A stretch of DNA of 64,000 bases from positions 1 to 64,000 of the forward strand of contig DAIDAP010000034.1 in NCBI GenBank assembly GCA_027310565.1, in the 5' to 3' direction. The position numbers and the translations under genes were made by a program. Positions 1 to 64,000 of the stretch are shown one piece after another. Positions within the stretch are counted from its first letter, which is position 1; each line of letters starts with the position of its first letter. Below the pieces are notes generated by a model that worked only from the letters and a program-made list of their open reading frames with translations, was not told the DNA's origin and made no database searches. The stretch comes from Chloroflexota bacterium (GTDB lineage Bacteria > Chloroflexota > Limnocylindria > P2-11E).

Positions 1-1
1 C

Positions 2-118
2 GCAATCCGTATCCTCGCCCGCGCCTGGCTGCGCGTTCTGTGGCGCTGCTGGCAGGACCGAACGTCTTATGACGACGTACGTCATCTCGCGGCCGCGGCG
101 GCTCGGTTCGCGGCCTGA
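2..118 (+). CDS. IS110-family transposase, C-terminal end (partial)
   Basis: An open frame enters from the left edge and stops at TGA 116-118. Its 38 residues include RAWLRVLWRCWQD followed by SYDDVRH, which resembles the C-terminal tail of IS110-type (DEDD) transposases, where a Trp-rich helix precedes a Y-D-x-x-x-H stretch. TTGACA follows at 121-126, directly after the stop, a placement often seen at the right end of IS110 elements. No terminal inverted repeat is visible, as expected for this family. Only the last codons are in the window, so the element could be intact or a remnant. Confidence 0.5.
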   Translation, partial: AIRILARAWLRVLWRCWQDRTSYDDVRHLAAAAARFAA

Positions 119-135
119 GGTTGACACAGGAAGTC

Positions 136-1869
136 TCACGCGAGGGCCTCCGCCATCCCGCTCCGCCGCAGCCGGGCGAAGCGCGACGAGGGATCGGCCG
201 CGAGCGCGGTGCGGGCGCCCTGCTCCACGACCCGGCCCTCCTCCAGGATCACGATGTCGTCGCAGCGATCGAGCGTCTCGAGACGGTGCGCGATGACGAC
301 ACCGGTGCGGTCGGCGAGGAGCCCGTCGATGGCGGTCTCCAGCAGCCTCTCCGTCGCCGGGTCCAGCCGCGAGGACGCCTCATCGAGCACGACCACTCCG
401 GGCTCGCGCAGGAACGCGCGGGCGAGGGCGAGGAGCTGCGCCTCTCCCGCCGAAAGGCCGTCGGCGGTCATGAGCTCGTCGAGCCCGCCGGTGCGCCTCC
501 GGAGCCATTCGCCGAGCCCGAGGTGATGCAGAGCCTGATACGTGCGGCTGTCGTCTATCGACCGATCGAAGAACGTCACGTTGTCGCGGACGGTCGCGTG
601 GAAGAGCTGGACCTCCTGCGTAACAAGCGTCACGCGGCTCCGCAGGTCCTCGAGCCGCGCATCCCGGGCGTCGACACCGGACAGCCGCACGCTGCCCGCC
701 GTCGGGTCGTAGAAACGGAGCAGGAGCCGGGCGAGCGTCGTCTTGCCGCTGCCGGTGCGCCCGAGCACGCCGAGCACGCGGCGGGGCCCGACCCGGATCC
801 GCACGTCCCGGAGCACAGGCTCCTCCTCGTAGGCGAAGGTGACGTCGTCGAGCTCGATCTCGAGCGGCCCCGCCGGCAGCGGGGCGGCGCCGCCGTCGAT
901 GAGCTTCGACGAGGTCCCCAGCAGCTCCTGCACGCGAGCGATGCTGGCGAACGCCTGCTGCGCGTCCTCGAGCTCCCGGCGAACCTGATCGATCGGGCGC
1001 CGAAGGAGCTCCGCGTAGTAGAAGATGAGATAGACGGTGCCGATGGTGATCCCGCCGGCGAGCCAGAGCGCGCCGCCAACGCCGAACGCGACCGCGGAGC
1101 CGGACGCGAAGGTGACGACGGTCGCCGAGAAGATGACGGACGCGCCGAAGGTGGCGTCGCGGCGCGCGTCGAGCCAGGCGCGGTGGTGCACGCCGAGCTC
1201 GCGCATCACGTGGTCGACCGCACCGCTCGCGCGGATGTCCTCGGTACCCGAAAGACGCTCGCCGAAGAAGCCGAACAGCTGCGCCACGGCCTCGCGCTGG
1301 CGACGCCACCGCGCGACGGCGACCGAACGCAGGCGTGACAGGACCGCGAAGGCGGCGAGCGCGAAGATCGTGAGGGCGGCGCCGGCGCGCCAGTCCTCGC
1401 GCCACACCATCAGGAGCACGCCCACGACCATGGCCACGTTCCCGAGCACGCTGACGACGAATCGCGAGAAGAAACCGCCGAGCGCGACGAGATCGCCGTC
1501 GATTCGCTCGATGAGCTCCCCGGGCGTGCGCCCATTGTGGAACCCGAGGTCGAGGCGGAGACAGTGGAGCGCGAGATCGGCGCGAAGGTCGTTCGTGGCG
1601 GCCCACCCCAGTGACTCGCCAACGTACTGCGCGGCGGCCGTGAGGAGCTGAGTGACGAGCGCGACGGCGATGAAGAGGAGTGCGGCGAGAGCGAGTGGCC
1701 GCAGATCCGCACCCGCGAGGGCCGCGTCGATGAAGAAGCGAAGCAGCTGTGGGTTGGCCAGCTGCAAGCCGATGCTGCTGAGCAGGAGGACCGCGAGCAG
1801 GAGCGCTTGCTGCCGTCGCGGTGCGAGATAGCGCGAGAACAGCGCGAGCGCCGACGTGCCCTGCGACAT
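136..1869 (-). CDS. ABC transporter, fused permease/ATPase (exporter type)
   Basis: A 577-residue half-transporter of usual length for the exporter family. Residues about 15-310 are hydrophobic with roughly six membrane segments. The nucleotide-binding domain follows, with Walker A GRTGSGKTT near residue 366, a signature written LSAGEAQ near 469, Walker B VVVLDEASS near 495 and the switch His in IAHRL. It probably exports a lipid, peptide or drug as a homo- or heterodimer at the cytoplasmic membrane; the substrate cannot be read from sequence. No second half-transporter lies beside it. The 3' end is only 18 bases from the transposase stop, so the mobile element landed just beyond the gene without truncating it. 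Confidence 0.9.
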   Translation of the reverse strand: MSQGTSALALFSRYLAPRRQQALLLAVLLLSSIGLQLANPQLLRFFIDAALAGADLRPLALAALLFIAVALVTQLLTAAAQYVGESLGWAATNDLRADLALHCLRLDLGFHNGRTPGELIERIDGDLVALGGFFSRFVVSVLGNVAMVVGVLLMVWREDWRAGAALTIFALAAFAVLSRLRSVAVARWRRQREAVAQLFGFFGERLSGTEDIRASGAVDHVMRELGVHHRAWLDARRDATFGASVIFSATVVTFASGSAVAFGVGGALWLAGGITIGTVYLIFYYAELLRRPIDQVRRELEDAQQAFASIARVQELLGTSSKLIDGGAAPLPAGPLEIELDDVTFAYEEEPVLRDVRIRVGPRRVLGVLGRTGSGKTTLARLLLRFYDPTAGSVRLSGVDARDARLEDLRSRVTLVTQEVQLFHATVRDNVTFFDRSIDDSRTYQALHHLGLGEWLRRRTGGLDELMTADGLSAGEAQLLALARAFLREPGVVVLDEASSRLDPATERLLETAIDGLLADRTGVVIAHRLETLDRCDDIVILEEGRVVEQGARTALAADPSSRFARLRRSGMAEALA

Positions 1870-1929
1870 CGAGCCAGTCTCGCAGACGGCGAGGGACGAG
1901 CTCGTCCGCGCCGCGTCGAGCGCGCCCGG

Positions 1930-2154
1930 CTATCGCGAGTCGATCTCCCAGCCCTGCGCGGCGGCGGCGTTCCGCTCCAGGTCGAGATCCCGCCAGCGCC
2001 CGATCTCGCGCCAGTCGTCCTCCTTGTCCGGGACGCCCGCGTTCACGCGCTGCATCACGCGCCCGTCCGCGAGCCATTCCCGCTCGACGAGCCAGCGCTG
2101 GCCGGGACCGACGCTGCGCAGCTGATGGCCCCGCAGCACCGCGCGGCCCATCAC
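1930..2154 (-). CDS. hypothetical small protein
   Basis: A 74-residue, charged and Trp-rich protein (RWLVEREWLADGRVM, then DDWREIGRW) with no membrane segment or signal peptide. Its ATG overlaps the ndk stop by 4 bases in the same direction, so it is probably translated with ndk. I do not recognise a family. The placement and the natural-looking composition are the reasons to accept it; the opposite-strand frames here read as GC-rich shadows. Confidence 0.55.
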   Translation of the reverse strand: MMGRAVLRGHQLRSVGPGQRWLVEREWLADGRVMQRVNAGVPDKEDDWREIGRWRDLDLERNAAAAQGWEIDSR

Positions 2155-2630
2155 GACGGCGCCTTGTCCTCCGTCATCCAGCGCTCGACGTCGCGCGTGT
2201 ACGAGACGACGCCGTCGGGGAACCAGAGCGCGATCTCCGACTCCGCCGTCTCCGGCGCGTCGGAGGCGTGCACGAGGTTGCGCAGCCCGACGAGCGCGTA
2301 GTCGCCCCGGATCGTCCCTGGCGCGGCCTCGTGCGGGCGCGTCGCGCCGACCATCGCGCGCACCACCCCGATCGCGTTTGGCCCCTCGAGCACGAACGCG
2401 ACGACCGGCGACGCCGAGATCATCTTCACCAGATCCTCGTAGAAGAACTTCCCCTTGTGGACCGCGTAGTGCTCCTCGGCGAGCGCGCGCTCCACCTTCA
2501 GCAGCCGCAGCGCGGCGATGCGCAGACCGCGGCGCTCGAAGCGCGCGATGATCTCGCCGGCGATGCCGCGCTGCACGGCATCGGGCTTGAGGATCACGAG
2601 GGTGCGCTGGACGGCCGACTCGGGGCTCAC
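2151..2630 (-). CDS. ndk: nucleoside diphosphate kinase
   Basis: A 159-residue protein that transfers the gamma phosphate of ATP to NDPs through a phospho-histidine. The family opening LVILKPDAVQRG is at residues 10-21, and NLVHASD near residue 120 carries the catalytic His and the nucleotide-binding Asn. The length is slightly above the usual 140-150 because of a C-terminal tail. The GTG start overlaps the stop of the upstream M16 peptidase gene (GTGA), so both are probably one transcript. Confidence 0.93.
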   Translation of the reverse strand: MSPESAVQRTLVILKPDAVQRGIAGEIIARFERRGLRIAALRLLKVERALAEEHYAVHKGKFFYEDLVKMISASPVVAFVLEGPNAIGVVRAMVGATRPHEAAPGTIRGDYALVGLRNLVHASDAPETAESEIALWFPDGVVSYTRDVERWMTEDKAPS

Positions 2631-3916
2631 GACGCGATCTCCATGCTGACCTCTTCCATGCCGGGGGCGCTCACGGTCGCGATCGCGGCGCGCGGGCCGA
2701 CGGCCGCGACGTACGCGGCCTCGGGCCGGAGATAGGCGCGCGCGACGCGCTGCACGTCCTCGGCGGTGATGGAATCGATGATGGCGCAGACCTCCTCGAC
2801 CGTGCGGACGCGGCCGAGGAAGAGCTCCTGCCCGGCGAGCCAGTTCGAGACGCCGCGGCTGTCCTCGAGCCGCAGCTCGAGCCGGCCCTTGTTGAAGTCA
2901 CGGACGCGCTCGAGCTCGTCGGCGGGGACCAGCGCCTCGCGCAGGCGCGCGACCTCGGCGAGCGCCGCGTCGATGACCTCGCGGATGCGCTCGGGAGTGA
3001 CGCCCGCGTAGATGACGACGTGGCCGGCGTCGACGTAGTTCGCGGCGTACGACTGCACGTCGTACGCGAGCGCGCGCTTCTCGCGAAGCTCGAGGAAGAG
3101 CCGGCTCGACATCCCCTCGCCGAGCACCGCGTTCAGCATGTCGAGCGGGTATTTGTCGGGATGCTCCTGCGCGACGCCGCGCCAGCCGATGCACACGTGC
3201 GCCTGCTCCGTGCGCCGTCCGAGGAGCTTCATGCGCGCCGTTCCCGGCCCCGGCGCCGGCACGAGCCGAGGCGCGGGGCTCGGTGCGATGTCCGAGAAGA
3301 GCGACGCGACGGCATCGCACGCCTCGCCGGCGTCCACCCGCCCCGCGATGGCCACGACGATCCGCTCGGGGACGTAGCCGCGCCGCATGAACGCGCGCAG
3401 GTGCTCGGCGTCGAGCGACTCCACGACCCGCTCGCGTCCGGCGACCTCCCAGCCCAGCGGGTGCCGCGGGTACAGCAGCTCGTCGATGAGCGTGTGCACG
3501 CGGTCCTGCGGCTGGTCCCGGTACATGCGCAGCTCCTCGATGACGACGCGCTTCTCGACGTCGACGTCGCCCGGCCGCAGCAGCGGCGCCCGGATGAGGT
3601 CCGCGACGACCTCCAGCGCGACGCGCCAGTGGCGCGCCGGGACGCGCGACCAGAACACCGTGACCTCCTTGTCCGTCGCGGCGTTCACCATCCCGCCCTT
3701 GCTCTCGATCTCCTGGCTGATCTCGGCCGCGGTCGGCCAGCGCGCCGTGCCCTTGAACACGATGTGCTCGAGGAAGTGACCGGTCCCCGCGTCGAGCCGC
3801 GTCTCCATGCGTGAGCCCGCGCCGACGAACACCGCGAACGACGCCGAGCGCGCCTCGGGCATCTCCGCGACGAGCACGCGGATGCCGTTGGGGAGGACGC
3901 GCCTGGCGTGGTCCAT
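2627..3916 (-). CDS. M16-family zinc peptidase (processing-peptidase type)
   Basis: A 429-residue pitrilysin/MPP-like metallopeptidase. The inverted zinc motif HFLEH lies at residues 48-52 (H, H and the catalytic Glu), and the distal Glu ligand is expected in the EKRVVIEEL region near 125-130. The later half has the usual inactive repeat with an R/Y-rich substrate-binding area (SSRLFLELREKRALAYDV). There is no signal peptide, so it is likely cytoplasmic and acts on small peptides. It leads the M16-ndk-small protein unit, and a TANNNT box lies 9 bases upstream of the ATG. Confidence 0.9.
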   Translation of the reverse strand: MDHARRVLPNGIRVLVAEMPEARSASFAVFVGAGSRMETRLDAGTGHFLEHIVFKGTARWPTAAEISQEIESKGGMVNAATDKEVTVFWSRVPARHWRVALEVVADLIRAPLLRPGDVDVEKRVVIEELRMYRDQPQDRVHTLIDELLYPRHPLGWEVAGRERVVESLDAEHLRAFMRRGYVPERIVVAIAGRVDAGEACDAVASLFSDIAPSPAPRLVPAPGPGTARMKLLGRRTEQAHVCIGWRGVAQEHPDKYPLDMLNAVLGEGMSSRLFLELREKRALAYDVQSYAANYVDAGHVVIYAGVTPERIREVIDAALAEVARLREALVPADELERVRDFNKGRLELRLEDSRGVSNWLAGQELFLGRVRTVEEVCAIIDSITAEDVQRVARAYLRPEAAYVAAVGPRAAIATVSAPGMEEVSMEIAS

Positions 3917-3925
3917 CGACGCGGA

Positions 3926-3931
3926 ACGCTA
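3926..3931 (-). promoter_or_regulatory. putative -10 box (TAGCGT) for the M16 peptidase gene
   Basis: On the minus strand TAGCGT sits 9 bases upstream of the ATG at 3916, close enough that the mRNA could start at or beside the start codon. No clear -35 is visible. Confidence 0.35.
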
Positions 3932-3944
3932 GCAGGTGGTCGCG

Positions 3945-4667
3945 CTAGCGGCAGAACACCATCGTCATGTAGAGGGCGTCGGGCCCCCGCGCCGCGCCGA
4001 CGCCGACCCGGCGGAAGGCCGGATCCATGATGTTCGTGCGGTGGTTGATCGGCTCCCACGGCTCGCTCATGAACTCGGCGTGCAGCGCGTCCACGTCGCC
4101 GTTCCACACCTTGCCGGTGTTCTCGCCGTACCAGCCGGTGCCGCACGCCGCCGTGTTGCGCGCCTTCGCGGTGCCGTCCGGGCCGTCGTGGTAGACGTAG
4201 CGGACCGTCGCCTCGGCGGCGCTGTGCCGGCGCGCCGTCTCGACCACCCTCGCGTCCACCGCGAGCGGCACGAGGCCGCCGGCGACGCGGGAGGCGTTCA
4301 TCAGCTCGACCATGCGCCGCTCCGCGTCGAGCGTCGCCTGCGTCACGGCGACCGCCACGGCGCGCGGCGTCGACACCGGCGCGGCCGGCGCGCGCGTCGC
4401 GGTGGGCTCGGGCGTCGGGGCGACGGTCGGCGCGGGCGTCGGGACGACGGTCGGCGCGGCGGTCTCCCTCTCGATCGACACGATCGCGTCGCCGCGCGCG
4501 AGGCCGCGCGCCGGCGGCGCGGCGCGGGCGACCGCGAGCGGGCCGGACGCGGACACGGCAGATCTGGGCTCGCGGCGCGGCACGACGAGCGACGCGACGG
4601 CAAGCGTCAGGAGCAGCCCCGCGATGAGCGCGCCGCCGCCCGCCTCGACGAGCCGGTCGCGCGTCAC
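3945..4667 (-). CDS. CAP/SCP-domain protein, membrane-anchored
   Basis: A 240-residue protein starting at a GTG that overlaps the TGA of the upstream HemB-like gene. An N-terminal membrane segment (ALIAGLLLTLAVASLVV, about residues 11-27) is followed by a Pro/Thr/Ala linker with PTPAPTV-type repeats. A C-terminal CAP (SCP-like) domain then runs from about residue 108, with MVELMNASR, YHDGPDG, GENTG and HRTNIMDP. Proteins of this type are extracytoplasmic and of unknown substrate; some bind lipids or act as proteases. The linker suggests the domain is displayed outside the membrane. Confidence 0.85.
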   Translation of the reverse strand: MTRDRLVEAGGGALIAGLLLTLAVASLVVPRREPRSAVSASGPLAVARAAPPARGLARGDAIVSIERETAAPTVVPTPAPTVAPTPEPTATRAPAAPVSTPRAVAVAVTQATLDAERRMVELMNASRVAGGLVPLAVDARVVETARRHSAAEATVRYVYHDGPDGTAKARNTAACGTGWYGENTGKVWNGDVDALHAEFMSEPWEPINHRTNIMDPAFRRVGVGAARGPDALYMTMVFCR

Positions 4668-5650
4668 CCCTCGACGGCGGCACGCGCGCCGAAGCTGATC
4701 ACGAGGTCGGCGCCGGCGCGGCGTGCGGAGACGAGCGACTCGCGCTCGGCGTTGCGCGGATCGGCGAGCGATTCGTTCGTCGCGTAGAGCGCGTGCTCGT
4801 CCGCCGTGAAGAAGGCGATGACGGGACGATCGGCCGCGGCCGCGATGCGCGCGACGAGGTCGCCGGTGCCGAGGCCCGGTGCGAGCACGATCGCGTCGGC
4901 CCCGGCCGCGACGTCGCGCAGCGCCCGCGCGCGCACGGCCTCCGCGTCGTCCGGCGGCAGGAGCGGGACCGCGCGCTCGGCGATGGGCGTCGCGGCGATC
5001 GCCGCCCGCTGCGCGGCGTACAGCGAGCTCTCGAGCATGACGACCGAGGCGACCGGCGTGGCGCGCCCGGCGTCGGCGAGGGCCTGCCGCAGCGCGCGGA
5101 CGGAGCCCTCGACCGTGCCGCTCGGGACGAGCAGGTCCGCGCCGGCGTCGGCGTGGACCAGCGCGATCTCGGCGAGGCGCGCGAGCGTGCCCGCGACGTC
5201 CGCGCTCCCCTCGGCGAAGAGCACGCACTGCCCGTGCGGCACATACGCGCAGACGCACACGTCGGTCGCGACCGCGAGGTCGGGCGCCGCGTCCTTCACC
5301 GCGTGGATCGCGCGGGTCACGACGTGGTCGCGCTCGCTCGCCAGCATCGCGCGCTCGTCCTTTCGATCGGGCGCGCCGAGCAGGAGCATCCCGGCGAGGC
5401 CGGCGGACGCGGCCGAGCGCGCGTCGCGGACGAGCTCGGTGATGGACAGGCGCTCGAGCCAGGGTGCCTCGGCGACGCGCTCGCGCTCCTCGACGGAGGC
5501 GGAGACGACGACCGGCTGGATGAGCCGCCCGGCGACCGCGGGCGACCCGAACGCCGTCGACCACAGCGGATGGTCGGCGAGCCGGCCGCGGACGAGCGTC
5601 GTTTGGCCCACCGGCACCGATGGTACGAGCGGCGGCGGGGTCCGGCTCAT
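4664..5650 (-). CDS. HemB-like protein lacking the Schiff-base lysines
   Basis: A 328-residue protein that follows the porphobilinogen synthase (HemB) fold along its length. KDERAMLA, IHAVKDAAPDL, DVCVCAYVPHGQC and the final RAGADLVISFGA all match family blocks. The three cysteines of the zinc site are kept (DVCVC and HGQC). However, the usual MSYS-x-K-YAS block reads VVMLESSLYA, and the VKPG block reads VLAPG, so both substrate-binding lysines are absent. Ordinary HemB catalysis therefore looks impossible. It is either a repurposed paralog or binds a related ligand. Its ATG follows the aminotransferase stop by 5 bases. Confidence 0.75.
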   Translation of the reverse strand: MSRTPPPLVPSVPVGQTTLVRGRLADHPLWSTAFGSPAVAGRLIQPVVVSASVEERERVAEAPWLERLSITELVRDARSAASAGLAGMLLLGAPDRKDERAMLASERDHVVTRAIHAVKDAAPDLAVATDVCVCAYVPHGQCVLFAEGSADVAGTLARLAEIALVHADAGADLLVPSGTVEGSVRALRQALADAGRATPVASVVMLESSLYAAQRAAIAATPIAERAVPLLPPDDAEAVRARALRDVAAGADAIVLAPGLGTGDLVARIAAAADRPVIAFFTADEHALYATNESLADPRNAERESLVSARRAGADLVISFGARAAVEG

Positions 5651-5655
5651 CGCGA

Positions 5656-6882
5656 TCAGCCGGATGACGCCGTTCGAGCCGCTCCCGGACGAGTGAGCCG
5701 CGAGCGTGCCGGGGCGAGCTCCCGCGCCCGCCGCAGGCGCTCCGCCGCCGCGGTCAGCACGTCGTGCGTCTTGCAGAAGGTAAAGCGGATGAGGTGCCGG
5801 CCGAGCTCCGGCCGCGAGTAGAAGGAGGAGCCCGGCACGCCGGCGACGCCGACCGTCTCGACCAGCCAGCGCGCGAACGCCGTGTCGTCGTCGAACCCGA
5901 ACGGCGTGATGTCGCAGAGCACGTAGTACGCGCCCTCCGGCGTGCGCGGCGCGAAGCCGGCCTCGCGCAGGGCGCCGACGAGCAGGTCGCGCCGCGCGCG
6001 GTAGCCCTCGGCCAGGCTCGCGTAGTACGGCCGCCCGAGCGCGAGCCCGGCGGCGACGGCCTCCTGGAGCGGCGCGGGCGCGCCGACGGTCACGAAGTCG
6101 TGGACCTTGCGGATGCCGGCGGTGAGCGCCGGCGCCGCGACGATCCAGCCGACGCGCCAGCCGGTGACGGAGAAGGTCTTGCTCGCGCCGGAGATCGTCA
6201 CGGTGCGCTCGGCCATGCCCGGCAGCGTCGCCATCGGGACGTGCTCGCCCTCGTAGCGGATGTGCTCGTAGATCTCGTCGGTGACGCACACGACGTCGTG
6301 CTCCACGCACAGCCCGGCGATGAACGCGAGCTCGTCGCGCGTGAAGACACGCCCGGTCGGGTTGTTCGGGGTGTTCACGATGATCGCCTTGGTGCGCGGG
6401 CCGAGCGCGGCCGCGAGCTCGTCGCGATCGAAGGCGTTCTCCGGCGGCCGGAGCGGGACGTAGACGGGCTTCGCGCCGCAGATGTCGGCGTCGGGCCCGT
6501 AGTTCTCGTAGAACGGCTCGAGCACGACGACCTCGTCGCCGGGGTCGACGATCGCGAGGAGCGTGCTCACCATCGCCTCGGTCGCGCCGCAGGTGACGGT
6601 GAGCATCGTCTCGGGGTCGACGGCCATGCCGTAGAGGTCGGCGTACGCGCGGGCGAGCGCGTCGCGCAGCGTCTTGCTGCCCCAGGTGATCGCGTACTGG
6701 TTGACGTCCGCGTCGATGGCCCGCTTCGCGGCCTCCTTGAGCGCGCCCGGCGCGGCGAAGTTCGGGAAGCCCTGCGCGAGGTTGATCGCGCCGTGCAGCG
6801 CGGCGAGACGGGTCATCTCGCGGATGACCGACTCGGTGAAGCCCTCGGTGCGCGACGCGAGCACGCGCTTCGACGCGCTCAT
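5656..6882 (-). CDS. class I PLP-dependent aminotransferase
   Basis: A 408-residue fold-type I aminotransferase of the kynurenine/methionine aminotransferase group. N-terminal INLAQGFPNF, NTPNNPTGRVF near the middle, VTDEIYEH and SGASKTFSVTGWRVG (PLP lysine) are all present. RFTFCK near the C-terminus supplies the substrate-carboxylate arginine. It probably moves amino groups between amino acids and 2-oxo acids. The ATG overlaps the stop of the 2-hydroxyacid dehydrogenase (ATGA), so the two are co-translated, which fits a shared 2-oxo-acid substrate pool. The exact substrate cannot be assigned. Confidence 0.9.
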   Translation of the reverse strand: MSASKRVLASRTEGFTESVIREMTRLAALHGAINLAQGFPNFAAPGALKEAAKRAIDADVNQYAITWGSKTLRDALARAYADLYGMAVDPETMLTVTCGATEAMVSTLLAIVDPGDEVVVLEPFYENYGPDADICGAKPVYVPLRPPENAFDRDELAAALGPRTKAIIVNTPNNPTGRVFTRDELAFIAGLCVEHDVVCVTDEIYEHIRYEGEHVPMATLPGMAERTVTISGASKTFSVTGWRVGWIVAAPALTAGIRKVHDFVTVGAPAPLQEAVAAGLALGRPYYASLAEGYRARRDLLVGALREAGFAPRTPEGAYYVLCDITPFGFDDDTAFARWLVETVGVAGVPGSSFYSRPELGRHLIRFTFCKTHDVLTAAAERLRRARELAPARSRLTRPGAARTASSG

Positions 6883-7829
6883 CAGTACCCGGCGTCGTAG
6901 TCGACGCGATTGAGGAGCGGCTCGTGCGCCTTGTAGCGGCGGACGTTCTCCACGAAGAGCGCGAGCGTGCGCTCGCGCACCCTCGGCGACGAGTTCGAGG
7001 TGTGCGGCGTGATGATCACGTTCTCGAGCGACCACAGCGGGCTGTCCGGCGGCAGCGGCTCGCGCGCGAACGTGTCGAGCGCGGCGCCACCGATGCGCCC
7101 CTCGCGCAGCGCCTCCACGAGCGCATCCTCGTCGACGATCGCTCCGCGCGCGATGTTCACCAGCCAGGCGGTGGGCTTCATCCGGCCGATGACCGCGCGC
7201 GAGATCGCGCCACGCGTCGCGGGCGTGAGCGGCGCCGCGACGACGAGGTAGTCCGCCTCGGCCGCCGCATCGGCGAGCCGATCCGGCGTGACGGCGCGCT
7301 CCGCGCCCGGGACCGCGCCTCCGCTGCGGCGCACCGCGACGACGCGCATGCCGAGGGCCGACGCGAGCCGGGCGACCTCGCCGCCGATGCTGCCGGCGCC
7401 GAAGACGACCAGCGTCTCGCCGCGCAGCTCCTCGTGGACCTGGTCGGTCCACTCGTGCCGGGTCTGCTGATCGCGGTAGAGGTGCAGCCGCTTTCCCGAC
7501 GCGAAGACGAAGGCCAGCACGTGCTCGGCGATCTGGATGTCGTACGAGCCCGAGTTGTTCGTGATGACGATGCCGCGCTCGCGGAAGGTCGGGATCTCGA
7601 GCAGCCGGTCGACGCCGGCGGCGGGCGTGTGGTACCAGCGCAGCTTCGGCGCGGCCGCGAGCAGCTTGCGCACGCGGTCCTGAGCGATGCCGCAGAAGCA
7701 CGCCTCGGCGTCCGCGACCCGGCCGAGATCCGAGTCATCGGTAATCGTCACGATCTCGTCGTCCGGCAGCGCCGCGGCGATGCCGCCACGCGGCGTCGAT
7801 GGGAAGCTGGACCAGAAGGCGATCTTCAC
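6882..7829 (-). CDS. D-isomer specific 2-hydroxyacid dehydrogenase
   Basis: A 315-residue NAD-dependent dehydrogenase. The Rossmann motif GAGSIGGEVARLA lies near residues 141-153, NIARGAIVDEDAL carries the catalytic Arg, and EPLPPDSPLW and ITPHTSN supply the Glu and His. The N-terminal domain includes TPAAGVDRL. It reduces a 2-oxo acid to a D-2-hydroxy acid or the reverse. The start is GTG at 7827-7829; TAGTAT at 7842-7847 could be its -10. It heads a four-gene unit with the aminotransferase, HemB-like and CAP genes. Confidence 0.9.
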   Translation of the reverse strand: MKIAFWSSFPSTPRGGIAAALPDDEIVTITDDSDLGRVADAEACFCGIAQDRVRKLLAAAPKLRWYHTPAAGVDRLLEIPTFRERGIVITNNSGSYDIQIAEHVLAFVFASGKRLHLYRDQQTRHEWTDQVHEELRGETLVVFGAGSIGGEVARLASALGMRVVAVRRSGGAVPGAERAVTPDRLADAAAEADYLVVAAPLTPATRGAISRAVIGRMKPTAWLVNIARGAIVDEDALVEALREGRIGGAALDTFAREPLPPDSPLWSLENVIITPHTSNSSPRVRERTLALFVENVRRYKAHEPLLNRVDYDAGY

Positions 7830-7857
7830 CGTTCGCCTCGCATACTACGGAGCGCAG

Positions 7858-8574
7858 GTGGCCGCGCTCTCCGGCACGCTCCTCAACGCCGCGACCGTGC
7901 TCCTCGGCGGCCTCCTGGGAACGGCGCTCGGCGACCGTCTGCCCGAGCGCGTCCGCGAGAACGTCGTCCGCGGCGTCGGGCTGTTCACGCTGGCCATGGG
8001 CGCGAAGCTCGCGCTCGAGACGACGAACCTCCTCTACCTCCTCGGCAGCATCCTCGTCGGCGGAATGCTCGGCGCGCTGTGGGGCATCGACCGCCGCCTC
8101 GAGGCCCTCGGGGAGTCCCTGCAGCGGCGCTTCGCGGCGCCCGGCGGGACGAGCACGGTCGGCGAGGCCTTCGTGACGGCGACGATCGTCTTCCTCGTCG
8201 GCCCGCTCACCTTCCTCGGCTCGATCGAGAACGGGCTCACCGGCGACGCGAGCCTCCTCACCATCAAGAGCGTCCTGGACGGGTTCACCTCGATCGCCCT
8301 CGCCGCGACGCTCGGGTGGGGCGTGCTCCTCACGCTCCCGGTGCTCCTCCTGTACCAGGGCGGGCTCGCTCTCGGGGCGTCGGGGCTGGCGGGGCTCCTC
8401 AGCGACCCGCAGCTCGCGGAGATGAGCGCGGCCGGCGGCTTGCTCGTCATCGGCGTGGGGCTGAAACTCCTCTCCATACGCGACGTGCGGGTCGCGGACT
8501 TCCTGCCCGCGATCCTCGTCGCGCCCGTGCTCGTCGCCGTCGTCGCCCGCGTGAAGGAGGCGCTCGCCCCATGA
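7858..8574 (+). CDS. DUF554 (YqgA-type) membrane protein
   Basis: A 238-residue integral membrane protein with about six or seven segments and family features: LSGTLLNAATVLLGGLLG at the start, GVGLFTLAMG, LGSILVGGMLGALWGI and a C-terminal DFLPAILVAPVL. GTG at 7858 is chosen because GGAG lies 6 bases ahead and because family members begin at this hydrophobic block; the frame is open further upstream but that part overlaps the divergent gene. The function of the family is unknown. The stop overlaps the next ATG. Confidence 0.85.
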   Translation: MAALSGTLLNAATVLLGGLLGTALGDRLPERVRENVVRGVGLFTLAMGAKLALETTNLLYLLGSILVGGMLGALWGIDRRLEALGESLQRRFAAPGGTSTVGEAFVTATIVFLVGPLTFLGSIENGLTGDASLLTIKSVLDGFTSIALAATLGWGVLLTLPVLLLYQGGLALGASGLAGLLSDPQLAEMSAAGGLLVIGVGLKLLSIRDVRVADFLPAILVAPVLVAVVARVKEALAP

Positions 8575-9635
8575 AGGTCATCGAGCTGCGCAGCGACACG
8601 TTCACCACGCCGACGCCCGCGATGCGCAGGGCGATGGCCGCCGCCGAGGTCGGCGACGACCAGTACGGCGAGGATCCCACCGTCAACCGGCTCGAGCGGC
8701 GCGCCGCGGAGATCGTCGGGAAGGAGGCGGCCGTCTACGTCCCCAGCGGGATGATGGGCAACCTCTGCGGCGTGCTCTCGCAGACGCAGCGCGGCGACGA
8801 GGTCATCCTCGGCGACCTCGCGCACATCGTGCAGAACGAGATGGGCGCATCGTTCGTGCTCGGCGGCGTCGTCCCTCGCGTCGTGCCGAACCGCGACGGC
8901 CTCCCCTCGCTCGAGGACGTCGCCGCGGCGGTGCGGCCGCAGGGCATGTTCCCCCGCACCGCGCTGGTGTGCCTGGAGAACTCGCACAACAACTGCGGCG
9001 GCACGGTGATCACCGCGGCCCAGACGAAGGCCGTCGCCGACCTCGCGCACGCGCGCGGGATCCGCGTGCACCTCGACGGAGCGCGCATCTTCAACGCGGC
9101 CGCCGCGCTCGGCGTCGAGGCGCGCGAGCTCGTGCGCGACGTCGACACCGTGCAGTTCTGCTTCTCGAAGGGCCTCGCCGCGCCGGTCGGGTCGATCCTC
9201 TGCGGCGACGGCGACACCGTCGCGAAGGCCCGCCGCGTGCGCAAGCTGCTCGGCGGCGCCATGCGCCAGGCGGGCGTGATCGCCGCCGCGGCGCTCGTCG
9301 CGCTCGAGGAGATGCGCGACCGGCTGGTGGAGGACCACCGCACCGCGAAGCGCCTCGCCGAGGGGCTCGGGCGCATCCCGGGGGTGCGCATCGACGCGGC
9401 GAGGGTCGTCACGAACATCGTCTCGTTCGAGATCGACCCCGCGGCCATGGACGCCGGCGCCTTCCAGAAGGCCTGCGCCGAGCGCGGCCTGCGGATCTCG
9501 CGCTACCTCGGCAGCTCGCCGCGGCTGCGCGCGGTCACGCACAACGACGTGACGGCGGAGGACATCGACGCGGCGATCGCGATCGCCGGCCAGGTGCTGA
9601 GCGGGACGCCGGCGGCGGCCGGCGCGGCGCGCTGA
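8571..9635 (+). CDS. ltaE: low-specificity L-threonine aldolase
   Basis: A 354-residue PLP enzyme that splits threonine or allo-threonine to glycine and acetaldehyde. IELRSDTFTTPTPAMR at the start, GDDQYGEDPTVN, LENSHNNCGG, HLDGARIFN and FCFSKGLAAPVGS (PLP lysine) are all characteristic. Length is normal. The ATG overlaps the DUF554 stop, so both are translated together. Its TGA directly abuts the stop of the convergent propeller gene (TGATCA at 9633-9638). Confidence 0.94.
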   Translation: MKVIELRSDTFTTPTPAMRRAMAAAEVGDDQYGEDPTVNRLERRAAEIVGKEAAVYVPSGMMGNLCGVLSQTQRGDEVILGDLAHIVQNEMGASFVLGGVVPRVVPNRDGLPSLEDVAAAVRPQGMFPRTALVCLENSHNNCGGTVITAAQTKAVADLAHARGIRVHLDGARIFNAAAALGVEARELVRDVDTVQFCFSKGLAAPVGSILCGDGDTVAKARRVRKLLGGAMRQAGVIAAAALVALEEMRDRLVEDHRTAKRLAEGLGRIPGVRIDAARVVTNIVSFEIDPAAMDAGAFQKACAERGLRISRYLGSSPRLRAVTHNDVTAEDIDAAIAIAGQVLSGTPAAAGAAR

Positions 9636-11849
9636 TCAGCGGGCGCGCGATCCCGTGTACGACCCGTCGATGACGAGGTCGCGCGTGAACGACCCGGCGA
9701 GGGCGTCCGAGTCGAACGAGACGCGCACGCCGTAGGCCCCGGGCGCGAGGCCGCGCAGGTCCAGCGAGACCTTGTACGCCCCGCTGCTCGCGGCCACGCC
9801 GGTCCCCATGCTCGACGTCCAGGTGAACGGGCCGAGGACGGTGCGCCCGGCCGCGTCGACGAGGTCGACCGCGACGCTCGTGTCGAGCACGAACGAGCCG
9901 TCCGGCGCCGTGACCGTGAAGTGCACCGGCAGCGTGCGGCCCGCGCCGACCACGTCGGGCGTCGGCGAGAGCCACTTGTACGCGTAGCCCTGCAGCGTCA
10001 CGCTCACGTGCGCGGCGGTGACGCCGCCGTTCGAGTCGCTCGCCGTGACGGTCACGTCGTAGGCGCCGCCGGACGCGTACGCGTGGTCCAGCGTGAAGAC
10101 GCCGTCGGACAGCGCGAGCGCGACCGGCGGCGACCCGTCGCCGTACTCGGCCGTCAGCGTGAAGGTCTCGCCGGCACCGGGATCGCTCAGGGTGCCGGCG
10201 ACCGCGAGGACGCGGGTGAACGGCAGCCGGACCGAGGCCGGCAGCTCGAGCGACGGCGCGACGTTCTCGACGGTCAGCCGGAAGGAGCCGGTCCCCACGG
10301 CGCCCTGGTCGTCGACGACCGACACGGACACCTCGTACGCGCCGACCGGGAGGAGGCGCTCGAGCGCGAACGATCCGCCCTCGAGCGCGAGCGGCAGCGC
10401 ACCGGAGCCGTCGCCCCAGTCCACGGTCGCCGTCCACGAGGTCGAGCCGTCGTCGTCGGTGAATGCCCCGGTCCGGGTGAAGGTCGTGCCCTCCGCGACG
10501 GTGGCGTCGGCGCCGGCGGACACGACCGGCGGCCCGTTCGTCGCTAGATCGCGGAGGTAGAGCTGCATCCCGGTGGCGGCCGGCGACGGGACCAGGTTCG
10601 ACGCCGACGAGGCGAACACGACGCGGGCGCCGTCCGCCGACGCGGACGGCGTGAGGCTCGCGGCGTTCGCCTGGAGGCCCGCGTCGTTCAGCGACACGAT
10701 CGTCAGCGCGCCGCTCGCGCGCGACCACAGGAAGACGTCGACGACGCCGTTCGCGTCCCCCGCGACCATGCCGACGTCGACCGACGAGAACGCGACGTAC
10801 GCGCCGTCGGCCGAGAGCGACGGCGAGCGGCTGTCGGCGCCGAGGAACGTGTTCGCGCTCGGCGACGCGAGCGCCGTCGTGCCGCCCGCGCGGTCGCGCA
10901 GGTACACGTCCCACGCCGGGTCGAGGTCGGCGGGGTCGAGCCGCGCCTGCGTCTCGAAGACGACGTAGCGGCCGTCCCGCGAGAGGCCCGGCGAGCCCGC
11001 CACCATGAAGGTGTTCGGCGTGCCCGACGACGACACCGACGCCAGCTCCGTCGTCCCGCCCGCCAGGTCGCGCACGTAGATCTGCGCCGCGCCCGACGTC
11101 GCGAGCGGCGAGAGATTGGTCGACGCCGACTGGAACGCCGCGACGCGGCCGTCGCCGGAGATCGTCGCCTGCAGCGCGGCACCGTTCGCCGGCGCCCCGG
11201 TGGCGTTCACCGAGACGCGCGTGAGCGCGCCGGTGACCAGATCCTTCACGTAGGCTTGCGCGCGCCCGCCGGACGGCTCCGGCACGAGCTCTTCGGACGC
11301 GGAGGTGAACGCGACGTAGCGGCCGTCGTCCGAGAGCACGCGCGCTCCGGCGAAGGCCGCGAGCGAGCCGCCGGCCGTCGTGAGCTTCCCTGCCGGCGTG
11401 GTCGTCGCCGCGACCGTGAGGCCGGTCCGCATGTCGCGCACGAAGACGTCGAGCGCACCGTTCGCGTCGCCGGGGACGAGATCGGCGGCGAAGGACATGA
11501 AGGCGACGAAGCGCCCGTCGGCCGAGACGCTCGGCGCGAACGCGCCTGCCGAGACCGGGAGGCCGCCGGCGGTGCTCACGAGCTCGGTCGCGCCGGTCGC
11601 GAGGTCGCGGCGGTAGACCTGGAGCATGCCGTTCGCTCCGGCGACCAGGTTCGACGCGCTCGAGGCGAACACCGCGTAGCGCCCGTCCGCGGACAGCGAG
11701 GGCGTCTGGCCCGGGGCGTTCGCCGGCGTGCCGTCGCTCGCGACGGAGACGCGCGTCGTGGTGCCCGGGGCGAACCCCGGCTCGACTGCCTGCGCGAGGC
11801 TGGCCATCGCCACCAGGGCGGCGACGCCGAGCGCGACCCGCACGAACAT
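9636..11849 (-). CDS. secreted beta-propeller (PD40) protein with PKD domains
   Basis: A 737-residue exported protein. Residues 1-21 form a signal peptide (VALGVAALVAMASLAQA). From about 45 to 420 there are repeated TolB/WD40-like units with the recurring SADGRYVAF and RDLATG patterns, about seven in number. Two PKD-type Ig folds follow (VDWGDGSG near 465 and AEYGDGSP near 560), then a C-terminal beta domain. This architecture is usual for surface or matrix proteins that bind glycans or peptides; no catalytic residues are evident. It is divergent from the pseudopilin cluster, so it may share its regulation. Confidence 0.85.
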   Translation of the reverse strand: MFVRVALGVAALVAMASLAQAVEPGFAPGTTTRVSVASDGTPANAPGQTPSLSADGRYAVFASSASNLVAGANGMLQVYRRDLATGATELVSTAGGLPVSAGAFAPSVSADGRFVAFMSFAADLVPGDANGALDVFVRDMRTGLTVAATTTPAGKLTTAGGSLAAFAGARVLSDDGRYVAFTSASEELVPEPSGGRAQAYVKDLVTGALTRVSVNATGAPANGAALQATISGDGRVAAFQSASTNLSPLATSGAAQIYVRDLAGGTTELASVSSSGTPNTFMVAGSPGLSRDGRYVVFETQARLDPADLDPAWDVYLRDRAGGTTALASPSANTFLGADSRSPSLSADGAYVAFSSVDVGMVAGDANGVVDVFLWSRASGALTIVSLNDAGLQANAASLTPSASADGARVVFASSASNLVPSPAATGMQLYLRDLATNGPPVVSAGADATVAEGTTFTRTGAFTDDDGSTSWTATVDWGDGSGALPLALEGGSFALERLLPVGAYEVSVSVVDDQGAVGTGSFRLTVENVAPSLELPASVRLPFTRVLAVAGTLSDPGAGETFTLTAEYGDGSPPVALALSDGVFTLDHAYASGGAYDVTVTASDSNGGVTAAHVSVTLQGYAYKWLSPTPDVVGAGRTLPVHFTVTAPDGSFVLDTSVAVDLVDAAGRTVLGPFTWTSSMGTGVAASSGAYKVSLDLRGLAPGAYGVRVSFDSDALAGSFTRDLVIDGSYTGSRAR

Positions 11850-11912
11850 GACGCACGGATTAACGGGCTGGCAGGCGCACGCACGCCGGTACGTGCGGTC
11901 ACCCGGACGGGC

Positions 11913-11928
11913 TAGGAAACTCTTCCTA
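11913..11928. promoter_or_regulatory. inverted repeat in the divergent intergenic region
   Basis: TAGGAA and TTCCTA are separated by ACTC in the 130-base gap between the divergent propeller gene and the TadE-like gene. The 6-base arms are perfect. This could be an operator; its biological meaning is a guess. Confidence 0.25.
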
Positions 11929-11983
11929 CTCCGTCCTGAGGTATGCCCGTCGCGCGGCCGAACCCATCGTGAGGCGCGAAGCC

Positions 11984-12442
11984 ATGCGCACGACGCTCGC
12001 CGCTACGCGTTTCGCTCGCGACGACCGCGGACAGTCGATCGTAGAAACAGCGCTGATGCTGCCGATCCTGATCTTCCTGATCCTGGCCGGCGGCGACATG
12101 GCGCGCGGCTATGCGATCCAGATCGCCGTCCAGAACGGCGCGCGCGCGGGCGCCGAGGCCGCGGCCATCGACTACACGCCGACGATCGCCGAGACGCGGG
12201 CGCGCGCCATCGACGAGATGAGCCGCACGCCGGGCATGGACGCGGGCCTCGCCTCGATCTCTCCCACCTTCGCGCAGGCGGACGGCGTGACGGCCTGCGT
12301 CAACCCGCCGACGCTCGCGAACCCGTGCTTCGCCACGGTGCGCGTGACGATGACCTGGCGCACGATCACGGCCTGGCCGCTCATCCCGAACACGTTCACC
12401 TTCGACCGCTCCACGCGCATGCGGATGATCGCGGCGCCATGA
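11984..12442 (+). CDS. TadE-type pseudopilin
   Basis: A 152-residue protein with the TadE layout: a short basic N-terminus, DDRGQSIVETALMLPIL, then one hydrophobic helix and a mainly extracytoplasmic remainder with a C-x(10)-C pair (TACVNPP to NPCFAT). The conserved E of IVETAL is the prepilin +5-like Glu. ATG 11984 is preferred over GTG 11969 because GAGG lies 9 bases ahead. It begins a four-gene forward cluster in which each gene overlaps the next by 4 bases, apart from the last. Confidence 0.82.
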   Translation: MRTTLAATRFARDDRGQSIVETALMLPILIFLILAGGDMARGYAIQIAVQNGARAGAEAAAIDYTPTIAETRARAIDEMSRTPGMDAGLASISPTFAQADGVTACVNPPTLANPCFATVRVTMTWRTITAWPLIPNTFTFDRSTRMRMIAAP

Positions 12443-12879
12443 GGACCGCACGACGCTTCCTGGGGTCCGACGACGGCGGGCAGTCGCTGGTCGAGTTCGC
12501 GCTCGTCGTGCCGCTTCTGCTGCTCATCATCACCGGTCTCTTCGACGTCGCGCGCGCGACCTGGCAGGAGAACACGCTCGCCTATGCCGCTCGCGAGGGA
12601 ACGCGCTACGCGATCGTGCACGGGTCCGCGTCCGTCGACGGGACCGTCGTGCAGCCGGGGAACGACCAGCCGGTCGTGGACATCGTGCGCAACGCGGCCG
12701 TCGGCGTGCCCAACGTGTCCGTCGTCGTGACCTGGCCGGACGGCAACTGCTACGACCGCAACTGCCGGGTCGCCGTCGACGCGACCGCTCCGTTCGTGCC
12801 GATCCCCTCGCGCTACCTGCTGGGGGATGTCTTCCAGATCACGCTCAAGGGCGGATCGATGCTGGTGATCCAGCGATGA
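12439..12879 (+). CDS. TadE-type pseudopilin
   Basis: A 146-residue protein with DDGGQSLVEFALVVPLLLL near residues 11-29, which is the TadE N-terminal helix with the key Glu. The soluble part has a disulfide-like C-x(4)-C pair (NCYDRNC). The ATG overlaps the preceding stop and its own TGA overlaps the next ATG, so it is translationally coupled on both sides. It probably forms minor pseudopilin complexes with its neighbours in an Flp-type apparatus. Confidence 0.82.
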   Translation: MRTARRFLGSDDGGQSLVEFALVVPLLLLIITGLFDVARATWQENTLAYAAREGTRYAIVHGSASVDGTVVQPGNDQPVVDIVRNAAVGVPNVSVVVTWPDGNCYDRNCRVAVDATAPFVPIPSRYLLGDVFQITLKGGSMLVIQR

Positions 12880-14183
12880 CCGGGCTGCGGCGCTTCTTCG
12901 CCGGCACGGACTCCGAGCACGGCCAGGCCATCGTGCTCATCGCGCTCACGCTGCTCGGCATGCTCATGATGGTGGGGATCGCGATCGACGCGGGCCAGCT
13001 CTACTCCGCGCGCCGCTCCATGCAGGAGGCGGCCGACGCCGCGGCCTACGCGGGCAGCGTCGTGCTCTACCGCGGCGGGACGCAGACGGACGCGTTCGCC
13101 GCGGCGACGACCGACGCCACCGCGAACGGCTACACCGACGGCGTGAACGGCACGACGGTCACGGTGCGACAGCCGACCGCCGCGCCGTTCAACACCAGCG
13201 CGTACGTGCAGGTGATCATCTCGCAGCAGGTCCGCACCTCGCTGGTCCCGGCCCAGGCCGGCATCACGCAGGTCACCGTGCGCGCGATCTCCGGCGCGGA
13301 GCCGCTGAACAACGAGTACGCGATCATGGCGCTCGACCGCAACGCGACGGGCAACGCCTTCCAGTCCGGCCCGACCGCGAACATCAGGCTCAACGGCGGC
13401 GGCGTCCTCGTCAACTCGACGAGCTCGAGCGCCGCCAACAGCGCCACCGGGTCGGGCAACTGGGACATCACCTGCCCCGCGACGAAGCCGTGCGCGATCG
13501 ACGTCGCGGGCACCGGCGCCGGATCGTGGCCCGCCGCCTCACCGGCGAGTCCCGACTACTTCGAGGGCGAGCGCAACGGCCAGCCCCAGCAGAGCGACCC
13601 GTTCGCCGGCTATCCCAAGCCGTCCACGACCGGCATGCTCACCGACCGCGCGCCGTTCAACAGCAACGTGCTGGGGCAGGGCATCTACACCAGCGCGACG
13701 AGCTTCTCGAACAAGAAGGTCTGCCACGGCATCTACATCCTCAAGGGCGGCGGTATGGGCGGCAGTCTCGACGTCGCGACGAGCGGGACCGACCCGGTGA
13801 CCGGCGCCGCCTGCGACGGCAAGGTGTTCATCTTCAACACGCTCTCGAACTACCCGTCCTCCGGCGGCACCTGCACCGGCGTCACGGTGAGCGGCAACAA
13901 GGACATCACGCTGTACGCGATGACGACCGGCACGTACGCGGGCCTGCTCTTCTACCAGGACCCGGCCTGCACCGCCGCGATGAGCTTCGGCGGCACGTCG
14001 TTCTCGCTCACCGCGACCGGGACGATCTACTTACCGAACGCGGCCTTCACGGCGAACGGCCAGCCGACGATCGCCGGCGGTCAGATCGTCGCGAAGACGG
14101 TCAACGTCGGGAACGCCACGATCAACATCACCTTCAACGCGGGGACGTCGGCGCAGCCGGTGCTGCCGCGGCTCGCCCAGTAG
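12876..14183 (+). CDS. TadG-like pilus-assembly protein
   Basis: A 435-residue protein. Residues about 14-45 (EHGQAIVLIALTLLGMLMM then GIAIDAGQLY) match the TadG/TadE-like N-terminal domain, followed by SMQEAADAAAYAG. The long Gly/Ser/Thr-rich remainder is presumably outside the membrane, with several Cys that may pair. It lacks an obvious von Willebrand domain. It is coupled to the two TadE genes and likely helps tether or cap pili. Confidence 0.75.
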   Translation: MTGLRRFFAGTDSEHGQAIVLIALTLLGMLMMVGIAIDAGQLYSARRSMQEAADAAAYAGSVVLYRGGTQTDAFAAATTDATANGYTDGVNGTTVTVRQPTAAPFNTSAYVQVIISQQVRTSLVPAQAGITQVTVRAISGAEPLNNEYAIMALDRNATGNAFQSGPTANIRLNGGGVLVNSTSSSAANSATGSGNWDITCPATKPCAIDVAGTGAGSWPAASPASPDYFEGERNGQPQQSDPFAGYPKPSTTGMLTDRAPFNSNVLGQGIYTSATSFSNKKVCHGIYILKGGGMGGSLDVATSGTDPVTGAACDGKVFIFNTLSNYPSSGGTCTGVTVSGNKDITLYAMTTGTYAGLLFYQDPACTAAMSFGGTSFSLTATGTIYLPNAAFTANGQPTIAGGQIVAKTVNVGNATINITFNAGTSAQPVLPRLAQ

Positions 14184-14255
14184 CACCCGACCGGTACGGT
14201 GGTCATGGGTCTTGCGGCCGTCTCCAGCTGATCCCGCCACGACGCGAACGGCGAC

Positions 14256-14296
14256 CGCCCGCTCGCTAGACTCGGCGGGCGTTCAGGGGCGTTCAG
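14256..14296. repeat. stem-loop plus 10-base tandem repeat
   Basis: CGCCCGC (14256-14262) pairs with GCGGGCG (14275-14281) around a 12-base loop. Overlapping its right arm, GGGCGTTCAG is repeated in tandem at 14277-14286 and 14287-14296. This lies between two TadG-like genes and ahead of the next ribosome binding site; it could be a weak terminator or a regulator-binding site. Confidence 0.4.
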
Positions 14297-14322
14297 CCCA
14301 TCGTCATCTCCGGGGAGGCAGG

Positions 14323-16356
14323 GTGCGCAGAGGCCGGCGGTCCTTCGCGTCCGAGGCGGGCCAGAGCGTCGTCATCGTCGCGCTCATGTTCGCCATCCTC
14401 ATGGCGGGAGGCGCGATGGCGATCGACGTCGGCCGCTTCTACGCCGAGCGGCGCTTCCTCCAGGGCGCCGTGGACGCCGCGGCGCTCGCGTGCGCCCGCA
14501 CGTACGCGCGGACCCAGCAGGACGCGGCCGCGGCCTGGTCCGCCGCCGACGAGGTGCTCCACGACCGCAACCTCAAGGGCAACCCGCTCGGACTCACCGT
14601 CACGTACCCCCCGCAGGGCTCGGAGACCTACGACGACAACGTCGTCGCGGAGCAGAACCTGAACGGCGGCATCCTGCCGGTGAGCACGAGCGGCCTCGGC
14701 TGCCGCGTGGCCATCACCGTGGCCGTCCCGACGTACCTCATCAAGGTCGTCTCGCCGGCGCTCAACGTCATCGGCATGACCACCCGCGCGTACGCGAAGG
14801 CGAAGGGCGGCATGCTCCCGAGCGTCGTGAAACGCTACGAGAACGCCAGCGACAACGACGGCGTCGACAACGGCTCGCCGAACGAGTTCATCGACCACAC
14901 CATGGCCCAGAACGCCGACAGCAGCTGCACGGTGTCCAACCCGGCCGGCTGCACGCCCGCGTCGCTCGCGAACAAGGGCCAGGAGTTCGTCCTGTTCGGC
15001 GCCAGCCAGAAGGCGAACAACGACTCCTCCTTCCGCGGCTACATCGGCCTCGACATCCGCGACTTCAGCACCGAGGTCGGCGGCGCGCTCCAGCACGACT
15101 CGTACAACGGCGTGGCCGCCGACGCGAGCGTCAACACGCTCAAGGACTTCGAGGCCCAGTGGATCGACAAGGGCTACCCGGGCCCCGATATCTGCGCGGT
15201 GACGCCCGGCGACTTCAAGCCCTGCGCGCAGATCGCGGCGATCAACGGATCGAGCTCCGGCATCTTCATCGACGAGTACGAGCGGTTCTTCCGCAGCTTC
15301 GCACAGACGTCGAGCGTCGGCGACATCATCCTCCTCCAGCTCTACGACGGGACGGTGAAGAAGGTGCCCGACTTCACCATGAACCCGCCGACGCTCACCG
15401 TGCCGGCGAGCGGATCGGTGCCCCCTGTCTCCGTGCCGTACTCGATGTCCACACAGTTCGCCGCGTCGGCCGCGCAGATCTGCACCGAGGTGATCCCCGA
15501 CAACGGGACCGTCACGAACGGCGGCGGCGACACGACCGGGAGGGATCCGTTCGTGACCGGCGCGATCCCGCTGGCCGCGGGCACGGGCCTCTGCACCGGC
15601 CGCGGCGCGAACACGTTCGCCAGCAACCCGACGCCGGTCGGCGCGTCCACGTACGGCCAGACCTGGTCGCCGGGCACCGCGACCGCGGCGCAGCGTGGCA
15701 TCTACCAGGTCTTCCTCCGCGGGACCGCGAGCGAGCCGTACACCTCGCGCGTCCACAGCTTCCCGGTGAAGGTGTTCGTCGGCGGGCAGACGCGCGACTA
15801 CGTCACGACCGCGTCCGTCACCCAGCGGAGCGTCTCGATGGCGTCGCTCCCCGCCTCGGTGAGCTTCACCGCCGTCGTCGAGACCGGCACCGGCTCCAAC
15901 AAGTGGCGCACCAGCGGCTCCACGCTCGACGGACCGGTGACCGTGTCGTGGGACTCGTGCCCGCGTGACGACACCGGCGTCACCGTCCTCACCTGCTACA
16001 TCGGCTCGCCGGGGATCACGTCGACCTCGGTCACCGCCGGGAACACCGTGAGCCTCACCGTCAGCACGAGCGGCGTCGCGACGCAGCGCACGTACGTCGG
16101 CTGGGTCCGCACGACCGGCTACAGCAACGGCGGCTACCCCGTCACGCACCTGTGGGAGGTCCGTCTCGACGTCGACCAGGCCACGGGCGGCACGACCGAC
16201 TACGTCGACGTCATCGGTTACGCCGCGTTCGAGATCACGAACATCACCAGCAACGACGTGTACGGCAGAGCGGTGAGCGGCGCGTACTACGACCCCAACG
16301 ACCCGTCTCTCGCGATCGCCAAGAAGATCGTCCTGGTGCCCTGGGAGACGCCGTAG
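14323..16356 (+). CDS. large TadG-like pilus-assembly protein
   Basis: A 677-residue protein with the TadG N-terminal signature: EAGQSVVIVALMFAILMAG, then AMAIDVGRFYAERRFLQGA and VDAAALACARTYA. The long extracytoplasmic region is rich in Thr, Ser, Gly and Asp, with repeated beta-strand-like segments and scattered Cys. GTG at 14323 is preferred because GGGGAGG lies just ahead and the sequence upstream is not family-like. It is the last gene of the forward pseudopilin cluster, separated from the previous TadG-like gene by a 139-base gap with its own repeat. Confidence 0.75.
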   Translation: MRRGRRSFASEAGQSVVIVALMFAILMAGGAMAIDVGRFYAERRFLQGAVDAAALACARTYARTQQDAAAAWSAADEVLHDRNLKGNPLGLTVTYPPQGSETYDDNVVAEQNLNGGILPVSTSGLGCRVAITVAVPTYLIKVVSPALNVIGMTTRAYAKAKGGMLPSVVKRYENASDNDGVDNGSPNEFIDHTMAQNADSSCTVSNPAGCTPASLANKGQEFVLFGASQKANNDSSFRGYIGLDIRDFSTEVGGALQHDSYNGVAADASVNTLKDFEAQWIDKGYPGPDICAVTPGDFKPCAQIAAINGSSSGIFIDEYERFFRSFAQTSSVGDIILLQLYDGTVKKVPDFTMNPPTLTVPASGSVPPVSVPYSMSTQFAASAAQICTEVIPDNGTVTNGGGDTTGRDPFVTGAIPLAAGTGLCTGRGANTFASNPTPVGASTYGQTWSPGTATAAQRGIYQVFLRGTASEPYTSRVHSFPVKVFVGGQTRDYVTTASVTQRSVSMASLPASVSFTAVVETGTGSNKWRTSGSTLDGPVTVSWDSCPRDDTGVTVLTCYIGSPGITSTSVTAGNTVSLTVSTSGVATQRTYVGWVRTTGYSNGGYPVTHLWEVRLDVDQATGGTTDYVDVIGYAAFEITNITSNDVYGRAVSGAYYDPNDPSLAIAKKIVLVPWETP

Positions 16357-16399
16357 CCCGAACGCTCCCGCCCGCGAGGACGCGAGCGGCCCGGGCGCG

Positions 16400-17385
16400 T
16401 CAGTCGCCGGCCGTCGGCGGGCGCGGGATCAGGCTGACGTCGACGTAGAGCCCGAGGTCCGCCGCGGGCCCGGCACCCTCGACGACCAGGCGCAGGTGCA
16501 CGCGGTGCGTCCCCGTGGCCTCGGGGACGGCGAGGCGCACGAGGAAGATCTCCCGGCGCGACGTAGGCGGCCGACGACGGTCCCGTCGTCCCGGCGACCG
16601 CGGTCGGATACGGGGCCTGCCACGCGAAGCGCGCGGCGTACGCGTCGAGCGGCGGCAGCGGGTACGCGGGCATCGACGCCCGCGGCGGCCGCTCGTCGAG
16701 CGCCGCCACGGGCACGCCGGCGACCGAGAGCGCGACCCAGGCGAGCACGGCCGCGGCGCCTCCGGCGCCGAGCAGCCCGCGCGCCGAGGGCCGCCGCAGC
16801 CGCGCGCGCCGCGCAGGAGCTCGCGCGCGACGAGCGCGAGGCCCTACACGTCGGCGGCGCGCGTGGGCGGCCGGCCGTCGCGCACCTCGGGCGCGACGCA
16901 GGCCGGCGTGCCGAGAACCACCTGCCGCCTGCCGCCGATGAGGTCGGCGATGCCCAGGTCGATGAGCCGCGGGCGACGGTCGGCGCCGACGATGATGTTC
17001 GCGGGCTTGAGGTCGAGGTGCAGCAGCCCCTTGCGATGCAGCGCGCCGAGCGACGCCGCATCTCGCGCACCATCCGCGCGCCCTCGCGCGGCGCGATCGT
17101 CTCGCGGGCGAGGAGCTCCGCGAGCGTGAGACCCTCGACGTACTCGAAGACGATGAGCGATGAGGGTGAGGCCGAGCACGTCGTGGCGCCCGAGCGCGCG
17201 CACGACGCCGGGTGCTCGAGCGCCTCGAGCCAGAAGCCCTCGGCGAGGAAGCGCCGCCGCGCGTCGGGGTCCTCGCGGTCGCGCAGCAGCTTGATCGTCA
17301 CCCGCCCGAGCAGCAGCGCGCCGCTCCCGGGCTGGCCGGGCGGTGGGGTCAGCACCTGGGCCGGCTCCTGGGCGCCCTCGCTCAC
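16400..17385 (-). pseudogene. degraded Ser/Thr protein kinase (frameshifts and a stop)
   Basis: A eukaryotic-type kinase can be followed across three frames. Frame 1 has VTIKLLRDREDPDARRRFL (lysine subdomain) and FEYVEGLTLAELLARE. A second frame has HRKGLLHLDLKPANIIVG (catalytic loop D, K, N), LIDLGIADLIGG and GTPACVAPEVRDG, ending in a TAG where a Tyr codon is expected after AADV. A third frame carries a membrane helix (VLAWVALSVAGV) and a clean C-terminus ending in a TGA at 16400-16402. At least four frame changes plus the nonsense codon are needed. Neighbouring genes are intact, so real decay is more likely than sequencing error, but error is not excluded. Confidence 0.8.
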
Positions 17386-17434
17386 GCCGACCCCAACGCG
17401 AGCGAGGACGCGACGGAACGGGAGCGCGCCTGCC

Positions 17435-18361
17435 CTACGTGCCGGCGAGCTCCCGGACGACCGGCCCGAGCCGCTCGACGTCCGGCCCGCGCAGGCAGAA
17501 GTAGGTGATCCCGAGCGCGTCGCGCAGCGCGCGCACGTGCGCGGCGATCCGCGCGAGCGTGCCGATGCCGCGATAGACGCTCTCGCGGACGACCGCGGGG
17601 TCGGCCTTCGCCGCCGCGGCCACCTCCGCGACCGCCTGCTCGCGGTCGCCGGTCAGGACGCAGTCGAGGAACATCGAGAGCTCGATGCGCTCGAAGCGCG
17701 CGCCCGCGGCTTCGCGGACGATCGCGATCTGCTCGCGCATCTTCTCGATCGACACGTCGTGCGGCGTCAGCTCGCGCACGCCGATGCCCGGCGGGACGAT
17801 CGCGGCGATGTCGGCCTCGCGCCCGGCGAGGCGCAGCAGCTCCGGCCCCGCGGCGGCGATGAGGAGCGGCGGGTGCGGCCGCTGCACCGTGGCCGGCCGC
17901 GACTCGGCCCGCGCGACGCGGTAGAAGTCGCCGGCGAAGTCGACCCGCTCCTCGGTGAACAGCAGCTTCATGAGGCGCACCGCCTCCGCGAGGCGGGCGA
18001 CGCGCACGCGGCCGCGGTCGAACGGGATGCCGGTGCCGAGGTAGTCACGGTCGAGCCAGCCCGCGCCGATCCCGAGCTCGAACCGCCCGCCGCTGATGAC
18101 GTCGAGCGTCGCGACCTCGCGCGCGAGCACGACCGGGTTGCGGAAGTCGTTGTCGATGACGAGCGTGCCGAGCCGCAGGGTCGTCGTGACGGCGGCGGCC
18201 GCCGCGAGCGCGGGCATCGCGGCCCACGCGCCGCCGACCATGTGGTCGGGCATCGACAGCGTCGCGTAGCCCAGCGCCTCGATCCGCTTCGCGCGCGCGA
18301 TCCACTCCGCGCCGCCGGGCTGCCCGCCCGTCTGCGTCGCGAAGCGGATGGCCCTCGTCAC
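17435..18361 (-). CDS. LLM-class F420-dependent oxidoreductase
   Basis: A 308-residue luciferase-like monooxygenase-superfamily TIM barrel. TRAIRFATQTGG at the start, LSMPDHMVGG, TTLRLGTLVIDNDFRNP, ELGIGAGWLDRDY and PLLIAAAGPELL are family blocks typical of F420-linked members. It would use reduced F420 or a flavin to act on an unknown organic substrate. The GTG start overlaps the stop of the DUF885 gene (GTGA), so the two form an operon. Confidence 0.85.
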   Translation of the reverse strand: MTRAIRFATQTGGQPGGAEWIARAKRIEALGYATLSMPDHMVGGAWAAMPALAAAAAVTTTLRLGTLVIDNDFRNPVVLAREVATLDVISGGRFELGIGAGWLDRDYLGTGIPFDRGRVRVARLAEAVRLMKLLFTEERVDFAGDFYRVARAESRPATVQRPHPPLLIAAAGPELLRLAGREADIAAIVPPGIGVRELTPHDVSIEKMREQIAIVREAAGARFERIELSMFLDCVLTGDREQAVAEVAAAAKADPAVVRESVYRGIGTLARIAAHVRALRDALGITYFCLRGPDVERLGPVVRELAGT

Positions 18362-19989
18362 GCCTCCAGACCCATGTCGCGCGCGGCGAGCGCCGGCGGC
18401 AGCGAGCCCGCCTGGAGCAGCCGATCGTGGAACAGCCGCATCCCCCACCCCTTCGCGCGAGCGCGGTCGCGGAGCTCGAGGAGCGCGTGCCGGCCGAGCG
18501 CGTAGGAGGATGGCTGCGTCGGGCTCAGCGTGTAGCGGCGCACCTCCGCGAGCGCGCTCGGCGGCTCGAGCCCCGCGCGCTCGACCATGAACGTCACCGC
18601 CTCGTCGAAGCTCAGCTCGCCCGTCGCGAGCCCCGCGTCGACGACGACGCGCGCCGCGCGCCACAGCAGGTCCTTCGTCCGCAGGAGTCGCGTGTCGGGC
18701 TGGTCGAGGTAGCCGAGCTCGGTCATCAGCTCCTCCACGTACAGCCCCCACCCCTCGACCATGAGGTCGCTGCGGAGGGCGCGCCGCGCGAGCGACGAGT
18801 GGTCGGCCGCCACGGTGAGCTGCAGGTGGTGCCCGGGGTAGCCCTCGTGGCAGGCGATGACCGCGATGCCCGCGCGCGGATGCCCCTCGAGCCGCTGGCG
18901 GCGGGTCCGGTCGTCGTCGTCGGGCTCCGGCACGGCGACCCAGAAGCGGCCGGTGCGCCCGCTCTCGAACGGGGCGACGGCGACGTACGCCGCGTACGGG
19001 TACGTCGTGCGCTGGAAGGCGGGCATCTCCTCCACGACCAGGTCCTCGCCGTACGGGATGGTCGCGAGCCGCGCGACGCCCACCGCCGCGCGCGAGCGCT
19101 CCATCTCGGCGCGATACGTCGCGACGAGCTCGTGCGCCTCGGGGTGGTCCTGCCGCAGCCGCGCGAGGCTGACGCGCCAGTCGTCGTCGCCGAGGCCGCG
19201 CGCCTGCTCGGCGAGCCGCGCCTCGGTCTCGGCGAGGAGCGCCTCGCCGAACGCGCGCAGGCTCGAGGTGTCGTGGTCGAGGAGCTCGCGCTCGCGCAGC
19301 AGGGCCTCGAACGCGTCGCGGCCGATCGCGAAGGACCCGCGCGCCGCGGGCGCGAGGTCCGCGCGCAGCCACGCGGCGTACCGCTCGAGCGCGTCCGTCG
19401 CGGCGTCCGCCGCCCGCGCCAGCGCGGGGCGCACCAGCCGGCCCAGCGCGGTGTCGGGGACCGCGGCGGAGAGCTCGGCGCGCAGGAACGCCGCGCACGC
19501 CGGGACGGTCCGCAGCGCGATGGCGACCCACTCCGGCGGCACGAGCGCGGGATCGAGGTTCGCGCGCGCGGCGTCGAGCGCCGCGGGGACCTCGCCGAGA
19601 CGCTCCGCGAGCACGGCGAGCCGCTCCTCCGCGCCGGCGTGCCGGCGCAGCAGCGCGAGGTACGCGGAGCGCGCGACGAGCTCGCCGTACAGGTCCGGTC
19701 GCCGTCGCCACGGCTCGAACGCCGCGAGGACGCGCCTGCCGCGCAGCTCGGCGAGCACGAGAGCCCGGTCGATGACCTCGTGCGGCGCCAGCGTGCTCTC
19801 GTCGACCGCCTCGAAGCGACCGATCCACTCGTCGTTGAACGCGCGCAGCTTCGCGAACCCGTCCGCCGTCAGGTCGCCGAGCGTGTGGTCGTGGGTGTGG
19901 ACGCCGGCGCGCGTGGCCTCGACCGGCTCGAGGACGAAGCGCTCGTCGACGAAGACGCGCACGGTCTCGCCGAACAGCATCCCTACCAT
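18358..19989 (-). CDS. DUF885 putative metallopeptidase
   Basis: About 543 residues. The DUF885 family carries a zinc-peptidase-like HExxxGH motif, seen here as CHEGYPGHHLQL near residue 380 from this start. LMVEGWGLYVEELM follows with a possible Glu ligand, and YTLSPTQPSSYALGRHALL near the C-terminus is also typical. The frame is open to a GTG at 20031, but I prefer ATG 19989 or 19980 because the 20007-20100 stretch also codes for the Cys motif of the divergent gene. The protein is probably cytoplasmic; substrate unknown. Confidence 0.85.
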   Translation of the reverse strand: MVGMLFGETVRVFVDERFVLEPVEATRAGVHTHDHTLGDLTADGFAKLRAFNDEWIGRFEAVDESTLAPHEVIDRALVLAELRGRRVLAAFEPWRRRPDLYGELVARSAYLALLRRHAGAEERLAVLAERLGEVPAALDAARANLDPALVPPEWVAIALRTVPACAAFLRAELSAAVPDTALGRLVRPALARAADAATDALERYAAWLRADLAPAARGSFAIGRDAFEALLRERELLDHDTSSLRAFGEALLAETEARLAEQARGLGDDDWRVSLARLRQDHPEAHELVATYRAEMERSRAAVGVARLATIPYGEDLVVEEMPAFQRTTYPYAAYVAVAPFESGRTGRFWVAVPEPDDDDRTRRQRLEGHPRAGIAVIACHEGYPGHHLQLTVAADHSSLARRALRSDLMVEGWGLYVEELMTELGYLDQPDTRLLRTKDLLWRAARVVVDAGLATGELSFDEAVTFMVERAGLEPPSALAEVRRYTLSPTQPSSYALGRHALLELRDRARAKGWGMRLFHDRLLQAGSLPPALAARDMGLEA

Positions 19990-20099
19990 GGACGCCAGCA
20001 CGATAAGGGGAGCGAGCGACGAGCGATCCACGGCCGGGGAGCGCGCGCGGCGCTCCGGACTGCGCGAGCTGCGAGGCGCCGTGCTGCACGCGTCAGTTC

Positions 20100-20390
20100 A
20101 TGGAGGACGACGACGGGTGGTACCGCCTGGCCGACGCGCGCCCGATCTACCTCGCCGCGGGGACCGACATCAGGGTCGTCGGCTGGCAGAAGCAGGACGA
20201 CGGACGCCAGCCGATGTTCGAGTGCGAGGCGTTCGACAGGAGGGCGCTGCGCTGCGGCGTCTACGGATCACGGCCCGAGCACTGCCGCGCGTACGACTGC
20301 CGCGACGACGATCCCGACGACTGGCGCGCGCGGCCGCACTGCGACCTCGGTCGTCACGCGCGGATGGAGGCGCTGCGAGCGAGGTCCTAG
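20100..20390 (+). CDS. YkgJ/UPF0153-like Cys-cluster protein (5' end unresolved)
   Basis: 96 residues from the first ATG, with ECEAFD, RCGVYGSRPEHCRAYDC and PHC. These are the later cysteines of the YkgJ (zinc/iron-chelating) family. The first family motif is also present but upstream of the ATG: in the same frame, 20058-20087 encodes DCASCEAPCC. That frame is open from 20007 (after TAA at 20004) but contains no ATG, GTG or TTG before 20100. Either a rare start such as ACG at 20019 is used, or a frameshift joins it to ATG 19988. Its TAG overlaps the tatA stop (CTAG). Confidence 0.7.
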   Translation: MEDDDGWYRLADARPIYLAAGTDIRVVGWQKQDDGRQPMFECEAFDRRALRCGVYGSRPEHCRAYDCRDDDPDDWRARPHCDLGRHARMEALRARS

Positions 20391-20569
20391 GTCTGCTTGG
20401 TCTGGTCGGTCGGCGTCGCGGGCTTGTCGCTCGTGTTGGCTTCCTCGCGGAACGTCCGCACACCCTTGCCCAGCTGCCCCAGGACGTCGGGGAGACGCCC
20501 GGCGCCGAAGACGATGAGCACGATGATGAGGACGAAGACGAGCTCGCCACCGCCGAGGTTGAACGGCAT
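20387..20569 (-). CDS. tatA: Sec-independent translocase protein TatA/E
   Basis: A 60-residue protein with one N-terminal membrane helix (ELVFVLIIVLIVFG), the hinge FGAGRLPDVLGQLGKGV and a charged amphipathic tail, as in TatA. It builds the twin-arginine pore that carries folded proteins across the cytoplasmic membrane. The ATG is preceded by AAGGAG at ideal spacing. TatC is not in the window, so the pathway must be completed elsewhere. Confidence 0.93.
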   Translation of the reverse strand: MPFNLGGGELVFVLIIVLIVFGAGRLPDVLGQLGKGVRTFREEANTSDKPATPTDQTKQT

Positions 20570-20624
20570 CCGCCACTCCTTCGGGCACCGCGCCCGTTCC
20601 TTTCGGACAGTGTAGGGCCGCGAC

Positions 20625-21434
20625 CTACTCCGAGAGTCCCGACAGCAGCGTGAGGAAGAGGGGGACGACGACGAGGAGCGCGAGGGCGGGCAGGTAGCAG
20701 AGCGTCAGCACCAGGGTGAGCTTGCCCTCCACCTGCGACGCCGCGGCGAGCGAGCGGCGCCGCTCCGCCTCGCGGAGGTCGTCGCGCAGGTCCGCGAGCA
20801 TCGTCACGGCGCCGCGGCCGAGCGCGCGCGATCGCTCCAACCGCTCGGCGAGGTCGTCGAGCCGCTGGACGCCGGCGGCGCGCGCGTGGCGCGCCAGCGA
20901 CGCGTGGAGCGGGGCGCCGAGCGTGTAGTCGCGACGAGCGCCGCCGAGGATCGCGTCGACGAGCGCGCTGCCGCTCGCGCGATCGCCGAGCGAGACGAGC
21001 GCGGACTCGAGCGGCCGTCCCGACGCCACGAGCGCGTGGAGCCGCTCGACGACGATGACCGTCGCGCGCTCGGCCTCGCGCCGGTTGGCGGACGCGCGCC
21101 GCTCGACGACGAGCGTGGGCGCGACGAACGCGGCGTACGCGGACAGGGCGATCGGCAGCGGCCCGGCGCCGAGCGCGAGCGACACCAGGCCGCCGACGAG
21201 AAGGCCCGCGCCGGCCGCCGTGAGCTTCACCAGCACGAGCGTCTCGCTCCAGCCGGCGAGCCCGGCGGCCGCGAGCGTGTCGAGCCGGACCGCGAGGGCG
21301 CGCCGCGTCGCCGACGCGAGCGCCCCGGCCCGGGCCTGCCGCCACAGCAGACGCTCGACGCGCGACGGCCGCCGCAGCGCGAGCGTGAGCGACGCGACCG
21401 CGCACGCCAGGAGCAGCGCGCCGGCGACGATCAT
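20625..21434 (-). CDS. tadC: TadC-type pilus assembly membrane protein
   Basis: A 269-residue T2SSF-domain protein with an N-terminal membrane helix, a central helix pair, the cytoplasmic region ERLHALVASGRPLESAL and a C-terminal membrane pair (KLTLVLTLCYLPALALLVVVPLFL). With TadB it forms the inner-membrane platform on which the ATPase works. It is the last gene of the flp-tad operon, its ATG overlapping the tadB stop. Confidence 0.85.
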   Translation of the reverse strand: MIVAGALLLACAVASLTLALRRPSRVERLLWRQARAGALASATRRALAVRLDTLAAAGLAGWSETLVLVKLTAAGAGLLVGGLVSLALGAGPLPIALSAYAAFVAPTLVVERRASANRREAERATVIVVERLHALVASGRPLESALVSLGDRASGSALVDAILGGARRDYTLGAPLHASLARHARAAGVQRLDDLAERLERSRALGRGAVTMLADLRDDLREAERRRSLAAASQVEGKLTLVLTLCYLPALALLVVVPLFLTLLSGLSE

Positions 21435-22258
21435 CGCTCGACCGCCGAGACGATCGCGCGGCTGGCGACGATGCCCGCGACCTCGAAGACGGCGGCGCCC
21501 GGCAGGAGCACGAAGAGGCCGATCGGGCTCACCAGCGTCGCGCCGAGGCCGGGCAGCGTGAGCGCGAGGTAGAGCGCGAGCGCCGGCACGAGCAGCGCGA
21601 GCAGGACGATCTGCGCGCGGATGCCGCTGGTGCGCGCGACGACCTCCTCCGCGAGGCGCTGCTCGTACGCGAGGCGGTCGGCGGCGGCGCCGACGAGGGC
21701 GGCCGCGCGTCCGGCGGGCAGCTGCTCCGCCGCGACGAGCGCGAGCGCCTCGAGCGCGAAGGCGACGCGCCGGTCCCACGCCGAGCGGGCGGCGTCGCGC
21801 AGCGCGCCGTCGAGCGCGCCGTTCAGCTCGAACGACCGCAGCGCCAGCGCGAACGGCTCGCGCAGGACGCCGTCCGCGGCGTCGGATGCGGCACGCAGGG
21901 CGGCCGGCAGCGTCGTCCCGGTCCGCAGCGACGCGTGCGCGGCCTGCAGCAGGGTGACCGCGCCGCGCGCCGCGGCCGAGCGGCGCGCCGAGGCGCGCCG
22001 GCGCAGCACCAGCGTGGGCGCGACGACGGCCGCGAGCGCGAGCTGGGGCGCGCCGAGCGGCCACGCCAGCGCGAGCGTCACCGCGACGATCGCCGCGCGG
22101 AGCCCCTCCCACGCCCAGGCCGGCCGCGTCCAGCCGGCCGCGCGCAGGAGCGCGCCCTCGGGATGCGGCGGCCGCGGCACGCCGAACGACGCCAGCGGCA
22201 CGAGCGCGAGGCTCGCGACCGCGACGCCCGCGGCGACCGCACCGACGAGCGCCGTCAC
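21431..22258 (-). CDS. tadB: TadB-type pilus assembly membrane protein
   Basis: A 275-residue T2SSF-domain protein with membrane segments at both ends (ALVGAVAAGVAVASLALVPL and IVLLALLVPALALYLALTL). A helical cytoplasmic block lies between them, including AAHASLRTGTTLPAALRAA and EQLPAGRAAALVGAAADRL. It partners TadC in the Flp pilus platform. The GTG start overlaps the tadA stop. Confidence 0.85.
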   Translation of the reverse strand: MTALVGAVAAGVAVASLALVPLASFGVPRPPHPEGALLRAAGWTRPAWAWEGLRAAIVAVTLALAWPLGAPQLALAAVVAPTLVLRRRASARRSAAARGAVTLLQAAHASLRTGTTLPAALRAASDAADGVLREPFALALRSFELNGALDGALRDAARSAWDRRVAFALEALALVAAEQLPAGRAAALVGAAADRLAYEQRLAEEVVARTSGIRAQIVLLALLVPALALYLALTLPGLGATLVSPIGLFVLLPGAAVFEVAGIVASRAIVSAVER

Positions 22259-23397
22259 CTCGCGCGCGCCGCGAGCCGTCGCGGCAGCTCGCCCGCCGCG
22301 GCCTGGCCGGCGACGTAGAGCGGGTGCAGCACCTCGTCCTCCAGCGCGGCGATCTCGTCGACGACACGGCAGGAGCGCGCGCGCGCGACGTGCACGACGA
22401 GGTCGAAGGCACGCAGCACGTGCCGTCGCACGGCGTGCGGAGCGCTCTCGCCGCCCCGTGCGAGCAGCAGCTCGAGGCGATCGATGGCCGCGGCGGCCGA
22501 TCCGGCGTGCGCCGTCGTGAGCGCGCCCTCGTGCCCGGTCGTGAGCGCGTCGAGGAGGGACGACGCCTCCCGCGGCGTCCGGACCTCGCCGAGGATGATG
22601 CGATCGGGCCGCATGCGCAGCGCGTTGGCCACCAGGTCCGCGCTCCCGACGCCTCCGTCGCGGCCCGGCGCGCACTCGAGGTGGACCACGTGCGGGTGCG
22701 GGAGCACCAGCTCGTTGGTGTCCTCGATGACCACGATGCGCTCGTCGGCGGGGATCTCCGCGGCGAGCGAGCGCAGCAGCGTGCTCTTCCCCGCGCCGGT
22801 CGCGCCGACGATGAGCACGTTCGCGCGCGCGACGACCGCCGACGCGAGCAGCCGCGCCGCCGACGGCGCCAGCGCGCCCGACGCCGTCCACGACGGCGCC
22901 GGGCCGGAGAGCGCGAGGGACACGCGCGAGAACTTCCGTATCGAGAGCGACGGCCCGCCGATGGGCGCGATGACCGCGTTCGCGCGGCTCCCGTCGCGCA
23001 TGCGGGCGTCGACGAACGGATGCTCGACGGTGAGCTCGCGTCCGACGCCGGCCGCGATACGATGCGCGAGCTCGGTCACCGCCCCGGCATCCGGGAAGCG
23101 GACGTCGACACGCTCGAGCGATCCGTCGCGCTCGACGTAGATCTCGTCGGGGGAGTTCACCAGCACGTCGGTGATCGCGGGATCGTCGAGGAGCGGCTGG
23201 AGGACGCCGAAGCCGAAGAGCTCCGCGCACAGCCCGTCGATCTCCGCGTCGCCGCGATCGCCGCCCGCTGCGGCGCGCACGCGCGCGCGCAGCGCGTCGC
23301 GTTGGCGCGGGTCGGCGTACACGGCGAGCATGCCGCTCGGGTCGAGCGCGGCGGCCACGTCGGCGCGCACGCGCGCGACGAGCTCGGGCGCCCTCAC
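22255..23397 (-). CDS. tadA: TadA/CpaF-type secretion ATPase
   Basis: A 380-residue hexameric ATPase that powers Flp pilus assembly. LLDDPAITDVLVNSPDEIYVE, FVDARMRDGSRANAVI and SIRKFS are the usual N-domain blocks. Walker A VGATGAGKSTLLRS, the Asp box IEDTNEL, Walker B RPDRIILGEVR and TGHEGALTTAHAGS with the His box follow in order. The start is GTG, overlapping the tadZ stop. Length is slightly short of CpaF because the N-terminal domain is compact. Confidence 0.92.
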   Translation of the reverse strand: MRAPELVARVRADVAAALDPSGMLAVYADPRQRDALRARVRAAAGGDRGDAEIDGLCAELFGFGVLQPLLDDPAITDVLVNSPDEIYVERDGSLERVDVRFPDAGAVTELAHRIAAGVGRELTVEHPFVDARMRDGSRANAVIAPIGGPSLSIRKFSRVSLALSGPAPSWTASGALAPSAARLLASAVVARANVLIVGATGAGKSTLLRSLAAEIPADERIVVIEDTNELVLPHPHVVHLECAPGRDGGVGSADLVANALRMRPDRIILGEVRTPREASSLLDALTTGHEGALTTAHAGSAAAAIDRLELLLARGGESAPHAVRRHVLRAFDLVVHVARARSCRVVDEIAALEDEVLHPLYVAGQAAAGELPRRLAARAR

Positions 23398-24161
23398 AGC
23401 GCGCGGATCAGCGCGTCGACGGCGCGCATCGTCGGCGCGCGCGCCGCGAAGTCGTCCTGCTCGAGGTATGGATCGCTCGGGATCGCCGCGGCGAGCGGCA
23501 TCCCGGCGCGCGCCGCGACGAGCCTCGCGTCGTCCTCGGCCGCGCCGACGACGGCGAGCGACACCGCACACGGCGCGTCGCGCAGGAGCGCCTGCGCGCA
23601 GAAGAGCGCCTGGAGCTGCGCGGCTCGCGTGCCGGCGACGACGACCAGGCGCGTACAGCGCGCGAGCAGCGCGCGGTCGAGGGCGTCGCGCCCGCTCCCC
23701 AGGTCGAGCACGACCGCGCACCGCGGCGCGAGGAGGTCGATGATCGCGTTGAGGCGCTCGGCGGAGAAGGCGGCGTGCAGCGCCGGCGAGCCCGGCACGA
23801 ACGGCACGGCGCTCCACCGCGACACGAGGTCGGCCTCGCGGCCGGGCTGCACGAGGAGGTCGCTGATCGTCGCCGCCTCGACCTTCGCGCGGAGCGCGAG
23901 CGAGGGCGCCCATCGGTCGAGGTCGAGAAGCAGCGGGGGCGCGCCGGCCGCCGCGGACCGCTGCGCGACGAGAGCCGCGGTCGTGCTCGTACCCGTCCCG
24001 GCGGCCAGGGACCAGAACGCGACGCGCGCCGAAGGCGCGAGCGCGACCGGACGTGTCGGCCGGAGCGGCTGGATCGGGTCGTCCCGGCCGGTGGCCTCGC
24101 GCATGAGCGCGAGCGCGACGCTCGAGAGCGGGCTCGCGTCGAGCAGCGCGCGCAGTCTCAT
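23394..24161 (-). CDS. tadZ: TadZ/CpaE-like ATPase-fold protein
   Basis: A 255-residue MinD/ParA-superfamily protein. AFWSLAAGTGTSTTAALVAQ is in the position of a deviant Walker A but lacks its lysines (GTGTST), so ATP binding may be weak or lost, as in some TadZ proteins. LLLDLDRWAPSLALRAK and VVLDLGSGRDALDRA match later blocks. TadZ family members localise the pilus machine to a cell site. ATG 24161 overlaps the stop of a 12-codon linker ORF. Confidence 0.75.
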   Translation of the reverse strand: MRLRALLDASPLSSVALALMREATGRDDPIQPLRPTRPVALAPSARVAFWSLAAGTGTSTTAALVAQRSAAAGAPPLLLDLDRWAPSLALRAKVEAATISDLLVQPGREADLVSRWSAVPFVPGSPALHAAFSAERLNAIIDLLAPRCAVVLDLGSGRDALDRALLARCTRLVVVAGTRAAQLQALFCAQALLRDAPCAVSLAVVGAAEDDARLVAARAGMPLAAAIPSDPYLEQDDFAARAPTMRAVDALIRAL

Positions 24162-24196
24162 GTCGGCTTCGCCCGCCTGAGCGAAGGACCCGTCAT
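24158..24196 (-). CDS. 12-codon translational-coupling ORF
   Basis: ATG 24196 overlaps the TGA of the upstream hypothetical gene, and its own TGA overlaps the ATG of tadZ. The peptide would be MTGPSLRRAKPT. It fills the only gap in an otherwise fully overlapping operon, so its likely role is to hand ribosomes on to tadZ, not to make a functional peptide. It is too short for other support. Confidence 0.35.
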   Translation of the reverse strand: MTGPSLRRAKPT

Positions 24197-24756
24197 GCCG
24201 CGAGCCACCGCGTGAGGCGCTCGTCCGACGCGAAGGTCCAGCGCTCCGACGAGGCGTGGACGGCGTCGCGATCGAAGACGACCGGCCGGGCGTCGCGCAG
24301 CCCGCGGCGTAGCACGGCGGGCTCCGCCCACAGCACGCGCCGCCAGGCGAGCACGCGGTCGGCCTCGCGCAGCACCGCGCGGCAGCGAGCAAGGTCCGCG
24401 TCGCGGCGGCGCCGCAGCGGGCCGCCGGAGCGCCGCAGCCGCCGCGTCGCCTCCGCCACGCTCACCGGGCGGATCCACACGACGTCGTAGGCGACGGTCC
24501 CGCGGTCGAGCGGCTCGAGCGTGCTCGCGATCGCCGCGACGAGCGCGCGCCCCGGTGCGATCGCGCGGGCCGTGTCGGCGACGCCGATGCCGGCGCGCGC
24601 GAAGGCGAGCGTCGCGGCGGCACGATCGCCGTCCGGCAGCTCCGCCAGGACGGCCTCGGGTGATCGCGCCAGACGCAGGGCGGTGAGGCTCCAGACCTCC
24701 CGCTCGACGTGTCGCGCGCCCTCGGTCTCGAGCGCGACCACCAAGGCGGCGATCAC
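24193..24756 (-). CDS. hypothetical protein of the Tad operon
   Basis: A 187-residue soluble protein rich in Ala, Arg, Leu and Val with no membrane helix and no family I recognise. The GTG start overlaps the cpaB stop. It includes a hydrophobic VAAIASTLEPL patch and an Arg-rich stretch (TRRLRRSGGPLRRRR). Its position between cpaB and tadZ suggests a cytoplasmic role in pilus assembly, by context only. Confidence 0.65.
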   Translation of the reverse strand: MIAALVVALETEGARHVEREVWSLTALRLARSPEAVLAELPDGDRAAATLAFARAGIGVADTARAIAPGRALVAAIASTLEPLDRGTVAYDVVWIRPVSVAEATRRLRRSGGPLRRRRDADLARCRAVLREADRVLAWRRVLWAEPAVLRRGLRDARPVVFDRDAVHASSERWTFASDERLTRWLAA

Positions 24757-25394
24757 GGCGCTCCGAGCGCGATGACGAAGGTGCTGGTCGCGATGCGGTC
24801 GGCGAGCCACAGCGCGTCGGCCGCGCGGACGGCGATCACGACGCTCCCGATGCGATCGCGCGCGCCGCCGAGCGCCGCGGACGCGCTCTCGGTGAGCGGC
24901 ACGCCGGACTCCGAGCGCACGTCCAGCACGAGGACGCCGCTCGCGAGCAGCTCGGTCGTGCGCTCCGGCGGTGCGCGCCCCTGGATGGGCACCGCGAGCA
25001 CGTCGACGGTCGCGCCAGGCCGCACCGTCCCGCCGACCGCCTCGGCGGCGGTCACCGGTAGCGCGACCGCGCGCATGCCGAGCGGCAGCGAGATCCCGGA
25101 GCCGAAGGCCGGCGCGTCGTCGAGGAGCGCGCGGCCGAACACGATCTGACCGCGCAGGAGCGGAGCGCTCGGCGTGCGCCCGATCGCGCCGTCGATCGCC
25201 GCGAGCGCGCCCTCCGGTGAGAGGTCGGCGGACACGCTGCGGATCGCGAGGTCGTCCGCGCCGAGCGGTCGCGGCGGGTCGACGTCGCGCGCCGCCACCA
25301 CGACGTCGACGCGCTGCGCGGCGGCCAGGTAGAGCGCGCCGCTGGCCGCTCCGGAAACGATCGCGAGCGCGAGCAGGACGCGGCGTCCGATCAT
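24753..25394 (-). CDS. cpaB: CpaB/RcpC-type pilus assembly protein
   Basis: A 213-residue protein with an N-terminal membrane anchor (VLLALAIVSGAASGALYLA) and a SAF-like domain (DVDPPRPLGADDLAIRSV, LLRGQIVFGRALL). RAVALPVTAAEAVGGTVRPGATVDVLAV is the most diagnostic CpaB stretch, read here as two adjoining blocks. It sits outside the membrane and is thought to help guide the pilus; in diderms it partners the secretin, which is missing here. ATG overlaps the upstream stop. Confidence 0.85.
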   Translation of the reverse strand: MIGRRVLLALAIVSGAASGALYLAAAQRVDVVVAARDVDPPRPLGADDLAIRSVSADLSPEGALAAIDGAIGRTPSAPLLRGQIVFGRALLDDAPAFGSGISLPLGMRAVALPVTAAEAVGGTVRPGATVDVLAVPIQGRAPPERTTELLASGVLVLDVRSESGVPLTESASAALGGARDRIGSVVIAVRAADALWLADRIATSTFVIALGAP

Positions 25395-26287
25395 TCGGCC
25401 AGCGCCGGCGAGCGGACCGCGACGTCCAGCCGCGCGGTGAGGACGCGACCGGGGAGCGCCGCGGTCGTGACGTCGAACACCAGCGTGAACACCGCGCCGG
25501 GGCCCGGGAGGCCGAGCCAGGCCGCCTCGCAGGGCGTCGCGCCGCCGCCGCTGGTCGCGGCCACCGTCGCGCCGCCGGTCGAGCGCAGGCGCCACGTGCG
25601 GACCGCGACCGGCCGTCCGTTCACGAACGCGCGCGGCCAGAGGCGCAGCGGCCGTCCCCGGAGGACCTCGATCTTCGCCAGCACCGGTCCGGCGGCATCG
25701 AGCGCGACACCCGCGGTGCCGACGCGCGGCGCCTGGGTCGGTGCGGGCGGCGCCGTCGCGGCCGGCGCCGCGGAGGCGGGAGCGCCCGGAGCGGGGGTGG
25801 CGAGGCTCTGGGCCCCCGCGGCGCGCGGGGCGCTCGTCGGCGGCGGCGTCGGCGCGCCGGCCGGGACGGTGAGGGTGTCGTCCTGGAAGAACACGACGTT
25901 GACCGAGACGAAGCCGTTCGGCGCGAGGACGAAGTCCTCGTAGTAGGTGCCCGCCACGAGGCGTCCGTCGGGCAGCGTCGCGCGCCGATTGAAGGACGCA
26001 CCGTCGAGCCCGGCGGACTCGCCCGTCGCGACGGTGGCGAGCACGCGCGCGTACGTCCCCGGCGTGTCGCGCACGGTGACCGTGCCGTAGGTCGTCGTGC
26101 GCCCCGCGGTGCTCACGGTGTCGCCGGCGTAGACGTCGGTGACGAGGTACAGCCCGGCCGGTACGGGCGCGGGCGTGGGTGCCGGCGCCGGCGCGGCGCC
26201 GCCGTCGAGCAGCGGCTCCCACGCGAGCGCCGGCGAGGACGTGAGCGCGAGGAGCGCCGAGGCGAGGACGACGGCGGCCATCCTCAT
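25391..26287 (-). CDS. secreted Tad-operon protein with Pro/Ala linkers
   Basis: A 298-residue exported protein. Residues 1-22 form a signal peptide (VVLASALLALTSSPALA). A short PAPAPTPAPVP segment, a beta-rich domain (about 45-135, LYLVTDVYAGDTV to VVFFQDD), a Pro/Ala-rich linker and a second beta-rich domain (about 190-298) follow. I recognise no family. It lies between tadG and cpaB where other Tad loci may carry envelope components, so an extracellular structural role is plausible but unproven. Confidence 0.7.
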   Translation of the reverse strand: MRMAAVVLASALLALTSSPALAWEPLLDGGAAPAPAPTPAPVPAGLYLVTDVYAGDTVSTAGRTTTYGTVTVRDTPGTYARVLATVATGESAGLDGASFNRRATLPDGRLVAGTYYEDFVLAPNGFVSVNVVFFQDDTLTVPAGAPTPPPTSAPRAAGAQSLATPAPGAPASAAPAATAPPAPTQAPRVGTAGVALDAAGPVLAKIEVLRGRPLRLWPRAFVNGRPVAVRTWRLRSTGGATVAATSGGGATPCEAAWLGLPGPGAVFTLVFDVTTAALPGRVLTARLDVAVRSPALAE

Positions 26288-26763
26288 CGCGGCGAGCTCG
26301 TCGAGCGCACTTCGATGGTCGTGACCGCCGGGAGCATGAGCACGCCGAACGCGGGCGCGCGCACCGGGACGCGCGCGGCGAGGCGCACCGTCGGCCGGTC
26401 GTAGCGCGCGCCGGTCAGCGGATCGATCGCGGTCGGGCCGGCGAACGCGGCGACGTCGGCGGCGGCCGCGGCGGCCTCGGGCGTGACCGCGAGCTGCGCG
26501 CGGATCGGATCGAGGTTCCGTGCGAAGTACTCGCGAGCGATCCGCGCCGCGTCCGCGGTGAGCCGAAGCGTGCCGCTCCGCACGAGCTGCGCCTCGTCCT
26601 GGTCGGCGACGGCCGCGAGCGTGGCGAGGTCCGCCGCGGTCGCGACCTTCGCCGCGACGACCCGCAGCGCGCCGAGCTGGATCACGCCGGCGCAGACGAC
26701 GAGCAGGAGCGGCAGCATCGCGATGACGGCGATCGCGGCGCTGCCGTTCTCGCCTCGGCTCAT
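26284..26763 (-). CDS. TadG-like short pseudopilin
   Basis: A 159-residue protein beginning MSRGENGSAAIAVIAMLP, with one N-terminal membrane helix and KVATAADLATLAAVADQDEA, the Ala-rich block after the helix common in TadG-type proteins. The ATG overlaps the TadE stop. It probably forms part of the initiating pseudopilin complex of this operon. Confidence 0.75.
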   Translation of the reverse strand: MSRGENGSAAIAVIAMLPLLLVVCAGVIQLGALRVVAAKVATAADLATLAAVADQDEAQLVRSGTLRLTADAARIAREYFARNLDPIRAQLAVTPEAAAAAADVAAFAGPTAIDPLTGARYDRPTVRLAARVPVRAPAFGVLMLPAVTTIEVRSTSSPR

Positions 26764-27152
26764 CGGTCGACCTCGCCGCGGCCGACGCCGGTCGACTCGA
26801 GGCGCATCGTCGTGCTCAGGATGAAGGGGAGCGCGATCGGCTCGTCGCTTCGCAGCGACACACGCACCGCCTCGCGCCAGCCCGCGCGCGGCGGGTCGAT
26901 CGTCACCGTGACACGCGACGGATCGATGCCGACGAGCCGGAGCTGTCCCGAGATGTACGCGCGGACCGACGGGAGGTCCCCGCCCACCTCCGCGGCCAGC
27001 CGCGCACCCTGAGCCGCGACGGCGTCCTGCGCGAGCCAGCGCTGGAACAGCGCGCCGAACTCGATCACCGCGAAGAGCAGCGGGACGAGCACGAGCACCA
27101 TGAGCGTCGTCTCGAGCGTGACCGTGCCGCCCTCGTCGCGGTGCGCCCGCAT
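26760..27152 (-). CDS. tadE: TadE-type pseudopilin
   Basis: A 130-residue protein with RDEGGTVTLETTLMVLVLVP at residues 5-24: the Gly-rich cleavage-like site, the conserved Glu and the membrane helix. A soluble C-terminal part follows. ATG 27152 is chosen since it overlaps the flp stop (TGATG) and places the motif at the N-terminus; an upstream start would add an Arg-rich stretch with no support. Confidence 0.83.
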   Translation of the reverse strand: MRAHRDEGGTVTLETTLMVLVLVPLLFAVIEFGALFQRWLAQDAVAAQGARLAAEVGGDLPSVRAYISGQLRLVGIDPSRVTVTIDPPRAGWREAVRVSLRSDEPIALPFILSTTMRLESTGVGRGEVDR

Positions 27153-27322
27153 CACCGGACCGTCTGGAGCTGCGTGACGAGCGCCTGCAGCCGCGCGACG
27201 AGACCGTTGTTCCACGCGGAGACGCCGGCGACGAGCGTGCCGAGCACGACGGCGGCCCCGATGATGTACTCGATCGTCGCGAGCCCGTCACCCTCCGAGT
27301 GGAACCGCCGCAGCGCACGCAT
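27152..27322 (-). CDS. flp: Flp-type major pilin
   Basis: A 56-residue pilin precursor. SEGDGLATIEYIIGAAVVLG has the prepilin-peptidase site type (Gly before a hydrophobic helix) and the Glu-Tyr pair that defines Flp pilins. The mature helix is about 40 residues. ATG 27322 has GGGAGG 6 bases upstream and is preferred over GTG 27340. First gene of the operon; no prepilin peptidase is encoded in the window. Confidence 0.88.
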   Translation of the reverse strand: MRALRRFHSEGDGLATIEYIIGAAVVLGTLVAGVSAWNNGLVARLQALVTQLQTVR

Positions 27323-27390
27323 CGCCGACCTCCCGCTCACCGAATGAAGCGGGAGGCTGACGCCGCCGCCGGCCGGACGCGATGGCCGGG

Positions 27391-27410
27391 AGGACCGGTA
27401 CCCCGGTCCT
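27391..27410 (-). terminator. perfect hairpin downstream of the ACT gene
   Basis: AGGACCGG pairs exactly with CCGGTCCT around TACC, 6 bases beyond the ACT gene stop and 69 bases ahead of flp. There is no U-run, so it may stop transcription only with help, or it may insulate the flp promoter. Confidence 0.45.
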
Positions 27411-27415
27411 ACCCG

Positions 27416-27805
27416 CTAGCGGCCGAGCGCCTTGTTCGCGGCGCGCGCGTTCTTCACGCCGAACGCGATCGTCGCGTTGCCGCGGCCCGGGGTCAGGACG
27501 TACGCCGAGGACAGGTTCACCTTGGCCCTCGCCAGACGCGCCGCGGCCTTCGCGACCGCGCCCGGCTCGTCCTTCATGCGCATCTCGACGGCCCTGCGCT
27601 CCTGCGCGCGGTACCCGGCCTTCTTCAGCGCCCGGCGGGCCTTCACGGCGTCCCTGTCCGCCACGAGCAGCCCGACCATGCCCTGTCCCCTGCTGGTCCC
27701 CGCGGCGATGCTCCGGATGTTCACCCCGGCGTCCCCCATCGCGGACGTCAGCGCCGCGAGCTGCCCGGGACGGTCGCGCATCGTGATGACGAACTCCGCA
27801 GCCAT
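27416..27805 (-). CDS. tandem ACT-domain protein
   Basis: A 129-residue protein made of two ACT-like ligand-binding units: FVITMRDRPGQLAALTSAMGDAGVN at the start and AVEMRMKDEPGAVAKAAARLARAKVN in the second half. The Asp-x-Pro-Gly-x-Leu core of ACT domains is seen in the first and a variant in the second. There is no catalytic domain, so it likely senses an amino acid and regulates a partner. AAGGAGG precedes the ATG. Confidence 0.85.
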   Translation of the reverse strand: MAAEFVITMRDRPGQLAALTSAMGDAGVNIRSIAAGTSRGQGMVGLLVADRDAVKARRALKKAGYRAQERRAVEMRMKDEPGAVAKAAARLARAKVNLSSAYVLTPGRGNATIAFGVKNARAANKALGR

Positions 27806-27923
27806 GCTCCCCTCCTTGGTGTTGGTCCTTGTCGGGGGAGCGTAGCGCGGTCCAGGCGCGCCCGACACGCCTGTCCGTACGCGCCGGATTGGACCGCGCG
27901 GCGGACCCGGCGAGGCTCGAGGC

Positions 27924-28433
27924 ATGGCCCCGTGGGCACTCGTCATCCCGGCCCTCGTCCTCGCGGCGATCGTGCTCGCCATCGTCCTCGTGCTCGCCGC
28001 GCGCGAGGTCCCGGCCGTGCGGCCGTGGCTCGTCGTGGGCGCGCTCGGGGCCGCGGCCATGCCCGTGGCCATCCTCCTCCACAACGTCCTGAGCGCGCTG
28101 ATCCAGGGCGAGGAGGCGGTGTCGTTCGTCGTCGCGCTGGCGGTCGCGCCCGCTGTCGTCGCCGTTGGGTTCGTCGGCGCCGCCCGCGCGCTCCTGCGCG
28201 AGTGGCGCGACCTCGGCGTCGCCGTCGCGCTGGCGGCCGGCGGCCTCGCGCTCTTCGCGGCCTACATGGTGCTCATCCTCGTCGTCACGACCCTCGCCGG
28301 CGGCAATCCGGAGTGGCAGGGCGCGACCGACGCGATCGCGACGTTCGCCGCCACGGCCGCCGCCGTCGTGGGCACGCTCCTCGCGGTCCTCGCGCTCGCC
28401 CGCGGCCGGCGCCGCCTCGCGCCGGCCCCCTAA
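27924..28433 (+). CDS. hypothetical multi-pass membrane protein
   Basis: A 169-residue protein with five hydrophobic segments (for example PALVLAAIVLAIVLVLA and FATAAAVVGTLLAVLALA, the latter part of the C-terminal helix) and a short Arg-rich tail. No family is recognised. It stands alone, and its TAA overlaps the stop of the convergent PLP enzyme gene (CTAA). Confidence 0.65.
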   Translation: MAPWALVIPALVLAAIVLAIVLVLAAREVPAVRPWLVVGALGAAAMPVAILLHNVLSALIQGEEAVSFVVALAVAPAVVAVGFVGAARALLREWRDLGVAVALAAGGLALFAAYMVLILVVTTLAGGNPEWQGATDAIATFAATAAAVVGTLLAVLALARGRRRLAPAP

Positions 28434-29581
28434 CCGATCGCCTGCGCGAGGTCGGCGATGAGGTCGCCGACCGTCTCGATGCCGACCGAGAGCCTGACCA
28501 GCCCCGCCGGCGGCGCGAGCTTCGTCCCGCGGACGCTGCCGTGCGTCATCCCGAGCGGCACCTCGACGAGCGACTCGACGCCGCCGAGCGACTCCGCGAG
28601 CGCGAAGATCCGCGTCCGCGCGACCATCCGCTTCGCGGCGGCCTCGCCGCCGCGCAATTCGAACGAGAGCATGCCGCCGAACGACTTCATCTGACGCTTC
28701 GCGAGCTCGTGCTGCGGGTGCGTCGGCAGGCCGGGGTAGTTCACGGCCGTGACGCGCGGATGCTCCGCGAGCCACTCCGCGACGGCCTGACCGTTCGCGG
28801 AGTGCCGCTCCATGCGCACGGCGAGCGTCTTCGCACCGCGCAGCACGAGCCAGGCGTCGAGCGGCCCGGGCACGCCGCCGGCCGCGTTCTGCACGAACGC
28901 GAGCCGCGCGCGCAGCTCCTCGTCGCGGCCGACGACCGCGCCGCCGACGACATCGCTGTGCCCGCCGATGTACTTCGTCGTGGAGTGGAGCACGAGGTCG
29001 GCGCCGTGCACGAGCGGGTTCTGCAGGTACGGGCTCGCGAAGGTGTTGTCGGCGACCGAGAGCGCCCCGCCCCGGCGCGCGATCTCGGCGATCGCCGCGA
29101 TGTCCACCACTTTGAGGAGCGGGTTCGTCGGCGTCTCGATCCACACGAGCCTCGTCCGCGTGCGCATCGCGCGGCGCACGTTCGCGGGCTCGCGCATGTC
29201 CACGGCGCTGAGCGCGACGCCCATGCGATCGAAGACCCGGGCGAAGAGGCGGTACGTGCCCCCGTACACGTCGTCGCCCATGACGAGGTGGTCGCCGGAG
29301 GAGAGCAGGTGCGCGATCGCGTCGGTCGCGGCCATGCCCGAGGCGAACGCGAGCCCCCACGCGCCGTCCTCGAGCGCCGCGAGGCAGGCCTCCAGCGCGG
29401 TGCGCGTGGGGTTGCCGGTGCGCGCGTACTCGTAGCCCTTGTTCTTCCCGACGGCCTCCTGCGCGAAGGTGGAGGTCTGGTAGATGGGAACGGTCACGGC
29501 GCCGGTCTGACCATCGGGCTCCTGGCCCGCATGGATCGCCAGCGTCTCGAAACCGGCCTTCTTCCCGCGCGTCGTCGCCAT
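28430..29581 (-). CDS. cystathionine gamma-synthase/lyase family enzyme
   Basis: A 383-residue Cys/Met-metabolism PLP enzyme. Blocks include ETLAIHAGQEPDG, SGMAATDAIAHLL, DDVYGGTYRLF, TPTNPLLKVVD, HSTTKYIGGHSD (PLP lysine) and RLSVGIE. Downstream in the genome but on the same strand lies cystathionine beta-synthase, so a reverse-transsulfuration lyase role (cystathionine to cysteine) is the best reading. A synthase role cannot be excluded from sequence alone. ATG 29581 is chosen over GTG 29587. Confidence 0.9.
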   Translation of the reverse strand: MATTRGKKAGFETLAIHAGQEPDGQTGAVTVPIYQTSTFAQEAVGKNKGYEYARTGNPTRTALEACLAALEDGAWGLAFASGMAATDAIAHLLSSGDHLVMGDDVYGGTYRLFARVFDRMGVALSAVDMREPANVRRAMRTRTRLVWIETPTNPLLKVVDIAAIAEIARRGGALSVADNTFASPYLQNPLVHGADLVLHSTTKYIGGHSDVVGGAVVGRDEELRARLAFVQNAAGGVPGPLDAWLVLRGAKTLAVRMERHSANGQAVAEWLAEHPRVTAVNYPGLPTHPQHELAKRQMKSFGGMLSFELRGGEAAAKRMVARTRIFALAESLGGVESLVEVPLGMTHGSVRGTKLAPPAGLVRLSVGIETVGDLIADLAQAIG

Positions 29582-29665
29582 CGCCACCGAGTATGCGGCG
29601 TCGGCCGGCCGGACGACCGAGCCCTCGCTCCCGGTCGACCGCGGCCGCCATCCGTTAGTACCGTC

Positions 29666-30034
29666 GTGGACACGTACGCAGCGGCGCCGCGCGTCCTCGT
29701 GCTCGAGGACGACGCCGACATGGCAAGGCTGCTCTCCGAGATCCTGACGGCGGAGGGGTTCGAGGCGATCGTCGCCGACGAGCGTCTCTCGCTCGAGGCC
29801 CTCGCCCGCGCGCGCCCGCGGCTGCTGCTCGCGGACTACGTCCTCGACGGCTGGGGCGACCGGCTGATGCGCGCGGTGCGCGACGGCCGTGTCGAACGCG
29901 TCCCCATCGTGCTGCTCTCCGGCGTGAACGAGATCGAGCGGCGCGCGCGCGAGGTGGGCGCGGCGGCGTTCGTCGCGAAGCCGTTCGACATCGACGACCT
30001 CATCGACGTCTGCCGGCAGGCCGCCGCGGTCTGA
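29666..30034 (+). CDS. single-domain response regulator
   Basis: A 122-residue stand-alone receiver with all phosphorylation residues: the acidic pair in LVLEDDADM, the phospho-acceptor Asp in LLLADYVLDG, Ser in IVLLSG and Lys in FVAKPF. There is no output domain, so it works by binding a partner. No histidine kinase is adjacent. Its TGA directly abuts the stop of the convergent CBS gene (TGATCA). GTG 29666 is the first start giving a full fold. Confidence 0.87.
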   Translation: MDTYAAAPRVLVLEDDADMARLLSEILTAEGFEAIVADERLSLEALARARPRLLLADYVLDGWGDRLMRAVRDGRVERVPIVLLSGVNEIERRAREVGAAAFVAKPFDIDDLIDVCRQAAAV

Positions 30035-31411
30035 TCAGCGCGCGCGGCGCTGGTGCGCGACGAACTCGAGCAGGTCGGCCTTCGTGATGACCGAGACCGG
30101 GCGATCGTCGGCCGCGGCGAGCAGCGCGGGCGCGCCGCCGGACAGCTCGCTGTAGAGCCGCTCGACGTCTTCGGTCGCCTGCACGACCGGGAACGGCGCC
30201 TCCATGACGCGTGCGACGCGCTCGTCGACGAGCGCGGGCTCGCGGAAGACGCGGTCGAGCATGGTCTTCTCCTGCACGCTGCCCACGATGTCGCCGACGC
30301 GCCGCGCCTCGCCGTCGTGCACGACCGGGAGCTGGGAGATGCCATAGCGCTGCATCGTGTCGATGGCCGAGCGCACGGTCTCGTCCTCCGAGACGACGAT
30401 GAGCCCGGGGGTGCCCACGCGGTCGCGCACGACGTCGAGGACCGTCGCGTGCACCGGGTACCGCGGCAGGTAGCCGTTCTGCCGCATCCACTCGTCGTTG
30501 TAGATCTTCGACAGGTAGGAGCGTCCGGAATCCGGCAGCAGCACGACGACGAGCGCGCTCTCGTCGAGCTCCTTCGCGACCTCGAGCGCCGCGAAGAGCG
30601 CCGTGCCCGAGGAGCCGCCGGCGAGGATCCCCTCCTCGCGCACGAGGCGGCGGGAGGTGAGGAAGGAGTCGCGGTCCGACACGCGGATCCAGCGGTCCAC
30701 GAGACCGGGGTCGAACGTCTCGGGCCAGAAGTCCTCGCCGATACCCTCGACCTTGTACGGGTGGACGTCGCCGGTGTAGATCGAGCCCTCCGGATCGGCG
30801 CCCACGATCCGCACGGCCGGGTTGCGCTCCTTCAGGTAGCGCCCCGCGCCGGTGACCGTGCCGCCGGTGCCGATGCTGATGACGAGGTGCGTGATCTTCC
30901 CCTCGGTCTGCTCCCACAGCTCCGGCCCGGTCGTGCGGTAGTGCGCCTCCGGGTTCATCGGGTTGTAGTACTGGTTCGGGAGGAACGCGCCGGGCGTCTC
31001 GCCGGCGATGCGCTCCGCGACCCGGTAGTAGGACTCGGGCGACTCCGGCGGCACCGCGGTGGGGCACACGACAACCTCGGCGCCGAACGCGCGCAGCAGG
31101 TCGCGCTTCTCCTGGCTCTGCTTGTCCGCCATCGTGCAGACGAGGCGGTAGCCCTTCACCGCCGCCGCGAGCGCGAGGCCGACGCCGGTGTTGCCGCTGG
31201 TGGGCTCGACGATCGTCCCGCCGGGCCGCAGCAGCCCGCGCCGCTCGGCGTCCTCGATCATGCGGATCCCGATACGGTCCTTCACCGACCCGCCGGGGTT
31301 GAGGAGCTCCATCTTCGCGACGAGCGTCGGACGCAGCCCGCGGCCGACGCGCGCGAGACGGACCAGCGGGGTCCCGCCGATGAGCGACAGGATGTCGGGC
31401 GCGGCCTGCAT
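30035..31411 (-). CDS. cystathionine beta-synthase with C-terminal CBS pair
   Basis: A 458-residue PLP enzyme that condenses serine with homocysteine. The catalytic part has GGTPLVRL, NPGGSVKDRIG (PLP lysine), EPTSGNTGVGLA and SIGTGGTVTGAG. Two CBS motifs follow from about residue 335 (TVRSAIDTMQRYGISQLPV and VITKADLLEFV), which usually bind adenosyl ligands and regulate activity. ATG 31411 is preferred to 31417 because a TANNNT box lies 8 bases away from it. With the neighbouring gamma-family enzyme it makes a homocysteine-to-cysteine route. Confidence 0.92.
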   Translation of the reverse strand: MQAAPDILSLIGGTPLVRLARVGRGLRPTLVAKMELLNPGGSVKDRIGIRMIEDAERRGLLRPGGTIVEPTSGNTGVGLALAAAVKGYRLVCTMADKQSQEKRDLLRAFGAEVVVCPTAVPPESPESYYRVAERIAGETPGAFLPNQYYNPMNPEAHYRTTGPELWEQTEGKITHLVISIGTGGTVTGAGRYLKERNPAVRIVGADPEGSIYTGDVHPYKVEGIGEDFWPETFDPGLVDRWIRVSDRDSFLTSRRLVREEGILAGGSSGTALFAALEVAKELDESALVVVLLPDSGRSYLSKIYNDEWMRQNGYLPRYPVHATVLDVVRDRVGTPGLIVVSEDETVRSAIDTMQRYGISQLPVVHDGEARRVGDIVGSVQEKTMLDRVFREPALVDERVARVMEAPFPVVQATEDVERLYSELSGGAPALLAAADDRPVSVITKADLLEFVAHQRRAR

Positions 31412-31419
31412 CGCCATGG

Positions 31420-31425
31420 ATGCTA
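31420..31425 (-). promoter_or_regulatory. putative -10 box (TAGCAT) for the CBS gene
   Basis: TAGCAT on the minus strand is 8 bases from ATG 31411 and only 2 from the alternative ATG 31417, which is why the shorter protein is chosen. Confidence 0.3.
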
Positions 31426-31442
31426 CGGCGCGAGGGCGCGGC

Positions 31443-31928
31443 CTAGTGCGTGCGCGGCTCCACGAGCAGGTACACCCCGAGCGCGATGAACAGGAGCGGG
31501 ACGAACATCGGCTGGAACCAGTCCGGCAGGACGTTCCCCATCCCGAAGAGCGTGAGCAGGGCGACGACGGCGAGGAGCGCGGCCGGGATGAGCGGCGCCT
31601 TCCGCCGCGGGTCGACGAGGAACACGATCGTGAAGCCGATCGCGAGCGCGCCGAGGAAGATCGGCTCGGCGACGTCGCTCGACAGGCCGAGCCACGACGG
31701 GAGCACGAGCCCGAGCCCGAACGTGATGAGCGCGGCCGCCGGAACGAAGTAGACGTACTGGCGCGTGCCGGCCCACCACGCCGCGCCGAAGGCCAGGCCG
31801 AGCGCGAGGAAGAGGTACGCGCTCCCGTTCTGCACGCCGAGCGCCTGGAGCAGGAACGGCACGCCGACGGCGACGAGCACCGCGCCGCCGAGGACGCCGC
31901 GACGCGCCGGCATCAACGAGGCGCCCAT
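31443..31928 (-). CDS. hypothetical membrane protein (LiaI/DUF5668-like helices)
   Basis: A 161-residue protein with about six hydrophobic helices arranged in pairs (VLGGAVLVAVGVPFLLQALG, FVPAAALITFGLGLVL, MFVPLLFIALGVYLLVEP). The repeated short helices ending in a Leu-Val-Glu-Pro style tail resemble the membrane part of LiaI/LiaF-type proteins. No soluble domain. It could be an envelope-stress component, but this is weak. Confidence 0.65.
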   Translation of the reverse strand: MGASLMPARRGVLGGAVLVAVGVPFLLQALGVQNGSAYLFLALGLAFGAAWWAGTRQYVYFVPAAALITFGLGLVLPSWLGLSSDVAEPIFLGALAIGFTIVFLVDPRRKAPLIPAALLAVVALLTLFGMGNVLPDWFQPMFVPLLFIALGVYLLVEPRTH

Positions 31929-31939
31929 GCTGGTCGGGC

Positions 31940-31945
31940 AGTCTA
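31940..31945 (-). promoter_or_regulatory. putative -10 box (TAGACT) for the 161-residue membrane protein
   Basis: TAGACT on the minus strand lies 11 bases ahead of the ATG at 31928. This would give a leader of only a few bases. Confidence 0.3.
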
Positions 31946-31958
31946 GCGGCCGCCGCCG

Positions 31959-33173
31959 TCAGGAGGGGAGCGACCCCGGCGCCAGCGGGCGGGGCGCGCC
32001 GCCCTGGAGCGACTCCGCGTACTTCAGCCCGCTCCCGGTGTTGAAGACCACGACGCGCTCGCCGTCGCGGATCCACCCCTCGCGGCGCAGCCGGGCGGCC
32101 GCCGCGAGCGCGGCGGCGCCCTCGGGGCACACCAGCATCCCCTCGCGCTCGCCGGCCAGGCGCATGTGCGCGGCGATGTCGTCGTCGCTCACCGCGACGG
32201 CCGCGCCGCCGCTCTCGCGCAGCGCGCGCAGCACGAGGAAGTCCCCGAGCGCCTTGGGCACGCGGATGCCGGCGGCGAACGTCACGGGGTCCGGCCACGG
32301 CACCGACTCGTCCGCGCCCTCCTCGAACGCGCGCACGATCGGCGCGCAGCCGGCCGCCTGGGCGGCCACGAAGCGGGTCGTCGCGCCGGCGGCGAGCCAG
32401 CCGACCTCGCGCAGCTCGGCGAACGCCTTCCACATCCCGATGAGCCCGACGCCCCCGCCCGTCGGATAGACGATCACGTCGGGGAGCGTCCACCCCAGCT
32501 GCTCGGCGACCTCGAAGCCCATCGTCTTCTTCCCCTCGACGCGGTACGGCTCCTTGAGCGTCGAGGCGTCGTACCAGCCGTGCTCGGCGCAGGCCTTCCT
32601 CACGACCGCGCCGGCGTCGGCGATCGAGCCCGGGACGAGCCACACGTCCGCGCCGTACGCGGCGGTCTCGCGCTGGATGACCTGGGGGGTCGTCTCGGGC
32701 ATGACGACGACGACGCGGATGCCCGCGCGCGCGCCGTACGCCGCCCACGCCGCGCCGGCGTTGCCCGCGGTGGGGAGGGCGAGCGTCGTGACGCCGAGCT
32801 CCTTCGCGCGCGACACACCCACCGCCGCGCCGCGCGCCTTGAACGTCGCGGTCGGGAGGAGGCCCTCGTCCTTCACCTGGAGCCGCGGCATGGCCAGCGC
32901 GCGGCCGAGCCGCGCAGCCGCCAGGAGCGGCGTCATGCTCTCGCCGAGCGAGACCACGTGCTCGTCGCGCCCGACCGGGAGCAGCTCGCGGTAGCGCCAG
33001 AGCGAGGGCGCCCGCGCCCTGAGGGCCTCCGGCGCGAGGGCGTCGTGCACGCGGCGCAGGTCGTAGCGCACGAGGAGCGGGCCGCCGTCGCGCGCGCAGG
33101 TCTGCTGGATCGTGTCGAGCTCGTAGAACATCGCGCAGCGCGCGCACTCGAGGTGGGTCGCGAAGGTCGTCAC
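31959..33173 (-). CDS. thrC: threonine synthase
   Basis: A 404-residue PLP enzyme that converts O-phosphohomoserine to threonine. It starts with a Cys-rich segment (LECARCAMFYE and later TCARDGGP) that looks like the small zinc ribbon found on some ThrC proteins. The core has GESMTPLL, KDEGLLPTATFKARG (PLP lysine), LPTAGNAGAAWAAYGARAG and PTGGGVGLIGM. The ATG overlaps the murA stop, although the two products are unrelated. Confidence 0.9.
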   Translation of the reverse strand: MTTFATHLECARCAMFYELDTIQQTCARDGGPLLVRYDLRRVHDALAPEALRARAPSLWRYRELLPVGRDEHVVSLGESMTPLLAAARLGRALAMPRLQVKDEGLLPTATFKARGAAVGVSRAKELGVTTLALPTAGNAGAAWAAYGARAGIRVVVVMPETTPQVIQRETAAYGADVWLVPGSIADAGAVVRKACAEHGWYDASTLKEPYRVEGKKTMGFEVAEQLGWTLPDVIVYPTGGGVGLIGMWKAFAELREVGWLAAGATTRFVAAQAAGCAPIVRAFEEGADESVPWPDPVTFAAGIRVPKALGDFLVLRALRESGGAAVAVSDDDIAAHMRLAGEREGMLVCPEGAAALAAAARLRREGWIRDGERVVVFNTGSGLKYAESLQGGAPRPLAPGSLPS

Positions 33174-34447
33174 GCGGCGCGCTCGATCTTCGCCCCGAGC
33201 CCCCGCAGCCGCTCGTCGAGCGACTCGTAGCCGCGGTCGATCTGCTCGATGTTCGCGATGGTGCTCGTCCCCTTCGCGCAGAGCGTCGCGGCGAGGAGCG
33301 CCATGCCGGCGCGGATGTCGGGGCTGCGCAGGTCACTGCCGTACAGCCGCGACGGCCCGACGACGACGACGCGATGCGGGTCGCAGAGCACGAGGCGCGC
33401 CCCCATGCCCTCGAGCGAGCCGACCCAGTACATGCGGCCCGGGAACATCCACTCGTGGATGAGCACGGTGCCCTCGGCCTGCGTCGCGAGCGCGATCGCG
33501 ATGCTCGAGAGGTCCGAGGGGAAGCCAGGCCACGGCTGGGCCTTGATGGTCGGGATCGCCCCGCCGAGGTCCTCCTCGATCACGTAGCGGTCCCGCGCGC
33601 GGACGACGAGGTCGTCGCCCACCACCTCCGTATCGACACCGAGACGCTTGAACACCATGCGCGTCATGCGCAGGTGCTGCGGCACGGCGCCGCGGATGGT
33701 CGCCTCGCCGTGCGTCATCGCGACGGCGCCGATGAGCGAGCCGACCTCCATGTGATCGCTCAGGATCGTGTGCTCGATGCCATGCAGCGCGTCGACGCCG
33801 TCGACGACGAGGGTGTTCGAGCCGATGCCCGCGACGCGCGCGCCCATCGCCACGAGCGCGTGCGCGAGCTGCTGCACGTGCGGCTCGCCGGCCGCGTTGT
33901 GGAGCGTGGTGCGTCCCTTGGTGAGCACGGCGGCGAGCAGCGCGTTCTCCGTCGCGGTCACGGACGCCTCGTCGAGGACGACGTCCGCCGCGCGCAGGCC
34001 GTCGGTGCGCAGCCCGTACCCGTCGCGCGACACGTCGAGCTCGGCGCCGAGCGCCTGGAGCGCGAGGAAGTGCGTGTCGTTGCGCCGCCGTCCGATGACG
34101 TCGCCGCCGGGCAGACCGAGCTGGACGCGCTTCGCGCGCGCGAGCAGCGGTCCGGCGAAGAGCAGCGACGTGCGGATCTCGCCCGCGAGCGCCCGCGGCA
34201 CCTCGGTCGTCGCGATGCGGCCGGTGATGCGCACCACGTGCGGGCCCTGCTCCTCGATCCGCGCACCGAGCGCGGCGGCGATCTCGAGCATCCCCTTCAC
34301 GTCGCGGATGCGGGGCACGTTGCGCAGGGTCACGGGCTCGTCGGTGAGCATCGCGGCGGCGACGAGCGGGAGCGCCTCGTTCTTGTTCCCCGCCGGCGTG
34401 ATGGTGCCGCGGAGCGGCGTGCCGCCCTCGACGATGAACTTCGCCAT
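33170..34447 (-). CDS. murA: UDP-GlcNAc 1-carboxyvinyltransferase, Asp variant
   Basis: A 425-residue enzyme that adds enolpyruvate to UDP-GlcNAc in the first committed step of peptidoglycan synthesis. AGNKNEALPLVAAAML near residue 20 (the Lys-Asn pair), PWPGFPSDL and DLRSPDIRAGMALLAA near the end match the family. The mobile loop that normally reads PGGCAIG reads PGGDVIG, so the catalytic Cys is Asp. Known MurA proteins with this change are naturally insensitive to fosfomycin. Length and all other key blocks are normal. Confidence 0.93.
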   Translation of the reverse strand: MAKFIVEGGTPLRGTITPAGNKNEALPLVAAAMLTDEPVTLRNVPRIRDVKGMLEIAAALGARIEEQGPHVVRITGRIATTEVPRALAGEIRTSLLFAGPLLARAKRVQLGLPGGDVIGRRRNDTHFLALQALGAELDVSRDGYGLRTDGLRAADVVLDEASVTATENALLAAVLTKGRTTLHNAAGEPHVQQLAHALVAMGARVAGIGSNTLVVDGVDALHGIEHTILSDHMEVGSLIGAVAMTHGEATIRGAVPQHLRMTRMVFKRLGVDTEVVGDDLVVRARDRYVIEEDLGGAIPTIKAQPWPGFPSDLSSIAIALATQAEGTVLIHEWMFPGRMYWVGSLEGMGARLVLCDPHRVVVVGPSRLYGSDLRSPDIRAGMALLAATLCAKGTSTIANIEQIDRGYESLDERLRGLGAKIERAA

Positions 34448-34453
34448 CGGCGG

Positions 34454-35590
34454 CTAGGGTAGTGCGCGCCGTCGCAGCGCGTACGCGGCGAGCAGGCCGC
34501 TCGCGTAGGGCACGAGCACGCGCGCGCCGAGCGGGAGACCGGCGAGCGTGAGCGCGGTGAGCACCCACGACAGCACGACCGCGACCGCCGCGGTCGCCAC
34601 GACGAGCCGGCGATCCCGGTGCTCCACGCCGGCCGCGAGCGCGACGGCCCACGCCGCCGCGAGCGCGACCTGGTCGTGCGCCCGCGCGTAGGGCGTGATG
34701 ACGAGCCCGATCGGCACGAGCAGCGCGACGAGCTCCGCGCGCGCGAGGCGGCGGCGCGGCAGCGTCCCCGCGATGCTCGCCACGAGGAGGACCGACGCCG
34801 CCACCGCCCAGCCCGGCGCGATCCCCAGCGCGGCCGCGAGGCCCCACAGCGTGTCCACGCCGGGATCGGCGAGGCGGCCCTGCGGAACCAGCTCCCGCGC
34901 GAGCTCCGCCGGCCACGCCGGCAGGATCGCGAGCGTCGCGGCGAGGAGCAGCGCGAGACCCCCGAGCGCGAGCACGAGCAGCCGGCGCGACGTCGCGAGC
35001 GCGCCGGCCAGCGGGACGAGCGTGACGTGCGGCTTGAGCAGCAGCGCGAGCCAGGCGACGGCCGCGGGCACGGCACGGTCGCGGGCGAGCGCGAGCGACA
35101 GCGCCGCGAGCGCGAGCAGCACGACCCCGCCGAGCTGCGCGTTCGCGACGAGGCTGAAAGCGGGCTGCGACCACAGCGTGAGGACGAGCAGCGCGGCGCC
35201 GATCCGCGGCCGGCCCAGCGCGCGCGCGAGGAGCGCCACGGACGCGACGACCGACAGCAGCGTGAGGGCCTCCCAGCCCGACACGGCGGTCGCGAGCGGC
35301 ACCAGCGTGGCCGGGCTGGCCAGGACGGCCGTCCAGAGCGGGTAGACGAACGCCTCGTTGCACGGCGGGAGGCGCGCCGGATCGGAGGCGATCGCGGCCG
35401 TCCAGGCCGCGCGGTCGTACGGATCCTCCCCCAGCCGCACCAGGCGGCCGGCCTCGTAGAGACAGCGGAAGTCGGAGACGTCGGCGTCACGGATGGTGAC
35501 GGCCGCGCGCGCGCCGAGCAGCAGGATGGCGAGCGCGACGAGGCCCACGAACGCGGCGCGTGCCCATGGCGCGCCCGGCGTGCGCACCAC
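34454..35590 (-). CDS. GT87-family polyprenol-phosphate-sugar transferase-like protein
   Basis: A 378-residue protein with about ten membrane helices. Near the N-terminus SDFRCLYEAGRLVRLGEDPYD matches the D-x-x-x-Y...G-x-x-P-Y-D motif of DUF2029/GT87 mannosyltransferases in two adjoining parts, and LLLKPHVTLVPLAGAL matches a later block. It would use a lipid-linked sugar donor to glycosylate an envelope polymer. The 6-base gap to murA suggests separate promoters. Confidence 0.75.
   Translation of the reverse strand: MVRTPGAPWARAAFVGLVALAILLLGARAAVTIRDADVSDFRCLYEAGRLVRLGEDPYDRAAWTAAIASDPARLPPCNEAFVYPLWTAVLASPATLVPLATAVSGWEALTLLSVVASVALLARALGRPRIGAALLVLTLWSQPAFSLVANAQLGGVVLLALAALSLALARDRAVPAAVAWLALLLKPHVTLVPLAGALATSRRLLVLALGGLALLLAATLAILPAWPAELARELVPQGRLADPGVDTLWGLAAALGIAPGWAVAASVLLVASIAGTLPRRRLARAELVALLVPIGLVITPYARAHDQVALAAAWAVALAAGVEHRDRRLVVATAAVAVVLSWVLTALTLAGLPLGARVLVPYASGLLAAYALRRRALP
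34456..34461 (-). promoter_or_regulatory. putative -10 box (TACCCT) for murA
   Basis: TACCCT on the minus strand is 8 bases ahead of the murA ATG and lies inside the last codons of the GT87 gene. Confidence 0.35.
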
Positions 35591-35594
35591 GGGT

Positions 35595-37139
35595 CTACAG
35601 CCCGATGGCGACCGCGGGCTTGAGCGCGTCCACGCCGCCGCGCAGGTCGCCCGTCCGCGGATCGACGAGGATCGCCTGCGGGCGCGCGAACCACGCCGAC
35701 ATGAGCGTCTCCTCCTTCACCCGAACGTCGTGCCCCAGCGCGGCGAGCTCGGCGCGCACCGCCTCGGGCACGCGCGAGTCCACGAGCAGCCCCTCGCCCT
35801 CGTCGTGCACGCGCGGCCGGTTCACCGCGTCCTGCGGCCCGTCGCCGAAGTCCACGACGTTCACGATCGTCTGCGCGACGGCGCTCATGATCTTCCGCCC
35901 GCCGGGGGCGCCGACGGCGAGGAGCGGGCGGCCGTCGCGCACCAGCAGCGACGGCGCGCCGGCCCACAGCACCCGCTTGCCCGGCGCGATCGAGTTCGGA
36001 TGGCCGGGCACCGGGTCGAACCAGGTCATCGTGTCGAGGAGCACGACGCCCGTCCCGGGCGCGACGAATCCCGAGCCGAAGCCCTGGCCGAGCGTCTGCG
36101 TGAGCGCGACCATCGTGCGCTCGCGATCGACCACGTTGAGGTGCGTGGTGTGATCGGCGAGCGAGGAGAAGCGGTGCAGGAACGCGCCGCGCAGCGCCTC
36201 GCCCACCAGGTGCAGGTGCTCCGCCCCGCCACGCTCCTTCCCGGCGAGCGGGAACGCGCGCAGGATCGCGAGCGCGCGCGCCACGGTCTCGCCGCCGGAG
36301 AGCCCGGGCAGCGTCAGCAGCCGGACGCCGCGGTACTCGGTCTCGAGCGGCGCGCTCTCGACGGCGGCGTACCCGCGCAGATCTTCCGGCGACAGGATCC
36401 CTCCCGCGTCGCGCACGCCCGCGACGAGCGCGCGGCCGAGCGCGCCCTCATAGAGGACGCGCGGCCCCTCTTTCGCGATCGCCTCGAGCGCGCCCGCCAG
36501 ATCCGGCTGCACGAGACGATCGGAGGGCTCCGTCCCGATCGGCGGGCGCAGCGGCGCGCCCGAGGGGCGGAAGAAGACGTCCTTCCCGCCGCCCGCGCGG
36601 TGGAGCCGCTCGTGGTACATCGCGACCGAAAGCGCGACGAACCAGTCGACCTCGAACCCCTCGCGCGCGAGACGGATCGCCGGCGCCATGACGCGCCCGC
36701 GCGGCAGCGTGCCGTGGCGCTCGAGGGCGTGGCAGAGCGCCGCGACGTGGCCGGGAACGCCGACCGAGAGCGGCCCCTCGATGTTGTCGTTCCCCTTCAC
36801 CGCGGGCCACCCGTACATCCCGGCGCGCGAGTCGCCGCCGATCGGCTCGAACATGTCGGCGCGCGCCGCCCGCGGCGCGCGGGTGCCGCCGTCGATCGCG
36901 ACGGCGGTGCCGTCGGCGCGGCGGATGACGAGGCCGGCGATGCCCCCGATGCCGCTGGTGAACGGCTCGACCACGCCCATCACGAAGCCCGCCGCGACCG
37001 CGGCGTCGACGGCGTTGCCGCCCTCACGCAGGACCTCGACACCCGCCTCCGCGGCGAGGTGGTGCTCGGCCGTGACCATGCCGTCCTTCGCGGCCGGCTC
37101 GGTCTTGCTGTGCAGCCACTCGCTCCGCACGGTCGGCAT
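35595..37139 (-). CDS. gamma-glutamyltransferase-family protein
   Basis: A 514-residue Ntn-hydrolase precursor. GMVTAEHHLAAEAGVEVLREGGNAVDAAVAAG (read as adjoining blocks near residues 20-50) and EPFTSGIGG are typical. The self-cleavage site is in HTTHLNVVDRE near residue 335, where the second Thr becomes the N-terminal nucleophile. GAPGGRKIMSAVAQ follows. No signal peptide is seen, unlike many Ggt proteins, so it may be cytoplasmic and could act on glutathione-like or other acyl-amides. Confidence 0.87.
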   Translation of the reverse strand: MPTVRSEWLHSKTEPAAKDGMVTAEHHLAAEAGVEVLREGGNAVDAAVAAGFVMGVVEPFTSGIGGIAGLVIRRADGTAVAIDGGTRAPRAARADMFEPIGGDSRAGMYGWPAVKGNDNIEGPLSVGVPGHVAALCHALERHGTLPRGRVMAPAIRLAREGFEVDWFVALSVAMYHERLHRAGGGKDVFFRPSGAPLRPPIGTEPSDRLVQPDLAGALEAIAKEGPRVLYEGALGRALVAGVRDAGGILSPEDLRGYAAVESAPLETEYRGVRLLTLPGLSGGETVARALAILRAFPLAGKERGGAEHLHLVGEALRGAFLHRFSSLADHTTHLNVVDRERTMVALTQTLGQGFGSGFVAPGTGVVLLDTMTWFDPVPGHPNSIAPGKRVLWAGAPSLLVRDGRPLLAVGAPGGRKIMSAVAQTIVNVVDFGDGPQDAVNRPRVHDEGEGLLVDSRVPEAVRAELAALGHDVRVKEETLMSAWFARPQAILVDPRTGDLRGGVDALKPAVAIGL

Positions 37140-37147
37140 GCGCGCCG

Positions 37148-37153
37148 AGGATA
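37148..37153 (-). promoter_or_regulatory. putative -10 box (TATCCT) for the gamma-glutamyltransferase gene
   Basis: TATCCT on the minus strand is 8 bases ahead of ATG 37139; it lies back to back with the box of the divergent S9 gene. Confidence 0.4.
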
Positions 37154-37160
37154 CCCGCGG

Positions 37161-37166
37161 TAGGCT
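37161..37166 (+). promoter_or_regulatory. putative -10 box (TAGGCT) for the S9 peptidase gene
   Basis: TAGGCT lies 8 bases ahead of GTG 37175, leaving no room for a ribosome binding site if transcription starts at the usual distance. Confidence 0.4.
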
Positions 37167-37174
37167 CCGGCTTC

Positions 37175-39124
37175 GTGGACGCCACCGACCTGCTGCGCTT
37201 CAGGACCGTCGCCGACGCCGCCTGCTCGCCGGACGGCTCGCAGGTCGCGTACACGATGAGCGAGATCGACGCGGCCGCGGACGAGTACCGCACCAGCGTG
37301 TGGGTCGTCGCCGCGAGCGGCGGGGAGCCGCGGCGGCTCACCGCGGGCGCGAAGAAGGACTCGGCGCCGCGCTGGTCGCCCGACGGCGAGTGGATCGCCT
37401 TCCTCTCGGACCGCGAGCGCGAGAGGCCCCAGCTCCACGTCGTCGCGTCCGGCGGCGGCGAGGCGCGCCGCCTCACGGACCTCCCGCTCGGCGCGATGCC
37501 GGCGTCGTGGTCGCCGGACGGGACGCGGCTCCTCTTCGGCGCCCGCGTGCCCGACGTCGCGCCGCCGGCCGACGCGGACGGGCGCAAGCGCTGGGAGGCG
37601 AGGCCGCGTCACGTCACGAGGGCCTCGTACAAGGCCGACGGCCAGGGCTACACGTTCGACGCGCGCACGCACCTCTTCGTCGCCGACCTCGCGAGCGGCA
37701 CGGTGACGCAGGTCACCGACGGCGACTGCGAGGACCGCGCCGAGGCCTGGTCGCCCGACGGCGCGCGCATCGCCTGGGCGCGCACGCGCTCGGGGCTCAC
37801 CGACTACGGCCAGACCGACCTGTACGTCGCGAACGCCGACGGGAGCGAGGCGCGCCGGCTCACGACGAAGGCCGGCCGCGCGACGTCGCCGGTGTGGTCG
37901 CCGGACGGGAAGCGGATCGCCTTCTACGCGTACGACGAGCGCACGCCCTGGATCGGCGACCCGATGGTGCGCCCGTGGGTCGTCTCCGCCGCCGGCGGCG
38001 ACGAGCGTCCGGTGACCAAGCGCTACGACCAGGGCGTCACGCTGCTGCCGCCTCCGGCGACGACACCCGGGCCGGCCTGGTCGCCCGACGGCAGGACCCT
38101 CACCGCCGTGTTCGCCGTCCGCGGCGACGCGCACGTCGTGCGTGCCACGCTCAAGGGCGCGACGGAGACCGTCGCCGGTGGCGAGCGTCAGGTGACGTAC
38201 CTCGCGGCGGCGCCGGGGCGCCTGCTCGCGTACGCCGCCGGCGATCCCCGCGATCCGTCGGAGCTCTTCGTCGCGGACTGGGATGGCCGGAACGAGCGAC
38301 GCCTCACCGAGCTCAACGACGAGCTCGTCGCGGAGATCCGCGCGCCGATCCCGACGAGCCGGACCTTCGAGACGCCGAACGGGAAGATCGAGGGCTGGGT
38401 CATCGCGCAGCCGAAGGGGCCCGCGCCGCTCCTCGTCGACATCCACGGCGGGCCGGCGAGCTTCGCCGGCGACGTCTTCTCGCTCGGCTACTTCTTCAAG
38501 TACGTCCTGGCGTCGCGGGGCTGGGCGGTGCTGTCGCTCAACCCGACCGGCTCCGGCTCCTACGGCCGCGCGCACGCGCACGGCATCCGCGGGCGCTGGG
38601 GCGAGCACGACCTGCCCGAGCAGCTCGCGGCGGTCGACGCCCTCGTGCGCGACGGCATCGCCGATCCCGAGCGCCTCGCGGTCGCCGGCTACTCGTACGG
38701 GGGGTTCATGACGACGTGGACGATCGGGCACAGCGACCGCTTCAAGGCGGCCGTGGTCGGCGCGCCGGTCGTGGACCAGGAGTCGTTCCACGGCACGAGC
38801 GACATCGGGATGTGGTTCGCGCCGTGGGAGCTGAAGGCGGAGTACCCGCGCGGCCGCGCGAAGCTGCGCAAGTACTCGCCGCTCTCGTACGTCGAGCGGA
38901 TCACCACGCCGACGCTCGTCGTGCACGGCGAGGCCGACGACCGCTGCCCGATCGGCCAGGGCGAGCAGCTCTTCGCCGCGCTGCTCGCGTGCGGAAAGGC
39001 GAAGACCGAATTCGTCCGCTATCCGGGCGGGTCGCACCTCTTCATCGCGACCGGGCGCCCGAGCCACCGCGTCGACTTCAACCGGCGCATCGTCGACTGG
39101 GTGACGCGCCACACGCCGGGCTGA
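37175..39124 (+). CDS. S9-family (prolyl oligopeptidase-type) peptidase
   Basis: A 649-residue serine peptidase: N-terminal beta-propeller with repeated WSPDG units (for example APRWSPDGEWIAFLSD), then an alpha/beta hydrolase domain from about residue 400. The catalytic Ser is in AGYSYGGFMTTW, the Asp in HGEADDRCPIGQ and the His in YPGGSHLF. It cleaves short peptides, perhaps N-acylated, in the cytoplasm. The start is GTG. Confidence 0.92.
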   Translation: MDATDLLRFRTVADAACSPDGSQVAYTMSEIDAAADEYRTSVWVVAASGGEPRRLTAGAKKDSAPRWSPDGEWIAFLSDRERERPQLHVVASGGGEARRLTDLPLGAMPASWSPDGTRLLFGARVPDVAPPADADGRKRWEARPRHVTRASYKADGQGYTFDARTHLFVADLASGTVTQVTDGDCEDRAEAWSPDGARIAWARTRSGLTDYGQTDLYVANADGSEARRLTTKAGRATSPVWSPDGKRIAFYAYDERTPWIGDPMVRPWVVSAAGGDERPVTKRYDQGVTLLPPPATTPGPAWSPDGRTLTAVFAVRGDAHVVRATLKGATETVAGGERQVTYLAAAPGRLLAYAAGDPRDPSELFVADWDGRNERRLTELNDELVAEIRAPIPTSRTFETPNGKIEGWVIAQPKGPAPLLVDIHGGPASFAGDVFSLGYFFKYVLASRGWAVLSLNPTGSGSYGRAHAHGIRGRWGEHDLPEQLAAVDALVRDGIADPERLAVAGYSYGGFMTTWTIGHSDRFKAAVVGAPVVDQESFHGTSDIGMWFAPWELKAEYPRGRAKLRKYSPLSYVERITTPTLVVHGEADDRCPIGQGEQLFAALLACGKAKTEFVRYPGGSHLFIATGRPSHRVDFNRRIVDWVTRHTPG

Positions 39125-39177
39125 GCGCGATCGCGGCCCCGGCGAGGCGCTGACGCGGCGCGCGACACTATGCGCGG

Positions 39178-39783
39178 GTGAAGTATCGGGCCGTCGGGTT
39201 CGACCTCCTCACCGCGCTCGTGGACTCCTGGTCCGCGTGGAAGGCGGTCGCCGGCGACGACGCGCTCGGGATGCGCTGGCACGCCGCGTCGCAGGCGCGT
39301 CTGCGCGGCCAGCCGTACCTGCCGTACGAGGAGGTCAATCGTGAGGCCGCGGCGGAGGTCGGCCTGCCGCGCGAGAAGGCGGACGAGCTGCTCGCGCGCT
39401 TCGACACGGTCGAGCCGTGGCCGGACACGCCGGCGGTCCTCGCGCGCCTGGGCGTCGTGCGCTTCGTCGTCACGAACTGCTCGACCGCCGTCGGCACGCG
39501 CGTCGCCGCGCGCGCGGGCGCGTTCGACCTCGTCATGACCGCCGAGCGCGCGGGCGCGTACAAGCCCGATCCGCGGCCGTACCGCGCCGCGCTCGAGGCG
39601 CAGGGGCTCGACCCGCGCGCGGTGCTCTTCGTGGCGGGCTCGGCGCACGACGTCGGCGGCGCGTCGCGCGTGGGGATGGACGTGTACTGGGCCAACCGCG
39701 GCGGCGTCGCCGCGCCGGCCGACGCGCGCGCGATACGCGAGGAGCCGGACCTGCGCGGCCTCCTCGCGGTGCTGGAGGGCTAG
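39178..39783 (+). CDS. HAD-superfamily hydrolase (haloacid dehalogenase type II-like)
   Basis: A 201-residue HAD protein. Motif I is FDLLTALVDSW with the nucleophile Asp, motif II is VTNCST, motif III is YKPDPRPY with the Lys, and motif IV is VAGSAHDVGGASRVGM. The residue two after the nucleophile is Leu, not the Asp of phosphatases, which fits the dehalogenase-type subgroup, but the substrate is unknown. The start is GTG. The next gene's ribosome binding site lies in its last codons. Confidence 0.82.
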   Translation: MKYRAVGFDLLTALVDSWSAWKAVAGDDALGMRWHAASQARLRGQPYLPYEEVNREAAAEVGLPREKADELLARFDTVEPWPDTPAVLARLGVVRFVVTNCSTAVGTRVAARAGAFDLVMTAERAGAYKPDPRPYRAALEAQGLDPRAVLFVAGSAHDVGGASRVGMDVYWANRGGVAAPADARAIREEPDLRGLLAVLEG

Positions 39784-39785
39784 CC

Positions 39786-41603
39786 ATCCCCTTCGGACGG
39801 GACGCGATCGTCCTGCGGGACGACGGGACGCCCGCCGACCCGCGCACGGACCTCGACTGGCTCGACTGGGTCGCGGCGGGCGACGTCGGGGGCTGGTGCC
39901 GGAGCGACACGCTCCCCGACTGGCTCTCGGAGTACCCGCGGCTCCACGGCCTGCCGCGCGACGACCAGCTCCCCGGCTACGACGCGAGGTTCGACCTGGG
40001 CCGCTTCCTCATGCGGCAGGGACGCGGCTTCGAGAAGGCGGTCGTCGCCGACCTCGCGTCGCGGTGGGAGGTGGTGCGCGTCGCGACGCGACCGGACGAA
40101 GCGCGCTCGCTCGACGCGGCGATGGCGACGTACGACGCCATGCGCGCCGGCGTCCCGCTCATCGCCGCGGCCGTCGTGCGCGATCCGCAGCTGCGGACGT
40201 ACGGCGTGATCGACCTCCTCGTGCGCAGCGACGTGCTCGGCGAGCTCTCGCCGGAGGCGTTCGCCGGCGATCCGCTCGAGCTGCCGGTCATCGGTCTGTC
40301 GCACGGGCGCCACTACCGCGTCGTCGACGTGAAGTTCCGCACGCTCGAGCTGCTGCGCGGCGGCGAGCTCAGCACGAGCGACGCCGAGACGCTGGCGCAG
40401 ATCTGGATCTACAACGAGGCGCTCGGGCGCCTGCAGGGGTACACGCCACCGTCCGCGTACGTGGTCGGCCGCGCGTGGAGGCACGGCGACGAGCGCGGGG
40501 ACCGCTGCTGGCAGCGGCTCGGGCGCGTCCGCCGCGACACGGTGCTGCGCGGGCGCGGCATGGACCTGCGCGACGCGGTGGTCCAGGCCGCCGCGTGGGT
40601 GCGCCGCATGCGCGCCGAGGGCGCCGAGTGGCGCGTGCTCCCCGCGCCCTCGATCCCCGAGCTGTGGCCGAACATGAAGGCCGGCGAGGACGGACCGTGG
40701 CACGAGGCGAAGCGGCGCATCGCCGCGGAGCTCGCCGACCTCACGCTGCTCCCGCGCGTCGGGGTCGCCGAGCGCGCCCGCGCGCACGCCGCCGGCATCA
40801 CGCGGTGGGACGATCCGCGGCTCGACGCACGGGTGCTCGGGCTCGGCGCGAAGGACGCCGCGGTGCTCGACGCGGTCCTCGCGGTGAACCGCGACGGCGG
40901 CCCGCCGGTGCGTCCGGCGCGGGTGCGCGGCGAGGCGTGGCGCGCGCCCGCGCCCCTCGAGGCCTACGTCGATTTCGAGTTCATGCAGGACCTCGCCGAC
41001 GACTTCAGCGCGTTCCCGCGCAAGGGCGGGCAGGCGCTCATCTTCCAGATCGGCTCGGGAACGTACCGCGACGGCCGCTGGGAGTTCCACCAGTTCACGG
41101 TGAGCGACCTCACGCTCGAGGCCGAGGCGCGGATGATCGACGAGTGGCTCACACGGATACGCGAGCTCTGCGACCAGGCCGCGTGCGACCTCGCCGCGGC
41201 GCGGCTCGTCCACTGGTCCGTCGCCGAGCAGAGCAGCTTCGAGCGCGCGTACGACAGCGCGCGCGCGCGCCATCCCGAGCGCGACTGGCCCCCGCTCCCG
41301 TGGTTCGACCTCCTGGGCGAGGTCGTGCGCGCCGACCCGGTCGTCGTGCGCGGCGCGTTCTCGTTCTCGCTGAAGGCCGTCGCGCGGTCGATGCGGGCGC
41401 AGGGGGCCATCGCCACGGACTGGGGCGAGGGCCTCGCCGACGGCGCGGGCGCCATGGCCGGGGCCTGGCACGCGGCGGTCGAGGCGAGGCGCGAGGGCCT
41501 GCCGCTCGGTCGGACCGCGACGATGCTCGAGATCGCCCGGTACAACGAGGTGGACTGCCGGGTGATGGCCGAGATCCTCGACCACCTCAGGCGAGAGCAC
41601 TGA
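39786..41603 (+). CDS. TM0106-type RecB-like nuclease with RNase H-fold domain
   Basis: About 605 residues. The first half has a PD-(D/E)xK-like core (YGVIDLLVRSD and YRVVDVKFRTLELL, where Asp and Lys are the catalytic pair). The second half is a DEDD-type RNase H fold (YVDFEFMQDL with Asp and Glu, and YNEVDCRVMAEIL with the final Asp). No ATG, GTG or TTG exists in frame between 39774 and 40011, yet sequence that looks coding begins near 39786, where ATC follows GGAGGG by 6 bases. A rare ATC (or CTG 39813) start is therefore likely. DNA or RNA end-processing is the inferred role. Confidence 0.75.
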   Translation: MPFGRDAIVLRDDGTPADPRTDLDWLDWVAAGDVGGWCRSDTLPDWLSEYPRLHGLPRDDQLPGYDARFDLGRFLMRQGRGFEKAVVADLASRWEVVRVATRPDEARSLDAAMATYDAMRAGVPLIAAAVVRDPQLRTYGVIDLLVRSDVLGELSPEAFAGDPLELPVIGLSHGRHYRVVDVKFRTLELLRGGELSTSDAETLAQIWIYNEALGRLQGYTPPSAYVVGRAWRHGDERGDRCWQRLGRVRRDTVLRGRGMDLRDAVVQAAAWVRRMRAEGAEWRVLPAPSIPELWPNMKAGEDGPWHEAKRRIAAELADLTLLPRVGVAERARAHAAGITRWDDPRLDARVLGLGAKDAAVLDAVLAVNRDGGPPVRPARVRGEAWRAPAPLEAYVDFEFMQDLADDFSAFPRKGGQALIFQIGSGTYRDGRWEFHQFTVSDLTLEAEARMIDEWLTRIRELCDQAACDLAAARLVHWSVAEQSSFERAYDSARARHPERDWPPLPWFDLLGEVVRADPVVVRGAFSFSLKAVARSMRAQGAIATDWGEGLADGAGAMAGAWHAAVEARREGLPLGRTATMLEIARYNEVDCRVMAEILDHLRREH

Positions 41604-41737
41604 GCGGCGACCCCGACCGGCCCCGGCCCGACACCGCGCGCGCCGGCTGTCCGCGACGTACCCGACAGCGAAATGTCCACCCGGCTCTCTCGGTACGTCG
41701 GAAGAACGGCTATCAACGGTAGTGAGGGAGGGACCCG

Positions 41738-42139
41738 ATGGAGAACACCACCGACACGACCACCACCCCCGCGCCACGCCTGTACCGGAGCGCGACCGAC
41801 AAGGTCGTCGCCGGCGTCTGCGGCGGGCTCGCCGCCTACTTCAGGATCGACCCCGTCATCGTCCGGCTCGCGTTCGTCGTCTTCGCGATCGCCGGCGGCG
41901 CCTCGGTCCTGCTCTACATCGTGCTCTGGATCGCGGTCCCGCTCGGGGACGCGCGGAGCGCCGTCAGCACCATCTCCGCGCCCGGCGCGGAGACGACGGC
42001 CATCGCGCTCATCGCCATCGGCGCCCTCTGGCTGCTCGCGAACTTCGGCGCGTTCCAGTTCGTCGACTGGCGGCTCGCCTGGCCGGCCCTCCTGATCGTC
42101 CTCGGCCTGGCGCTCATCTTCCGGAGGTCTTCGAGATGA
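41738..42139 (+). CDS. PspC-domain membrane protein
   Basis: A 133-residue protein: short N-terminal tail, then PspC domain (RSATDKVVAGVCGGLAAYF, DPVIVRLAFVVFAIAGG, LYIVLWIAVPLG) and a C-terminal helix pair. PspC proteins sense membrane stress and bind regulators. GAGGGAGGG precedes the ATG. The gene overlaps the next by 4 bases, making an envelope-stress pair. Confidence 0.87.
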   Translation: MENTTDTTTTPAPRLYRSATDKVVAGVCGGLAAYFRIDPVIVRLAFVVFAIAGGASVLLYIVLWIAVPLGDARSAVSTISAPGAETTAIALIAIGALWLLANFGAFQFVDWRLAWPALLIVLGLALIFRRSSR

Positions 42140-43005
42140 CGACTCCCGTGCTCGCGCTCCCCGAGCCGCGGCGCCGCGCCCCCAGCATCGCGTTCCCGCT
42201 CGTGCTCATCGCGCTCGGCCTCGCCTTCCTGCTCGCGAACCTCGGCGCCCTGCGCGGCGTGAGCTGGGCGGAGGTGTTCCGGCTGTGGCCGGTGCTGCTC
42301 GTCCTCGCCGGGATCGACATCCTCCTGCGGCCGCGCTCGTTCCTCGCCGCGGCGGTGGTCGAGATCGCCATCGTCGCGGCCGCGTTCCTCTACCTCGTGA
42401 GCGGCGCCGCCATCTCGCCGGCGGCGCTGTCGTACACGGCGGAGGTCCCGCGCGCGGCGGTGACGGACCTGGCGCTCACCGTGAACTACGGCGCCGGCTC
42501 GCTGGACCTCGCCGGCGGCGGGGGCGCGCTCGTGTCGGTGAGCTCGACACGCGAGGACGTGAGCCGCACGGTGGACAAGAGCGACACCAGCGCGACCGTC
42601 GTGCTGTCGTCGGACGACAGGACGATGTTCGGCGTGGACGGCCGCGACCGCCGCTGGGTCGTCGCGCTCCCGTCCGACGTGCGCACGGCGCTGACCCTGA
42701 ACCTCGGCGCGGGCTCGTTCGACATCGACCTCGGCGACGTGCTCGTCACCCGCGCCGTCATCAACACCGGCGCGGCGAGCACGGCCATCGTGATGCCGAG
42801 GCCGAGGGGAGACGTGCCGATCCGGATCTCGGCCGGCGCGACGAGCCTCGACCTGAGCATCCCGAGCGGCGTCGCGTACCGCGTGCGGTACACCGGAGCG
42901 CTGCAGAGCGTCTCGGGGCCGCTCTCGTCGCCGGACTACGACACCGCGACCGACCGCCTGACGATCGAGCTGTCGGCGGCGATGGGGTCGGTCTCGATCC
43001 ACTAG
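42136..43005 (+). CDS. LiaF/toast-rack-like membrane protein
   Basis: A 289-residue protein with DUF5668-type helices (IAFPLVLIALGLAFLLANLG, PVLLVLAGIDILLRP) and a third helix near residue 80. A repetitive beta-strand domain follows (LTVNYGAGSLDLAG, LNLGAGSFDIDLGDV, RISAGATSLDLSIPSG), the periodic Gly-Ala-Gly-Ser pattern of the toast-rack/LiaF fold. It likely modulates a cell-envelope stress response together with the overlapping PspC protein. Confidence 0.8.
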   Translation: MTTPVLALPEPRRRAPSIAFPLVLIALGLAFLLANLGALRGVSWAEVFRLWPVLLVLAGIDILLRPRSFLAAAVVEIAIVAAAFLYLVSGAAISPAALSYTAEVPRAAVTDLALTVNYGAGSLDLAGGGGALVSVSSTREDVSRTVDKSDTSATVVLSSDDRTMFGVDGRDRRWVVALPSDVRTALTLNLGAGSFDIDLGDVLVTRAVINTGAASTAIVMPRPRGDVPIRISAGATSLDLSIPSGVAYRVRYTGALQSVSGPLSSPDYDTATDRLTIELSAAMGSVSIH

Positions 43006-44195
43006 ACCCCTTCGAGCGCGGCATCGAGGTCCGTGAGGATGTCCTCCGGATCCTCGATGCCGACGGAGATCCGCAGCGTCCCCTCCCCGATGCCCATCCG
43101 CCGGCGCTCCGGCGCCTCCACCCTCCGGTGCGACGAGATCGCGGGGTAGAGCACCTCGGTGTAGAGGTCGCCGAGGGTCGTCGCGGACGCGGCGAGCTCG
43201 AGCGCGTCGAGGAAGCGGAACGCGGCCGCCTTCGTCGCGTCGGCGAGGTCGAACGTCACGATGCCGCCGAAGAGCCCGCCGAGCTGCCGCGTCGCGAGCT
43301 CGTGCTGCGGGTGCGACGCGAGGCCCGGGTAGTGGACGCGCGCCACCTTCGCGTGCGTCTCGAGGTGCCGCGCGACCAGCAGCGCGCTCCCGCACTGGCG
43401 CCGCACGCGCAGGTCCAGCGTGCGCAGCCCGCGGATGACGAGCCACGCCTCGTGCGGCGGGAGATGCGCGCCGTCGCTGATGGTGCGGTCGCGCATCGTC
43501 CGCGCGACCTCGGCGCCGCCGACGACCGCGCCGCCCATCGCGTCGCCGTGGCCGTTCAGGTACTTCGTGAGCGAGTGGATGACGACGTCCGCGCCGAGGG
43601 CGAGCGGCCGCAGCAGGACCGGCGTGGCGAACGTCGCGTCGATCCCGAGCTTCGCGCCGTGCGCGTGCGCGAGCGACGCGAGCTCCGCGACGTCGGCGAC
43701 GCGCAGGAGCGGGTTCGCGATCGCCTCGATGTACAGGAGGGCCGTCGGCGCGTCGCGGAGCGCGCGCTCGACGGCCGCGTGGTCGGTCGCGTCGACGAAG
43801 GTGATCGCGGCACGGCGCTCGCGCGCCCAGCGCTCGAAGAGGGACCGCGTGCCGCCGTAGACGTCCTCCTGGGCGACGACGCGCCCGCCGCCGGCGAGCG
43901 CGCACGCGTCGACGTACGCGGCGATCGCGGCCATCCCGCTGGTGAAGCACACCGCCGACCCGGCGCCCTCGAGCTCCGCGAGCGCCTCCTCGAGCGCCGC
44001 GGTCGTCGGCGTGCCGTAGCGGCCGTAGACGTAGCCAGTGGCCTCGCCGCCGAAGACGGCGTCCTGCCTCGCGGCGGAGCGGTAGTCGAACGCGACGCTC
44101 TGCACGAGCGGCGGCGTGACCGGCACGCCCTCGCCCGCCGGCAGCGAGCGCGCCGCACGGACGACGCGCGTGGCGAGGCGGCGGTCCTTCCCCAT
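43002..44195 (-). CDS. Cys/Met-metabolism PLP enzyme (second copy)
   Basis: A 397-residue gamma-family PLP enzyme, clearly different from the one at 28430. Blocks are TPPLVQSVAFDY, YGRYGTPTTAALEEALAELEG, QEDVYGGTRSLFERW, HSLTKYLNGHGDAMGG (PLP lysine) and TLRISVGIEDPEDIL. The GNPT motif of many family members reads GTPT. It could be a methionine gamma-lyase, cystathionine lyase or O-acylhomoserine sulfhydrylase. Its stop overlaps that of the LiaF-like gene (CTAG). Confidence 0.87.
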   Translation of the reverse strand: MGKDRRLATRVVRAARSLPAGEGVPVTPPLVQSVAFDYRSAARQDAVFGGEATGYVYGRYGTPTTAALEEALAELEGAGSAVCFTSGMAAIAAYVDACALAGGGRVVAQEDVYGGTRSLFERWARERRAAITFVDATDHAAVERALRDAPTALLYIEAIANPLLRVADVAELASLAHAHGAKLGIDATFATPVLLRPLALGADVVIHSLTKYLNGHGDAMGGAVVGGAEVARTMRDRTISDGAHLPPHEAWLVIRGLRTLDLRVRRQCGSALLVARHLETHAKVARVHYPGLASHPQHELATRQLGGLFGGIVTFDLADATKAAAFRFLDALELAASATTLGDLYTEVLYPAISSHRRVEAPERRRMGIGEGTLRISVGIEDPEDILTDLDAALEGV

Positions 44196-44204
44196 CGCCG
44201 GCCG

Positions 44205-44210
44205 AGTCTA
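44205..44210 (-). promoter_or_regulatory. putative -10 box (TAGACT) for the second gamma-family enzyme
   Basis: TAGACT on the minus strand is 9 bases ahead of ATG 44195. Confidence 0.35.
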
Positions 44211-44211
44211 T

Positions 44212-44574
44212 CTACATGCCGGCCGGCTCCTCCTCGCGTTCGTCGGCCTCACGACGCGCGGCGCGCTCGCGGACACGGTCCGCCTCCGCCCCGCCCTCGA
44301 GCGACTTCGCGCGCTCGATGAGGTCGGCCACCTTCTGGCCGCCCTTGCGGCCGATCTTCTCGAAGTGACCCGGGCCGTACTTCGCCGTGACGGCCTTTCC
44401 GCCCTTCTTCCCGATCCGGCCGAAGAACTCGGGGCCGTACTTCTGGGCGGTGCTCGAGCCGCCCTTCTTGCCGATCTTCTCGTAGAACTCGGAGCCGTAC
44501 TTCTCGCTGACGAGCTTCCCACCCATGCGGCCGGCTTCGGCCACGGTCATGCCGCCACCCTGTCTTCGCGCCAT
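44212..44574 (-). CDS. KGG-repeat stress protein (hydrophilin)
   Basis: A 120-residue hydrophilic protein with repeated units near residues 20-75: KYGSEFYEKIGKKGG, KYGPEFFGRIGKKGG and KYGPGHFEKIGRKGG. This is the KGG pattern of bacterial Em-like (GsiB-type) stress proteins, thought to protect macromolecules during desiccation. The tail is Glu/Arg-rich. ATG 44574 is chosen because AGGAAAGGAG lies just ahead and the longer frame adds unrelated sequence. Confidence 0.85.
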   Translation of the reverse strand: MARRQGGGMTVAEAGRMGGKLVSEKYGSEFYEKIGKKGGSSTAQKYGPEFFGRIGKKGGKAVTAKYGPGHFEKIGRKGGQKVADLIERAKSLEGGAEADRVRERAARREADEREEEPAGM

Positions 44575-44694
44575 GGCCTCGCTCCTTTCCTGTCGGGCCA
44601 AGGAGGGGCAGGTCGCGTGCCGCGCCTCCGGCATGGCGGGCGGCGCGCGTAACGATCGTGCAACGAAATGGGGGCGATCCGCGCGAGGGGGCGG

Positions 44695-46059
44695 TCAGTC
44701 GAGCCGCAGGCCGGCGAACGTGTGCAGGAAGCGGCCGAACGCGCGGATGTGGTCGATGTAGTCGGCGAGGAGGATGTTCTCGTTCGGCGCGTGGTTGGCC
44801 GAGGCGGCGTTCCCCGCCCCGAACCCCACGACGGGGATGCGCAGCTCGTCGCAGACCTGGGCCATCGGCCCCGACCCGACCATGAGCGGGTACACCACCG
44901 GCTCGGTCCCGTACGTCGCGCGGCACGCCGCGACGGCGGCCTTCGCCGCGTCGGAATCGGCCGGCCAGCGCGACGGCCGCTCGCCGTGCATGGGAATGAT
45001 CTCGACGTCGGCGAAGCCGCGCCGGTCGAGATGCGCGCGCAGCAGGCGAGCGACGAGGTCCGGCTCGAGGTCGGGCACCAGGCGGAAGTCGAGCTTCGCG
45101 CTCGCGACGGCCGGGAGCACCGTCTTCGACCCGGGACCGGCGTACCCCGAGGTGAGCCCGCAGACCGTGCAGGTCGGCTCGAAGAAGTGCTTCAGCTTGA
45201 GCTCGGTCCCGGTGAGCCCGCGCACGAAGCCCGCGATGCCGTGGATCCGCTTGGTGCCCTCCTCGTCGAGCGGGAGCTTCTCGATGAGCGCGCGATCCGC
45301 GGCCGTCGGCCTGCGGACGTGGTCCATGAGGCCGTCCACGGTGATGCGGTCGCTCTCGTCCTTCAGCGTCGCGAGCGCCCACACCAGCCGCCACGCCGGG
45401 TTCGGGATGATCGTCGCCTGCGAGGAGTGCACGTCCTGCTTCGCCCCGCGAACGCGCAGCTCGAAGTAGGCGATGCCCTTGAGCCCGAGCGACACCGTCG
45501 GCCGTCCGGCGGCGTCCTTGTACCCCGCCTCCCAGATGCAGCCGTCCGCCCGGAGCCGGTCGGCGTGCCGCTTCACGAATGACGCGAGGTGCTCGGAGCC
45601 GATCTCCTCCTCGCCCTCGTAGAGCACGCGCACGCGCAGCGGCAGCTCGCCGATCGTCGCGCGGTACGCCTCGATCGCCTGCAGCCGCGCCATGAGGTTG
45701 CCCTTGTTGTCGGAGACGCCGCGCCCGTAGAGCACGCCGCCGCGCTCGGTGGGCTCGAACGGCGGCGTCGTCCACTCGCCCTCGGGATCGGGCGGCTGCA
45801 CGTCGTAGTGGTCGTACACCAGGAGCGTCCGTTTCCCCGCGCCGGTCTCGCCGACGATCGTGGGCGGGCCGCCGTCGGCCCGGAGCGCCTCGGCCGCGAC
45901 CCCCGCTCGCTTGGCCCGCGCGAGCACCGCCGCGCCGGTCTCGTCGACCGCCCTGCCCTGCGCCGACACCGTCGGGAGGCGGATGAGCTCCTTCAGCTCG
46001 TCCACGTACTCGCGCGCGTGCTCGCGGACGTGCGCGTCGAAGCGCTCGAACGTGGCCAT
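44695..46059 (-). CDS. M20-family dipeptidase/deacylase
   Basis: A 454-residue binuclear zinc hydrolase. YDHYDVQPPDP contains the first His/Asp ligands, GRGVSDNKGN the bridging Asp, and LYEGEEEIGS the catalytic Glu and a ligand. GFGAGNAASANHAPNENIL near the C-terminus holds the final His. Length and order match M20 dipeptidases of the CPG2/PepV type. There is no signal peptide. Substrate unknown, probably small peptides or acyl amino acids. Confidence 0.9.
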   Translation of the reverse strand: MATFERFDAHVREHAREYVDELKELIRLPTVSAQGRAVDETGAAVLARAKRAGVAAEALRADGGPPTIVGETGAGKRTLLVYDHYDVQPPDPEGEWTTPPFEPTERGGVLYGRGVSDNKGNLMARLQAIEAYRATIGELPLRVRVLYEGEEEIGSEHLASFVKRHADRLRADGCIWEAGYKDAAGRPTVSLGLKGIAYFELRVRGAKQDVHSSQATIIPNPAWRLVWALATLKDESDRITVDGLMDHVRRPTAADRALIEKLPLDEEGTKRIHGIAGFVRGLTGTELKLKHFFEPTCTVCGLTSGYAGPGSKTVLPAVASAKLDFRLVPDLEPDLVARLLRAHLDRRGFADVEIIPMHGERPSRWPADSDAAKAAVAACRATYGTEPVVYPLMVGSGPMAQVCDELRIPVVGFGAGNAASANHAPNENILLADYIDHIRAFGRFLHTFAGLRLD

Positions 46060-46068
46060 CGGGTGACG

Positions 46069-46074
46069 AGCGTA
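46069..46074 (-). promoter_or_regulatory. putative -10 box (TACGCT) for the M20 gene
   Basis: TACGCT on the minus strand is 9 bases ahead of ATG 46059. Confidence 0.35.
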
Positions 46075-46127
46075 GGACAGGGCCGCGGCCCGCGCATCAT
46101 GCCCGCGCCGCCCCTCGCCGGCCGAGC

Positions 46128-47435
46128 CTAGCGCGCCTCGACCGCGACGATGTCACGCGGGAAGGCTCCGACGTCGACCTGCGTGACGTACGCGCCGGTC
46201 TCCGCGTCGAACACCGACATCCACCGGCCCCCTGCGTTGAGCGCGTAGATCGAGCGCCCATCGGAGCTGGACGCCAGGTACGAGAACGAGCCGCGCGCCT
46301 CGAACGGGAGCCCGGCGAGGCTGCGCGTATCGACGGCGCTGATCCGATCCTGTCCGATCAGGTAGAGGGTCCGCTCGTCCGGCGAGAGCAGCGCCCCGCG
46401 GCCCACGATGACCTTCGCCTCGGCGATCGGCAGGAGCCGGCGCGCGAGGGCCGCGAGGATGCCGTCCGGGGCTGCCGCCGAGACCGCACCGGTCCGGCGG
46501 ACCGTGAGCGAGGGGACGTCGATCTCGTGGACGACGCCCGCCGTGGCGTTCGCGGCGTACAGCGTCCGCCCATCGCCGGTCGCGACGATCGACCACAGCA
46601 GGCCCGGCAGGCTCGGCGACACCCGCGGCGGCGCCGGCAGCCGAACGACGCGCGCCGTCCGCGTGTCGAGCTCGATCCGCACGAGGTAGGGCGCGTCCTG
46701 CCCGAAGACGACGAGCCGGTACTCCGTGGCACCGATCCGGAGCGGAGCGGTCTGGAAGGTGTTCATCTGAGGCAGAGAATCGCCGCGAAGGTCCGCGACG
46801 GTCGCGCTCGCCAGGTCGTACACGCGCAGCGCCGACGACACGGGAACGCGCTCGTCGCCCGGCGTGTTGGCGATGAGGTAGAGCGAACGGCCGTCGTCGC
46901 TGATGGAGTCGAGGAAGAAGCTGCCCTCCAGCTGGACGATGCGCGGTGCTGTCGCGAACGCCGTATCGACGACCGCGAAGGCATCGCGCATGATCCACAT
47001 CCCGTTCATGGAGGTGTACCCGTTGGTGTATGCCGAGCTCACGAGGGCGACCCACCTGCCGTTCCCCGAGGCTCTGCCGAGGATCCAGCGATCCGTCAGG
47101 GTGCTCGAGCGCAGCTCCGCGCCGGTCAGCCGGTCGATCGCCGTGAGCTTGGTCTGCCTGAGGCTCTCCGCGGCGTTGATGACCGTCCGTCCGTCCGGGA
47201 GGAGGGCACCGTCCGGCACCTCCCGCACGACCGCCCCCGTCGCGACAGACAGCGCGACGAGTGTGTTGGACGTACCGCCCACACGGACCGTCACCACGTC
47301 GTTCGCCCGGACGGGCGTGCTCGCCGTCGGACGATCGGCGGCGGGCGACGAGGTCGGCCCATCCGACGGCGCGACGGCCGGGGCGCATGAGGCGATCAGG
47401 CCGAGGGCCAGCGTGAGCGCCGTCCGCTTGGACAT
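46128..47435 (-). CDS. beta-propeller lipoprotein
   Basis: A 435-residue protein with a lipobox: ALTLALGLIASCAP, where Cys 17 would be lipidated. A Ser/Thr/Pro linker follows to about residue 45. The rest is a beta-propeller-like repeat series with DGRTL/DGRSIYAL units and AVDTRSLAGLPF, similar to YVTN-type propellers. It is likely anchored on the outside of the membrane; ligand unknown. Confidence 0.8.
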   Translation of the reverse strand: MSKRTALTLALGLIASCAPAVAPSDGPTSSPAADRPTASTPVRANDVVTVRVGGTSNTLVALSVATGAVVREVPDGALLPDGRTVINAAESLRQTKLTAIDRLTGAELRSSTLTDRWILGRASGNGRWVALVSSAYTNGYTSMNGMWIMRDAFAVVDTAFATAPRIVQLEGSFFLDSISDDGRSLYLIANTPGDERVPVSSALRVYDLASATVADLRGDSLPQMNTFQTAPLRIGATEYRLVVFGQDAPYLVRIELDTRTARVVRLPAPPRVSPSLPGLLWSIVATGDGRTLYAANATAGVVHEIDVPSLTVRRTGAVSAAAPDGILAALARRLLPIAEAKVIVGRGALLSPDERTLYLIGQDRISAVDTRSLAGLPFEARGSFSYLASSSDGRSIYALNAGGRWMSVFDAETGAYVTQVDVGAFPRDIVAVEAR

Positions 47436-47534
47436 CTCTGCCGACCACTACAGGCACGGGACCTGCGCGGTTCCCGGAGCGAGAAATCGTGCGCAAGCGG
47501 AGGAGCGATCCCCCGCATGCCGACGGCGTCGGGG

Positions 47535-47969
47535 TCAGCGCTCCGACGCGAGTGGATCACGCCAGCGGATCTCGCGGAACCGGGCGAAGTCCGTGTCGGT
47601 GGAGCACACCTCGAGGCCGTGCTCGATCGCCAGCGCCGCGAGATGGCCGTCGGGGACGAGGTTCCCCGCCAGGCGATACCGCTCGACGAGACCGCCGAGC
47701 ACCTCGGCGTGCCGGTCCGTGGGGAGCGGCACCCACGCCGCCGGCGCGCCCAGCCAGTCGGCGACGAAGCGCCAGGCCGCCGCGGGGGCCAGAGGCCGAG
47801 CCGAGGCGCGCGGGTGCGTCGCGATCCGGACGAACGCGGTCAGTGACTCCCACGGCAGGCCGACGCGCCGCTGGCCGTTCAGCGCGCGCGTCATCCACGC
47901 GGCGGCCCGCTGATGGGACGGCGAGCGCGCGTCGACGGCGAAGAGGAGGACGTTGGCGTCGACGAGCAT
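47535..47969 (-). CDS. vapC: VapC-type PIN-domain toxin
   Basis: A 144-residue PIN ribonuclease. LVDANVLLFAVD at the start has the first Asp, Glu follows in LPWESLTAFVRI, and LVPDGHLAALAIEHGLEVCSTDTDFARF has the last acidic residues (read as two adjoining parts). The ATG overlaps the antitoxin stop (ATGA). VapC toxins cleave tRNA or rRNA; the target here is unknown. Confidence 0.9.
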   Translation of the reverse strand: MLVDANVLLFAVDARSPSHQRAAAWMTRALNGQRRVGLPWESLTAFVRIATHPRASARPLAPAAAWRFVADWLGAPAAWVPLPTDRHAEVLGGLVERYRLAGNLVPDGHLAALAIEHGLEVCSTDTDFARFREIRWRDPLASER

Positions 47970-48205
47970 CAGCGGCCGCGCGGGCCGTCGAGCACCTCGA
48001 GCGCTTCGGCGACGTTCGTCACGTCGATCCGAAGCCCGATGCCGGCGGAGCGCTGCTCGAACTCGGCGCGCGGCGGCCTGCGCGACAGGCCGGCCCGGAC
48101 GAGCGCGTTGATCGCCTCGCTCACGCCGACCGCGCGCTCTCGCTGGAGCCGGCGCACCGCGGCCGCCACGTCCTTCTGCAGCGTGACTGTCGTACGGATG
48201 CTCAC
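47969..48205 (-). CDS. vapB: VapB-type ribbon-helix-helix antitoxin
   Basis: A 78-residue protein. IRTTVTLQKDVAAAVRRLQ near residues 3-21 is a ribbon-helix-helix strand and helix, followed by GVSEAINALVRAGL. The C-terminal part would block the toxin. The GTG start lies inside an inverted repeat, as expected if it represses its own operon. Confidence 0.85.
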   Translation of the reverse strand: MSIRTTVTLQKDVAAAVRRLQRERAVGVSEAINALVRAGLSRRPPRAEFEQRSAGIGLRIDVTNVAEALEVLDGPRGR

Positions 48206-48216
48206 ATCCTAGCATC
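48197..48216 (-). promoter_or_regulatory. vapBC operator-like inverted repeat
   Basis: GATGCT (48197-48202) and AGCATC (48211-48216) flank 8 bases, with a nested GGATG/CATCC pair, covering the vapB GTG and a TAGGAT -10-like box at 48206-48211. This is a typical self-repression site for ribbon-helix-helix antitoxins. Confidence 0.45.
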
Positions 48217-48253
48217 TTGATGCGGCCGAGCGTCGCGGCCGACGACGAGACCG

Positions 48254-48553
48254 CTACGTCGGGACGGCCGTCCGCCGGGTCTTGCTCTTCCCGAGCTCGC
48301 AGCGCGGCGAGAAGGGCGTCACCTCGATCCACCGCTTCTCGCAGAGGTAGTGGACGACGCCGTCGGCGTCCTCGAGCGTCTCGCGCCGGTACACCTTCGC
48401 GCGCGGGATCATGAACTGGCAGTCGCCGCAGTTGGCCGGCGGCGCGGGGCGCGGGCGGCTGGCGTTCCGCAGCGCGACGAGGCCGAACACCAGGCCGACG
48501 AGGGCGAGGATGATGAGCGCGATGAGGACGGCGAGGACGGCGAGCTGCCCCAC
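48254..48553 (-). CDS. hypothetical membrane-anchored Cys-motif protein
   Basis: A 99-residue protein with one N-terminal helix (LAVLAVLIALIILALVGLVF) and a soluble part with four Cys: NCGDCQF, LCEKRW and RCELG. The C-x-x-C...C...C pattern could bind a metal. No family is recognised. GTG start with TACCGT 6 bases upstream. Confidence 0.65.
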   Translation of the reverse strand: MGQLAVLAVLIALIILALVGLVFGLVALRNASRPRPAPPANCGDCQFMIPRAKVYRRETLEDADGVVHYLCEKRWIEVTPFSPRCELGKSKTRRTAVPT

Positions 48554-48559
48554 CCGGCC

Positions 48560-48565
48560 ACGGTA
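48560..48565 (-). promoter_or_regulatory. putative -10 box (TACCGT) for the 99-residue protein
   Basis: TACCGT on the minus strand lies 6 bases ahead of GTG 48553, inside the short gap to the divergent LLM gene. Confidence 0.35.
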
Positions 48566-48571
48566 TCAGCG

Positions 48572-49504
48572 GTGAAGCTCGGCATCCACGTCGGTCACCT
48601 CGGCGGTCCCCTCGAGGAGCTGCGCCGGCTGTGGCGATTCGCGGACGAGCGTGGCTTCGAATGGTTCTCGGTGTCGGACCACTTCCAGGAGACGCCGGGG
48701 CAGGGCGGGACCGGCGAGTGCTACGAGGCGGTGTCGACGCTCGCTGCCGCCGCGACCGACACGCGCCGCGTGACGGTGGGCTGTCTGGTCTTCTGCGTCG
48801 CCTACCGGCATCCCGCGCTCCTCGCCAAGGCGGTCACGACGATCGACCGCCTCTCCGGCGGCCGCGTCGCGTGCGGTCTGGGGGCGGGATGGCACGAGCC
48901 CGAGTACCGCGCGTACGGCATCCCCTTCCCGAGCGCGGCGGTGCGCGAGGACCAGCTGGCGGAGTACGCGCGGGTGCTGCGCCTCCTGTTCGACGAGGAC
49001 CGCGCGGACTTCCGTGGCGAGCACTACACGCTCGAGCACGCGCCGAGCTTCCCCAAGCCGGTGCAGGCGCACCTCCCGATCTGGATCGGCGGCGCCGGCG
49101 AGAAGCGCACCCTGCGCACCGCGGCGCGGTACGCCGACGCCTGGAACGCGCCGTACCTCTCGCCCGCGGGGTGGCGCGCGAAGAACGCCGTCCTCGACCG
49201 CTGGTGCGAGGCCGAGCGCCGCGATCCGCGCGAGGTCGTGCGCACCGTCAACGTCGGCTTCTACATGGGCGCGGACGAGGCCGGCGTGCGCCGGAGCGAG
49301 GAGCGCTACCGGCGCGAGTGGGGCACGGACGAGCGCGGCTGGACGGGCTTCCTCCGGGGGCGCGCCGCCGACGCGGCCGACCTCGTCGGCGCCTACCGCG
49401 ACGCCGGCGCGGCCCAGGTGAACGTCGCGGTGCGCGCCGGGCCGTACGACTGGGACGCGCTGGAGGCGTTCGCGACCGAGGTCATGCCACCATTCCGGAC
49501 GTGA
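48572..49504 (+). CDS. LLM-class F420-dependent oxidoreductase (second copy)
   Basis: A 310-residue luciferase-like TIM barrel, different in sequence from the one at 17435. VKLGIHVGHLGG at the start, FSVSDHFQETPGQGG, VTVGCLVFCVAYRHPALLAK, VACGLGAGWHEPEYRAYGIPF (read in two parts) and LPIWIGGAGEKRTLR are typical. It heads a forward unit with the 127-residue protein and the candidate selenoprotein; the GTGA overlap with the next gene suggests one transcript. Confidence 0.85.
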   Translation: MKLGIHVGHLGGPLEELRRLWRFADERGFEWFSVSDHFQETPGQGGTGECYEAVSTLAAAATDTRRVTVGCLVFCVAYRHPALLAKAVTTIDRLSGGRVACGLGAGWHEPEYRAYGIPFPSAAVREDQLAEYARVLRLLFDEDRADFRGEHYTLEHAPSFPKPVQAHLPIWIGGAGEKRTLRTAARYADAWNAPYLSPAGWRAKNAVLDRWCEAERRDPREVVRTVNVGFYMGADEAGVRRSEERYRREWGTDERGWTGFLRGRAADAADLVGAYRDAGAAQVNVAVRAGPYDWDALEAFATEVMPPFRT

Positions 49505-49884
49505 GCGAGCCGAAGCTGCGGCTGGAGCCGGTCGAGGCCACGCGGACGAACGGGACGTGGCGCACCTGGTGGCGCGTGACGAACGAGGGCGGGGGCGAGG
49601 TGCGGCTCCTCTCCATCCGCGCGCCGCACGCGCGGTTCCGCGCGGAGCCGGCGGACCTCGACGTCATGGTCGCGACGGCCGCGCGTGTCGAGATGAAGGT
49701 CCGCGTGGAGGCCGCCCCCGGGGAGGAGATCGAGAACGCGTTCGTCATCCTCATCGCGCGGCGCGAGCACGAGACCTGGCGGCTCATGTTCCGCGTGCGG
49801 ATCCGTCTCGACGACCGCGGGTCCCCCTGGCCGATCGTCGAGGCGCTCACGACCCATCGCGTGGGCTTCACCGAGGAGGTGTGA
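49501..49884 (+). CDS. hypothetical beta-sandwich-like protein
   Basis: A 127-residue soluble protein with alternating hydrophobic residues (LRLEPVEATRTNGTW, TWWRVTNEGGGEVRLLSI, MFRVRIRLDDRG) that suggest an immunoglobulin-like beta fold. No family recognised. Its GTG overlaps the LLM stop. Its last codons carry the GAGGAGG ribosome binding site of the candidate selenoprotein gene, so the two are linked. Confidence 0.7.
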   Translation: MSEPKLRLEPVEATRTNGTWRTWWRVTNEGGGEVRLLSIRAPHARFRAEPADLDVMVATAARVEMKVRVEAAPGEEIENAFVILIARREHETWRLMFRVRIRLDDRGSPWPIVEALTTHRVGFTEEV

Positions 49885-49885
49885 G

Positions 49886-50102
49886 ATGGAGCAGCACGAC
49901 CGGACGGTCATGCTCCGCATGAAGGGCTGACGCGGCAACTGAAGCCTCGGCTTCGAGGAGACCACGGGCATGGTCTCGAACGTGTTGGAGATGGATCAGC
50001 GCGAGCTCATCGCGCTGCTGAAGACCTTCCGGAAGAAGTACGCGGACGACGCGGAGTACGCGCGGCTGCGTGCCGCGCTGCCGAAGTCGTGGCCGTTCTG
50101 AT
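49886..50102 (+). CDS. candidate small selenoprotein with two in-frame TGA codons
   Basis: From ATG 49886 one frame runs to TGA 50100-50102 and is interrupted only by TGA 49928-49930 and TGA 49940-49942. Read as selenocysteine it gives about 71 residues: MEQHDRTVMLRMKG, U, RGN, U, then SLGFEETTGMVSNVLEMDQ and a charged helical C-terminus ending in SWPF. GAGGAGG lies 7 bases ahead of the ATG, so ribosomes should start here. The two TGAs sit in a redox-like U-x3-U spacing, and a SECIS-like hairpin follows. Alternatives are two nonsense mutations in a dying gene or a shorter start at ATG 49970. No close family is recalled. Confidence 0.6.
49952..49980 (+). promoter_or_regulatory. bacterial SECIS-like stem-loop
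   Basis: GAGACCA (49958-49964) pairs perfectly with TGGTCTC (49971-49977) around the 6-base loop CGGGCA. An extra TTC/GAA helix (49952-49954 with 49978-49980) closes below a 3-base bulge. The loop starts 22 bases after the second TGA and 34 after the first, and has G at loop position 2. These fit the published bacterial SECIS pattern (loop about 16-37 bases from UGA, G among the first two loop bases). Confidence 0.5.
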
Positions 50103-50149
50103 CAGCAGGGCGGCGCGCTGAGGCGATCGCGGCGCGTGTCGTTCCCGCG

Positions 50150-50920
50150 TCAGCCTCTCGGCAGTCGCACCTCGGGGTGCCGGAGCGCGAGCGGCGCGTT
50201 CCCGGCCCAGTAGACGTCGCGCCTCCCGGTCATCGCCTGGACGTGGCCGTCCCACTCGAAGTTGAACGCCTCGCAGCCCAGGCGCACCGCGCGGCGCACC
50301 CGCTCCTGCGTCGCCTCGTCGCGCGCGTGCTCGCGGATCACCGCGATCTGGCGGGCGCCGTGCCCGGTGTCCTGCTCGGCGTGCAGCTCGTACGTGGCGG
50401 CCGCCTCGCGCGGGAAGCCGTAGTGGCCGGTGAGCTCGCGGAAGACGCGCGCCGCGGCGCCGTCGGGGCCGCCGTGCATCGCCTCGACGAACGCGAGCAG
50501 CGCGATGCCTTCGAGCGCGCCGCGGTTCTGGCAGCCGGAGCGGATCATCTCGATCGCCGCAAGCGTCCCCGGCGCGGGATCCGCGCGGTCGGCCTCCTCG
50601 CGCGTGATCCCGGCGTGCGCGAGGAACCGCAGCATGACGTCGACGTGCGTCTGCTCGCCGCCGAGCTCCTCCATGAAGTTCTCCATCACGACGTCCATGA
50701 GCGCGTAGCTCCGCTCGGACGCCACGTTGGTGACGATGTAGCCGAAGAAGATCGGGTTGGTGCGCACGCGCAGGTAGTGCTGGATCTCGCCGAGGATGAT
50801 CTGCTCCCGCGACCATTTATGGTCAACGATGCCCCGGAACCAGGGGTGGTCGGGCATGAAGAGGCCGCGGGCCGTCTCCCAGAGCTCGGCGACGAAGGCG
50901 TCCGGGTCCTTCGCGGGCAC
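50150..50920 (-). CDS. PqqC/TENA-like heme-oxygenase-fold protein
   Basis: A 256-residue all-helical protein. HPWFRGIVDHKWSREQIILG, EIQHYLRVRTNPIFFGY and LTGHYGFPREAAATYELHAEQD (read in parts) match the PqqC/CADD branch of the heme-oxygenase-like fold. Conserved His/Glu residues (EIQH, HAEQDTGHG) could hold iron or a cofactor. Family members act as cofactorless or di-iron oxidases; which applies is unclear. The GTG start has TACAGT 6 bases upstream. Confidence 0.72.
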   Translation of the reverse strand: MPAKDPDAFVAELWETARGLFMPDHPWFRGIVDHKWSREQIILGEIQHYLRVRTNPIFFGYIVTNVASERSYALMDVVMENFMEELGGEQTHVDVMLRFLAHAGITREEADRADPAPGTLAAIEMIRSGCQNRGALEGIALLAFVEAMHGGPDGAAARVFRELTGHYGFPREAAATYELHAEQDTGHGARQIAVIREHARDEATQERVRRAVRLGCEAFNFEWDGHVQAMTGRRDVYWAGNAPLALRHPEVRLPRG

Positions 50921-50926
50921 GGGGCC

Positions 50927-50932
50927 ACTGTA
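50927..50932 (-). promoter_or_regulatory. putative -10 box (TACAGT) for the PqqC-like gene
   Basis: TACAGT on the minus strand is 6 bases ahead of GTG 50920. Confidence 0.35.
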
Positions 50933-51037
50933 CCGGCGGCGGCCGCAGGGGCCGCCCCGAGCGTATCGAAGGGCACGGTCAGAGGGGCCGAACGGCCCTA
51001 GGCCGACCGGGCGCCGGGGGACATCGTGCGGACACAA

Positions 51038-52132
51038 ATGAGCGGTCTGCCCGAGCCGCCGTTCGTCCTGCTGGCCGACGACGATCAGGCGGGGCTCGCC
51101 GAGATGCGCAACGCGCTTCGCCTCGCGGGCGCCCAGGTCGCCGCCTGTCCCAGCGTGCGCGTCGCGCTCGAGGGCATCACCTTCCATGTGCCGAGCACCG
51201 TCGTCGTCCGGCCGGCGATGCAGGACGGACGCGGCTGGGAGGTCGTGTACGCGGCGCGCGCCCAGGGCGCGATCCCGACCGTCGTCCTCGACGACGCATC
51301 GAACCCGTCGGCCCGCCGCGCGGCGTTCGCCGCGGGCGCCGACGACGTGCTGACGGCCGACGATCCCGCCGAGCTCGCGACGCGCGTCCTCGCGCTGGCG
51401 AGCCGCGCGCGCCACCCGAGCGGCGACGGCACCGTCTACCGGCACCGCGGTCTGGTCATGGACGTCGCCGCGCACGTGGTCCGGCTGCACGGTCGGACGA
51501 TCGAGCTCACCGCGCAGCAGTTCGCCATCCTGCGCGCGCTCTTCGAGGCGAACGGCGCGACCCTCGATCGCGACCGGCTGGTCTCCAGCATCGAGTCGCT
51601 CGACGAGGAGCCGCCGTCGGAGCGCGCCATCGACCTGCACATCACGCGGCTGCGGCGGCGCCTCGGCGACGCCGCGCACCATCCGCGGTACATCGAGGCC
51701 GTCTACGGCGTGGGCTACCGCCTCGCGCTCACCGACGCGGCGCCGGCGGGGCTCGGGGAGGAGGCCGAGGACGTCCTCCTCTCGCTCCCCGATCCGCTGC
51801 TGGTCATCGATGCCAGACGCCGCGTGCGCTTCGCCAACGAGGCCGCGGTGCGCTTCCTCGCGCGCGAGCGGGACGAGCTCGTCGGGCAGACCTGCGCCGA
51901 CCTGCTCGGGTGCCTCGACCTGGCCGGCGCGTCGCTCGACGGACCGCGCTGCTACGCCCGCGCCATCGGCGCGGGCGGCAACACGCTGCGAGGGGCCCAG
52001 GCGCAGATCCGCTGCGGCGGCGAGCGGACGGCGGTCGAGCTCACCTACTCGCGCGTGCAGACGGACGGGCTCATGACCATCAGCATCCGCCCGCGGCCGG
52101 GGGGACGCCACGGCGCGCTGACATCAGACTGA
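51038..52132 (+). CDS. OmpR-family regulator with degenerate receiver and PAS domain
   Basis: A 364-residue protein. Residues about 8-120 form a receiver fold (FVLLADDDQAGLAEM) that keeps the acidic cluster but has Arg where the phospho-acceptor Asp belongs (TVVVRPAMQDGRGWE), Asp for the Thr and Ala for the Lys, so it cannot be phosphorylated normally. A winged-helix OmpR-type DNA-binding domain follows (about 130-235, LTAQQFAILRALFEANG, AIDLHITRLRRRLGD, YGVGYRLA), then a PAS domain (about 245-350, LPDPLLVIDARRRVRFANEAA). Its 3' end overlaps the promoter element of the benzoyl-CoA operon, making it the likely regulator. Confidence 0.85.
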   Translation: MSGLPEPPFVLLADDDQAGLAEMRNALRLAGAQVAACPSVRVALEGITFHVPSTVVVRPAMQDGRGWEVVYAARAQGAIPTVVLDDASNPSARRAAFAAGADDVLTADDPAELATRVLALASRARHPSGDGTVYRHRGLVMDVAAHVVRLHGRTIELTAQQFAILRALFEANGATLDRDRLVSSIESLDEEPPSERAIDLHITRLRRRLGDAAHHPRYIEAVYGVGYRLALTDAAPAGLGEEAEDVLLSLPDPLLVIDARRRVRFANEAAVRFLARERDELVGQTCADLLGCLDLAGASLDGPRCYARAIGAGGNTLRGAQAQIRCGGERTAVELTYSRVQTDGLMTISIRPRPGGRHGALTSD

Positions 52133-52151
52133 CATGCTGCGCCCGTACCGT
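52118..52151 (+). promoter_or_regulatory. promoter and direct-repeat operator of the benzoyl-CoA reductase operon
   Basis: CTGACAT at 52118-52124 and 52129-52135 are spaced by 4 bases (11-base phase, as in PhoB/OmpR boxes), followed after 10 bases by the -10-like TACCGT at 52146-52151. ATG 52159 is 7 bases further. The element is 28 of 34 bases identical to the one at 58985. Confidence 0.55.
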
Positions 52152-52158
52152 CCGGCGC

Positions 52159-52590
52159 ATGCGGACCGGCGTCCAGCGGACCACTTTCAGGCTCCTCGGA
52201 CGGTCTGACCTTCCCCGTCTGGCGGAGCTCTCGTCCCGCCTCGGCGCCGAGACGTCGGCCGACTGGGCCGAGCGGCTCGGCCACCACGACGCCGTCGTGC
52301 TCGGCGCCGAGATCGAGGGCACGCTCGTCGGCTACGCCGCCGCGGAGATCCGCCGCGCCTTCGGGCGCAGCCCGCGCGCCGCGTGGGTCGACGCCTTCGG
52401 CGTGGACCTGGCGCAGCGCGGCCACGGCGTCGGCCGCGCGCTCGCCACCGAGCTGCTCGCCCGCCTGCGCGAGCGCGGCGCCGAGCACGTCTCGACGCTC
52501 GTCCCGGTCCACGACCGCGAGCTGGGCCCGTTCTTCCGCGAGCTCGGATTCCGCGGCGAGGCGCTCCAGTGCATCGGGAGGGCGCTGTGA
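52159..52590 (+). CDS. GNAT-family N-acetyltransferase
   Basis: A 143-residue GNAT protein. FRLLGRSDLPRLAELSSRLG is the N-terminal strand-helix, DAFGVDLAQRGHGVGRALATELL contains the acetyl-CoA loop (R-G-H-G-V-G, a form of Q/R-x-x-G-x-G/A), and LGPFFRELGFR the final strand. The substrate is unknown; it may modify a CoA-pathway protein. It is first in the operon, and its stop overlaps the next GTG, so it is co-translated with the reductase subunits. Confidence 0.85.
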   Translation: MRTGVQRTTFRLLGRSDLPRLAELSSRLGAETSADWAERLGHHDAVVLGAEIEGTLVGYAAAEIRRAFGRSPRAAWVDAFGVDLAQRGHGVGRALATELLARLRERGAEHVSTLVPVHDRELGPFFRELGFRGEALQCIGRAL

Positions 52591-53753
52591 CGCTCACCAC
52601 CTTCGCCCCGCTCCCCGTCGTCGAGGAGTACCGCGAGATCGTCGAGGACCGCGGCTACCCCACCGTCCGCGAGTGGAAGCGCCGCACCGGGCGGGCGGCC
52701 GTGGGGAGCTTCCCGGTGTACTCCCCGGTCGAGATCACGCACGCCGCCGGCATGCTGCCGGTCGGGCTGTTCGGCGCCGGGAACCAGATCGAGATGGCGC
52801 ACGCCGACTCGCGCTTCCAGTCCTTCATCTGCTCCATCGTGAAGAGCACGCTCGAGCTGGCGTTCGTCGACAAGCTCGCGCCGTTCGACGCGCTGCTCTT
52901 CCATTCGATCTGCGACCCCGCGCGCAACCTCGCCTCGGTCATGGCGCGCAACTTCCCCGAGCGCCGTGCGATCTACGTCCACCTGCCGCAGAACATGGCC
53001 TCGAGCGGCGCCGCGGAGTACTACGCGTACGAGCTGCGACGCGTCGCCGCGGAGCTCGGCGCGGTGTCGGGGCGCGTCCCCAGCGACGAGGACGTCCTCG
53101 AGAGCATCGTGGCGTTCAACGCGATGCGCTCCCGGCTCCGCGACCTCTACGCGCTGCGCGCGGAGCGTCCGGCGAACCTCTCGACGGCCGAGCTCTACAC
53201 GCTCGCGCGCATGGCGACGTTCACCGACCCCCTCGAGTCCGAGCCGCTCCTCGCCGACTCGCTGCGCTCCGCGACGACGCGAGACGCGCGGCCGAAGGAC
53301 CGCATCCGCGTCGTCGTGGTCGGCTCCTTCTGCGAGCAGCCGCCGCTCGAGCTCATCGCGGGCATCGAGGAGTCCGGCTGCTACATCCTCGACGACGACT
53401 TCCTGCTCGGCTGGCGGCTGTTCAGGACGGACGTCCCGGTGGACGGCGACCCGTACCTCGCGCTCGCGCGCGCGTACCTCGACGGCAGCCTTCACGCGAG
53501 CACGAAGCACGACCTGCGCGTGCCGCGCGCCGCGGGCCTCGTGGCGAGCGCGCGCGCGAACCGCGCCGACGCGGTGATCTTCCTCGGCGCCAAGTTCTGC
53601 GAGCCGGGTCTCTTCGATTACGCGCTGTACCGCCGCGCGCTCGAGCAGGAGGGCATCCCGCACCTGTTCCTCGAGTTCGAGGAGAAGATGTGGATGTACG
53701 ACCGGATCAGGACGGAGGTCGAGACCTTCGTGGAATCGATGCTGTTCGTATGA
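52587..53753 (+). CDS. bzdN: benzoyl-CoA reductase, BcrC/BzdN-type subunit
   Basis: A 388-residue member of the 2-hydroxyacyl-CoA dehydratase D family, matching BcrC/BzdN in length. ITHAAGMLPVGLFGAGNQIEM, SRFQSFICSIVKSTLELAF (Cys 82), FHSICDPARNLAS (Cys 109) and GAKFCEPGLFDY provide likely Fe-S ligand cysteines. With the next subunit it holds the substrate and the cluster that reduces the aromatic ring. GGGAGG precedes the GTG start, which also overlaps the GNAT stop. The hydroxyacyl-CoA dehydratase alternative is made unlikely by the neighbours. Confidence 0.82.
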   Translation: MTLTTFAPLPVVEEYREIVEDRGYPTVREWKRRTGRAAVGSFPVYSPVEITHAAGMLPVGLFGAGNQIEMAHADSRFQSFICSIVKSTLELAFVDKLAPFDALLFHSICDPARNLASVMARNFPERRAIYVHLPQNMASSGAAEYYAYELRRVAAELGAVSGRVPSDEDVLESIVAFNAMRSRLRDLYALRAERPANLSTAELYTLARMATFTDPLESEPLLADSLRSATTRDARPKDRIRVVVVGSFCEQPPLELIAGIEESGCYILDDDFLLGWRLFRTDVPVDGDPYLALARAYLDGSLHASTKHDLRVPRAAGLVASARANRADAVIFLGAKFCEPGLFDYALYRRALEQEGIPHLFLEFEEKMWMYDRIRTEVETFVESMLFV

Positions 53754-55144
53754 CCGAGCACCACGGCGCTCCGGACCATGACATGACGGGCCACCACGAG
53801 GCCCCGCCGCGGGAGAGCCCCCCGGCCGCCGCGCGGCGCGCTCCCGTCGAGACGGCGAAGGCGGAGCCCGTCCACTACCAGGGCAGGGTCCACGAGCTCC
53901 AGAAGGAGCTCATGAACGCGTACTACGCCGAGCTCACCGACATCGCCAAGGGCCGCTCGCCCAAGAAGAACGCGCACCTGCTCATCGCCGGCAACCCGGT
54001 CGAGCTGGTGCGCGCGTTCGACATGGTCCCGGTGTTCCCCGAGGTGAACGTGCTGCAGATCGCGGCGCGCAAGGCCTCGCTCCCGCTCATCCAGAAGGCC
54101 GAGGAGCTCGGCTACGCCGTGGACAACTGCGCGTACGTGAAGGCGGACGTCGGCCTCTACCTCTCGGGATACGAGGCGCCGTACGGCACCGTGCCGAAGG
54201 CGGACCTGCTGCTCTGCAACTACGTCGGCTGCAACGTCTACCTGAACTGGTTCGAGCACCTCGCCGAGCTCACCGGGGCGCCGGCGGTGAACATCGACAT
54301 CCCGTTCATCCGCTCGGCCGACGGCGAGCCGTCGCCGCAGGACATCGCGTACGTGGTGAAGCAGCTCGAGGAGCTCATCGGGCTGCTCGAGCGGACCACC
54401 GGGACGACGCTCGACTGGAAGAAGCTCCAGCGCACCGTGGAGCTGTCGGCGTACGTCGGCGAGATGTGGGCCGAGATCAAGGCCCTCACGCAGCTCCGTC
54501 CCGCGCCGTACGACGCGTACTTCGACTCGGTCACGATGATGGCCGTCCTGTACTGCCTGCGCGGCACCGAGGAGGCGGCCCGCTTCTTCGAGACCGCCGT
54601 CGCCGACCTGAAGGAGCGCGCCGCGCTCGGGAAGGGTCCGCTCCCGGAGGAGCGCTTCCGCGTCGTCATCGAGGGTCCGCCGCCGTGGCCGTTCCTGCGC
54701 GTGTTCCGCGACATGTTCACGCGCTGGGGCGCCGTCGCCGTGGCGTCGACGTACTCGACGGTCGGCGGGATCTGGGAGTTCGGCTTCCGCCACGACCCGC
54801 AGCGGCCGCTCGAGAGCATCGCGCGGCACATGCTCGCGCAGAACCTCTGCAACCGGACGTTCCTCCAGCGCTACGACCAGATGGCGCGCTACGTCGACGA
54901 GTGGAAGGCCGACGCGATCGTGATCCATTCGGTGAAGTCCTGCCGGTTGTTCTCGGCGGGCCAGGGCGACATGCGCGAGTACTTCGCGCGCGAGCGCGAG
55001 GTCCCCACCCTGCTCATCGAGTCCGACCTCGAGGACCCGCGCTACTTCTCGCAGGCGCAGCTGCGCAACCGCATCGACGCGTTCTTCGAGGCGCTCACGC
55101 AGCGGCGGATCACCGCCGCGGCGGCGGCGGGAGGTGTGGCATGA
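53750..55144 (+). CDS. bzdO: benzoyl-CoA reductase, BcrB/BzdO-type subunit
   Basis: A 464-residue 2-hydroxyacyl-CoA dehydratase-family subunit. Core features are [42 protein letters not shown] (read in parts), [19 protein letters not shown] and [18 protein letters not shown], which give the Cys ligands. The first 40 residues, with five His in [17 protein letters not shown], extend beyond the usual start and could be a linker or metal-binding tag. ATG overlaps the bzdN-like stop and its TGA overlaps the next ATG. Confidence 0.82.
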
Positions 55145-55941
55145 GGTACGCCGTGGGCGTCGACGTCGGCTCCACCCAGACGAAGGCGCTCCTGCTGGAC
55201 GAGAGCGGCACGATCGTCGCGCGCTCGCTCATCGACACCGGCGCATACCTCGTCCGCGCCGCCGAGCGCTCGCTCGAGGCCGCTCTGGCGGAGGCGGGCG
55301 TGAGCCGGAACGACGTCGGCTACGCGATCGGCACCGGGTACGGGCGCTTCAAGGTCGCGTTCGGCGACGACCAGGTGACCGAGATCTCCTGCCACGCCAA
55401 GGGTGCCTGGTCGCTCTTCCCGAAGACACGGACGGTGATCGACATCGGCGGGCAGGACACCAAGGCGATCAAGGTGAGCGACCGCGGCGAGGTCCTGGAC
55501 TTCGCGATGAACGACAAGTGCGCCGCCGGGAGCGGCCGCTTCCTCTCGAACTCCGCGGAGGCGCTGGGGCTGGACGTGAGCGAGATCGGCGCGCGCTCGC
55601 TCGACGCGAAGACGCCGGTGCGCCTCTCCACCGTGTGCACGATCTTCGTCGAGACCGACATCCTCTCCTACCTCGCCTCCGGGAAGAAGACCGAGGACAT
55701 CCTCGCGGGCGTGCACGGCGCCATCGGCGCGCGCACCATCGCGCTCGTGCGCCGCGTCGGCGCCGAGCCCGAGATCACCTTCACCGGCGGCGTCGCGCGG
55801 AACGTCGGGATGGTCCGCGCGGTCCAGGAGAAGCTCGGCCTCGAGGTGAACGTGAGCCCGGACTCGCACTACACCGGCGCGCTCGGCGCGGCCGTCTTCG
55901 CTCTGGAGCGGATGACCGCGGCCGCTCAGGTGCTCGCATGA
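55141..55941 (+). CDS. bzdP: benzoyl-CoA reductase, BcrA/BzdP-type ATPase subunit
   Basis: A 266-residue ASKHA-fold ATPase of the BadF/BcrA/HgdC family. [16 protein letters not shown] is the phosphate-1 motif, [14 protein letters not shown] the phosphate-2 motif, and [12 protein letters not shown] and [14 protein letters not shown] hold the Cys that bind the shared [4Fe-4S] cluster. [15 protein letters not shown] is near the C-terminus. ATP hydrolysis drives low-potential electrons to the N/O pair. The short length resembles the Azoarcus-type subunit. Confidence 0.82.
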
Positions 55942-56753
55942 ACGTCGACGGCAGCCTCGTCGCCGGTCTCGACGTGGGCGCGCGCACCGCGAAGGCGGTC
56001 CTGCTCGACGCGGAGGGGCGCACCGTCGGCACGGGCATCGCGCGGATGCGACCCGACTTCACCGGGCTCGCGCGCGACGTGCTCGCGGCCGCGGTCAAAG
56101 AAGCCGGCGCGTCGCCCGACGACGTCGCGTACGTCGCGACCACCGGCCTGGGCCGGTACAACGTCCCGTTCCGCGACCTCCAGATCACCGACATCACCGC
56201 CGTCGCCGGCGGCGCGGCGCATCTCTTCCCGGGGACGCACTGCGTCCTCGACATCGGCGCGCAGAGCACGCGCGCGCTCCACGTGCTCGAGGGCGGCCGC
56301 GTGAAGGAGTTCCGCACGAACGACAAGTGCGCCGCCGGCGCCGGCGGCTTCGCCGAGCGCGCCGCGCGCTACCTCGAGGTGAAGCTCGATGACCTCGGCA
56401 CGCTCTCGCTCAAGGCCGACTCCGCGCAGGTCATCTCGTCCGTGTGCGCCGTGTTCGCCGAGTCCGAGATCATCAACCTCGTCAGCGTCGGGCAGAGCGT
56501 GGAGAACATCGTGCGCGGCATCCACGACTCGCTCGCGCAGCGCGGACAGCAGCTCATGAAGCGCGTCGGCATCGAGCCCGAGATCACGTTCGTCGGCGGC
56601 ATGGCGCTGCAGGCGGGCATGGTCCGGGCGTTGGAGCAGGTGCTCGGCCAGAGCGTGAACGTGCCCGAGCGGCCGGAGCTCGTCGCGGCGCTGGGCGCCG
56701 CGCTCCTCGGCCGTCAGCGCCTGGTCCGGCAGCAGGAGGGGATCGCCGCATGA
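55938..56753 (+). CDS. bzdQ: benzoyl-CoA reductase, BcrD/BzdQ-type ATPase subunit
   Basis: A 271-residue second ASKHA subunit. [75 protein letters not shown] and [20 protein letters not shown] match the BcrD/BzdQ branch, in which the GGQDT phosphate motif is GAQST as here. It pairs with the previous subunit around a common cluster. All four genes overlap by 4 bases, giving the order N-O-P-Q. Confidence 0.82.
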
Positions 56754-57706
56754 CAAACGAGCTCCGGGACATCACCTACGTCAAGAAGGACTTCGTGGCG
56801 ACGGTCACCATCCAGCGGCCGCAGGCGCACAACTCGTACACCACCAACACGCTGCGCGAGCTCGGCGAGGCGTTCGCCGACGCGTCGCGCGACGACGGCG
56901 TGGGGGTCGTCGTCCTCACCGGCGCGGGGAACGAGGCCTTCTGCACCGGCGGCGACGTGAAGGAGTACGCGCGCGACTACACGCAGCGCCCGCGGGACTA
57001 CTGGAAGTACATGGGCCACTTCGCCGGCGCGGTGGACGCGATCCGCAACCTCGGCAAGCCGGCGATCGCGCGGATCAACGGCATGGCCGTGGGCGGCGGC
57101 AACGAGCTGAACCTGGCCTGCGACCTCGCCGTCGCCGCCGACCACGCGCGCTTCAAGCAGGTCGGCGTGCAGGTCGGGAGCGTCGCGGCGGGCGGCGCGA
57201 CGCAGTGGCTGCCCATCGTCATCGGCGACCGCCGCGCGCGCGAGATGCTCATGACCTGCGACTTCATCGACGCGAAGACCGCGCTCGACTGGGGCCTCGT
57301 GAACCAGGTCGTGCCGGCGGCCGAGCTCGACGCGGCCGTCGACCGCCTCGCGCGGAAGCTCCTGGACACGTTCCCGGAGTGCATGCGCTACACGAAGCAG
57401 CAGACGAACTTCTGGAAGGACTTCGGGTGGAGCATGACGATCGGGCACGCCCGCGACTGGCTCACGCTCCATTTCAACGCGCTCGAGCCGTACGAGGGGA
57501 TGACCGCGTTCGCGGAGAAGCGCCGCGCCGATCGCATCGGCATCCGGCAGCGCGCGCGCGACGGCGGTCCGAGCGAGACGCTCTGGGGTCCGTACGCCCA
57601 GACCTGCCCCGCCTGCGGGGCGAAGGGCATCCCGCAGGCGTTCCGGTTCTGCGGCGTGTGCGGCGCCGCGCTCGTTCGCGAGCCCGTGGCCAGTGGACGC
57701 GCGTAG
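56750..57706 (+). CDS. oah: 6-oxocyclohex-1-ene-1-carbonyl-CoA hydrolase-like, with C-terminal zinc ribbon
   Basis: A 318-residue crotonase-fold protein. RPQAHNSYTTNTL, EAFCTGGDVKEYARDY, INGMAVGGGNELNLACDLAVA, GGATQWLPIVIG and LLDTFPECMRYTK fit the Oah/BamA ring-opening hydrolases. It is shorter than the roughly 375-residue norm. After about residue 280 there is CPACGAKGIPQAFRFCGVCG, a four-Cys zinc ribbon not normally part of this family. ATG overlaps the bzdQ-like stop. A generic enoyl-CoA hydratase is the alternative. Confidence 0.75.
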   Translation: MTNELRDITYVKKDFVATVTIQRPQAHNSYTTNTLRELGEAFADASRDDGVGVVVLTGAGNEAFCTGGDVKEYARDYTQRPRDYWKYMGHFAGAVDAIRNLGKPAIARINGMAVGGGNELNLACDLAVAADHARFKQVGVQVGSVAAGGATQWLPIVIGDRRAREMLMTCDFIDAKTALDWGLVNQVVPAAELDAAVDRLARKLLDTFPECMRYTKQQTNFWKDFGWSMTIGHARDWLTLHFNALEPYEGMTAFAEKRRADRIGIRQRARDGGPSETLWGPYAQTCPACGAKGIPQAFRFCGVCGAALVREPVASGRA

Positions 57707-58451
57707 CGACGGCCTGCGGGGCAGCGTCGCGATCGTCACCGGCGGCTCGCGCGGCATCGGCCGCGCCATCGCGATCGACCTCGCGCGGCACGGTGCCGAC
57801 GTCGCCCTCACCTACCGCACCGACGCCGAGGGCGCCCGCGCGACGGTCGGCTGCATCGAGGCCGCCGGCGGCCGCGCGACCGCGCTGGCCGCTGACGGCG
57901 CCGACCGCGACGCGCCGGCACGCGTGGTCGCCGACGTCACGGCGCGGTACGACCGCCTCGACGTCCTGGTGAACAACGCGGGGCTGAACCGCGACGGCGT
58001 GGTGTGGAAGATGACCGACGACGCCTGGGACGAGGTGCTCGAAGCCGACCTCGGCGCCGCGTTCCGCTACACGCGCGCCGCCGTGCCGCGGCTGCGCGAG
58101 GCGGGCGGCGGGCGGATCGTGAACATCGCCTCGATCAACGGGCTCCGCGGCAAGTTCGGCCAGTCCAACTACGCCGCGGCGAAGGCCGGGATGATCGGCT
58201 TCACCAAGTCGATCGCCCGCGAGCTCGGCGCGTTCGGCATCACCGCCAACGTCGTCGCGCCGGGGCTCATCGAGACCGAGATGGTCGCGGCGATGCCGGA
58301 GGAGGCACGGCAGAAGAGCCTCGCCGAGATCGTGCTCGGCCGGCTCGGCTCGCCCGAGGACGTCGCCGCGGCGGTGACCTTCCTCGCCGGCCCGCGCGCG
58401 CGGCACATCACCGGCGTCGTGCTCCAGGTGGACGGCGGGCAGTACCTCTAG
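57693..58451 (+). CDS. SDR-family dehydrogenase (FabG-like)
   Basis: A 252-residue short-chain dehydrogenase. VAIVTGGSRGIGRAIAID is the NAD(P) motif, VLVNNAGLNRDG the NNAG motif, NIASINGLRGKFGQSNYAAAKAG the Ser-Tyr-Lys triad (read in parts) and NVVAPGLIETEM the later block. GTG 57693 overlaps the end of the hydrolase gene by 14 bases. In this operon it may oxidise 3-hydroxypimeloyl-CoA formed by ring cleavage; a general 3-oxoacyl reductase is equally possible. Confidence 0.85.
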   Translation: MDARSDGLRGSVAIVTGGSRGIGRAIAIDLARHGADVALTYRTDAEGARATVGCIEAAGGRATALAADGADRDAPARVVADVTARYDRLDVLVNNAGLNRDGVVWKMTDDAWDEVLEADLGAAFRYTRAAVPRLREAGGGRIVNIASINGLRGKFGQSNYAAAKAGMIGFTKSIARELGAFGITANVVAPGLIETEMVAAMPEEARQKSLAEIVLGRLGSPEDVAAAVTFLAGPRARHITGVVLQVDGGQYL

Positions 58452-58909
58452 GACGGCTTCGCGACCATGAGCGCGGTCATCAGCGCGAGCGCGGCGACCG
58501 TGCTCCAGGCGAGGACGAACGCCTGCGTCCGCAGCCGCAGGTACTCGCGGTCGGCGACCCCGCCGCGCTCGAGCGCGTCCAGCTCGCGCCGTACGACCGG
58601 GCCGAACACGCCGAAGCCGACGGTGAGCACGACGACGTAGATGACGATGGAAGCGGCCATCCAGAAGCGCTCGAAGGGGATGCCGGCGCTCGCCGCGAGC
58701 CACACGCCCGTCACGAACGTGAGGAGGTACGCGGGGATCGCGACGATCCGGTCGCTCGCGCGGACCGCGCGGATGGTGAACGCGAGGTGCTCCGGCTGCC
58801 GCTCGGCGAGGGCGATCGACACCGCGTAGGCGACGGTCGCGCCGACCGTGACCGCGGCCGCGAGCACGTGGAGGATCAGCAGCGCGAGGTACGGCGCCAC
58901 GCCGGGCAT
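58448..58909 (-). CDS. DUF2269-like integral membrane protein
   Basis: A 153-residue protein with four membrane helices (LALLILHVLAAAVTVGATVAY, IVAIPAYLLTFVTGVWLA, FWMAASIVIYVVVLTVGFGVF and TVAALALMTALMV, each under 22 residues and read as helices). The His in the first helix and the overall layout match the DUF2269 group. No function is known. It is convergent with the SDR gene and their stops overlap (CTAG). Confidence 0.7.
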   Translation of the reverse strand: MPGVAPYLALLILHVLAAAVTVGATVAYAVSIALAERQPEHLAFTIRAVRASDRIVAIPAYLLTFVTGVWLAASAGIPFERFWMAASIVIYVVVLTVGFGVFGPVVRRELDALERGGVADREYLRLRTQAFVLAWSTVAALALMTALMVAKPS

Positions 58910-58984
58910 GGTAGTGTCGCGCCCCCGGAATCCACGCGCACTCGGCCCGGCGCCGCCGCGGCCGGTGTCGCCTCCGGCCGCGGG

Positions 58985-59018
58985 CTGACATCGGACGGAC
59001 ATGGTCCGGCCGTACGGT
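58985..59018 (+). promoter_or_regulatory. promoter and direct-repeat operator of the hemerythrin-had-dch operon
   Basis: CTGACAT (58985-58991) and CGGACAT (58996-59002) are spaced by 4 bases and followed by TACGGT (59013-59018). It is 28 of 34 bases identical to 52118-52151. Transcription from about 59025 would leave a short leader containing AGGGGG ahead of ATG 59043. Confidence 0.55.
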
Positions 59019-59042
59019 CGCCCTCGTCAGGGGGTGCGCCCG

Positions 59043-59480
59043 ATGCGGATCATCGACCGGTTCTCCAGCGAGCACGACGTCTTCCTGGAGCAGCTCGAGG
59101 TCATCGAGCGCCTCGTGCGCGCGGACGCACCGGCCCTGCAGGTCGTCGCCGCGATGCGCACGCTCGCGGCGCCGCTGCTCGCCCACGCGGAGAACGAGGA
59201 GCGAGCGCTCTTCCCGGACCTCGAGCCCACGATGGGCGGCGAGGGCGGGCCGCTCGCGATGCTCACCGAGGAGCACGCCACGATCCACGGGCAGGTCGAC
59301 GAGCTGACGTCCGATCCCGCCGCGCACCGGATCCCGGACCTTCTCGACGAGTTCCAGGGACTCCTGCGCGCGCACATCGAGAAGGAGGAGCAGGTCCTCT
59401 TCCCGGCCGCGGCCCAGATCCTCGGCGACGATCGCCTCGCGCGCCTGGATCGCGACCTCGAGCGGACGGCGGCGGCGTGA
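59043..59480 (+). CDS. hemerythrin-domain (HHE) protein
   Basis: A 145-residue four-helix protein. SSEHDVFLEQL, HAENEERALFPDL, EEHATIHGQVDEL and HIEKEEQVLFPAA give the His/Glu ligands of a di-iron site. It could bind or sense oxygen or nitric oxide, or repair Fe-S proteins. Standing at the head of an operon with Had and Dch, it may protect the oxygen-sensitive benzoyl-CoA pathway. ATG 59043 is chosen because AGGGGG lies 9 bases ahead. Confidence 0.87.
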   Translation: MRIIDRFSSEHDVFLEQLEVIERLVRADAPALQVVAAMRTLAAPLLAHAENEERALFPDLEPTMGGEGGPLAMLTEEHATIHGQVDELTSDPAAHRIPDLLDEFQGLLRAHIEKEEQVLFPAAAQILGDDRLARLDRDLERTAAA

Positions 59481-59559
59481 TGCGCGAGCGACGAGCGCAG
59501 GGGCGGGGGCCCCTGCCGGCGGAGCGAAACGACGTGCGGCCCCGAGAGCGGAGCGCGGG

Positions 59560-60636
59560 ATGAGCGGACGCGCGCCGGTCTGGGATCCGGCGCTGGACGA
59601 GCTCGCCGCGACGATGCGCGCGGCCGTCTTCGCCGGCCCGAACGTCCCGCTGCGCGTCGACACGATCCCCCGCCCCGAGCCGGCCGCCGGCGAGGTGCTG
59701 GTGAAGGTGGCGGCCTGCGGCCTCTGCCACAGCGACCTCCACTACATGGACCACGGCGTGCCGACGTTCAAGACGCCGCCGCTGGTGCTCGGCCACGAGA
59801 TCTCGGGGACGGTCGTGCGCGTCGGCACCGGCGTCGACCAGACGCGTCTGGGCACGAGCGTGCTGCTCGCGCCGGTGACCTCGTGCGGCGAGTGCGCCAT
59901 GTGCCGCACCGGGCGCGAGAACGTGTGCGCGAAGCAGCGGATGCTCGGCAACACGATCGACGGCGGCTTCGCCGAGTTCGTCGTCGCGCCCGCGCGCGAC
60001 GCGTTCGCGATCCCGGACGGCGTCCCGCTCGAGGAGGCCTGCGTCGTCGCGGACGCGCTGACCACCGCCTTCCACGGCGTGACGCGCCGGGCGCGGGTCG
60101 AGGCGGGCGAGACCGTGGTCGTCGTCGGCTGCGGCGGGCTCGGGCTGAACGTCGTGCAGGTCGCCGCGCTCGTCGGCGCGCGGGTCATCGCCGTGGACAT
60201 CGATCCGCGCAAGCTCGCGCTGGCGGTCGAGCTCGGCGCGGCCCTCGCCATCGACGCGCGCGATGGCGACGCCGCCAAGCGCGTCCGCCAGGAGACCGGC
60301 GGCGGCGCGGACGCCGCGATCGAGGCGATCGGGAACCCCAGGACGCAGGAGCAGGCGCTCGCCTCGCTGCGCACCGGCGGCCGGCTCCTGCTGCTCGGCT
60401 TCGCGGCGGAGAACATGTCGCTCCCCGGCGGCCGCGTCACCTACCGCGAGATCAGCGTCATCGGCACGCTCGGCTGCCGGCCCATCGACTTCCCGATCGT
60501 GCTCGATCTGGTGCGTCGCGGGCGCCTCGCGCTCTCGCCGCTCGTGACGCATCGCCACGCGCTCGACTCGATCAACGCCGGCTTCGACGCGCTGCGGCGC
60601 GGCGAGGGCGTGCGTCACATCATGGTCCCGTCGTGA
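59560..60636 (+). CDS. had: 6-hydroxycyclohex-1-ene-1-carbonyl-CoA dehydrogenase-like (Had)
   Basis: A 358-residue zinc alcohol dehydrogenase. KVAACGLCHSDLHYMDHG and VLGHEISGTVVRVG provide the catalytic zinc ligands, SCGECAMCRTGRENVC the structural zinc, and VVVVGCGGLGLNVVQVAAL the NAD motif. MLGNTIDGGFAEFVV fits the Had/BzdX type. Context (Dch overlapping, same operator as the reductase operon) strongly favours the 6-hydroxycyclohexene-carbonyl-CoA role. A shorter start at ATG 59614 is possible. Confidence 0.8.
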   Translation: MSGRAPVWDPALDELAATMRAAVFAGPNVPLRVDTIPRPEPAAGEVLVKVAACGLCHSDLHYMDHGVPTFKTPPLVLGHEISGTVVRVGTGVDQTRLGTSVLLAPVTSCGECAMCRTGRENVCAKQRMLGNTIDGGFAEFVVAPARDAFAIPDGVPLEEACVVADALTTAFHGVTRRARVEAGETVVVVGCGGLGLNVVQVAALVGARVIAVDIDPRKLALAVELGAALAIDARDGDAAKRVRQETGGGADAAIEAIGNPRTQEQALASLRTGGRLLLLGFAAENMSLPGGRVTYREISVIGTLGCRPIDFPIVLDLVRRGRLALSPLVTHRHALDSINAGFDALRRGEGVRHIMVPS

Positions 60637-61415
60637 CGATCGCCGGCACGGCGCGCACGGTGCGCGTCACGCGTGACGACGGCGTCGCGACGATCACGCT
60701 GGACCGCCCGCCGCTCAACGTCCTCACCATCGCCATGCTCGACGAGCTGGACGCGGCGCTCGCGGATCTGGCGGGCGCCGGCGACCTGCGCCTCGTCGTG
60801 CTCCGCGGCGCCGGACGATCCTTTTCCGCGGGCGTCGACGTGGCCGAGCACCGCGGCGAGCTCCTCGAGCGGATGCTCGACGCCTTCGCGCGCGTGGCGC
60901 GGCGTCTCCTCGACTACGAGGTGGCGACGCTCGCCGTCGTCCACGGCGCGGCGCTCGGCGGCGCGTGCGAGCTCGTCGCGCTCTGCGACCTCGCGCTCGT
61001 GACGGACGACGCGAAGCTCGGCACGCCCGAGATCTCCCTCGGCGTCGTCCCGCCCGTCGGCGCCGCGGCGTTCCCCGCGCTGGTCGGGCGCCAGCGCGCA
61101 GCCGCGCTCGTGCTGACCGGAGAGACGATCGGTGGCGCCGAGGCGGCGGCGTGGGGGCTCGTGTGGCGAGCCGTCCCGGCGGCCGCGCTCGACGAGACGC
61201 TCGCGGCGGTGGCGGCGACGTTCCGCGGACGCAGCGCGGCGAGCCTGCGGCTCGCGAAGCGCACGATGCGCGTCGCCGCCGCGTCGGGCAGCCTGCGCGA
61301 CGCGATCGAGGCGGCCGACGCGGAGCAGCGCCGCTCGCTGCCGCGCATCGCCGACGCCGACGAAGGGCTTCGGGCATTCCTCGAGAAGCGGCCGCCGCGC
61401 TGGGTCCATCGCTGA
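60633..61415 (+). CDS. dch: cyclohexa-1,5-diene-1-carbonyl-CoA hydratase-like (Dch)
   Basis: A 260-residue crotonase. ITLDRPPLNVLTIAMLDEL and SFSAGVDVAEHRGELLERML (20 residues) have the FSAGVDV motif that marks Dch proteins; GAALGGACELVALCDLAL and EISLGVVPPVGAA follow. It adds water to the product of benzoyl-CoA reductase. GTG overlaps the had-like stop. Length is normal for Dch (about 256-260). Confidence 0.83.
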   Translation: MTIAGTARTVRVTRDDGVATITLDRPPLNVLTIAMLDELDAALADLAGAGDLRLVVLRGAGRSFSAGVDVAEHRGELLERMLDAFARVARRLLDYEVATLAVVHGAALGGACELVALCDLALVTDDAKLGTPEISLGVVPPVGAAAFPALVGRQRAAALVLTGETIGGAEAAAWGLVWRAVPAAALDETLAAVAATFRGRSAASLRLAKRTMRVAAASGSLRDAIEAADAEQRRSLPRIADADEGLRAFLEKRPPRWVHR

Positions 61416-61457
61416 GCTGATCCCGGTCCGCGGGTACTCCTCTGCGTCATCCAACGC

Positions 61458-61463
61458 TAGTCT
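61458..61463 (+). promoter_or_regulatory. putative -10 box (TAGTCT) for the DUF4352 gene
   Basis: TAGTCT ends 8 bases before ATG 61472. Confidence 0.35.
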
Positions 61464-61471
61464 CGGCGGCG

Positions 61472-62854
61472 ATGGAGTCCGGACTGTACGCCACCTTCTT
61501 CGACGACGGCGAGCCGTCCGAGCGCGAGCTGCCCGCCGTGGGTCCGCTCGACCATCTCGTCGCCCGCCACCGCGTGCTCGTCTGCGAGCGCACGTCGGTC
61601 CACCAGGCCGAGGACCTCGACGTGGCGATCGACCGCTGGCTCGAGGCCGAGCTCGAGCTCCAGCGCGCGACCGGCCGGGAGCCGGGCGGACCGCGCAGGT
61701 CGAAGATGCGCATCACGGCACGAGACGGCGTCTTCGTGCGGTTCGCGGTGTTCGGGGACGCGAGCGAGCGCGATCCGGTCCCGGAGCTGGGTCCGTTCGC
61801 GGTCGTCCACATCGGCCGCCACACGATCGAGGCCGACGGGCAGGTCCTCGCGACCCGCAAGGCGAGCGACATCGCGCCGTGGGAGCTCGCCAGCGCCGCC
61901 GGTGCGGACCACGCCGGGCTCTCCAAGCCGGACGTCGCGTTCCGCACGCCGACGACGCCGTATCACCCGTCGATCGCGGCGGCGCCCGGCCGCGCGGCGC
62001 AGCCGGCACTCCCGCCGCCGGCGACCCTCCGGCCGGCTCCCGTCGCGCGGCCGCCGGCCACGCCAACGCCACCGCCGATCGCGCCGCCGCCGCCCGTCGC
62101 GCCCGCGCCGGAGCCGCCCGCGCTCACCCCGGACGACCTCGAGGTGATCGGGCGGATCGAGCGTCAGCGCGAGGAGGAGACGCTGCGCGCGCGCATGGAG
62201 GAGCAGGAGCGCGTCCGGCTCGGCGTGAACGACGCCGACGAGGCCGCGACCACGTGGGCGATGCGCTACCGTGCCCCGGCCGCCGAGACCGCGACTCCCG
62301 CCGAGACGGTCCGGCCGGAGCGTGCGCTCGACCTGCGCGACCTCGCGTGGCGACTGCGCTTCGCCATCATCGGCGTGCTGGTCCTCGCCGCCGGCCTCTA
62401 CGGCTTCATGCTCTTCCGCGGCGGGGGCGGTGTCGCATCGCCGATCGGCGGCGGAGTGCGCACGGTCGGCGTCGCGCAGCGGGTCCAGAGCGACGGCTGG
62501 GAGTACGTCGTGAACGGCGTGCAGCGCGCGCAGTCGGCGGGCACCGCCAGGCCGACCGGCGTCTTCTACGTCGTGCGGATGGGGATCACCAACCGCCGCG
62601 CCGAGGGTGCGCAGCTCGGGCCGAACGACTTCGCGCTCGTCGGCCCCGACGGGACCCAGTACGCCGCGCTCTCCCTCGCGAGCGGCGCCTACCAGGGCTC
62701 GGACAACACGTCGTCGCCGTACTTCTGGCCGCAGAGCTTCCCCGTCGGGAAGACGGTCACGCTCGGGGTCATCTTCGACCTCGCCCCGTCGCTCGGGCGC
62801 GGGCTGCAGCTCACGCTCCCGGACCTGCCGAACGTGCGTGTGCGCCTGGAGTAG
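61472..62854 (+). CDS. membrane protein with C-terminal DUF4352-like domain
   Basis: A 460-residue protein. An N-terminal soluble part (to about 165) precedes a Pro/Ala-rich linker (about 175-220), a charged helical segment (DLEVIGRIERQREEETLRARM region, read as two parts), one membrane helix near residue 300 (LRFAIIGVLVLAAGLYGFML) and an extracytoplasmic beta domain. GVFYVVRMGITNRR and FALVGPDGTQY in that domain fit DUF4352. It may sense or bind something outside the membrane. Function unknown. Confidence 0.72.
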   Translation: MESGLYATFFDDGEPSERELPAVGPLDHLVARHRVLVCERTSVHQAEDLDVAIDRWLEAELELQRATGREPGGPRRSKMRITARDGVFVRFAVFGDASERDPVPELGPFAVVHIGRHTIEADGQVLATRKASDIAPWELASAAGADHAGLSKPDVAFRTPTTPYHPSIAAAPGRAAQPALPPPATLRPAPVARPPATPTPPPIAPPPPVAPAPEPPALTPDDLEVIGRIERQREEETLRARMEEQERVRLGVNDADEAATTWAMRYRAPAAETATPAETVRPERALDLRDLAWRLRFAIIGVLVLAAGLYGFMLFRGGGGVASPIGGGVRTVGVAQRVQSDGWEYVVNGVQRAQSAGTARPTGVFYVVRMGITNRRAEGAQLGPNDFALVGPDGTQYAALSLASGAYQGSDNTSSPYFWPQSFPVGKTVTLGVIFDLAPSLGRGLQLTLPDLPNVRVRLE

Positions 62855-62878
62855 CGAGCGGGGGCGGAGTCGAAGCGG

Positions 62879-62951
62879 AGGGCCGTGCGGGAATCGGACC
62901 CGCGACCCGCTACTTAGAAGGTAGCTGCTCTATCCACTGAGCTAACGGCCC
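62879..62951 (-). tRNA. tRNA-Arg(TCT)
   Basis: A full cloverleaf: acceptor GGGCCGT with ACGGCCC, D-arm GCTC/GAGC, anticodon stem GCTAC/GTAGC with loop CTTCTAA (anticodon TCT), variable GGGTC and T-stem GCGGG/CCCGC. It reads AGA/AGG Arg codons. The T-loop reads TCCGATT, with C at position 55 where U is nearly universal. The 3' CCA is not encoded. Confidence 0.95.
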
Positions 62952-62977
62952 GGATCAATTATCCCGGGCGGGCGCTG

Positions 62978-64000
62978 CTACCGCGCGACGTGGATGGCGC
63001 GCCCCGCGGCGACGAGGGCCGCCTCGCGGAAGGTCTCGGCCAGGGTCGGGTGCGCGTGGATCGTCGCGACGACGTCCTCGACCGTCGCCTCGAGCCGCAT
63101 CGCGAGCGTCGCCTCGGCGACGAGCTCGCTCGCCTGCGGGCCCGCGACGTGCACGCCGACGATGCGCATGTCCTTCCCCGCGGTGACGAGCTTCGTCACC
63201 CCCTGCGTCTCGCCGAGCGCGAGCGCGCGGCCGGACGCGGCGAACGGGAAGCGCGCGACCTTCACCGCGTCGCCGTACCGCTCCTTCGCCTGCGCCTCGG
63301 TGAGGCCGACCGACGCGAGCTCGGGGTGCGTGTAGACGACGTTCGGGACGGCGTCGTACTCCATGCGCGCGTCCTCGCCGAGGATCGTGTCCACGGCGAC
63401 CTCGCCCTGCGTCGAGGCCACGTGCGCGAGCTTGGGCGCGCGCGGATCGCCGATGCAGTCGCCGATCGCCCACACGCCCTTCACGCTCGTGCGCATCCGG
63501 TCGTCGACGGTGATGCCGAGCGCGTTCGTCTCGAGCCCGGCCTGCTCGACGCCGCTGTAGCTCGCGACGCGGCCGGCGCCGAGGAGCACCTCGTCGCCCT
63601 CGAAGGCGCGCGACGTGCCCTCGACATCCGCGGTGACGGTCACGACGCGGCCCCGGCGCGCCACCTCGGTGACCTTCGCGCCGGTCACCACCGTCACGCC
63701 CTTCGTCTGCAGCGAGCGCACCAGGAGGCGGACGAGCTCGGGCTCGGCGAACGAGAGCGCCTGCGGCAGCATCTCGAGGATCGTCACCGACGAGCCGAGC
63801 TCGGCGTAGAACGTCCCGAGCTCCATGCCGATGACGCCCGCGCCGATGACCACGAGCCGGCGCGGCGCGGCCGCGAGCGAGAGCGCGCCGACGTTGTCGA
63901 GCGGCTTCGCCTCGGCGAGGCCTCTTATCGGAGGCGCACCGACCTTCGATCCGGTGGCGACGATGACGTTCGCCGCGTCGATCGCCGTGTCGCCGTCGGC
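62978..64000 (-). CDS. lpd: dihydrolipoyl dehydrogenase, 3' part (partial)
   Basis: The frame runs from the right edge to the stop at 62978. It covers the second NAD-binding motif VVIGAGVIGMELGTFYAELG, VWAIGDCIGDP (FAD-binding), VVYTHPELASVGLTEAQAKE (20 residues) and the active-site HPTLAETFREA with the catalytic His and Glu. The N-terminal disulfide motif lies outside the window. This flavoprotein reoxidises lipoamide in 2-oxoacid dehydrogenase or glycine cleavage complexes. Confidence 0.93.
   Translation of the reverse strand, partial: ADGDTAIDAANVIVATGSKVGAPPIRGLAEAKPLDNVGALSLAAAPRRLVVIGAGVIGMELGTFYAELGSSVTILEMLPQALSFAEPELVRLLVRSLQTKGVTVVTGAKVTEVARRGRVVTVTADVEGTSRAFEGDEVLLGAGRVASYSGVEQAGLETNALGITVDDRMRTSVKGVWAIGDCIGDPRAPKLAHVASTQGEVAVDTILGEDARMEYDAVPNVVYTHPELASVGLTEAQAKERYGDAVKVARFPFAASGRALALGETQGVTKLVTAGKDMRIVGVHVAGPQASELVAEATLAMRLEATVEDVVATIHAHPTLAETFREAALVAAGRAIHVAR

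Follow-up and report, generated by a model that had tools for sequence, protein, structure and literature searches.

The window analysed here, a stretch of 64,000 nucleotides from a Chloroflexota bacterium, carries on its minus strand a gene for a HemB-like paralogue, which we refer to as HemBL, together with the following neighbours:

2151..2630, minus strand: nucleoside diphosphate kinase (NDK), a conserved neighbour that overlaps the M16 peptidase stop by GTGA
2627..3916, minus strand: M16 peptidase, conserved downstream neighbour by synteny
3945..4668 (end approximate to 1 base), minus strand: CAP (SCP-like) domain protein, starting with a GTG that shares GTGA with the HemBL stop; found in some of the orthologous loci
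4664..5650, minus strand: HemBL, 328 amino acids by translation from an ATG at 5650; PF00490 match with 186 bits
5656..6840, minus strand: class I/II aminotransferase, conserved upstream neighbour

An in-frame GTG at 5609-5611 represents an alternative start of HemBL, which fits most orthologue starts better than the ATG at 5650. Because of the GTGA overlaps, HemBL and the CAP gene on the one hand and the M16 peptidase and NDK genes on the other are probably co-transcribed. The order aminotransferase, HemBL, M16 peptidase and NDK is kept in the orthologous contigs, including that of G028, a genome of a second family. None of the operon neighbours (aminotransferase, 2-hydroxyacid dehydrogenase, CAP protein, M16 peptidase, NDK and, in relatives, a C39-like protein) indicates a pathway. 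In relatives, a divergent C39-peptidase-like TPR protein and sometimes further genes lie between the aminotransferase and HemBL; in the window, this gap holds only a few bases (5650-5656), and those genes are gone from this spot. Elsewhere in the window, at 11969-14183, a row of TadE/TadG-like short secreted/pilus-type proteins, named by eye, is located downstream of a PKD/PD40 repeat protein.

The single Pfam match of HemBL is ALAD (PF00490; 186 bits against a curated cut-off of 24.6, E 1e-54, residues 42-325), a score that rules out a chance resemblance to ALAD. Against the NCBIfam equivalogs for porphobilinogen synthase, HemBL stays below the cut-off, with 177 of 297 bits for NF006762 and 146 of 507 bits for NF009923. 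Structure modelling, which had been proposed as a check in a first-pass annotation of this DNA, yielded an AlphaFold model with a mean pLDDT of 93.3 (40-row alignment as input) that matches solved porphobilinogen synthases, which rank on top in Foldseek (E 7e-25) and align in VIA-align with Z scores of about 41 at 1.7-1.8 A, the value of 41.6 being reached over 292 residues at 1.7 A; the nearest non-HemB fold is deoxyribose-phosphate aldolase with a Z of 19.7. From the profile match and the predicted structure we conclude that HemBL is an ALAD-fold TIM-barrel protein.

Active-site residues of HemBL

Schiff-base lysines are required for porphobilinogen synthase activity. We placed the two lysine columns by HMMER alignment to mouse and human ALAD and by MAFFT alignment with relatives; the roles given below to the P-site Ser/Tyr, the A-site Arg pair and the lid Gln are those of the HemB structures. 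The relevant positions, all on the minus strand, are:

5261..5263, minus strand: Asp130, metal-site/A-site Asp (D in 25/26 paralogues, E in 1/26)
5249..5257, minus strand: zinc cysteines C132 (5255-5257) and C134 (5249-5251), kept in 26/26 paralogues
5225..5227, minus strand: third zinc cysteine C142, in HGQC (canonical HGHC), by alignment
5036..5038, minus strand: Met205 in the A-site Schiff-base Lys column, codon ATG (HMMER and MAFFT)
5006..5008, minus strand: Arg215, A-site carboxylate Arg, kept (R in 24/25 readable paralogues)
4961..4975, minus strand: lid motif RAVPL (226-230) with Arg226 kept and Leu230 for the canonical Gln (Leu in 24/24 readable paralogues, Gln in 21/21 canonical copies)
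4880..4882, minus strand: Ala257 in the P-site Schiff-base Lys column, codon GCA (HMMER and MAFFT)
4793..4804, minus strand: ADEH (283-286) replacing canonical SGEY, by alignment
4691..4693, minus strand: Phe320 in the P-site carboxylate Tyr column, by alignment

As the first-pass annotation had claimed, all three zinc-site cysteines (C132, C134 and C142) are present and both catalytic lysines are replaced, the second one by Ala; its reading of Ser/Leu at the first site was slightly off, this position being Met205, followed by Leu. HMMER and MAFFT agree on Met205 and Ala257 and place a lysine in neither active-site column, and a misalignment of these columns is excluded, since the clade alignment is ungapped there and three congeners read MVKL and VLKPG at the two sites. 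The notion that an alignment or assembly error conceals a normal porphobilinogen synthase, for which one could point to a draft genome of 38 contigs, has a negligible probability: it is refuted by the concordant alignments, by the codons, with the change from Lys to Ala (GCA) requiring several base changes, and by a separate canonical copy, which is described below. A compensating lysine nearby can likewise be rejected, as HemBL contains K97 and K119 and no other lysines, and K119 does not qualify as a displaced catalytic Lys, since its column holds Arg in 20/21 canonical copies.

The P-site Ser and Tyr columns of HemBL hold Ala283 and Phe320, respectively, and from the A-site Arg/Arg/Gln set Arg215 and Arg226 are present, the Gln being changed to Leu230. 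HemBL shares with zinc-type porphobilinogen synthase (HemB/ALAD, PF00490) the whole fold, the zinc Cys triad, the conserved Asp, the A-site Arg pair and the KxxS serine, but differs from it in lacking the A- and P-site Lys and the P-site Ser/Tyr and in the replacement of the lid Gln by Leu, of SGEY by ADEH and of HGHC by HGQC. With both lysines, the P-site Ser/Tyr and the lid Gln gone and a canonical hemB present in the same genome, the earlier statement that this protein cannot act as a normal porphobilinogen synthase is well supported, and HemBL is almost certainly not a porphobilinogen synthase.

Distribution and conservation of the clade

With the window protein as query, orthologues were found in 25 of the 28 genomes of the window's family and in G028, which belongs to a second family of the same order, each with at least 217 bits, the remaining matches among 177 class genomes scoring at most 137 bits. 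A clade profile run against 400 phylum genomes gave ten matches at 418-539 bits (nine from the same family and G028), followed by the next at 240 bits, and thus no orthologue outside the window's family and G028 in this set. The named records of the paralogue genomes are Chloroflexi metagenome assemblies. In a 67-row tree, 23 paralogues lie on one side of a branch with a support of 100, far from the canonical HemBs of the class, which group with a Caldilineaceae sequence. This tree omits G012a, G010, G027 and G022 and takes 23 of the 66 listed non-clade loci (L047-L112), which were selected for their similarity to the window protein and do not sample HemB at random. The tree position rejects HemBL as a recent duplicate of the canonical hemB of the class. 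An ancient duplication and a transfer are both compatible with the root and the long stem; the best explanation is a HemB paralogue of long standing, passed on vertically and limited to one order of one Chloroflexota class. In the literature searched, with few subscription papers within reach, we found no description of such a HemB paralogue.

For the counts across the clade, the fragment G012a was left out, G022 was masked past residue 216 due to a frame change, and G010, which ends near the first lysine site, was entered there by hand as Glu. The zinc cysteines are kept in all 26 paralogues. The A-site Lys is present in 22/26, the exceptions being M (G000, the window's genome), Q (G011), A (G014) and E (G010), and the P-site Lys in 19/23 readable paralogues, with A (G000 and G007), Q (G006) and T (G014) as exceptions. 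Both lysines are found in 18 of the 23 paralogues readable at both sites, in 21/21 canonical copies of the class and in 68 of 69 readable non-clade HemB rows among the matches listed. A survey of homologues lacking both lysines, as suggested in the first-pass annotation, recovered G000 and G014 within the clade and, elsewhere among the matches listed, a single locus (L062). On a tree built without the two columns, at least 3 state changes are needed for the A-site and 4 for the P-site Lys, so that by this reconstruction there were about seven losses of a lysine, and no loss of the zinc cysteines among the 26 paralogues.

The other substitutions are shared far more widely. HGQC replaces HGHC in 26/26 paralogues, the lid Gln is Leu in 24/24 readable ones, the P-site Ser is changed to Ala, Val or Leu in 22/23 readable ones, and Gly-Glu-Tyr is changed to Asp-Glu-His (Asp284 and His286) in 22/23, with G028 retaining AGEY; the P-site Tyr column is variable (Y 11, S 7, H 4, F 1). 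Since most orthologues keep both lysines, lysine loss is not the defining trait of the clade, and the P-site and lid changes are common to nearly all members. We infer that the family was remodelled at the P-site first and that the lysine losses came later and repeatedly.

Maintenance of the window gene and a possible link to heme synthesis

The 18 of 23 orthologues with both lysines also speak for an alternative that we regard as rather unlikely, namely that the clade is a lysine-dependent enzyme whose activity was lost in the window's lineage, where the gene is now drifting. At clade columns conserved to at least 90%, G000 departs at 9, most others at 0-6, G014, which also lacks both lysines, and G010 at 16 and the distant G028 at 32; counted per branch unit, these departures are not clearly above those of lysine-keeping rows. 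In Tajima relative-rate tests, G000 was compared with three congeners using five outgroups; the 15 comparisons gave chi-square values of 0.02-1.42, without acceleration, and the G000 tip branch measures 0.29 as compared to 0.23 plus short tips for the congeners. Nonsynonymous change stays well under synonymous change, with Nei-Gojobori dN/dS ratios of the paralogue of 0.07-0.09 among congeners and 0.32-0.34 for G000 vs congeners, and of 0.23-0.27 for the canonical hemB of G000, all of which have to be read with a partly saturated dS, a high-GC genome and no close relative of the window's genome in the set. In addition, the zinc residues, Arg215 and Arg226 are all kept, and the frame is open with the start of the next gene overlapping. 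The window's branch is thus not accelerated and the gene is not in obvious decay; branch, rate and departure data speak against free drift, without proving function.

The search for a second, canonical hemB was successful: the window's genome encodes one at G000:C3:6900-7847 (448 bits), on a contig other than that of HemBL and in a hem cluster with genes for glutamyl-tRNA reductase (hemA), hemC and hemD. The same contig carries an amine-oxidoreductase-type gene and a chlorite-dismutase-family (HemQ-like) gene. HemB is reported to work as an octamer or hexamer (PMC7729013). Such an assembly, together with the fold shared with canonical HemB and the presence of canonical hemB in 16 of the 26 paralogue genomes, would fit a protein that partners canonical HemB in a regulatory or structural way, such as in a mixed octamer whose activity it tunes. 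We consider this improbable: HemBL is unlinked to the hem cluster, the long stem and own signatures of the clade are unlike a co-assembly constraint, and no canonical hemB was found in 10/26 paralogue genomes, although for G002, at least, the absence can be put down to a fragment missing from the bin.

From completeness alone, 22.1 rather than 16 genomes with canonical hemB would be expected (P 0.002), and 9 of the 10 genomes without it are also without hemC. These nine, in which the paralogue is present and hemB and hemC were both not found (G002, G007, G010, G014, G016, G018, G021, G023 and G028), may be incompletely assembled; hemB and hemC are adjacent, so that their joint absence counts as one region. 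These absences hint that the paralogue may be retained where heme is not made. In G002, however, the control fits a contig missing from the assembly: a flanking gene from the hem contig of G001 is absent as well, although G004 has it at 94%. A second flank gene, used as a further control for the hem contig, gave a high-identity match only in G001 and was uninformative. With the window protein rather than canonical HemB as query, no HemB match was obtained in 85 of the 177 class genomes, some of which are >94% complete (G030, G031 and G039); heme synthesis may be absent in part of the class, with the reservation that the matches were sought with a non-canonical query.

Candidate functions and related systems

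A new reaction or a regulatory role of HemBL, both raised in the first-pass annotation, is possible. Our main reading, to which we assign a probability of about one half, is that HemBL is a lineage-specific HemB paralogue that is not a porphobilinogen synthase and whose function rests on the zinc/Arg site. The clade would have lost the capacity to hold 5-aminolevulinate in the P-site and would now use what is left of the pocket, the zinc/Arg A-site, for a different ligand. The lysine Schiff base may still take part in most members, whereas the window's lineage and G014 would have to rely on zinc and Arg215/Arg226 alone for binding or chemistry, the lysine-less form being either a ligand-binding pseudoenzyme or a zinc Lewis-acid enzyme. 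A more specific version, which we put forward tentatively and consider rather unlikely, is a HemB-derived subfamily that moved from a double-Schiff-base to a zinc/arginine ligand site. The lysines would then have ceased to be essential and been shed some seven times, and the product would be a zinc-only enzyme of the HemB fold that catalyses a new reaction, or else a keto-acid sensor dependent on zinc. The lysines in most orthologues argue for an ancestral importance, however, and the window version might be altered or failing.

A related but distinct proposal is an enzyme that needs no Schiff base, in which zinc would catalyse an aldol or dehydration reaction of a different keto acid and the lysines would be dispensable throughout the clade. 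The seven lysine losses versus zero cysteine losses, the acquisition of the conserved P-site residues Asp284 and His286 and aldolases as the closest non-HemB folds are in its favour, but most members still keep the lysines and the neighbourhood names no substrate, which leads us to consider it unlikely.

Taken together, the HemBL clade is a novel offshoot of the HemB fold family, restricted to one lineage, in which the catalytic lysines were lost repeatedly. Porphobilinogen synthase is a textbook single-function enzyme with two nearly universal lysines, and a conserved paralogue with a metal site but repeated lysine loss would show that the HemB fold can do something else. The clade would supply a natural series (K/K, K/x, x/K and x/x) for the residue needs of a new role, and an annotation as porphobilinogen synthase based only on a Pfam match would be wrong for these genes.

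ALAD is reported to moonlight as a proteasome inhibitor (PMC7435893), which makes it, too, a HemB-fold protein with a role besides catalysis; unlike HemBL, moonlighting ALAD is the active enzyme with a second role and without lysine loss. The HemB of Thermoleophilia UBA6103 (L062) is like HemBL in keeping the zinc cysteines and in having lost both lysines (to Gly and Gln), but it comes from an unrelated lineage, is otherwise close to canonical HemB (414 bits), has lost both A-site Args and keeps SGEY. This locus (L062:7911-8882, DIWP01000035.1) has also lost the lid Gln and is the sole PF00490 match of its genome; its lysine loss occurs in one genome among the 31 examined, and 27/27 other matches in relatives keep both lysines.

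Follow-up and report, generated by a model that had tools for sequence, protein, structure and literature searches.

Two explanations may account for a short frame that has a good ribosome-binding site but is interrupted by two in-frame TGA codons. It could be the remnant of an ordinary gene, or it could encode a selenoprotein in which both UGA codons are read as selenocysteine (Sec). Such a frame lies in the window, by which we mean the whole 64,000-nucleotide stretch of Chloroflexota DNA analysed here. A first-pass annotation of this DNA had favoured the selenoprotein reading, which our comparisons support. We put at about 90% the probability of what we consider the overall best explanation, namely, that the gene is intact and encodes a 71-residue protein with two Sec residues, whose insertion at the protein level we infer from comparative sequence data.

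Gene structure

The putative gene and its signals are as follows.

49886..50101, + strand: putative double-selenoprotein gene, 71 residues (U15-x3-U19), ATG to TGA stop
49873..49879, + strand: Shine-Dalgarno sequence GAGGAGG, 6 nt 5' of the ATG
49928..49930, + strand: UGA codon 1 (UGA1; putative Sec15), TGA in 28/30 genomes and TGC or TGT in the other two
49940..49942, + strand: UGA codon 2 (UGA2; putative Sec19), TGA in 29/30 genomes and TGT in one; within the 5' arm of hairpin I

With both UGAs read as Sec, the product of 49886-50101 is MEQHDRTVMLRMKGU-RGN-USLGFEETTGMVSNVLEMDQRELIALLKTFRKKYADDAEYARLRAALPKSWPF-stop. The frame from ATG 49886, the TGA codons at 49928 and 49940 with their U-RGN-U motif, and the good ribosome-binding site are all present exactly as first annotated; only the end, placed at 50102, was one base too far, since the true stop is the TGA at 50099-50101. 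Annotation pipelines cut this gene to a 14-residue fragment, which explains why it is invisible in databases.

Conservation of the two UGA positions

Six-frame searches of whole genomes recovered the family in 30 Chloroflexota genomes, comprising 22 of 29 from the window's own order and 8 of 29 from a second Chloroflexota class. The 30 homologues are 44-79% identical to the window protein, and the family spans at least six families in the two classes. Of 400 genomes sampled from the phylum, 17 contain it once one spurious match is excluded (G340, E 3.7e-5), which contained one TAG, covered only 39 columns, and was missing the motif. No relatives were found among viral contigs and plasmids.

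At both sites, the homologues carry TGA or Cys and no other residue, as expected of a selenoprotein family: 28 have TGA and two have Cys at the first site, and for the second site the counts are 29 and one. Namely, one genome is Cys/Sec (G006), one is Cys/Cys (G224), and the remaining 28 are Sec/Sec. A pattern scan of the genome contigs for TGY at both Sec sites matched a single contig. In a protein tree with modest support, the Cys/Cys sequence lies beside a Sec/Sec member and the Cys/Sec sequence amid Sec/Sec members; this placement suggests that the direction of change was from Sec to Cys.

Invariant residues lie on either side of the UGAs and reach the C terminus (R11, G14, E24, T26, G28, M29, V30, R62, P66, W69, and P70). 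Over codons 32-71, comparison of the window gene with its 14 nearest relatives gave a dN of 0.20-0.34 and a dS of 0.58-1.54, whereas in between-class comparisons dS is often saturated and the dN/dS contrast is weaker. On these estimates, the codons 3' of the UGAs show purifying selection. Given their recurrence in 28 of 30 genomes and, among close relatives, a dN well below dS after the SECIS region, the two in-frame TGAs are far beyond chance.

Selenocysteine machinery

A selenoprotein reading calls for the Sec genes, and selA, selB, selD, and tRNA-Sec were all found in the window genome. SelA (505.8 bits; cut-off, 267.9) is encoded directly upstream of SelB (318.8 bits; cut-off, 242.25), the tRNA-Sec has the anticodon TCA (73.9 bits), and the SelD gene holds one in-frame TGA of its own. 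RF01852 also matched, more weakly and only just above the cut-off (52.7 bits), at G000:C26:8599-8684 and at similar places in relatives; this second match is probably a long-arm tRNA such as tRNA-Ser.

Among the 29 Sec-encoding genomes, tRNA-Sec exceeds the cut-off in 25 and SelB in 27, and none lacks both; the gaps fall mostly in incomplete genomes. The Cys/Cys genome is the sole one of the 30 with neither SelB nor tRNA-Sec over the cut-off, and no SelD exceeds the cut-off there either. Since this genome is 80% complete, the absence of its Sec genes is suggestive.

SECIS-like element

Recoding of UGA as Sec would lead one to expect a SECIS hairpin 3' of the TGA codons, and a SECIS-like element with covariation is present there.

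49940..49955, + strand: hairpin I, 6 bp with a 4-nt loop and compensatory changes; its 5' arm contains UGA2
49958..49977, + strand: hairpin II, candidate SelB-binding stem-loop, 7 bp
49965-49970, + strand: apical loop CGGGYA of hairpin II, 34 nt after UGA1 and 22 nt after UGA2

Both hairpins were predicted de novo by RNAalifold, and pairing holds in 96.5% of the cells at paired positions, where slid controls reach no more than 46%. Double-sided compensatory changes affect three pairs (7 cells versus 1.4 in shuffles; 0/500). When synonymous codons were randomised according to local codon usage (2000 runs per hairpin), hairpin I kept 110 pairs against 79.5 +/- 4.4 (maximum, 93) and hairpin II 132 against 98.7 +/- 5.2 (maximum, 115), although the shuffle and randomisation figures overstate independence because the genomes are related. 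Wobble bases are frozen within hairpin II, where ACC occurs in 30/30 and GTC in 29/30 sequences, and free elsewhere, with GAA or GAG at E24 and four codons each for P66, R62, and P70. Like the randomisation, this difference supports a constraint at the RNA level.

The sole GTT within hairpin II belongs to the Cys/Cys member, which is also the only sequence in a 20-sequence alignment in which hairpin I loses most of its pairs (4/6). The predicted energy of hairpin II is -9.2 kcal/mol in most members and -7.6 in one (G210); only the Cys/Cys member is as weak as -6.6. Published rules for bacterial SECIS elements (bSECIS) specify a stem of 4-16 bp, a loop of 3-9 nt with a G within its first two positions, a distance of 16-37 nt from the UGA, and an MFE of -7.5 kcal/mol or lower (PMC13188914). 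With 7 bp, a 6-nt loop, and distances of 22 and 34 nt, hairpin II agrees with these rules for both UGAs.

The SelD genes of the same Chloroflexota offer a comparison. Their SECIS also consists of two successive covarying hairpins, the second with a G at the start of the loop, which lies 33 nt after the UGA, close to the 34 nt that separate UGA1 from the loop of hairpin II. In contrast, SelD contains a single UGA and its loop is a 3-nt GUS, while the double-selenoprotein element has a 6-nt CGGGYA loop and carries UGA2 inside hairpin I. This SelD layout is found in eight genomes (L086-L091, L078, and L079), with 5 covarying pairs across both stems; it is perhaps a lineage-wide form of SECIS.

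Proposed recoding of the UGA codons

We propose that a single two-hairpin element would recode both UGAs, with SelB binding the apical loop of hairpin II. With UGA1 in the A site, hairpin I would be folded and span the 34 nt to the loop of hairpin II, as in SelD genes. Once the ribosome reached UGA2, hairpin I, which contains this codon, would be melted, leaving the loop of hairpin II 22 nt away. Hairpin I persists in the Cys/Sec genome, where the spacer model no longer needs it. We regard it as reasonably probable that hairpin II serves both codons with hairpin I as a spacer. A separate SECIS for each codon, with hairpin I acting on UGA1 and hairpin II on UGA2, would match two stem-loops to two UGAs, and the loop of hairpin I begins 15 nt after UGA1, near the 16-37 nt rule. 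Yet this loop is variable and many members have no G at its first two positions (CTCG, CAAG), against the bSECIS rule (PMC13188914), and SelD has both hairpins despite its single UGA; we therefore consider this arrangement unlikely.

That both UGAs become Sec is nearly certain from the comparative evidence, given what the other explanations would require. If two point mutations had turned Cys codons of an ordinary protein into stops, or if the assembly were in error, a single MAG-type assembly would look just like the window, and one true relic is known, in which the frame breaks right after UGA1 (G011, described below). However, the same two TGAs occur in 28 independent assemblies from at least six families and two classes, dN is lower than dS 3' of the stops, and the RNA hairpins are conserved; by the conservation observed across these sequences the pseudogene reading is already refuted, and we give it next to no weight. 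Translation of UGA as another amino acid (e.g., Trp, Cys, or Gly), through a changed code or plain readthrough, is scarcely more credible: UGA reassignment exists in some lineages and some readthrough occurs at any UGA, but here TGA is a normal stop that ends c0, the LLM gene (both described below), and the selenoprotein gene itself. Moreover, Cys is the only replacement of UGA, and SelA, SelB, SelD, and tRNA-Sec(UCA) are present together with the SECIS-like element 3' of the codons.

Partner genes

Three neighbouring genes bear on the function of the putative selenoprotein.

48572..49504, + strand: LLM-class F420-dependent oxidoreductase (TIGR03560, PF00296)
49501..49884, + strand: c0, 127-aa cytosolic-looking beta-sandwich protein (8 strands, pLDDT 95), GTG start
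50150..50920, - strand: c1, 256-aa haem-oxygenase-like dimetal oxidase (HDO; PF14518), convergent neighbour

The GTG of c0 overlaps the stop of the LLM-type gene, and 1 nt separates the c0 stop from the selenoprotein ATG; the three genes are probably cotranscribed in the window genome. The link to an F420-type operon suggested by the first-pass annotation holds in close relatives, where the LLM gene is indeed a neighbour, but not as a constant partnership, as it accounts for only 15 of 30 loci. In most genomes, c0 is directly upstream of the selenoprotein gene or has one gene in between, and c1 is usually convergent and downstream. In five relatives (L051, L057, L058, L059, and L062), c0 is separated from the selenoprotein gene by an inserted gene for a 694-701-aa protein resembling a glycoside hydrolase or a phosphorylase.

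Genome-wide, c0 accompanies the selenoprotein in 30/30 genomes and occurs in 1/35 of those that lack it. The orthologue of c1 (64-89% identical) is present in 29/30 and 0/35, respectively, the sole gap being a genome whose contig ends inside the c1 gene (G025). Across the 400 phylum genomes, the 17 that have a c1 orthologue are precisely the 17 that have the selenoprotein; identity is at least 64% inside this orthologous group and at most 30% to its next relatives. G011 is the single genome with c0 and no full selenoprotein (L098:440-1400, G011:C141). There, c0 is intact, c1 is lost from the genome, and downstream of c0 the selenoprotein gene survives as its first 16 codons, broken soon after UGA1, the remainder having disappeared. 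Judging from these remains, the module is decaying in G011.

No Pfam or NCBIfam family matched c0, and its fold had no specific PDB match. A set of six Glu, His, and Asp ligands is established for the HDO superfamily. The c1 protein scores 67.8 bits against PF14518 (cut-off, 28.9; E 1.4e-18) and, aligned to 1rcw, keeps Glu/His/Glu/His/Asp/His at the six ligand positions; with this haem-oxygenase-like domain and ligand set, it belongs to the superfamily. Like UndA, SznF, BesC, and CADD/p-aminobenzoate (pABA) synthase, c1 has PF14518, and it aligns with the ligand positions of CT610/CADD; unlike them, it forms a separate orthologous group. A CADD-type pABA synthase was considered and rejected: c1 reaches 45.9 bits against a cut-off of 200, and the position of Lys152, which donates the amine in CADD (PMC11965152), is occupied by Val, Leu, or Met; of the self-sacrificing Tyr/Lys pair of CADD, the alignment covers the Lys.

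Taken as a whole, the picture of an obligate three-gene module of double-Sec protein, HDO, and c0, in which the hairpin containing UGA2 is a folding spacer and one SelB-binding stem-loop serves both UGAs, is one we advance tentatively, at slightly less than even odds.

Predicted fold and function

Structure prediction gave four helices for the selenoprotein (pLDDT 93), with U15 and U19 on the same face of helix 1, close to its end and separated by one turn (i/i+4), a modelled geometry that could suit a metal site or a selenol pair. No significant PDB relative was found by sequence or by fold, with no match below E 0.6. The earlier proposal of a small thiol/selenol redox protein is one that we infer, and a redox or metal role is suggested by the U-x3-U chemistry and the gene partners, the fold having no PDB match. 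That the selenoprotein works with the HDO enzyme seems likely. Delivery of electrons or metal to the dimetal site is a more speculative possibility, in which the two selenols would let the protein serve the neighbouring HDO specifically, through redox chemistry or metal loading, with c0 as a third component.

The obligate pairing of a small protein with an oxygenase could also mean that the 71-mer is the substrate of the HDO, Sec or another residue being modified into a peptide-derived cofactor or product. Amino acids are known substrates of HDO enzymes, one of which excises a residue from its own chain (PMC13108848, PMC11965152). Yet conservation over the whole length, including the C-terminal LPxxWP, and a confident, compact predicted fold suggest a folded partner, and there is neither a leader/core layout nor a peptidase nearby; we consider this role improbable. 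Even less probable is a small redox-sensing DNA-binding regulator with a LuxR-type HTH-like fold. The DNA-binding domain of ComA is the best Foldseek match (E 0.63; TM 0.58/0.69), and NarL and RhlR-type domains are among the matches, but the E-values are not significant and no HTH family in Pfam or NCBIfam matches the protein. We retain a partner of the HDO as the preferred reading.

Relation to known selenoprotein families

Scans of Pfam, NCBIfam, and PHROGs with single members and with all members returned no family above the cut-off. Weak radical-SAM matches (E 0.0024) covered only a short GCxxNC motif, with the third cluster Cys missing, and this identity was rejected. No UxxxU family appears in Table 1 of a May 2026 catalogue of 119 prokaryotic selenoprotein families (PMC13188914), to which we compared our family by motif; the comparison with NCBIfam (June 2026) was by profile. 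Nor did we find an earlier report of a Chloroflexota U-x3-U family in the open-access literature. From these comparisons, the sequences very probably represent a new, unrecorded selenoprotein family, with members recovered from two classes of Chloroflexota.

Several listed proteins have paired Sec residues (UxxU Prx-like, UxxU FmdB-like and NF041115, UxxxxU TsoB, and the double selenoprotein MbdU; PMC13188914, Table 1). Like the 71-mer, they have two close in-frame UGAs, Sec machinery, a paired redox-type motif, and Cys homologues. The Chloroflexota protein differs from them in its U-x3-U spacing, in having no NCBIfam sequence or profile match, in its four helices without a thioredoxin or rhodanese fold, and in that one hairpin of its SECIS-like element contains UGA2. 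The HDO module and the sharing of one SECIS could prove to be the more unusual parts.

If this reading is right, the selenoproteome gains a family whose motif is U-x3-U and whose fold has no known relative, and the gene offers a compact natural system for testing how SECIS elements are shared by two UGAs 12 nt apart. Recoding at each UGA is only about 30-40% efficient in Escherichia coli (PMC4513850); that two UGAs are kept across classes implies a strong importance of Sec at each site. Attention is also drawn to an uncharacterised HDO, which in no sampled genome occurred without the selenoprotein, and, if the module reading is true, this would be the first selenoprotein dedicated to an HDO enzyme.

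Other genes in the window

Upstream of the LLM gene, 48254-48553 (-) encodes a 99-aa protein that has a CxxC motif and a membrane segment at its N terminus and whose position is kept in 14 relatives (cluster c3). From visual inspection of the translations, 47535-48205 (-) holds a probable VapBC-type toxin-antitoxin pair (PIN-like toxin and ribbon-helix-helix-like antitoxin), and the genes at 52500-55941 (+) resemble a 2-hydroxyacyl-CoA dehydratase/benzoyl-CoA reductase-type pair together with its ATP-dependent activase.

Follow-up and report, generated by a model that had tools for sequence, protein, structure and literature searches.

In bacteria, each selenocysteine (Sec) codon is normally assumed to have a hairpin of its own, a set distance away. 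Prokaryotic selenoproteins containing two Sec residues are on record, and those entered in Table 1 of the 2026 catalogue of 119 families include, among others, the UxxU Prx-like, FmdB-like, MbdU and TsoB UxxxxU proteins (PMC13188914). These families resemble the protein described here in carrying more than one Sec in a bacterial protein (PMC13188914). However, compared table entry by table entry, none of the catalogued two-Sec families is listed with a U-x3-U motif in a 71-residue helical protein, and the present family is missing from the same table (PMC13188914, Table 1). In searches of openly accessible journal papers, no title or abstract among the matches listed dealt with this family or with a single bacterial SECIS for two UGAs. 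The eukaryotic selenoprotein P is described as likewise having more UGAs than SECIS elements per mRNA. Its SECIS elements, however, are located in the 3' UTR, from where they act over a distance, whereas the hairpin considered below, H2, is part of the coding sequence and near both UGAs.

In this study, we describe a small gene with two in-frame TGA codons in the window, by which we mean the whole stretch of 64,000 nt of DNA that was analysed. We propose that its product, a small protein, contains two selenocysteines, which would be inserted at these codons and form a U-x3-U motif. The reading frame opens with an ATG at 49886 and closes with a TGA stop at 50099-50101, both internal TGAs being in frame. 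The features of the locus are as follows:

49501-49884, forward strand: small gene (127 aa) lying upstream, with 1 nt between it and the selenoprotein ATG
49886-50101, forward strand: proposed double selenoprotein ORF, 71 aa with TGA read as Sec (U), ending in a TGA stop
49928-49930, forward strand: UGA1, read as Sec15, found in 57/58 rows of the Sec form
49940-49942, forward strand: UGA2, read as Sec19, found in 58/58 rows of the Sec form and doubling as the 5' arm of hairpin H1
49940-49955, forward strand: hairpin H1, UGAAG[CCUCGG]CUUCG, from the RNAalifold consensus; contains UGA2, loop variable
49958-49977, forward strand: hairpin H2, the putative SECIS core, a 7-bp stem with loop CGGGNA
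50150-50929, reverse strand: heme-oxygenase-like metal oxidase, convergent neighbour (PF14518, E 1.4e-18, over the cut-off)

By every testable rule H2 is a SECIS; what is new is the shared use that we propose for it and the covarying hairpin around UGA2. With a probability of roughly 0.78, H2 would be the site at which SelB binds for both UGAs and directs the insertion of Sec at each of them.

Two tandem hairpins and the bacterial SECIS model

The 122 loci with matches were reduced to 59 nonredundant sequences, one with Cys at both sites (the Cys/Cys form) and 58 in the Sec form (alignment A3). The 58 rows of A3 align without a single gap, and the distances from UGA1 to UGA2 and from UGA2 to H2 are therefore fixed. 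Their RNAalifold consensus consists of two tandem hairpins, H1 and H2. An outer helix enclosing both hairpins appears in the minimum free energy (MFE) fold of the window itself and is absent from the consensus of either 52 or 58 sequences.

The sequence-only reading of this DNA had placed a SECIS-like hairpin here, with GAGACCA (49958-49964), a loop CGGGCA (49965-49970) and TGGTCTC (49971-49977). Its description of H2 proved accurate, as did the spacing that it gave, with the loop 22 nt after the second TGA and 34 nt after the first, both within the published 16-37 nt, and the G that it saw at loop position 2, a G being found in the first two loop positions in 58/58 rows. The further TTC/GAA helix that it drew below the stem is present in the window but is not conserved, its C-G pair being formed in 18/53 distinct sequences. 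We rejected this helix as a stem extension, the conserved partner of the TTC being the UGA2 codon and the bases next to it, which form H1.

In the published bSECIS model, the loop has 3-9 nt and the upper stem 4-16 bp (PMC13188914, Fig. 2A), a G stands in the first two loop positions, the UGA and the loop are separated by 16-37 nt, and the MFE is -7.5 kcal/mol or lower (PMC13188914). For UGA2, H2 lies within the loop, G, spacing and MFE limits in 58/58 rows, and for UGA1 it does so in all 57 rows that have this codon. The loop is of 6 nt, and the hairpin is lacking from none of the TGA-containing homologs: all 7 pairs are standard in 57 of the 58 nonredundant Sec-form rows, and 6 are in the other. 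Folded in isolation, H2 has an MFE between -10.3 and -7.6 kcal/mol over the 58 Sec-form rows, every one of which is thus on the permitted side of the limit.

H1 is conserved as well. All 5 of its core pairs are standard in 53/53 distinct rows, and two of the pairs show double changes, which occupy 8 cells; shuffling gives a mean of 1.8, and 0 of 500 shuffles reached 8. When H1 and H2 are scored jointly, 98.1% of cells are paired against a shuffled mean of 96.3, with 9 double-change cells against 1.8. We regard the covariation of H1 as supportive of a pairing role and short of proof, because sequences that are related may score above shuffles of this kind even when unstructured. In a set of 52 sequences, whatever residue it encodes, codon 22 invariably has C as its third base, which would pair in H1.

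One element and two UGA codons

That one SECIS-like hairpin might serve both TGAs was already suggested in the sequence-only reading, and it is borne out to the extent that both UGAs, the synonymous sites of the stem and the Sec machinery are all conserved; H2 would then be the hairpin used by SelB at UGA1 as well as at UGA2. For comparison, eight genomes carrying this gene were inspected for UGA sites of formate dehydrogenase-like genes. The 11 sites (L127, L131, L135-L138 and L199-L203) are homologous and so do not count as independent cases. At 11/11 of these sites, a hairpin with its loop starting 18 nt after the UGA was among the three best; it was outscored in L131, L135 and L201, by another hairpin or an extended one. 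The 18-nt hairpins mostly consist of an 11-nt linker and a 7-bp stem (6 bp in L202 and 5 bp in L201) with the loop GGUCU, GGGCU or AGUUU. The present gene differs from this type of SECIS in that two UGAs 12 nt apart would share one core, and in having a further conserved hairpin, with UGA2 in it, in between. The loop differs also, CGGGNA in H2 as against GGUCU in the formate dehydrogenase sites, and the linker from UGA2 to H2, at 15 nt, is 4 nt longer than the 11 nt of the formate dehydrogenase linker.

It is improbable, in our estimation, that each UGA has an element of its own, H1 being the SECIS of UGA1 and H2 that of UGA2. H1 is indeed conserved and covarying, and its first pair follows 9 nt after UGA1, near the 11-nt formate dehydrogenase linker. 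However, H1 falls outside the bSECIS model: the distance from UGA1 to its loop is 14 nt, where the range is 16-37 nt, a loop G is found in the first two positions, as folded, in only 26/58 rows, the energy limit of -7.5 kcal/mol is reached in 0/58, and the loop sequence itself is variable, with 21 different 6-nt loops among the 58 rows. Nor does H1 follow the codon that it would serve, for the lineage with Cys at site 1 (L026/L069/L082), which lacks UGA1, retains a perfect H1.

If H2 is shared by the two codons, the position of H1 between UGA1 and H2 may have a meaning of a different kind. H2 starts 15 nt past UGA2 and 27 nt past UGA1. Because UGA2 is itself part of the 5' arm of H1, this hairpin must be melted when UGA2 is decoded; a ribosome at UGA2 would open H1, and H2 would then lie 15 nt downstream. 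With the ribosome at UGA1, on the other hand, H1 could remain folded, which would remove 16 nt from the path and leave 9 + 2 = 11 nt between UGA1 and H2, equal to the formate dehydrogenase linker in related genomes. The 11-nt linker with H1 folded and the forced melting at UGA2 suggest that H1 is a foldable spacer for UGA1, an idea that we put forward tentatively and hold to be doubtful. In the same tentative spirit, H1 could possibly be seen as a conditional ruler, whereby a single H2 would decode two Sec codons in succession through a change of effective distance. Against a spacer stands the same perfect H1 in the lineage without UGA1, where the idea predicts its loss unless the change is recent. 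Furthermore, both plain UGA-loop distances are already inside the published range, and H1 is only moderately stable, with a mean pair probability in context of 0.48 over the 58 rows.

Pairing and coding constraints on the stems

A degenerate H2 pattern has 1 occurrence in the window against 0.01 expected. Taken as a single sequence, the hairpin is only weakly unusual (fold z = -2.09). The single-sequence signal is mild, and the case for H2 therefore rests on conservation among relatives. The nearly invariant peptide FEETTGMVS could in principle generate the hairpins as by-products with no RNA role: synonymous resampling of the window protein returns the full 7-bp H2 stem in 11% of draws, a figure that applies to the window alone, and most of H2 is kept in the Cys/Cys homolog. 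We consider this explanation very improbable in view of the synonymous sites. Among 57 full-coding Sec-form sequences, the wobble bases of F23, E25, T26, T27 and V30, all of which lie in stems or at the loop G, have undergone 0 parsimony changes, whereas the interleaved free wobble sites of E24, G28 and S31 have undergone 9, 18 and 16, respectively. Elsewhere, at conserved residues other than Met, Trp and Sec, wobble positions have changed 4 to 22 times.

The homolog L040 also argues against a by-product of coding. Here E25 is replaced by Ser and S31 by Ala, yet pair 2 of H2 is kept as C-G in the place of A-U, and pairing is maintained in both hairpins save for the outermost pair of H2, which L040 lacks. 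Speaking against H2, on the other hand, its predicted pair probability in this homolog is 0.04 in a 70-nt context, even though the isolated hairpin has an MFE of -7.6 kcal/mol. Compensatory changes, which had been named beforehand as a check on the stem, are thus found once in H2 and repeatedly in H1; the one in L040 is the only independent case in H2, where the encoded residues also constrain the stem.

An equally strong hairpin in Cys homologs would have spoken against the SECIS reading. The sole Cys/Cys homolog has a weaker H2, at -6.6 kcal/mol and so above the limit of -7.5, with a G-C pair turned into G-U, and has lost H1; this comparison concerns one lineage only, in which protein coding still fixes most of the H2 stem. 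On these comparative grounds H2 is real and almost certainly a bacterial SECIS, to which SelB would be expected to bind.

Homologs, Sec machinery and gene neighbourhood

In the window's own family, the gene is present in 21 of 28 genomes, its own included. Both TGAs are found in 20 of the 21, and the remaining one combines TGC at the first site with TGA at the second. A sample of the phylum yielded the gene in 15/301 genomes, with both TGAs in 14 and Cys at both sites in one. Protein and profile searches of whole genomes leave the UGA spacing free. We also searched named genome contigs with a DNA pattern in which the first two bases of the FEET-GMV codons and the UGA spacing are fixed, the wobble bases are free and TGH is required at both sites. 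This pattern returned 59 stretches, all of them real homologs, with TGA/TGA in 56, TGC/TGA in two that have the same region (L069 and L082) and TGT/TGT in one. The hosts belong to Chloroflexi, Dehalococcoidia, SAR202, Candidatus Binatia and 'Deltaproteobacteria', together with a UBP12 bacterium, a Proteobacteria bin and a Syntrophobacter bin. A sample of one class contained the gene in 6/393 genomes, with two TGAs in 6/6, and the class of a Binatia genome contained it in 25/148, with two TGAs in 24/25; the other copy is truncated by a contig end and has an in-frame TAG further on. A search of 297 genomes matched only its own centre, and searches of a further 16 and 29 genomes produced no form beyond those already known. 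An earlier protein-profile scan with Cys codons only, to which UGA forms are invisible, gave 33 pattern matches, 0 of which were confirmed. One homolog at a contig edge (L176, G1133:C559) begins at UGA2 and has an in-frame TAG later, and is either a decayed copy or the product of a sequencing error.

The in-frame UGAs align with Cys in homologs, Cys codons being the only replacements seen at either site: TGC at site 1 in the single lineage L026/L069/L082 and TGT at both sites in the Cys/Cys form (L037/L100). Such forms are rare (3/59 DNA-pattern loci). The window's genome has a tRNA-Sec with the TCA anticodon and a SelB over the cut-off. A tRNA-Sec was found in 14 of the 15 Sec-form genomes of one survey, being missing in G257, and in 13 of the 14 of a second, being missing in G336; G026, which has the same gene region as G336, does have it. 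SelB was over the cut-off in 4/4 Sec-form genomes tested. The genome of the Cys/Cys form gave neither a tRNA-Sec nor a SelB over the cut-off, an absence that is uncertain in a genome 80% complete. Six genomes of the window's family (G017, G019, G020, G021, G025 and G027) have a tRNA-Sec and no match to the double selenoprotein, which is therefore not universal among Sec users. That the UGAs are not Sec codons at all, and reflect a code in which UGA is reassigned, simple read-through or a pair of short ORFs, is hardly credible despite the two gene-bearing genomes without a tRNA-Sec match at the threshold used, given the Cys replacements, the tRNA-Sec and SelB of the window's genome, and the fact that TGA, TAG and TAA each terminate this gene among homologs, so that TGA still means stop.

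With Cys in the place of Sec, the 71-aa protein had no family in Pfam-A or NCBIfam up to an E of 10. The AlphaFold2 model is built of four helices and has a mean pLDDT of 88.6 and a pTM of 0.70; the two Sec residues fall at or within its helix 3-19. Four residues apart on a helix, the two Sec residues should face the same side in this model, and a metal or redox dithiol-like site at these positions is possible. A Foldseek search with the predicted structure returned nothing at E <= 0.001. The best VIA-align match, a designed helical protein at Z 7.7, is within the range called uninformative, and for this reason no function is inferred from the fold.

The 127-aa protein encoded upstream has no match in Pfam or NCBIfam. 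A homolog of its gene lies upstream in 86/89 loci, and a homolog of the heme-oxygenase-like oxidase is nearby in 86/89. The oxidase resembles CT610/4-aminobenzoate synthase structures, although its similarity to CADD/4-aminobenzoate synthase is distant (45.8 bits against TIGR04305, where the curated cut-off is 200 bits). The Cys/Cys genome keeps all three genes, with the oxidase about 6 kb away. The selenoprotein, the 127-aa gene and the oxidase are likely to form a three-gene functional unit. As a module, the three genes span Chloroflexota and Binatia-type genomes and are undescribed. Elsewhere in the window, at 52593-55144 on the forward strand, are two adjacent genes for 2-hydroxyglutaryl-CoA dehydratase D-component (PF06050), followed by two genes which we take to resemble ATPase activator genes; this arrangement suggests a benzoyl-CoA reductase-like operon.

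The locus is a natural example, widely conserved, for studying over what distance a bacterial SECIS can act and whether one such element can decode two nearby UGAs, and its parts, at less than 60 nt, are amenable to reporter work. It also adds a two-Sec family that was missed by the curated models and by the 2026 catalogue, and whose hosts are poorly studied bacteria of soil, groundwater and marine environments.
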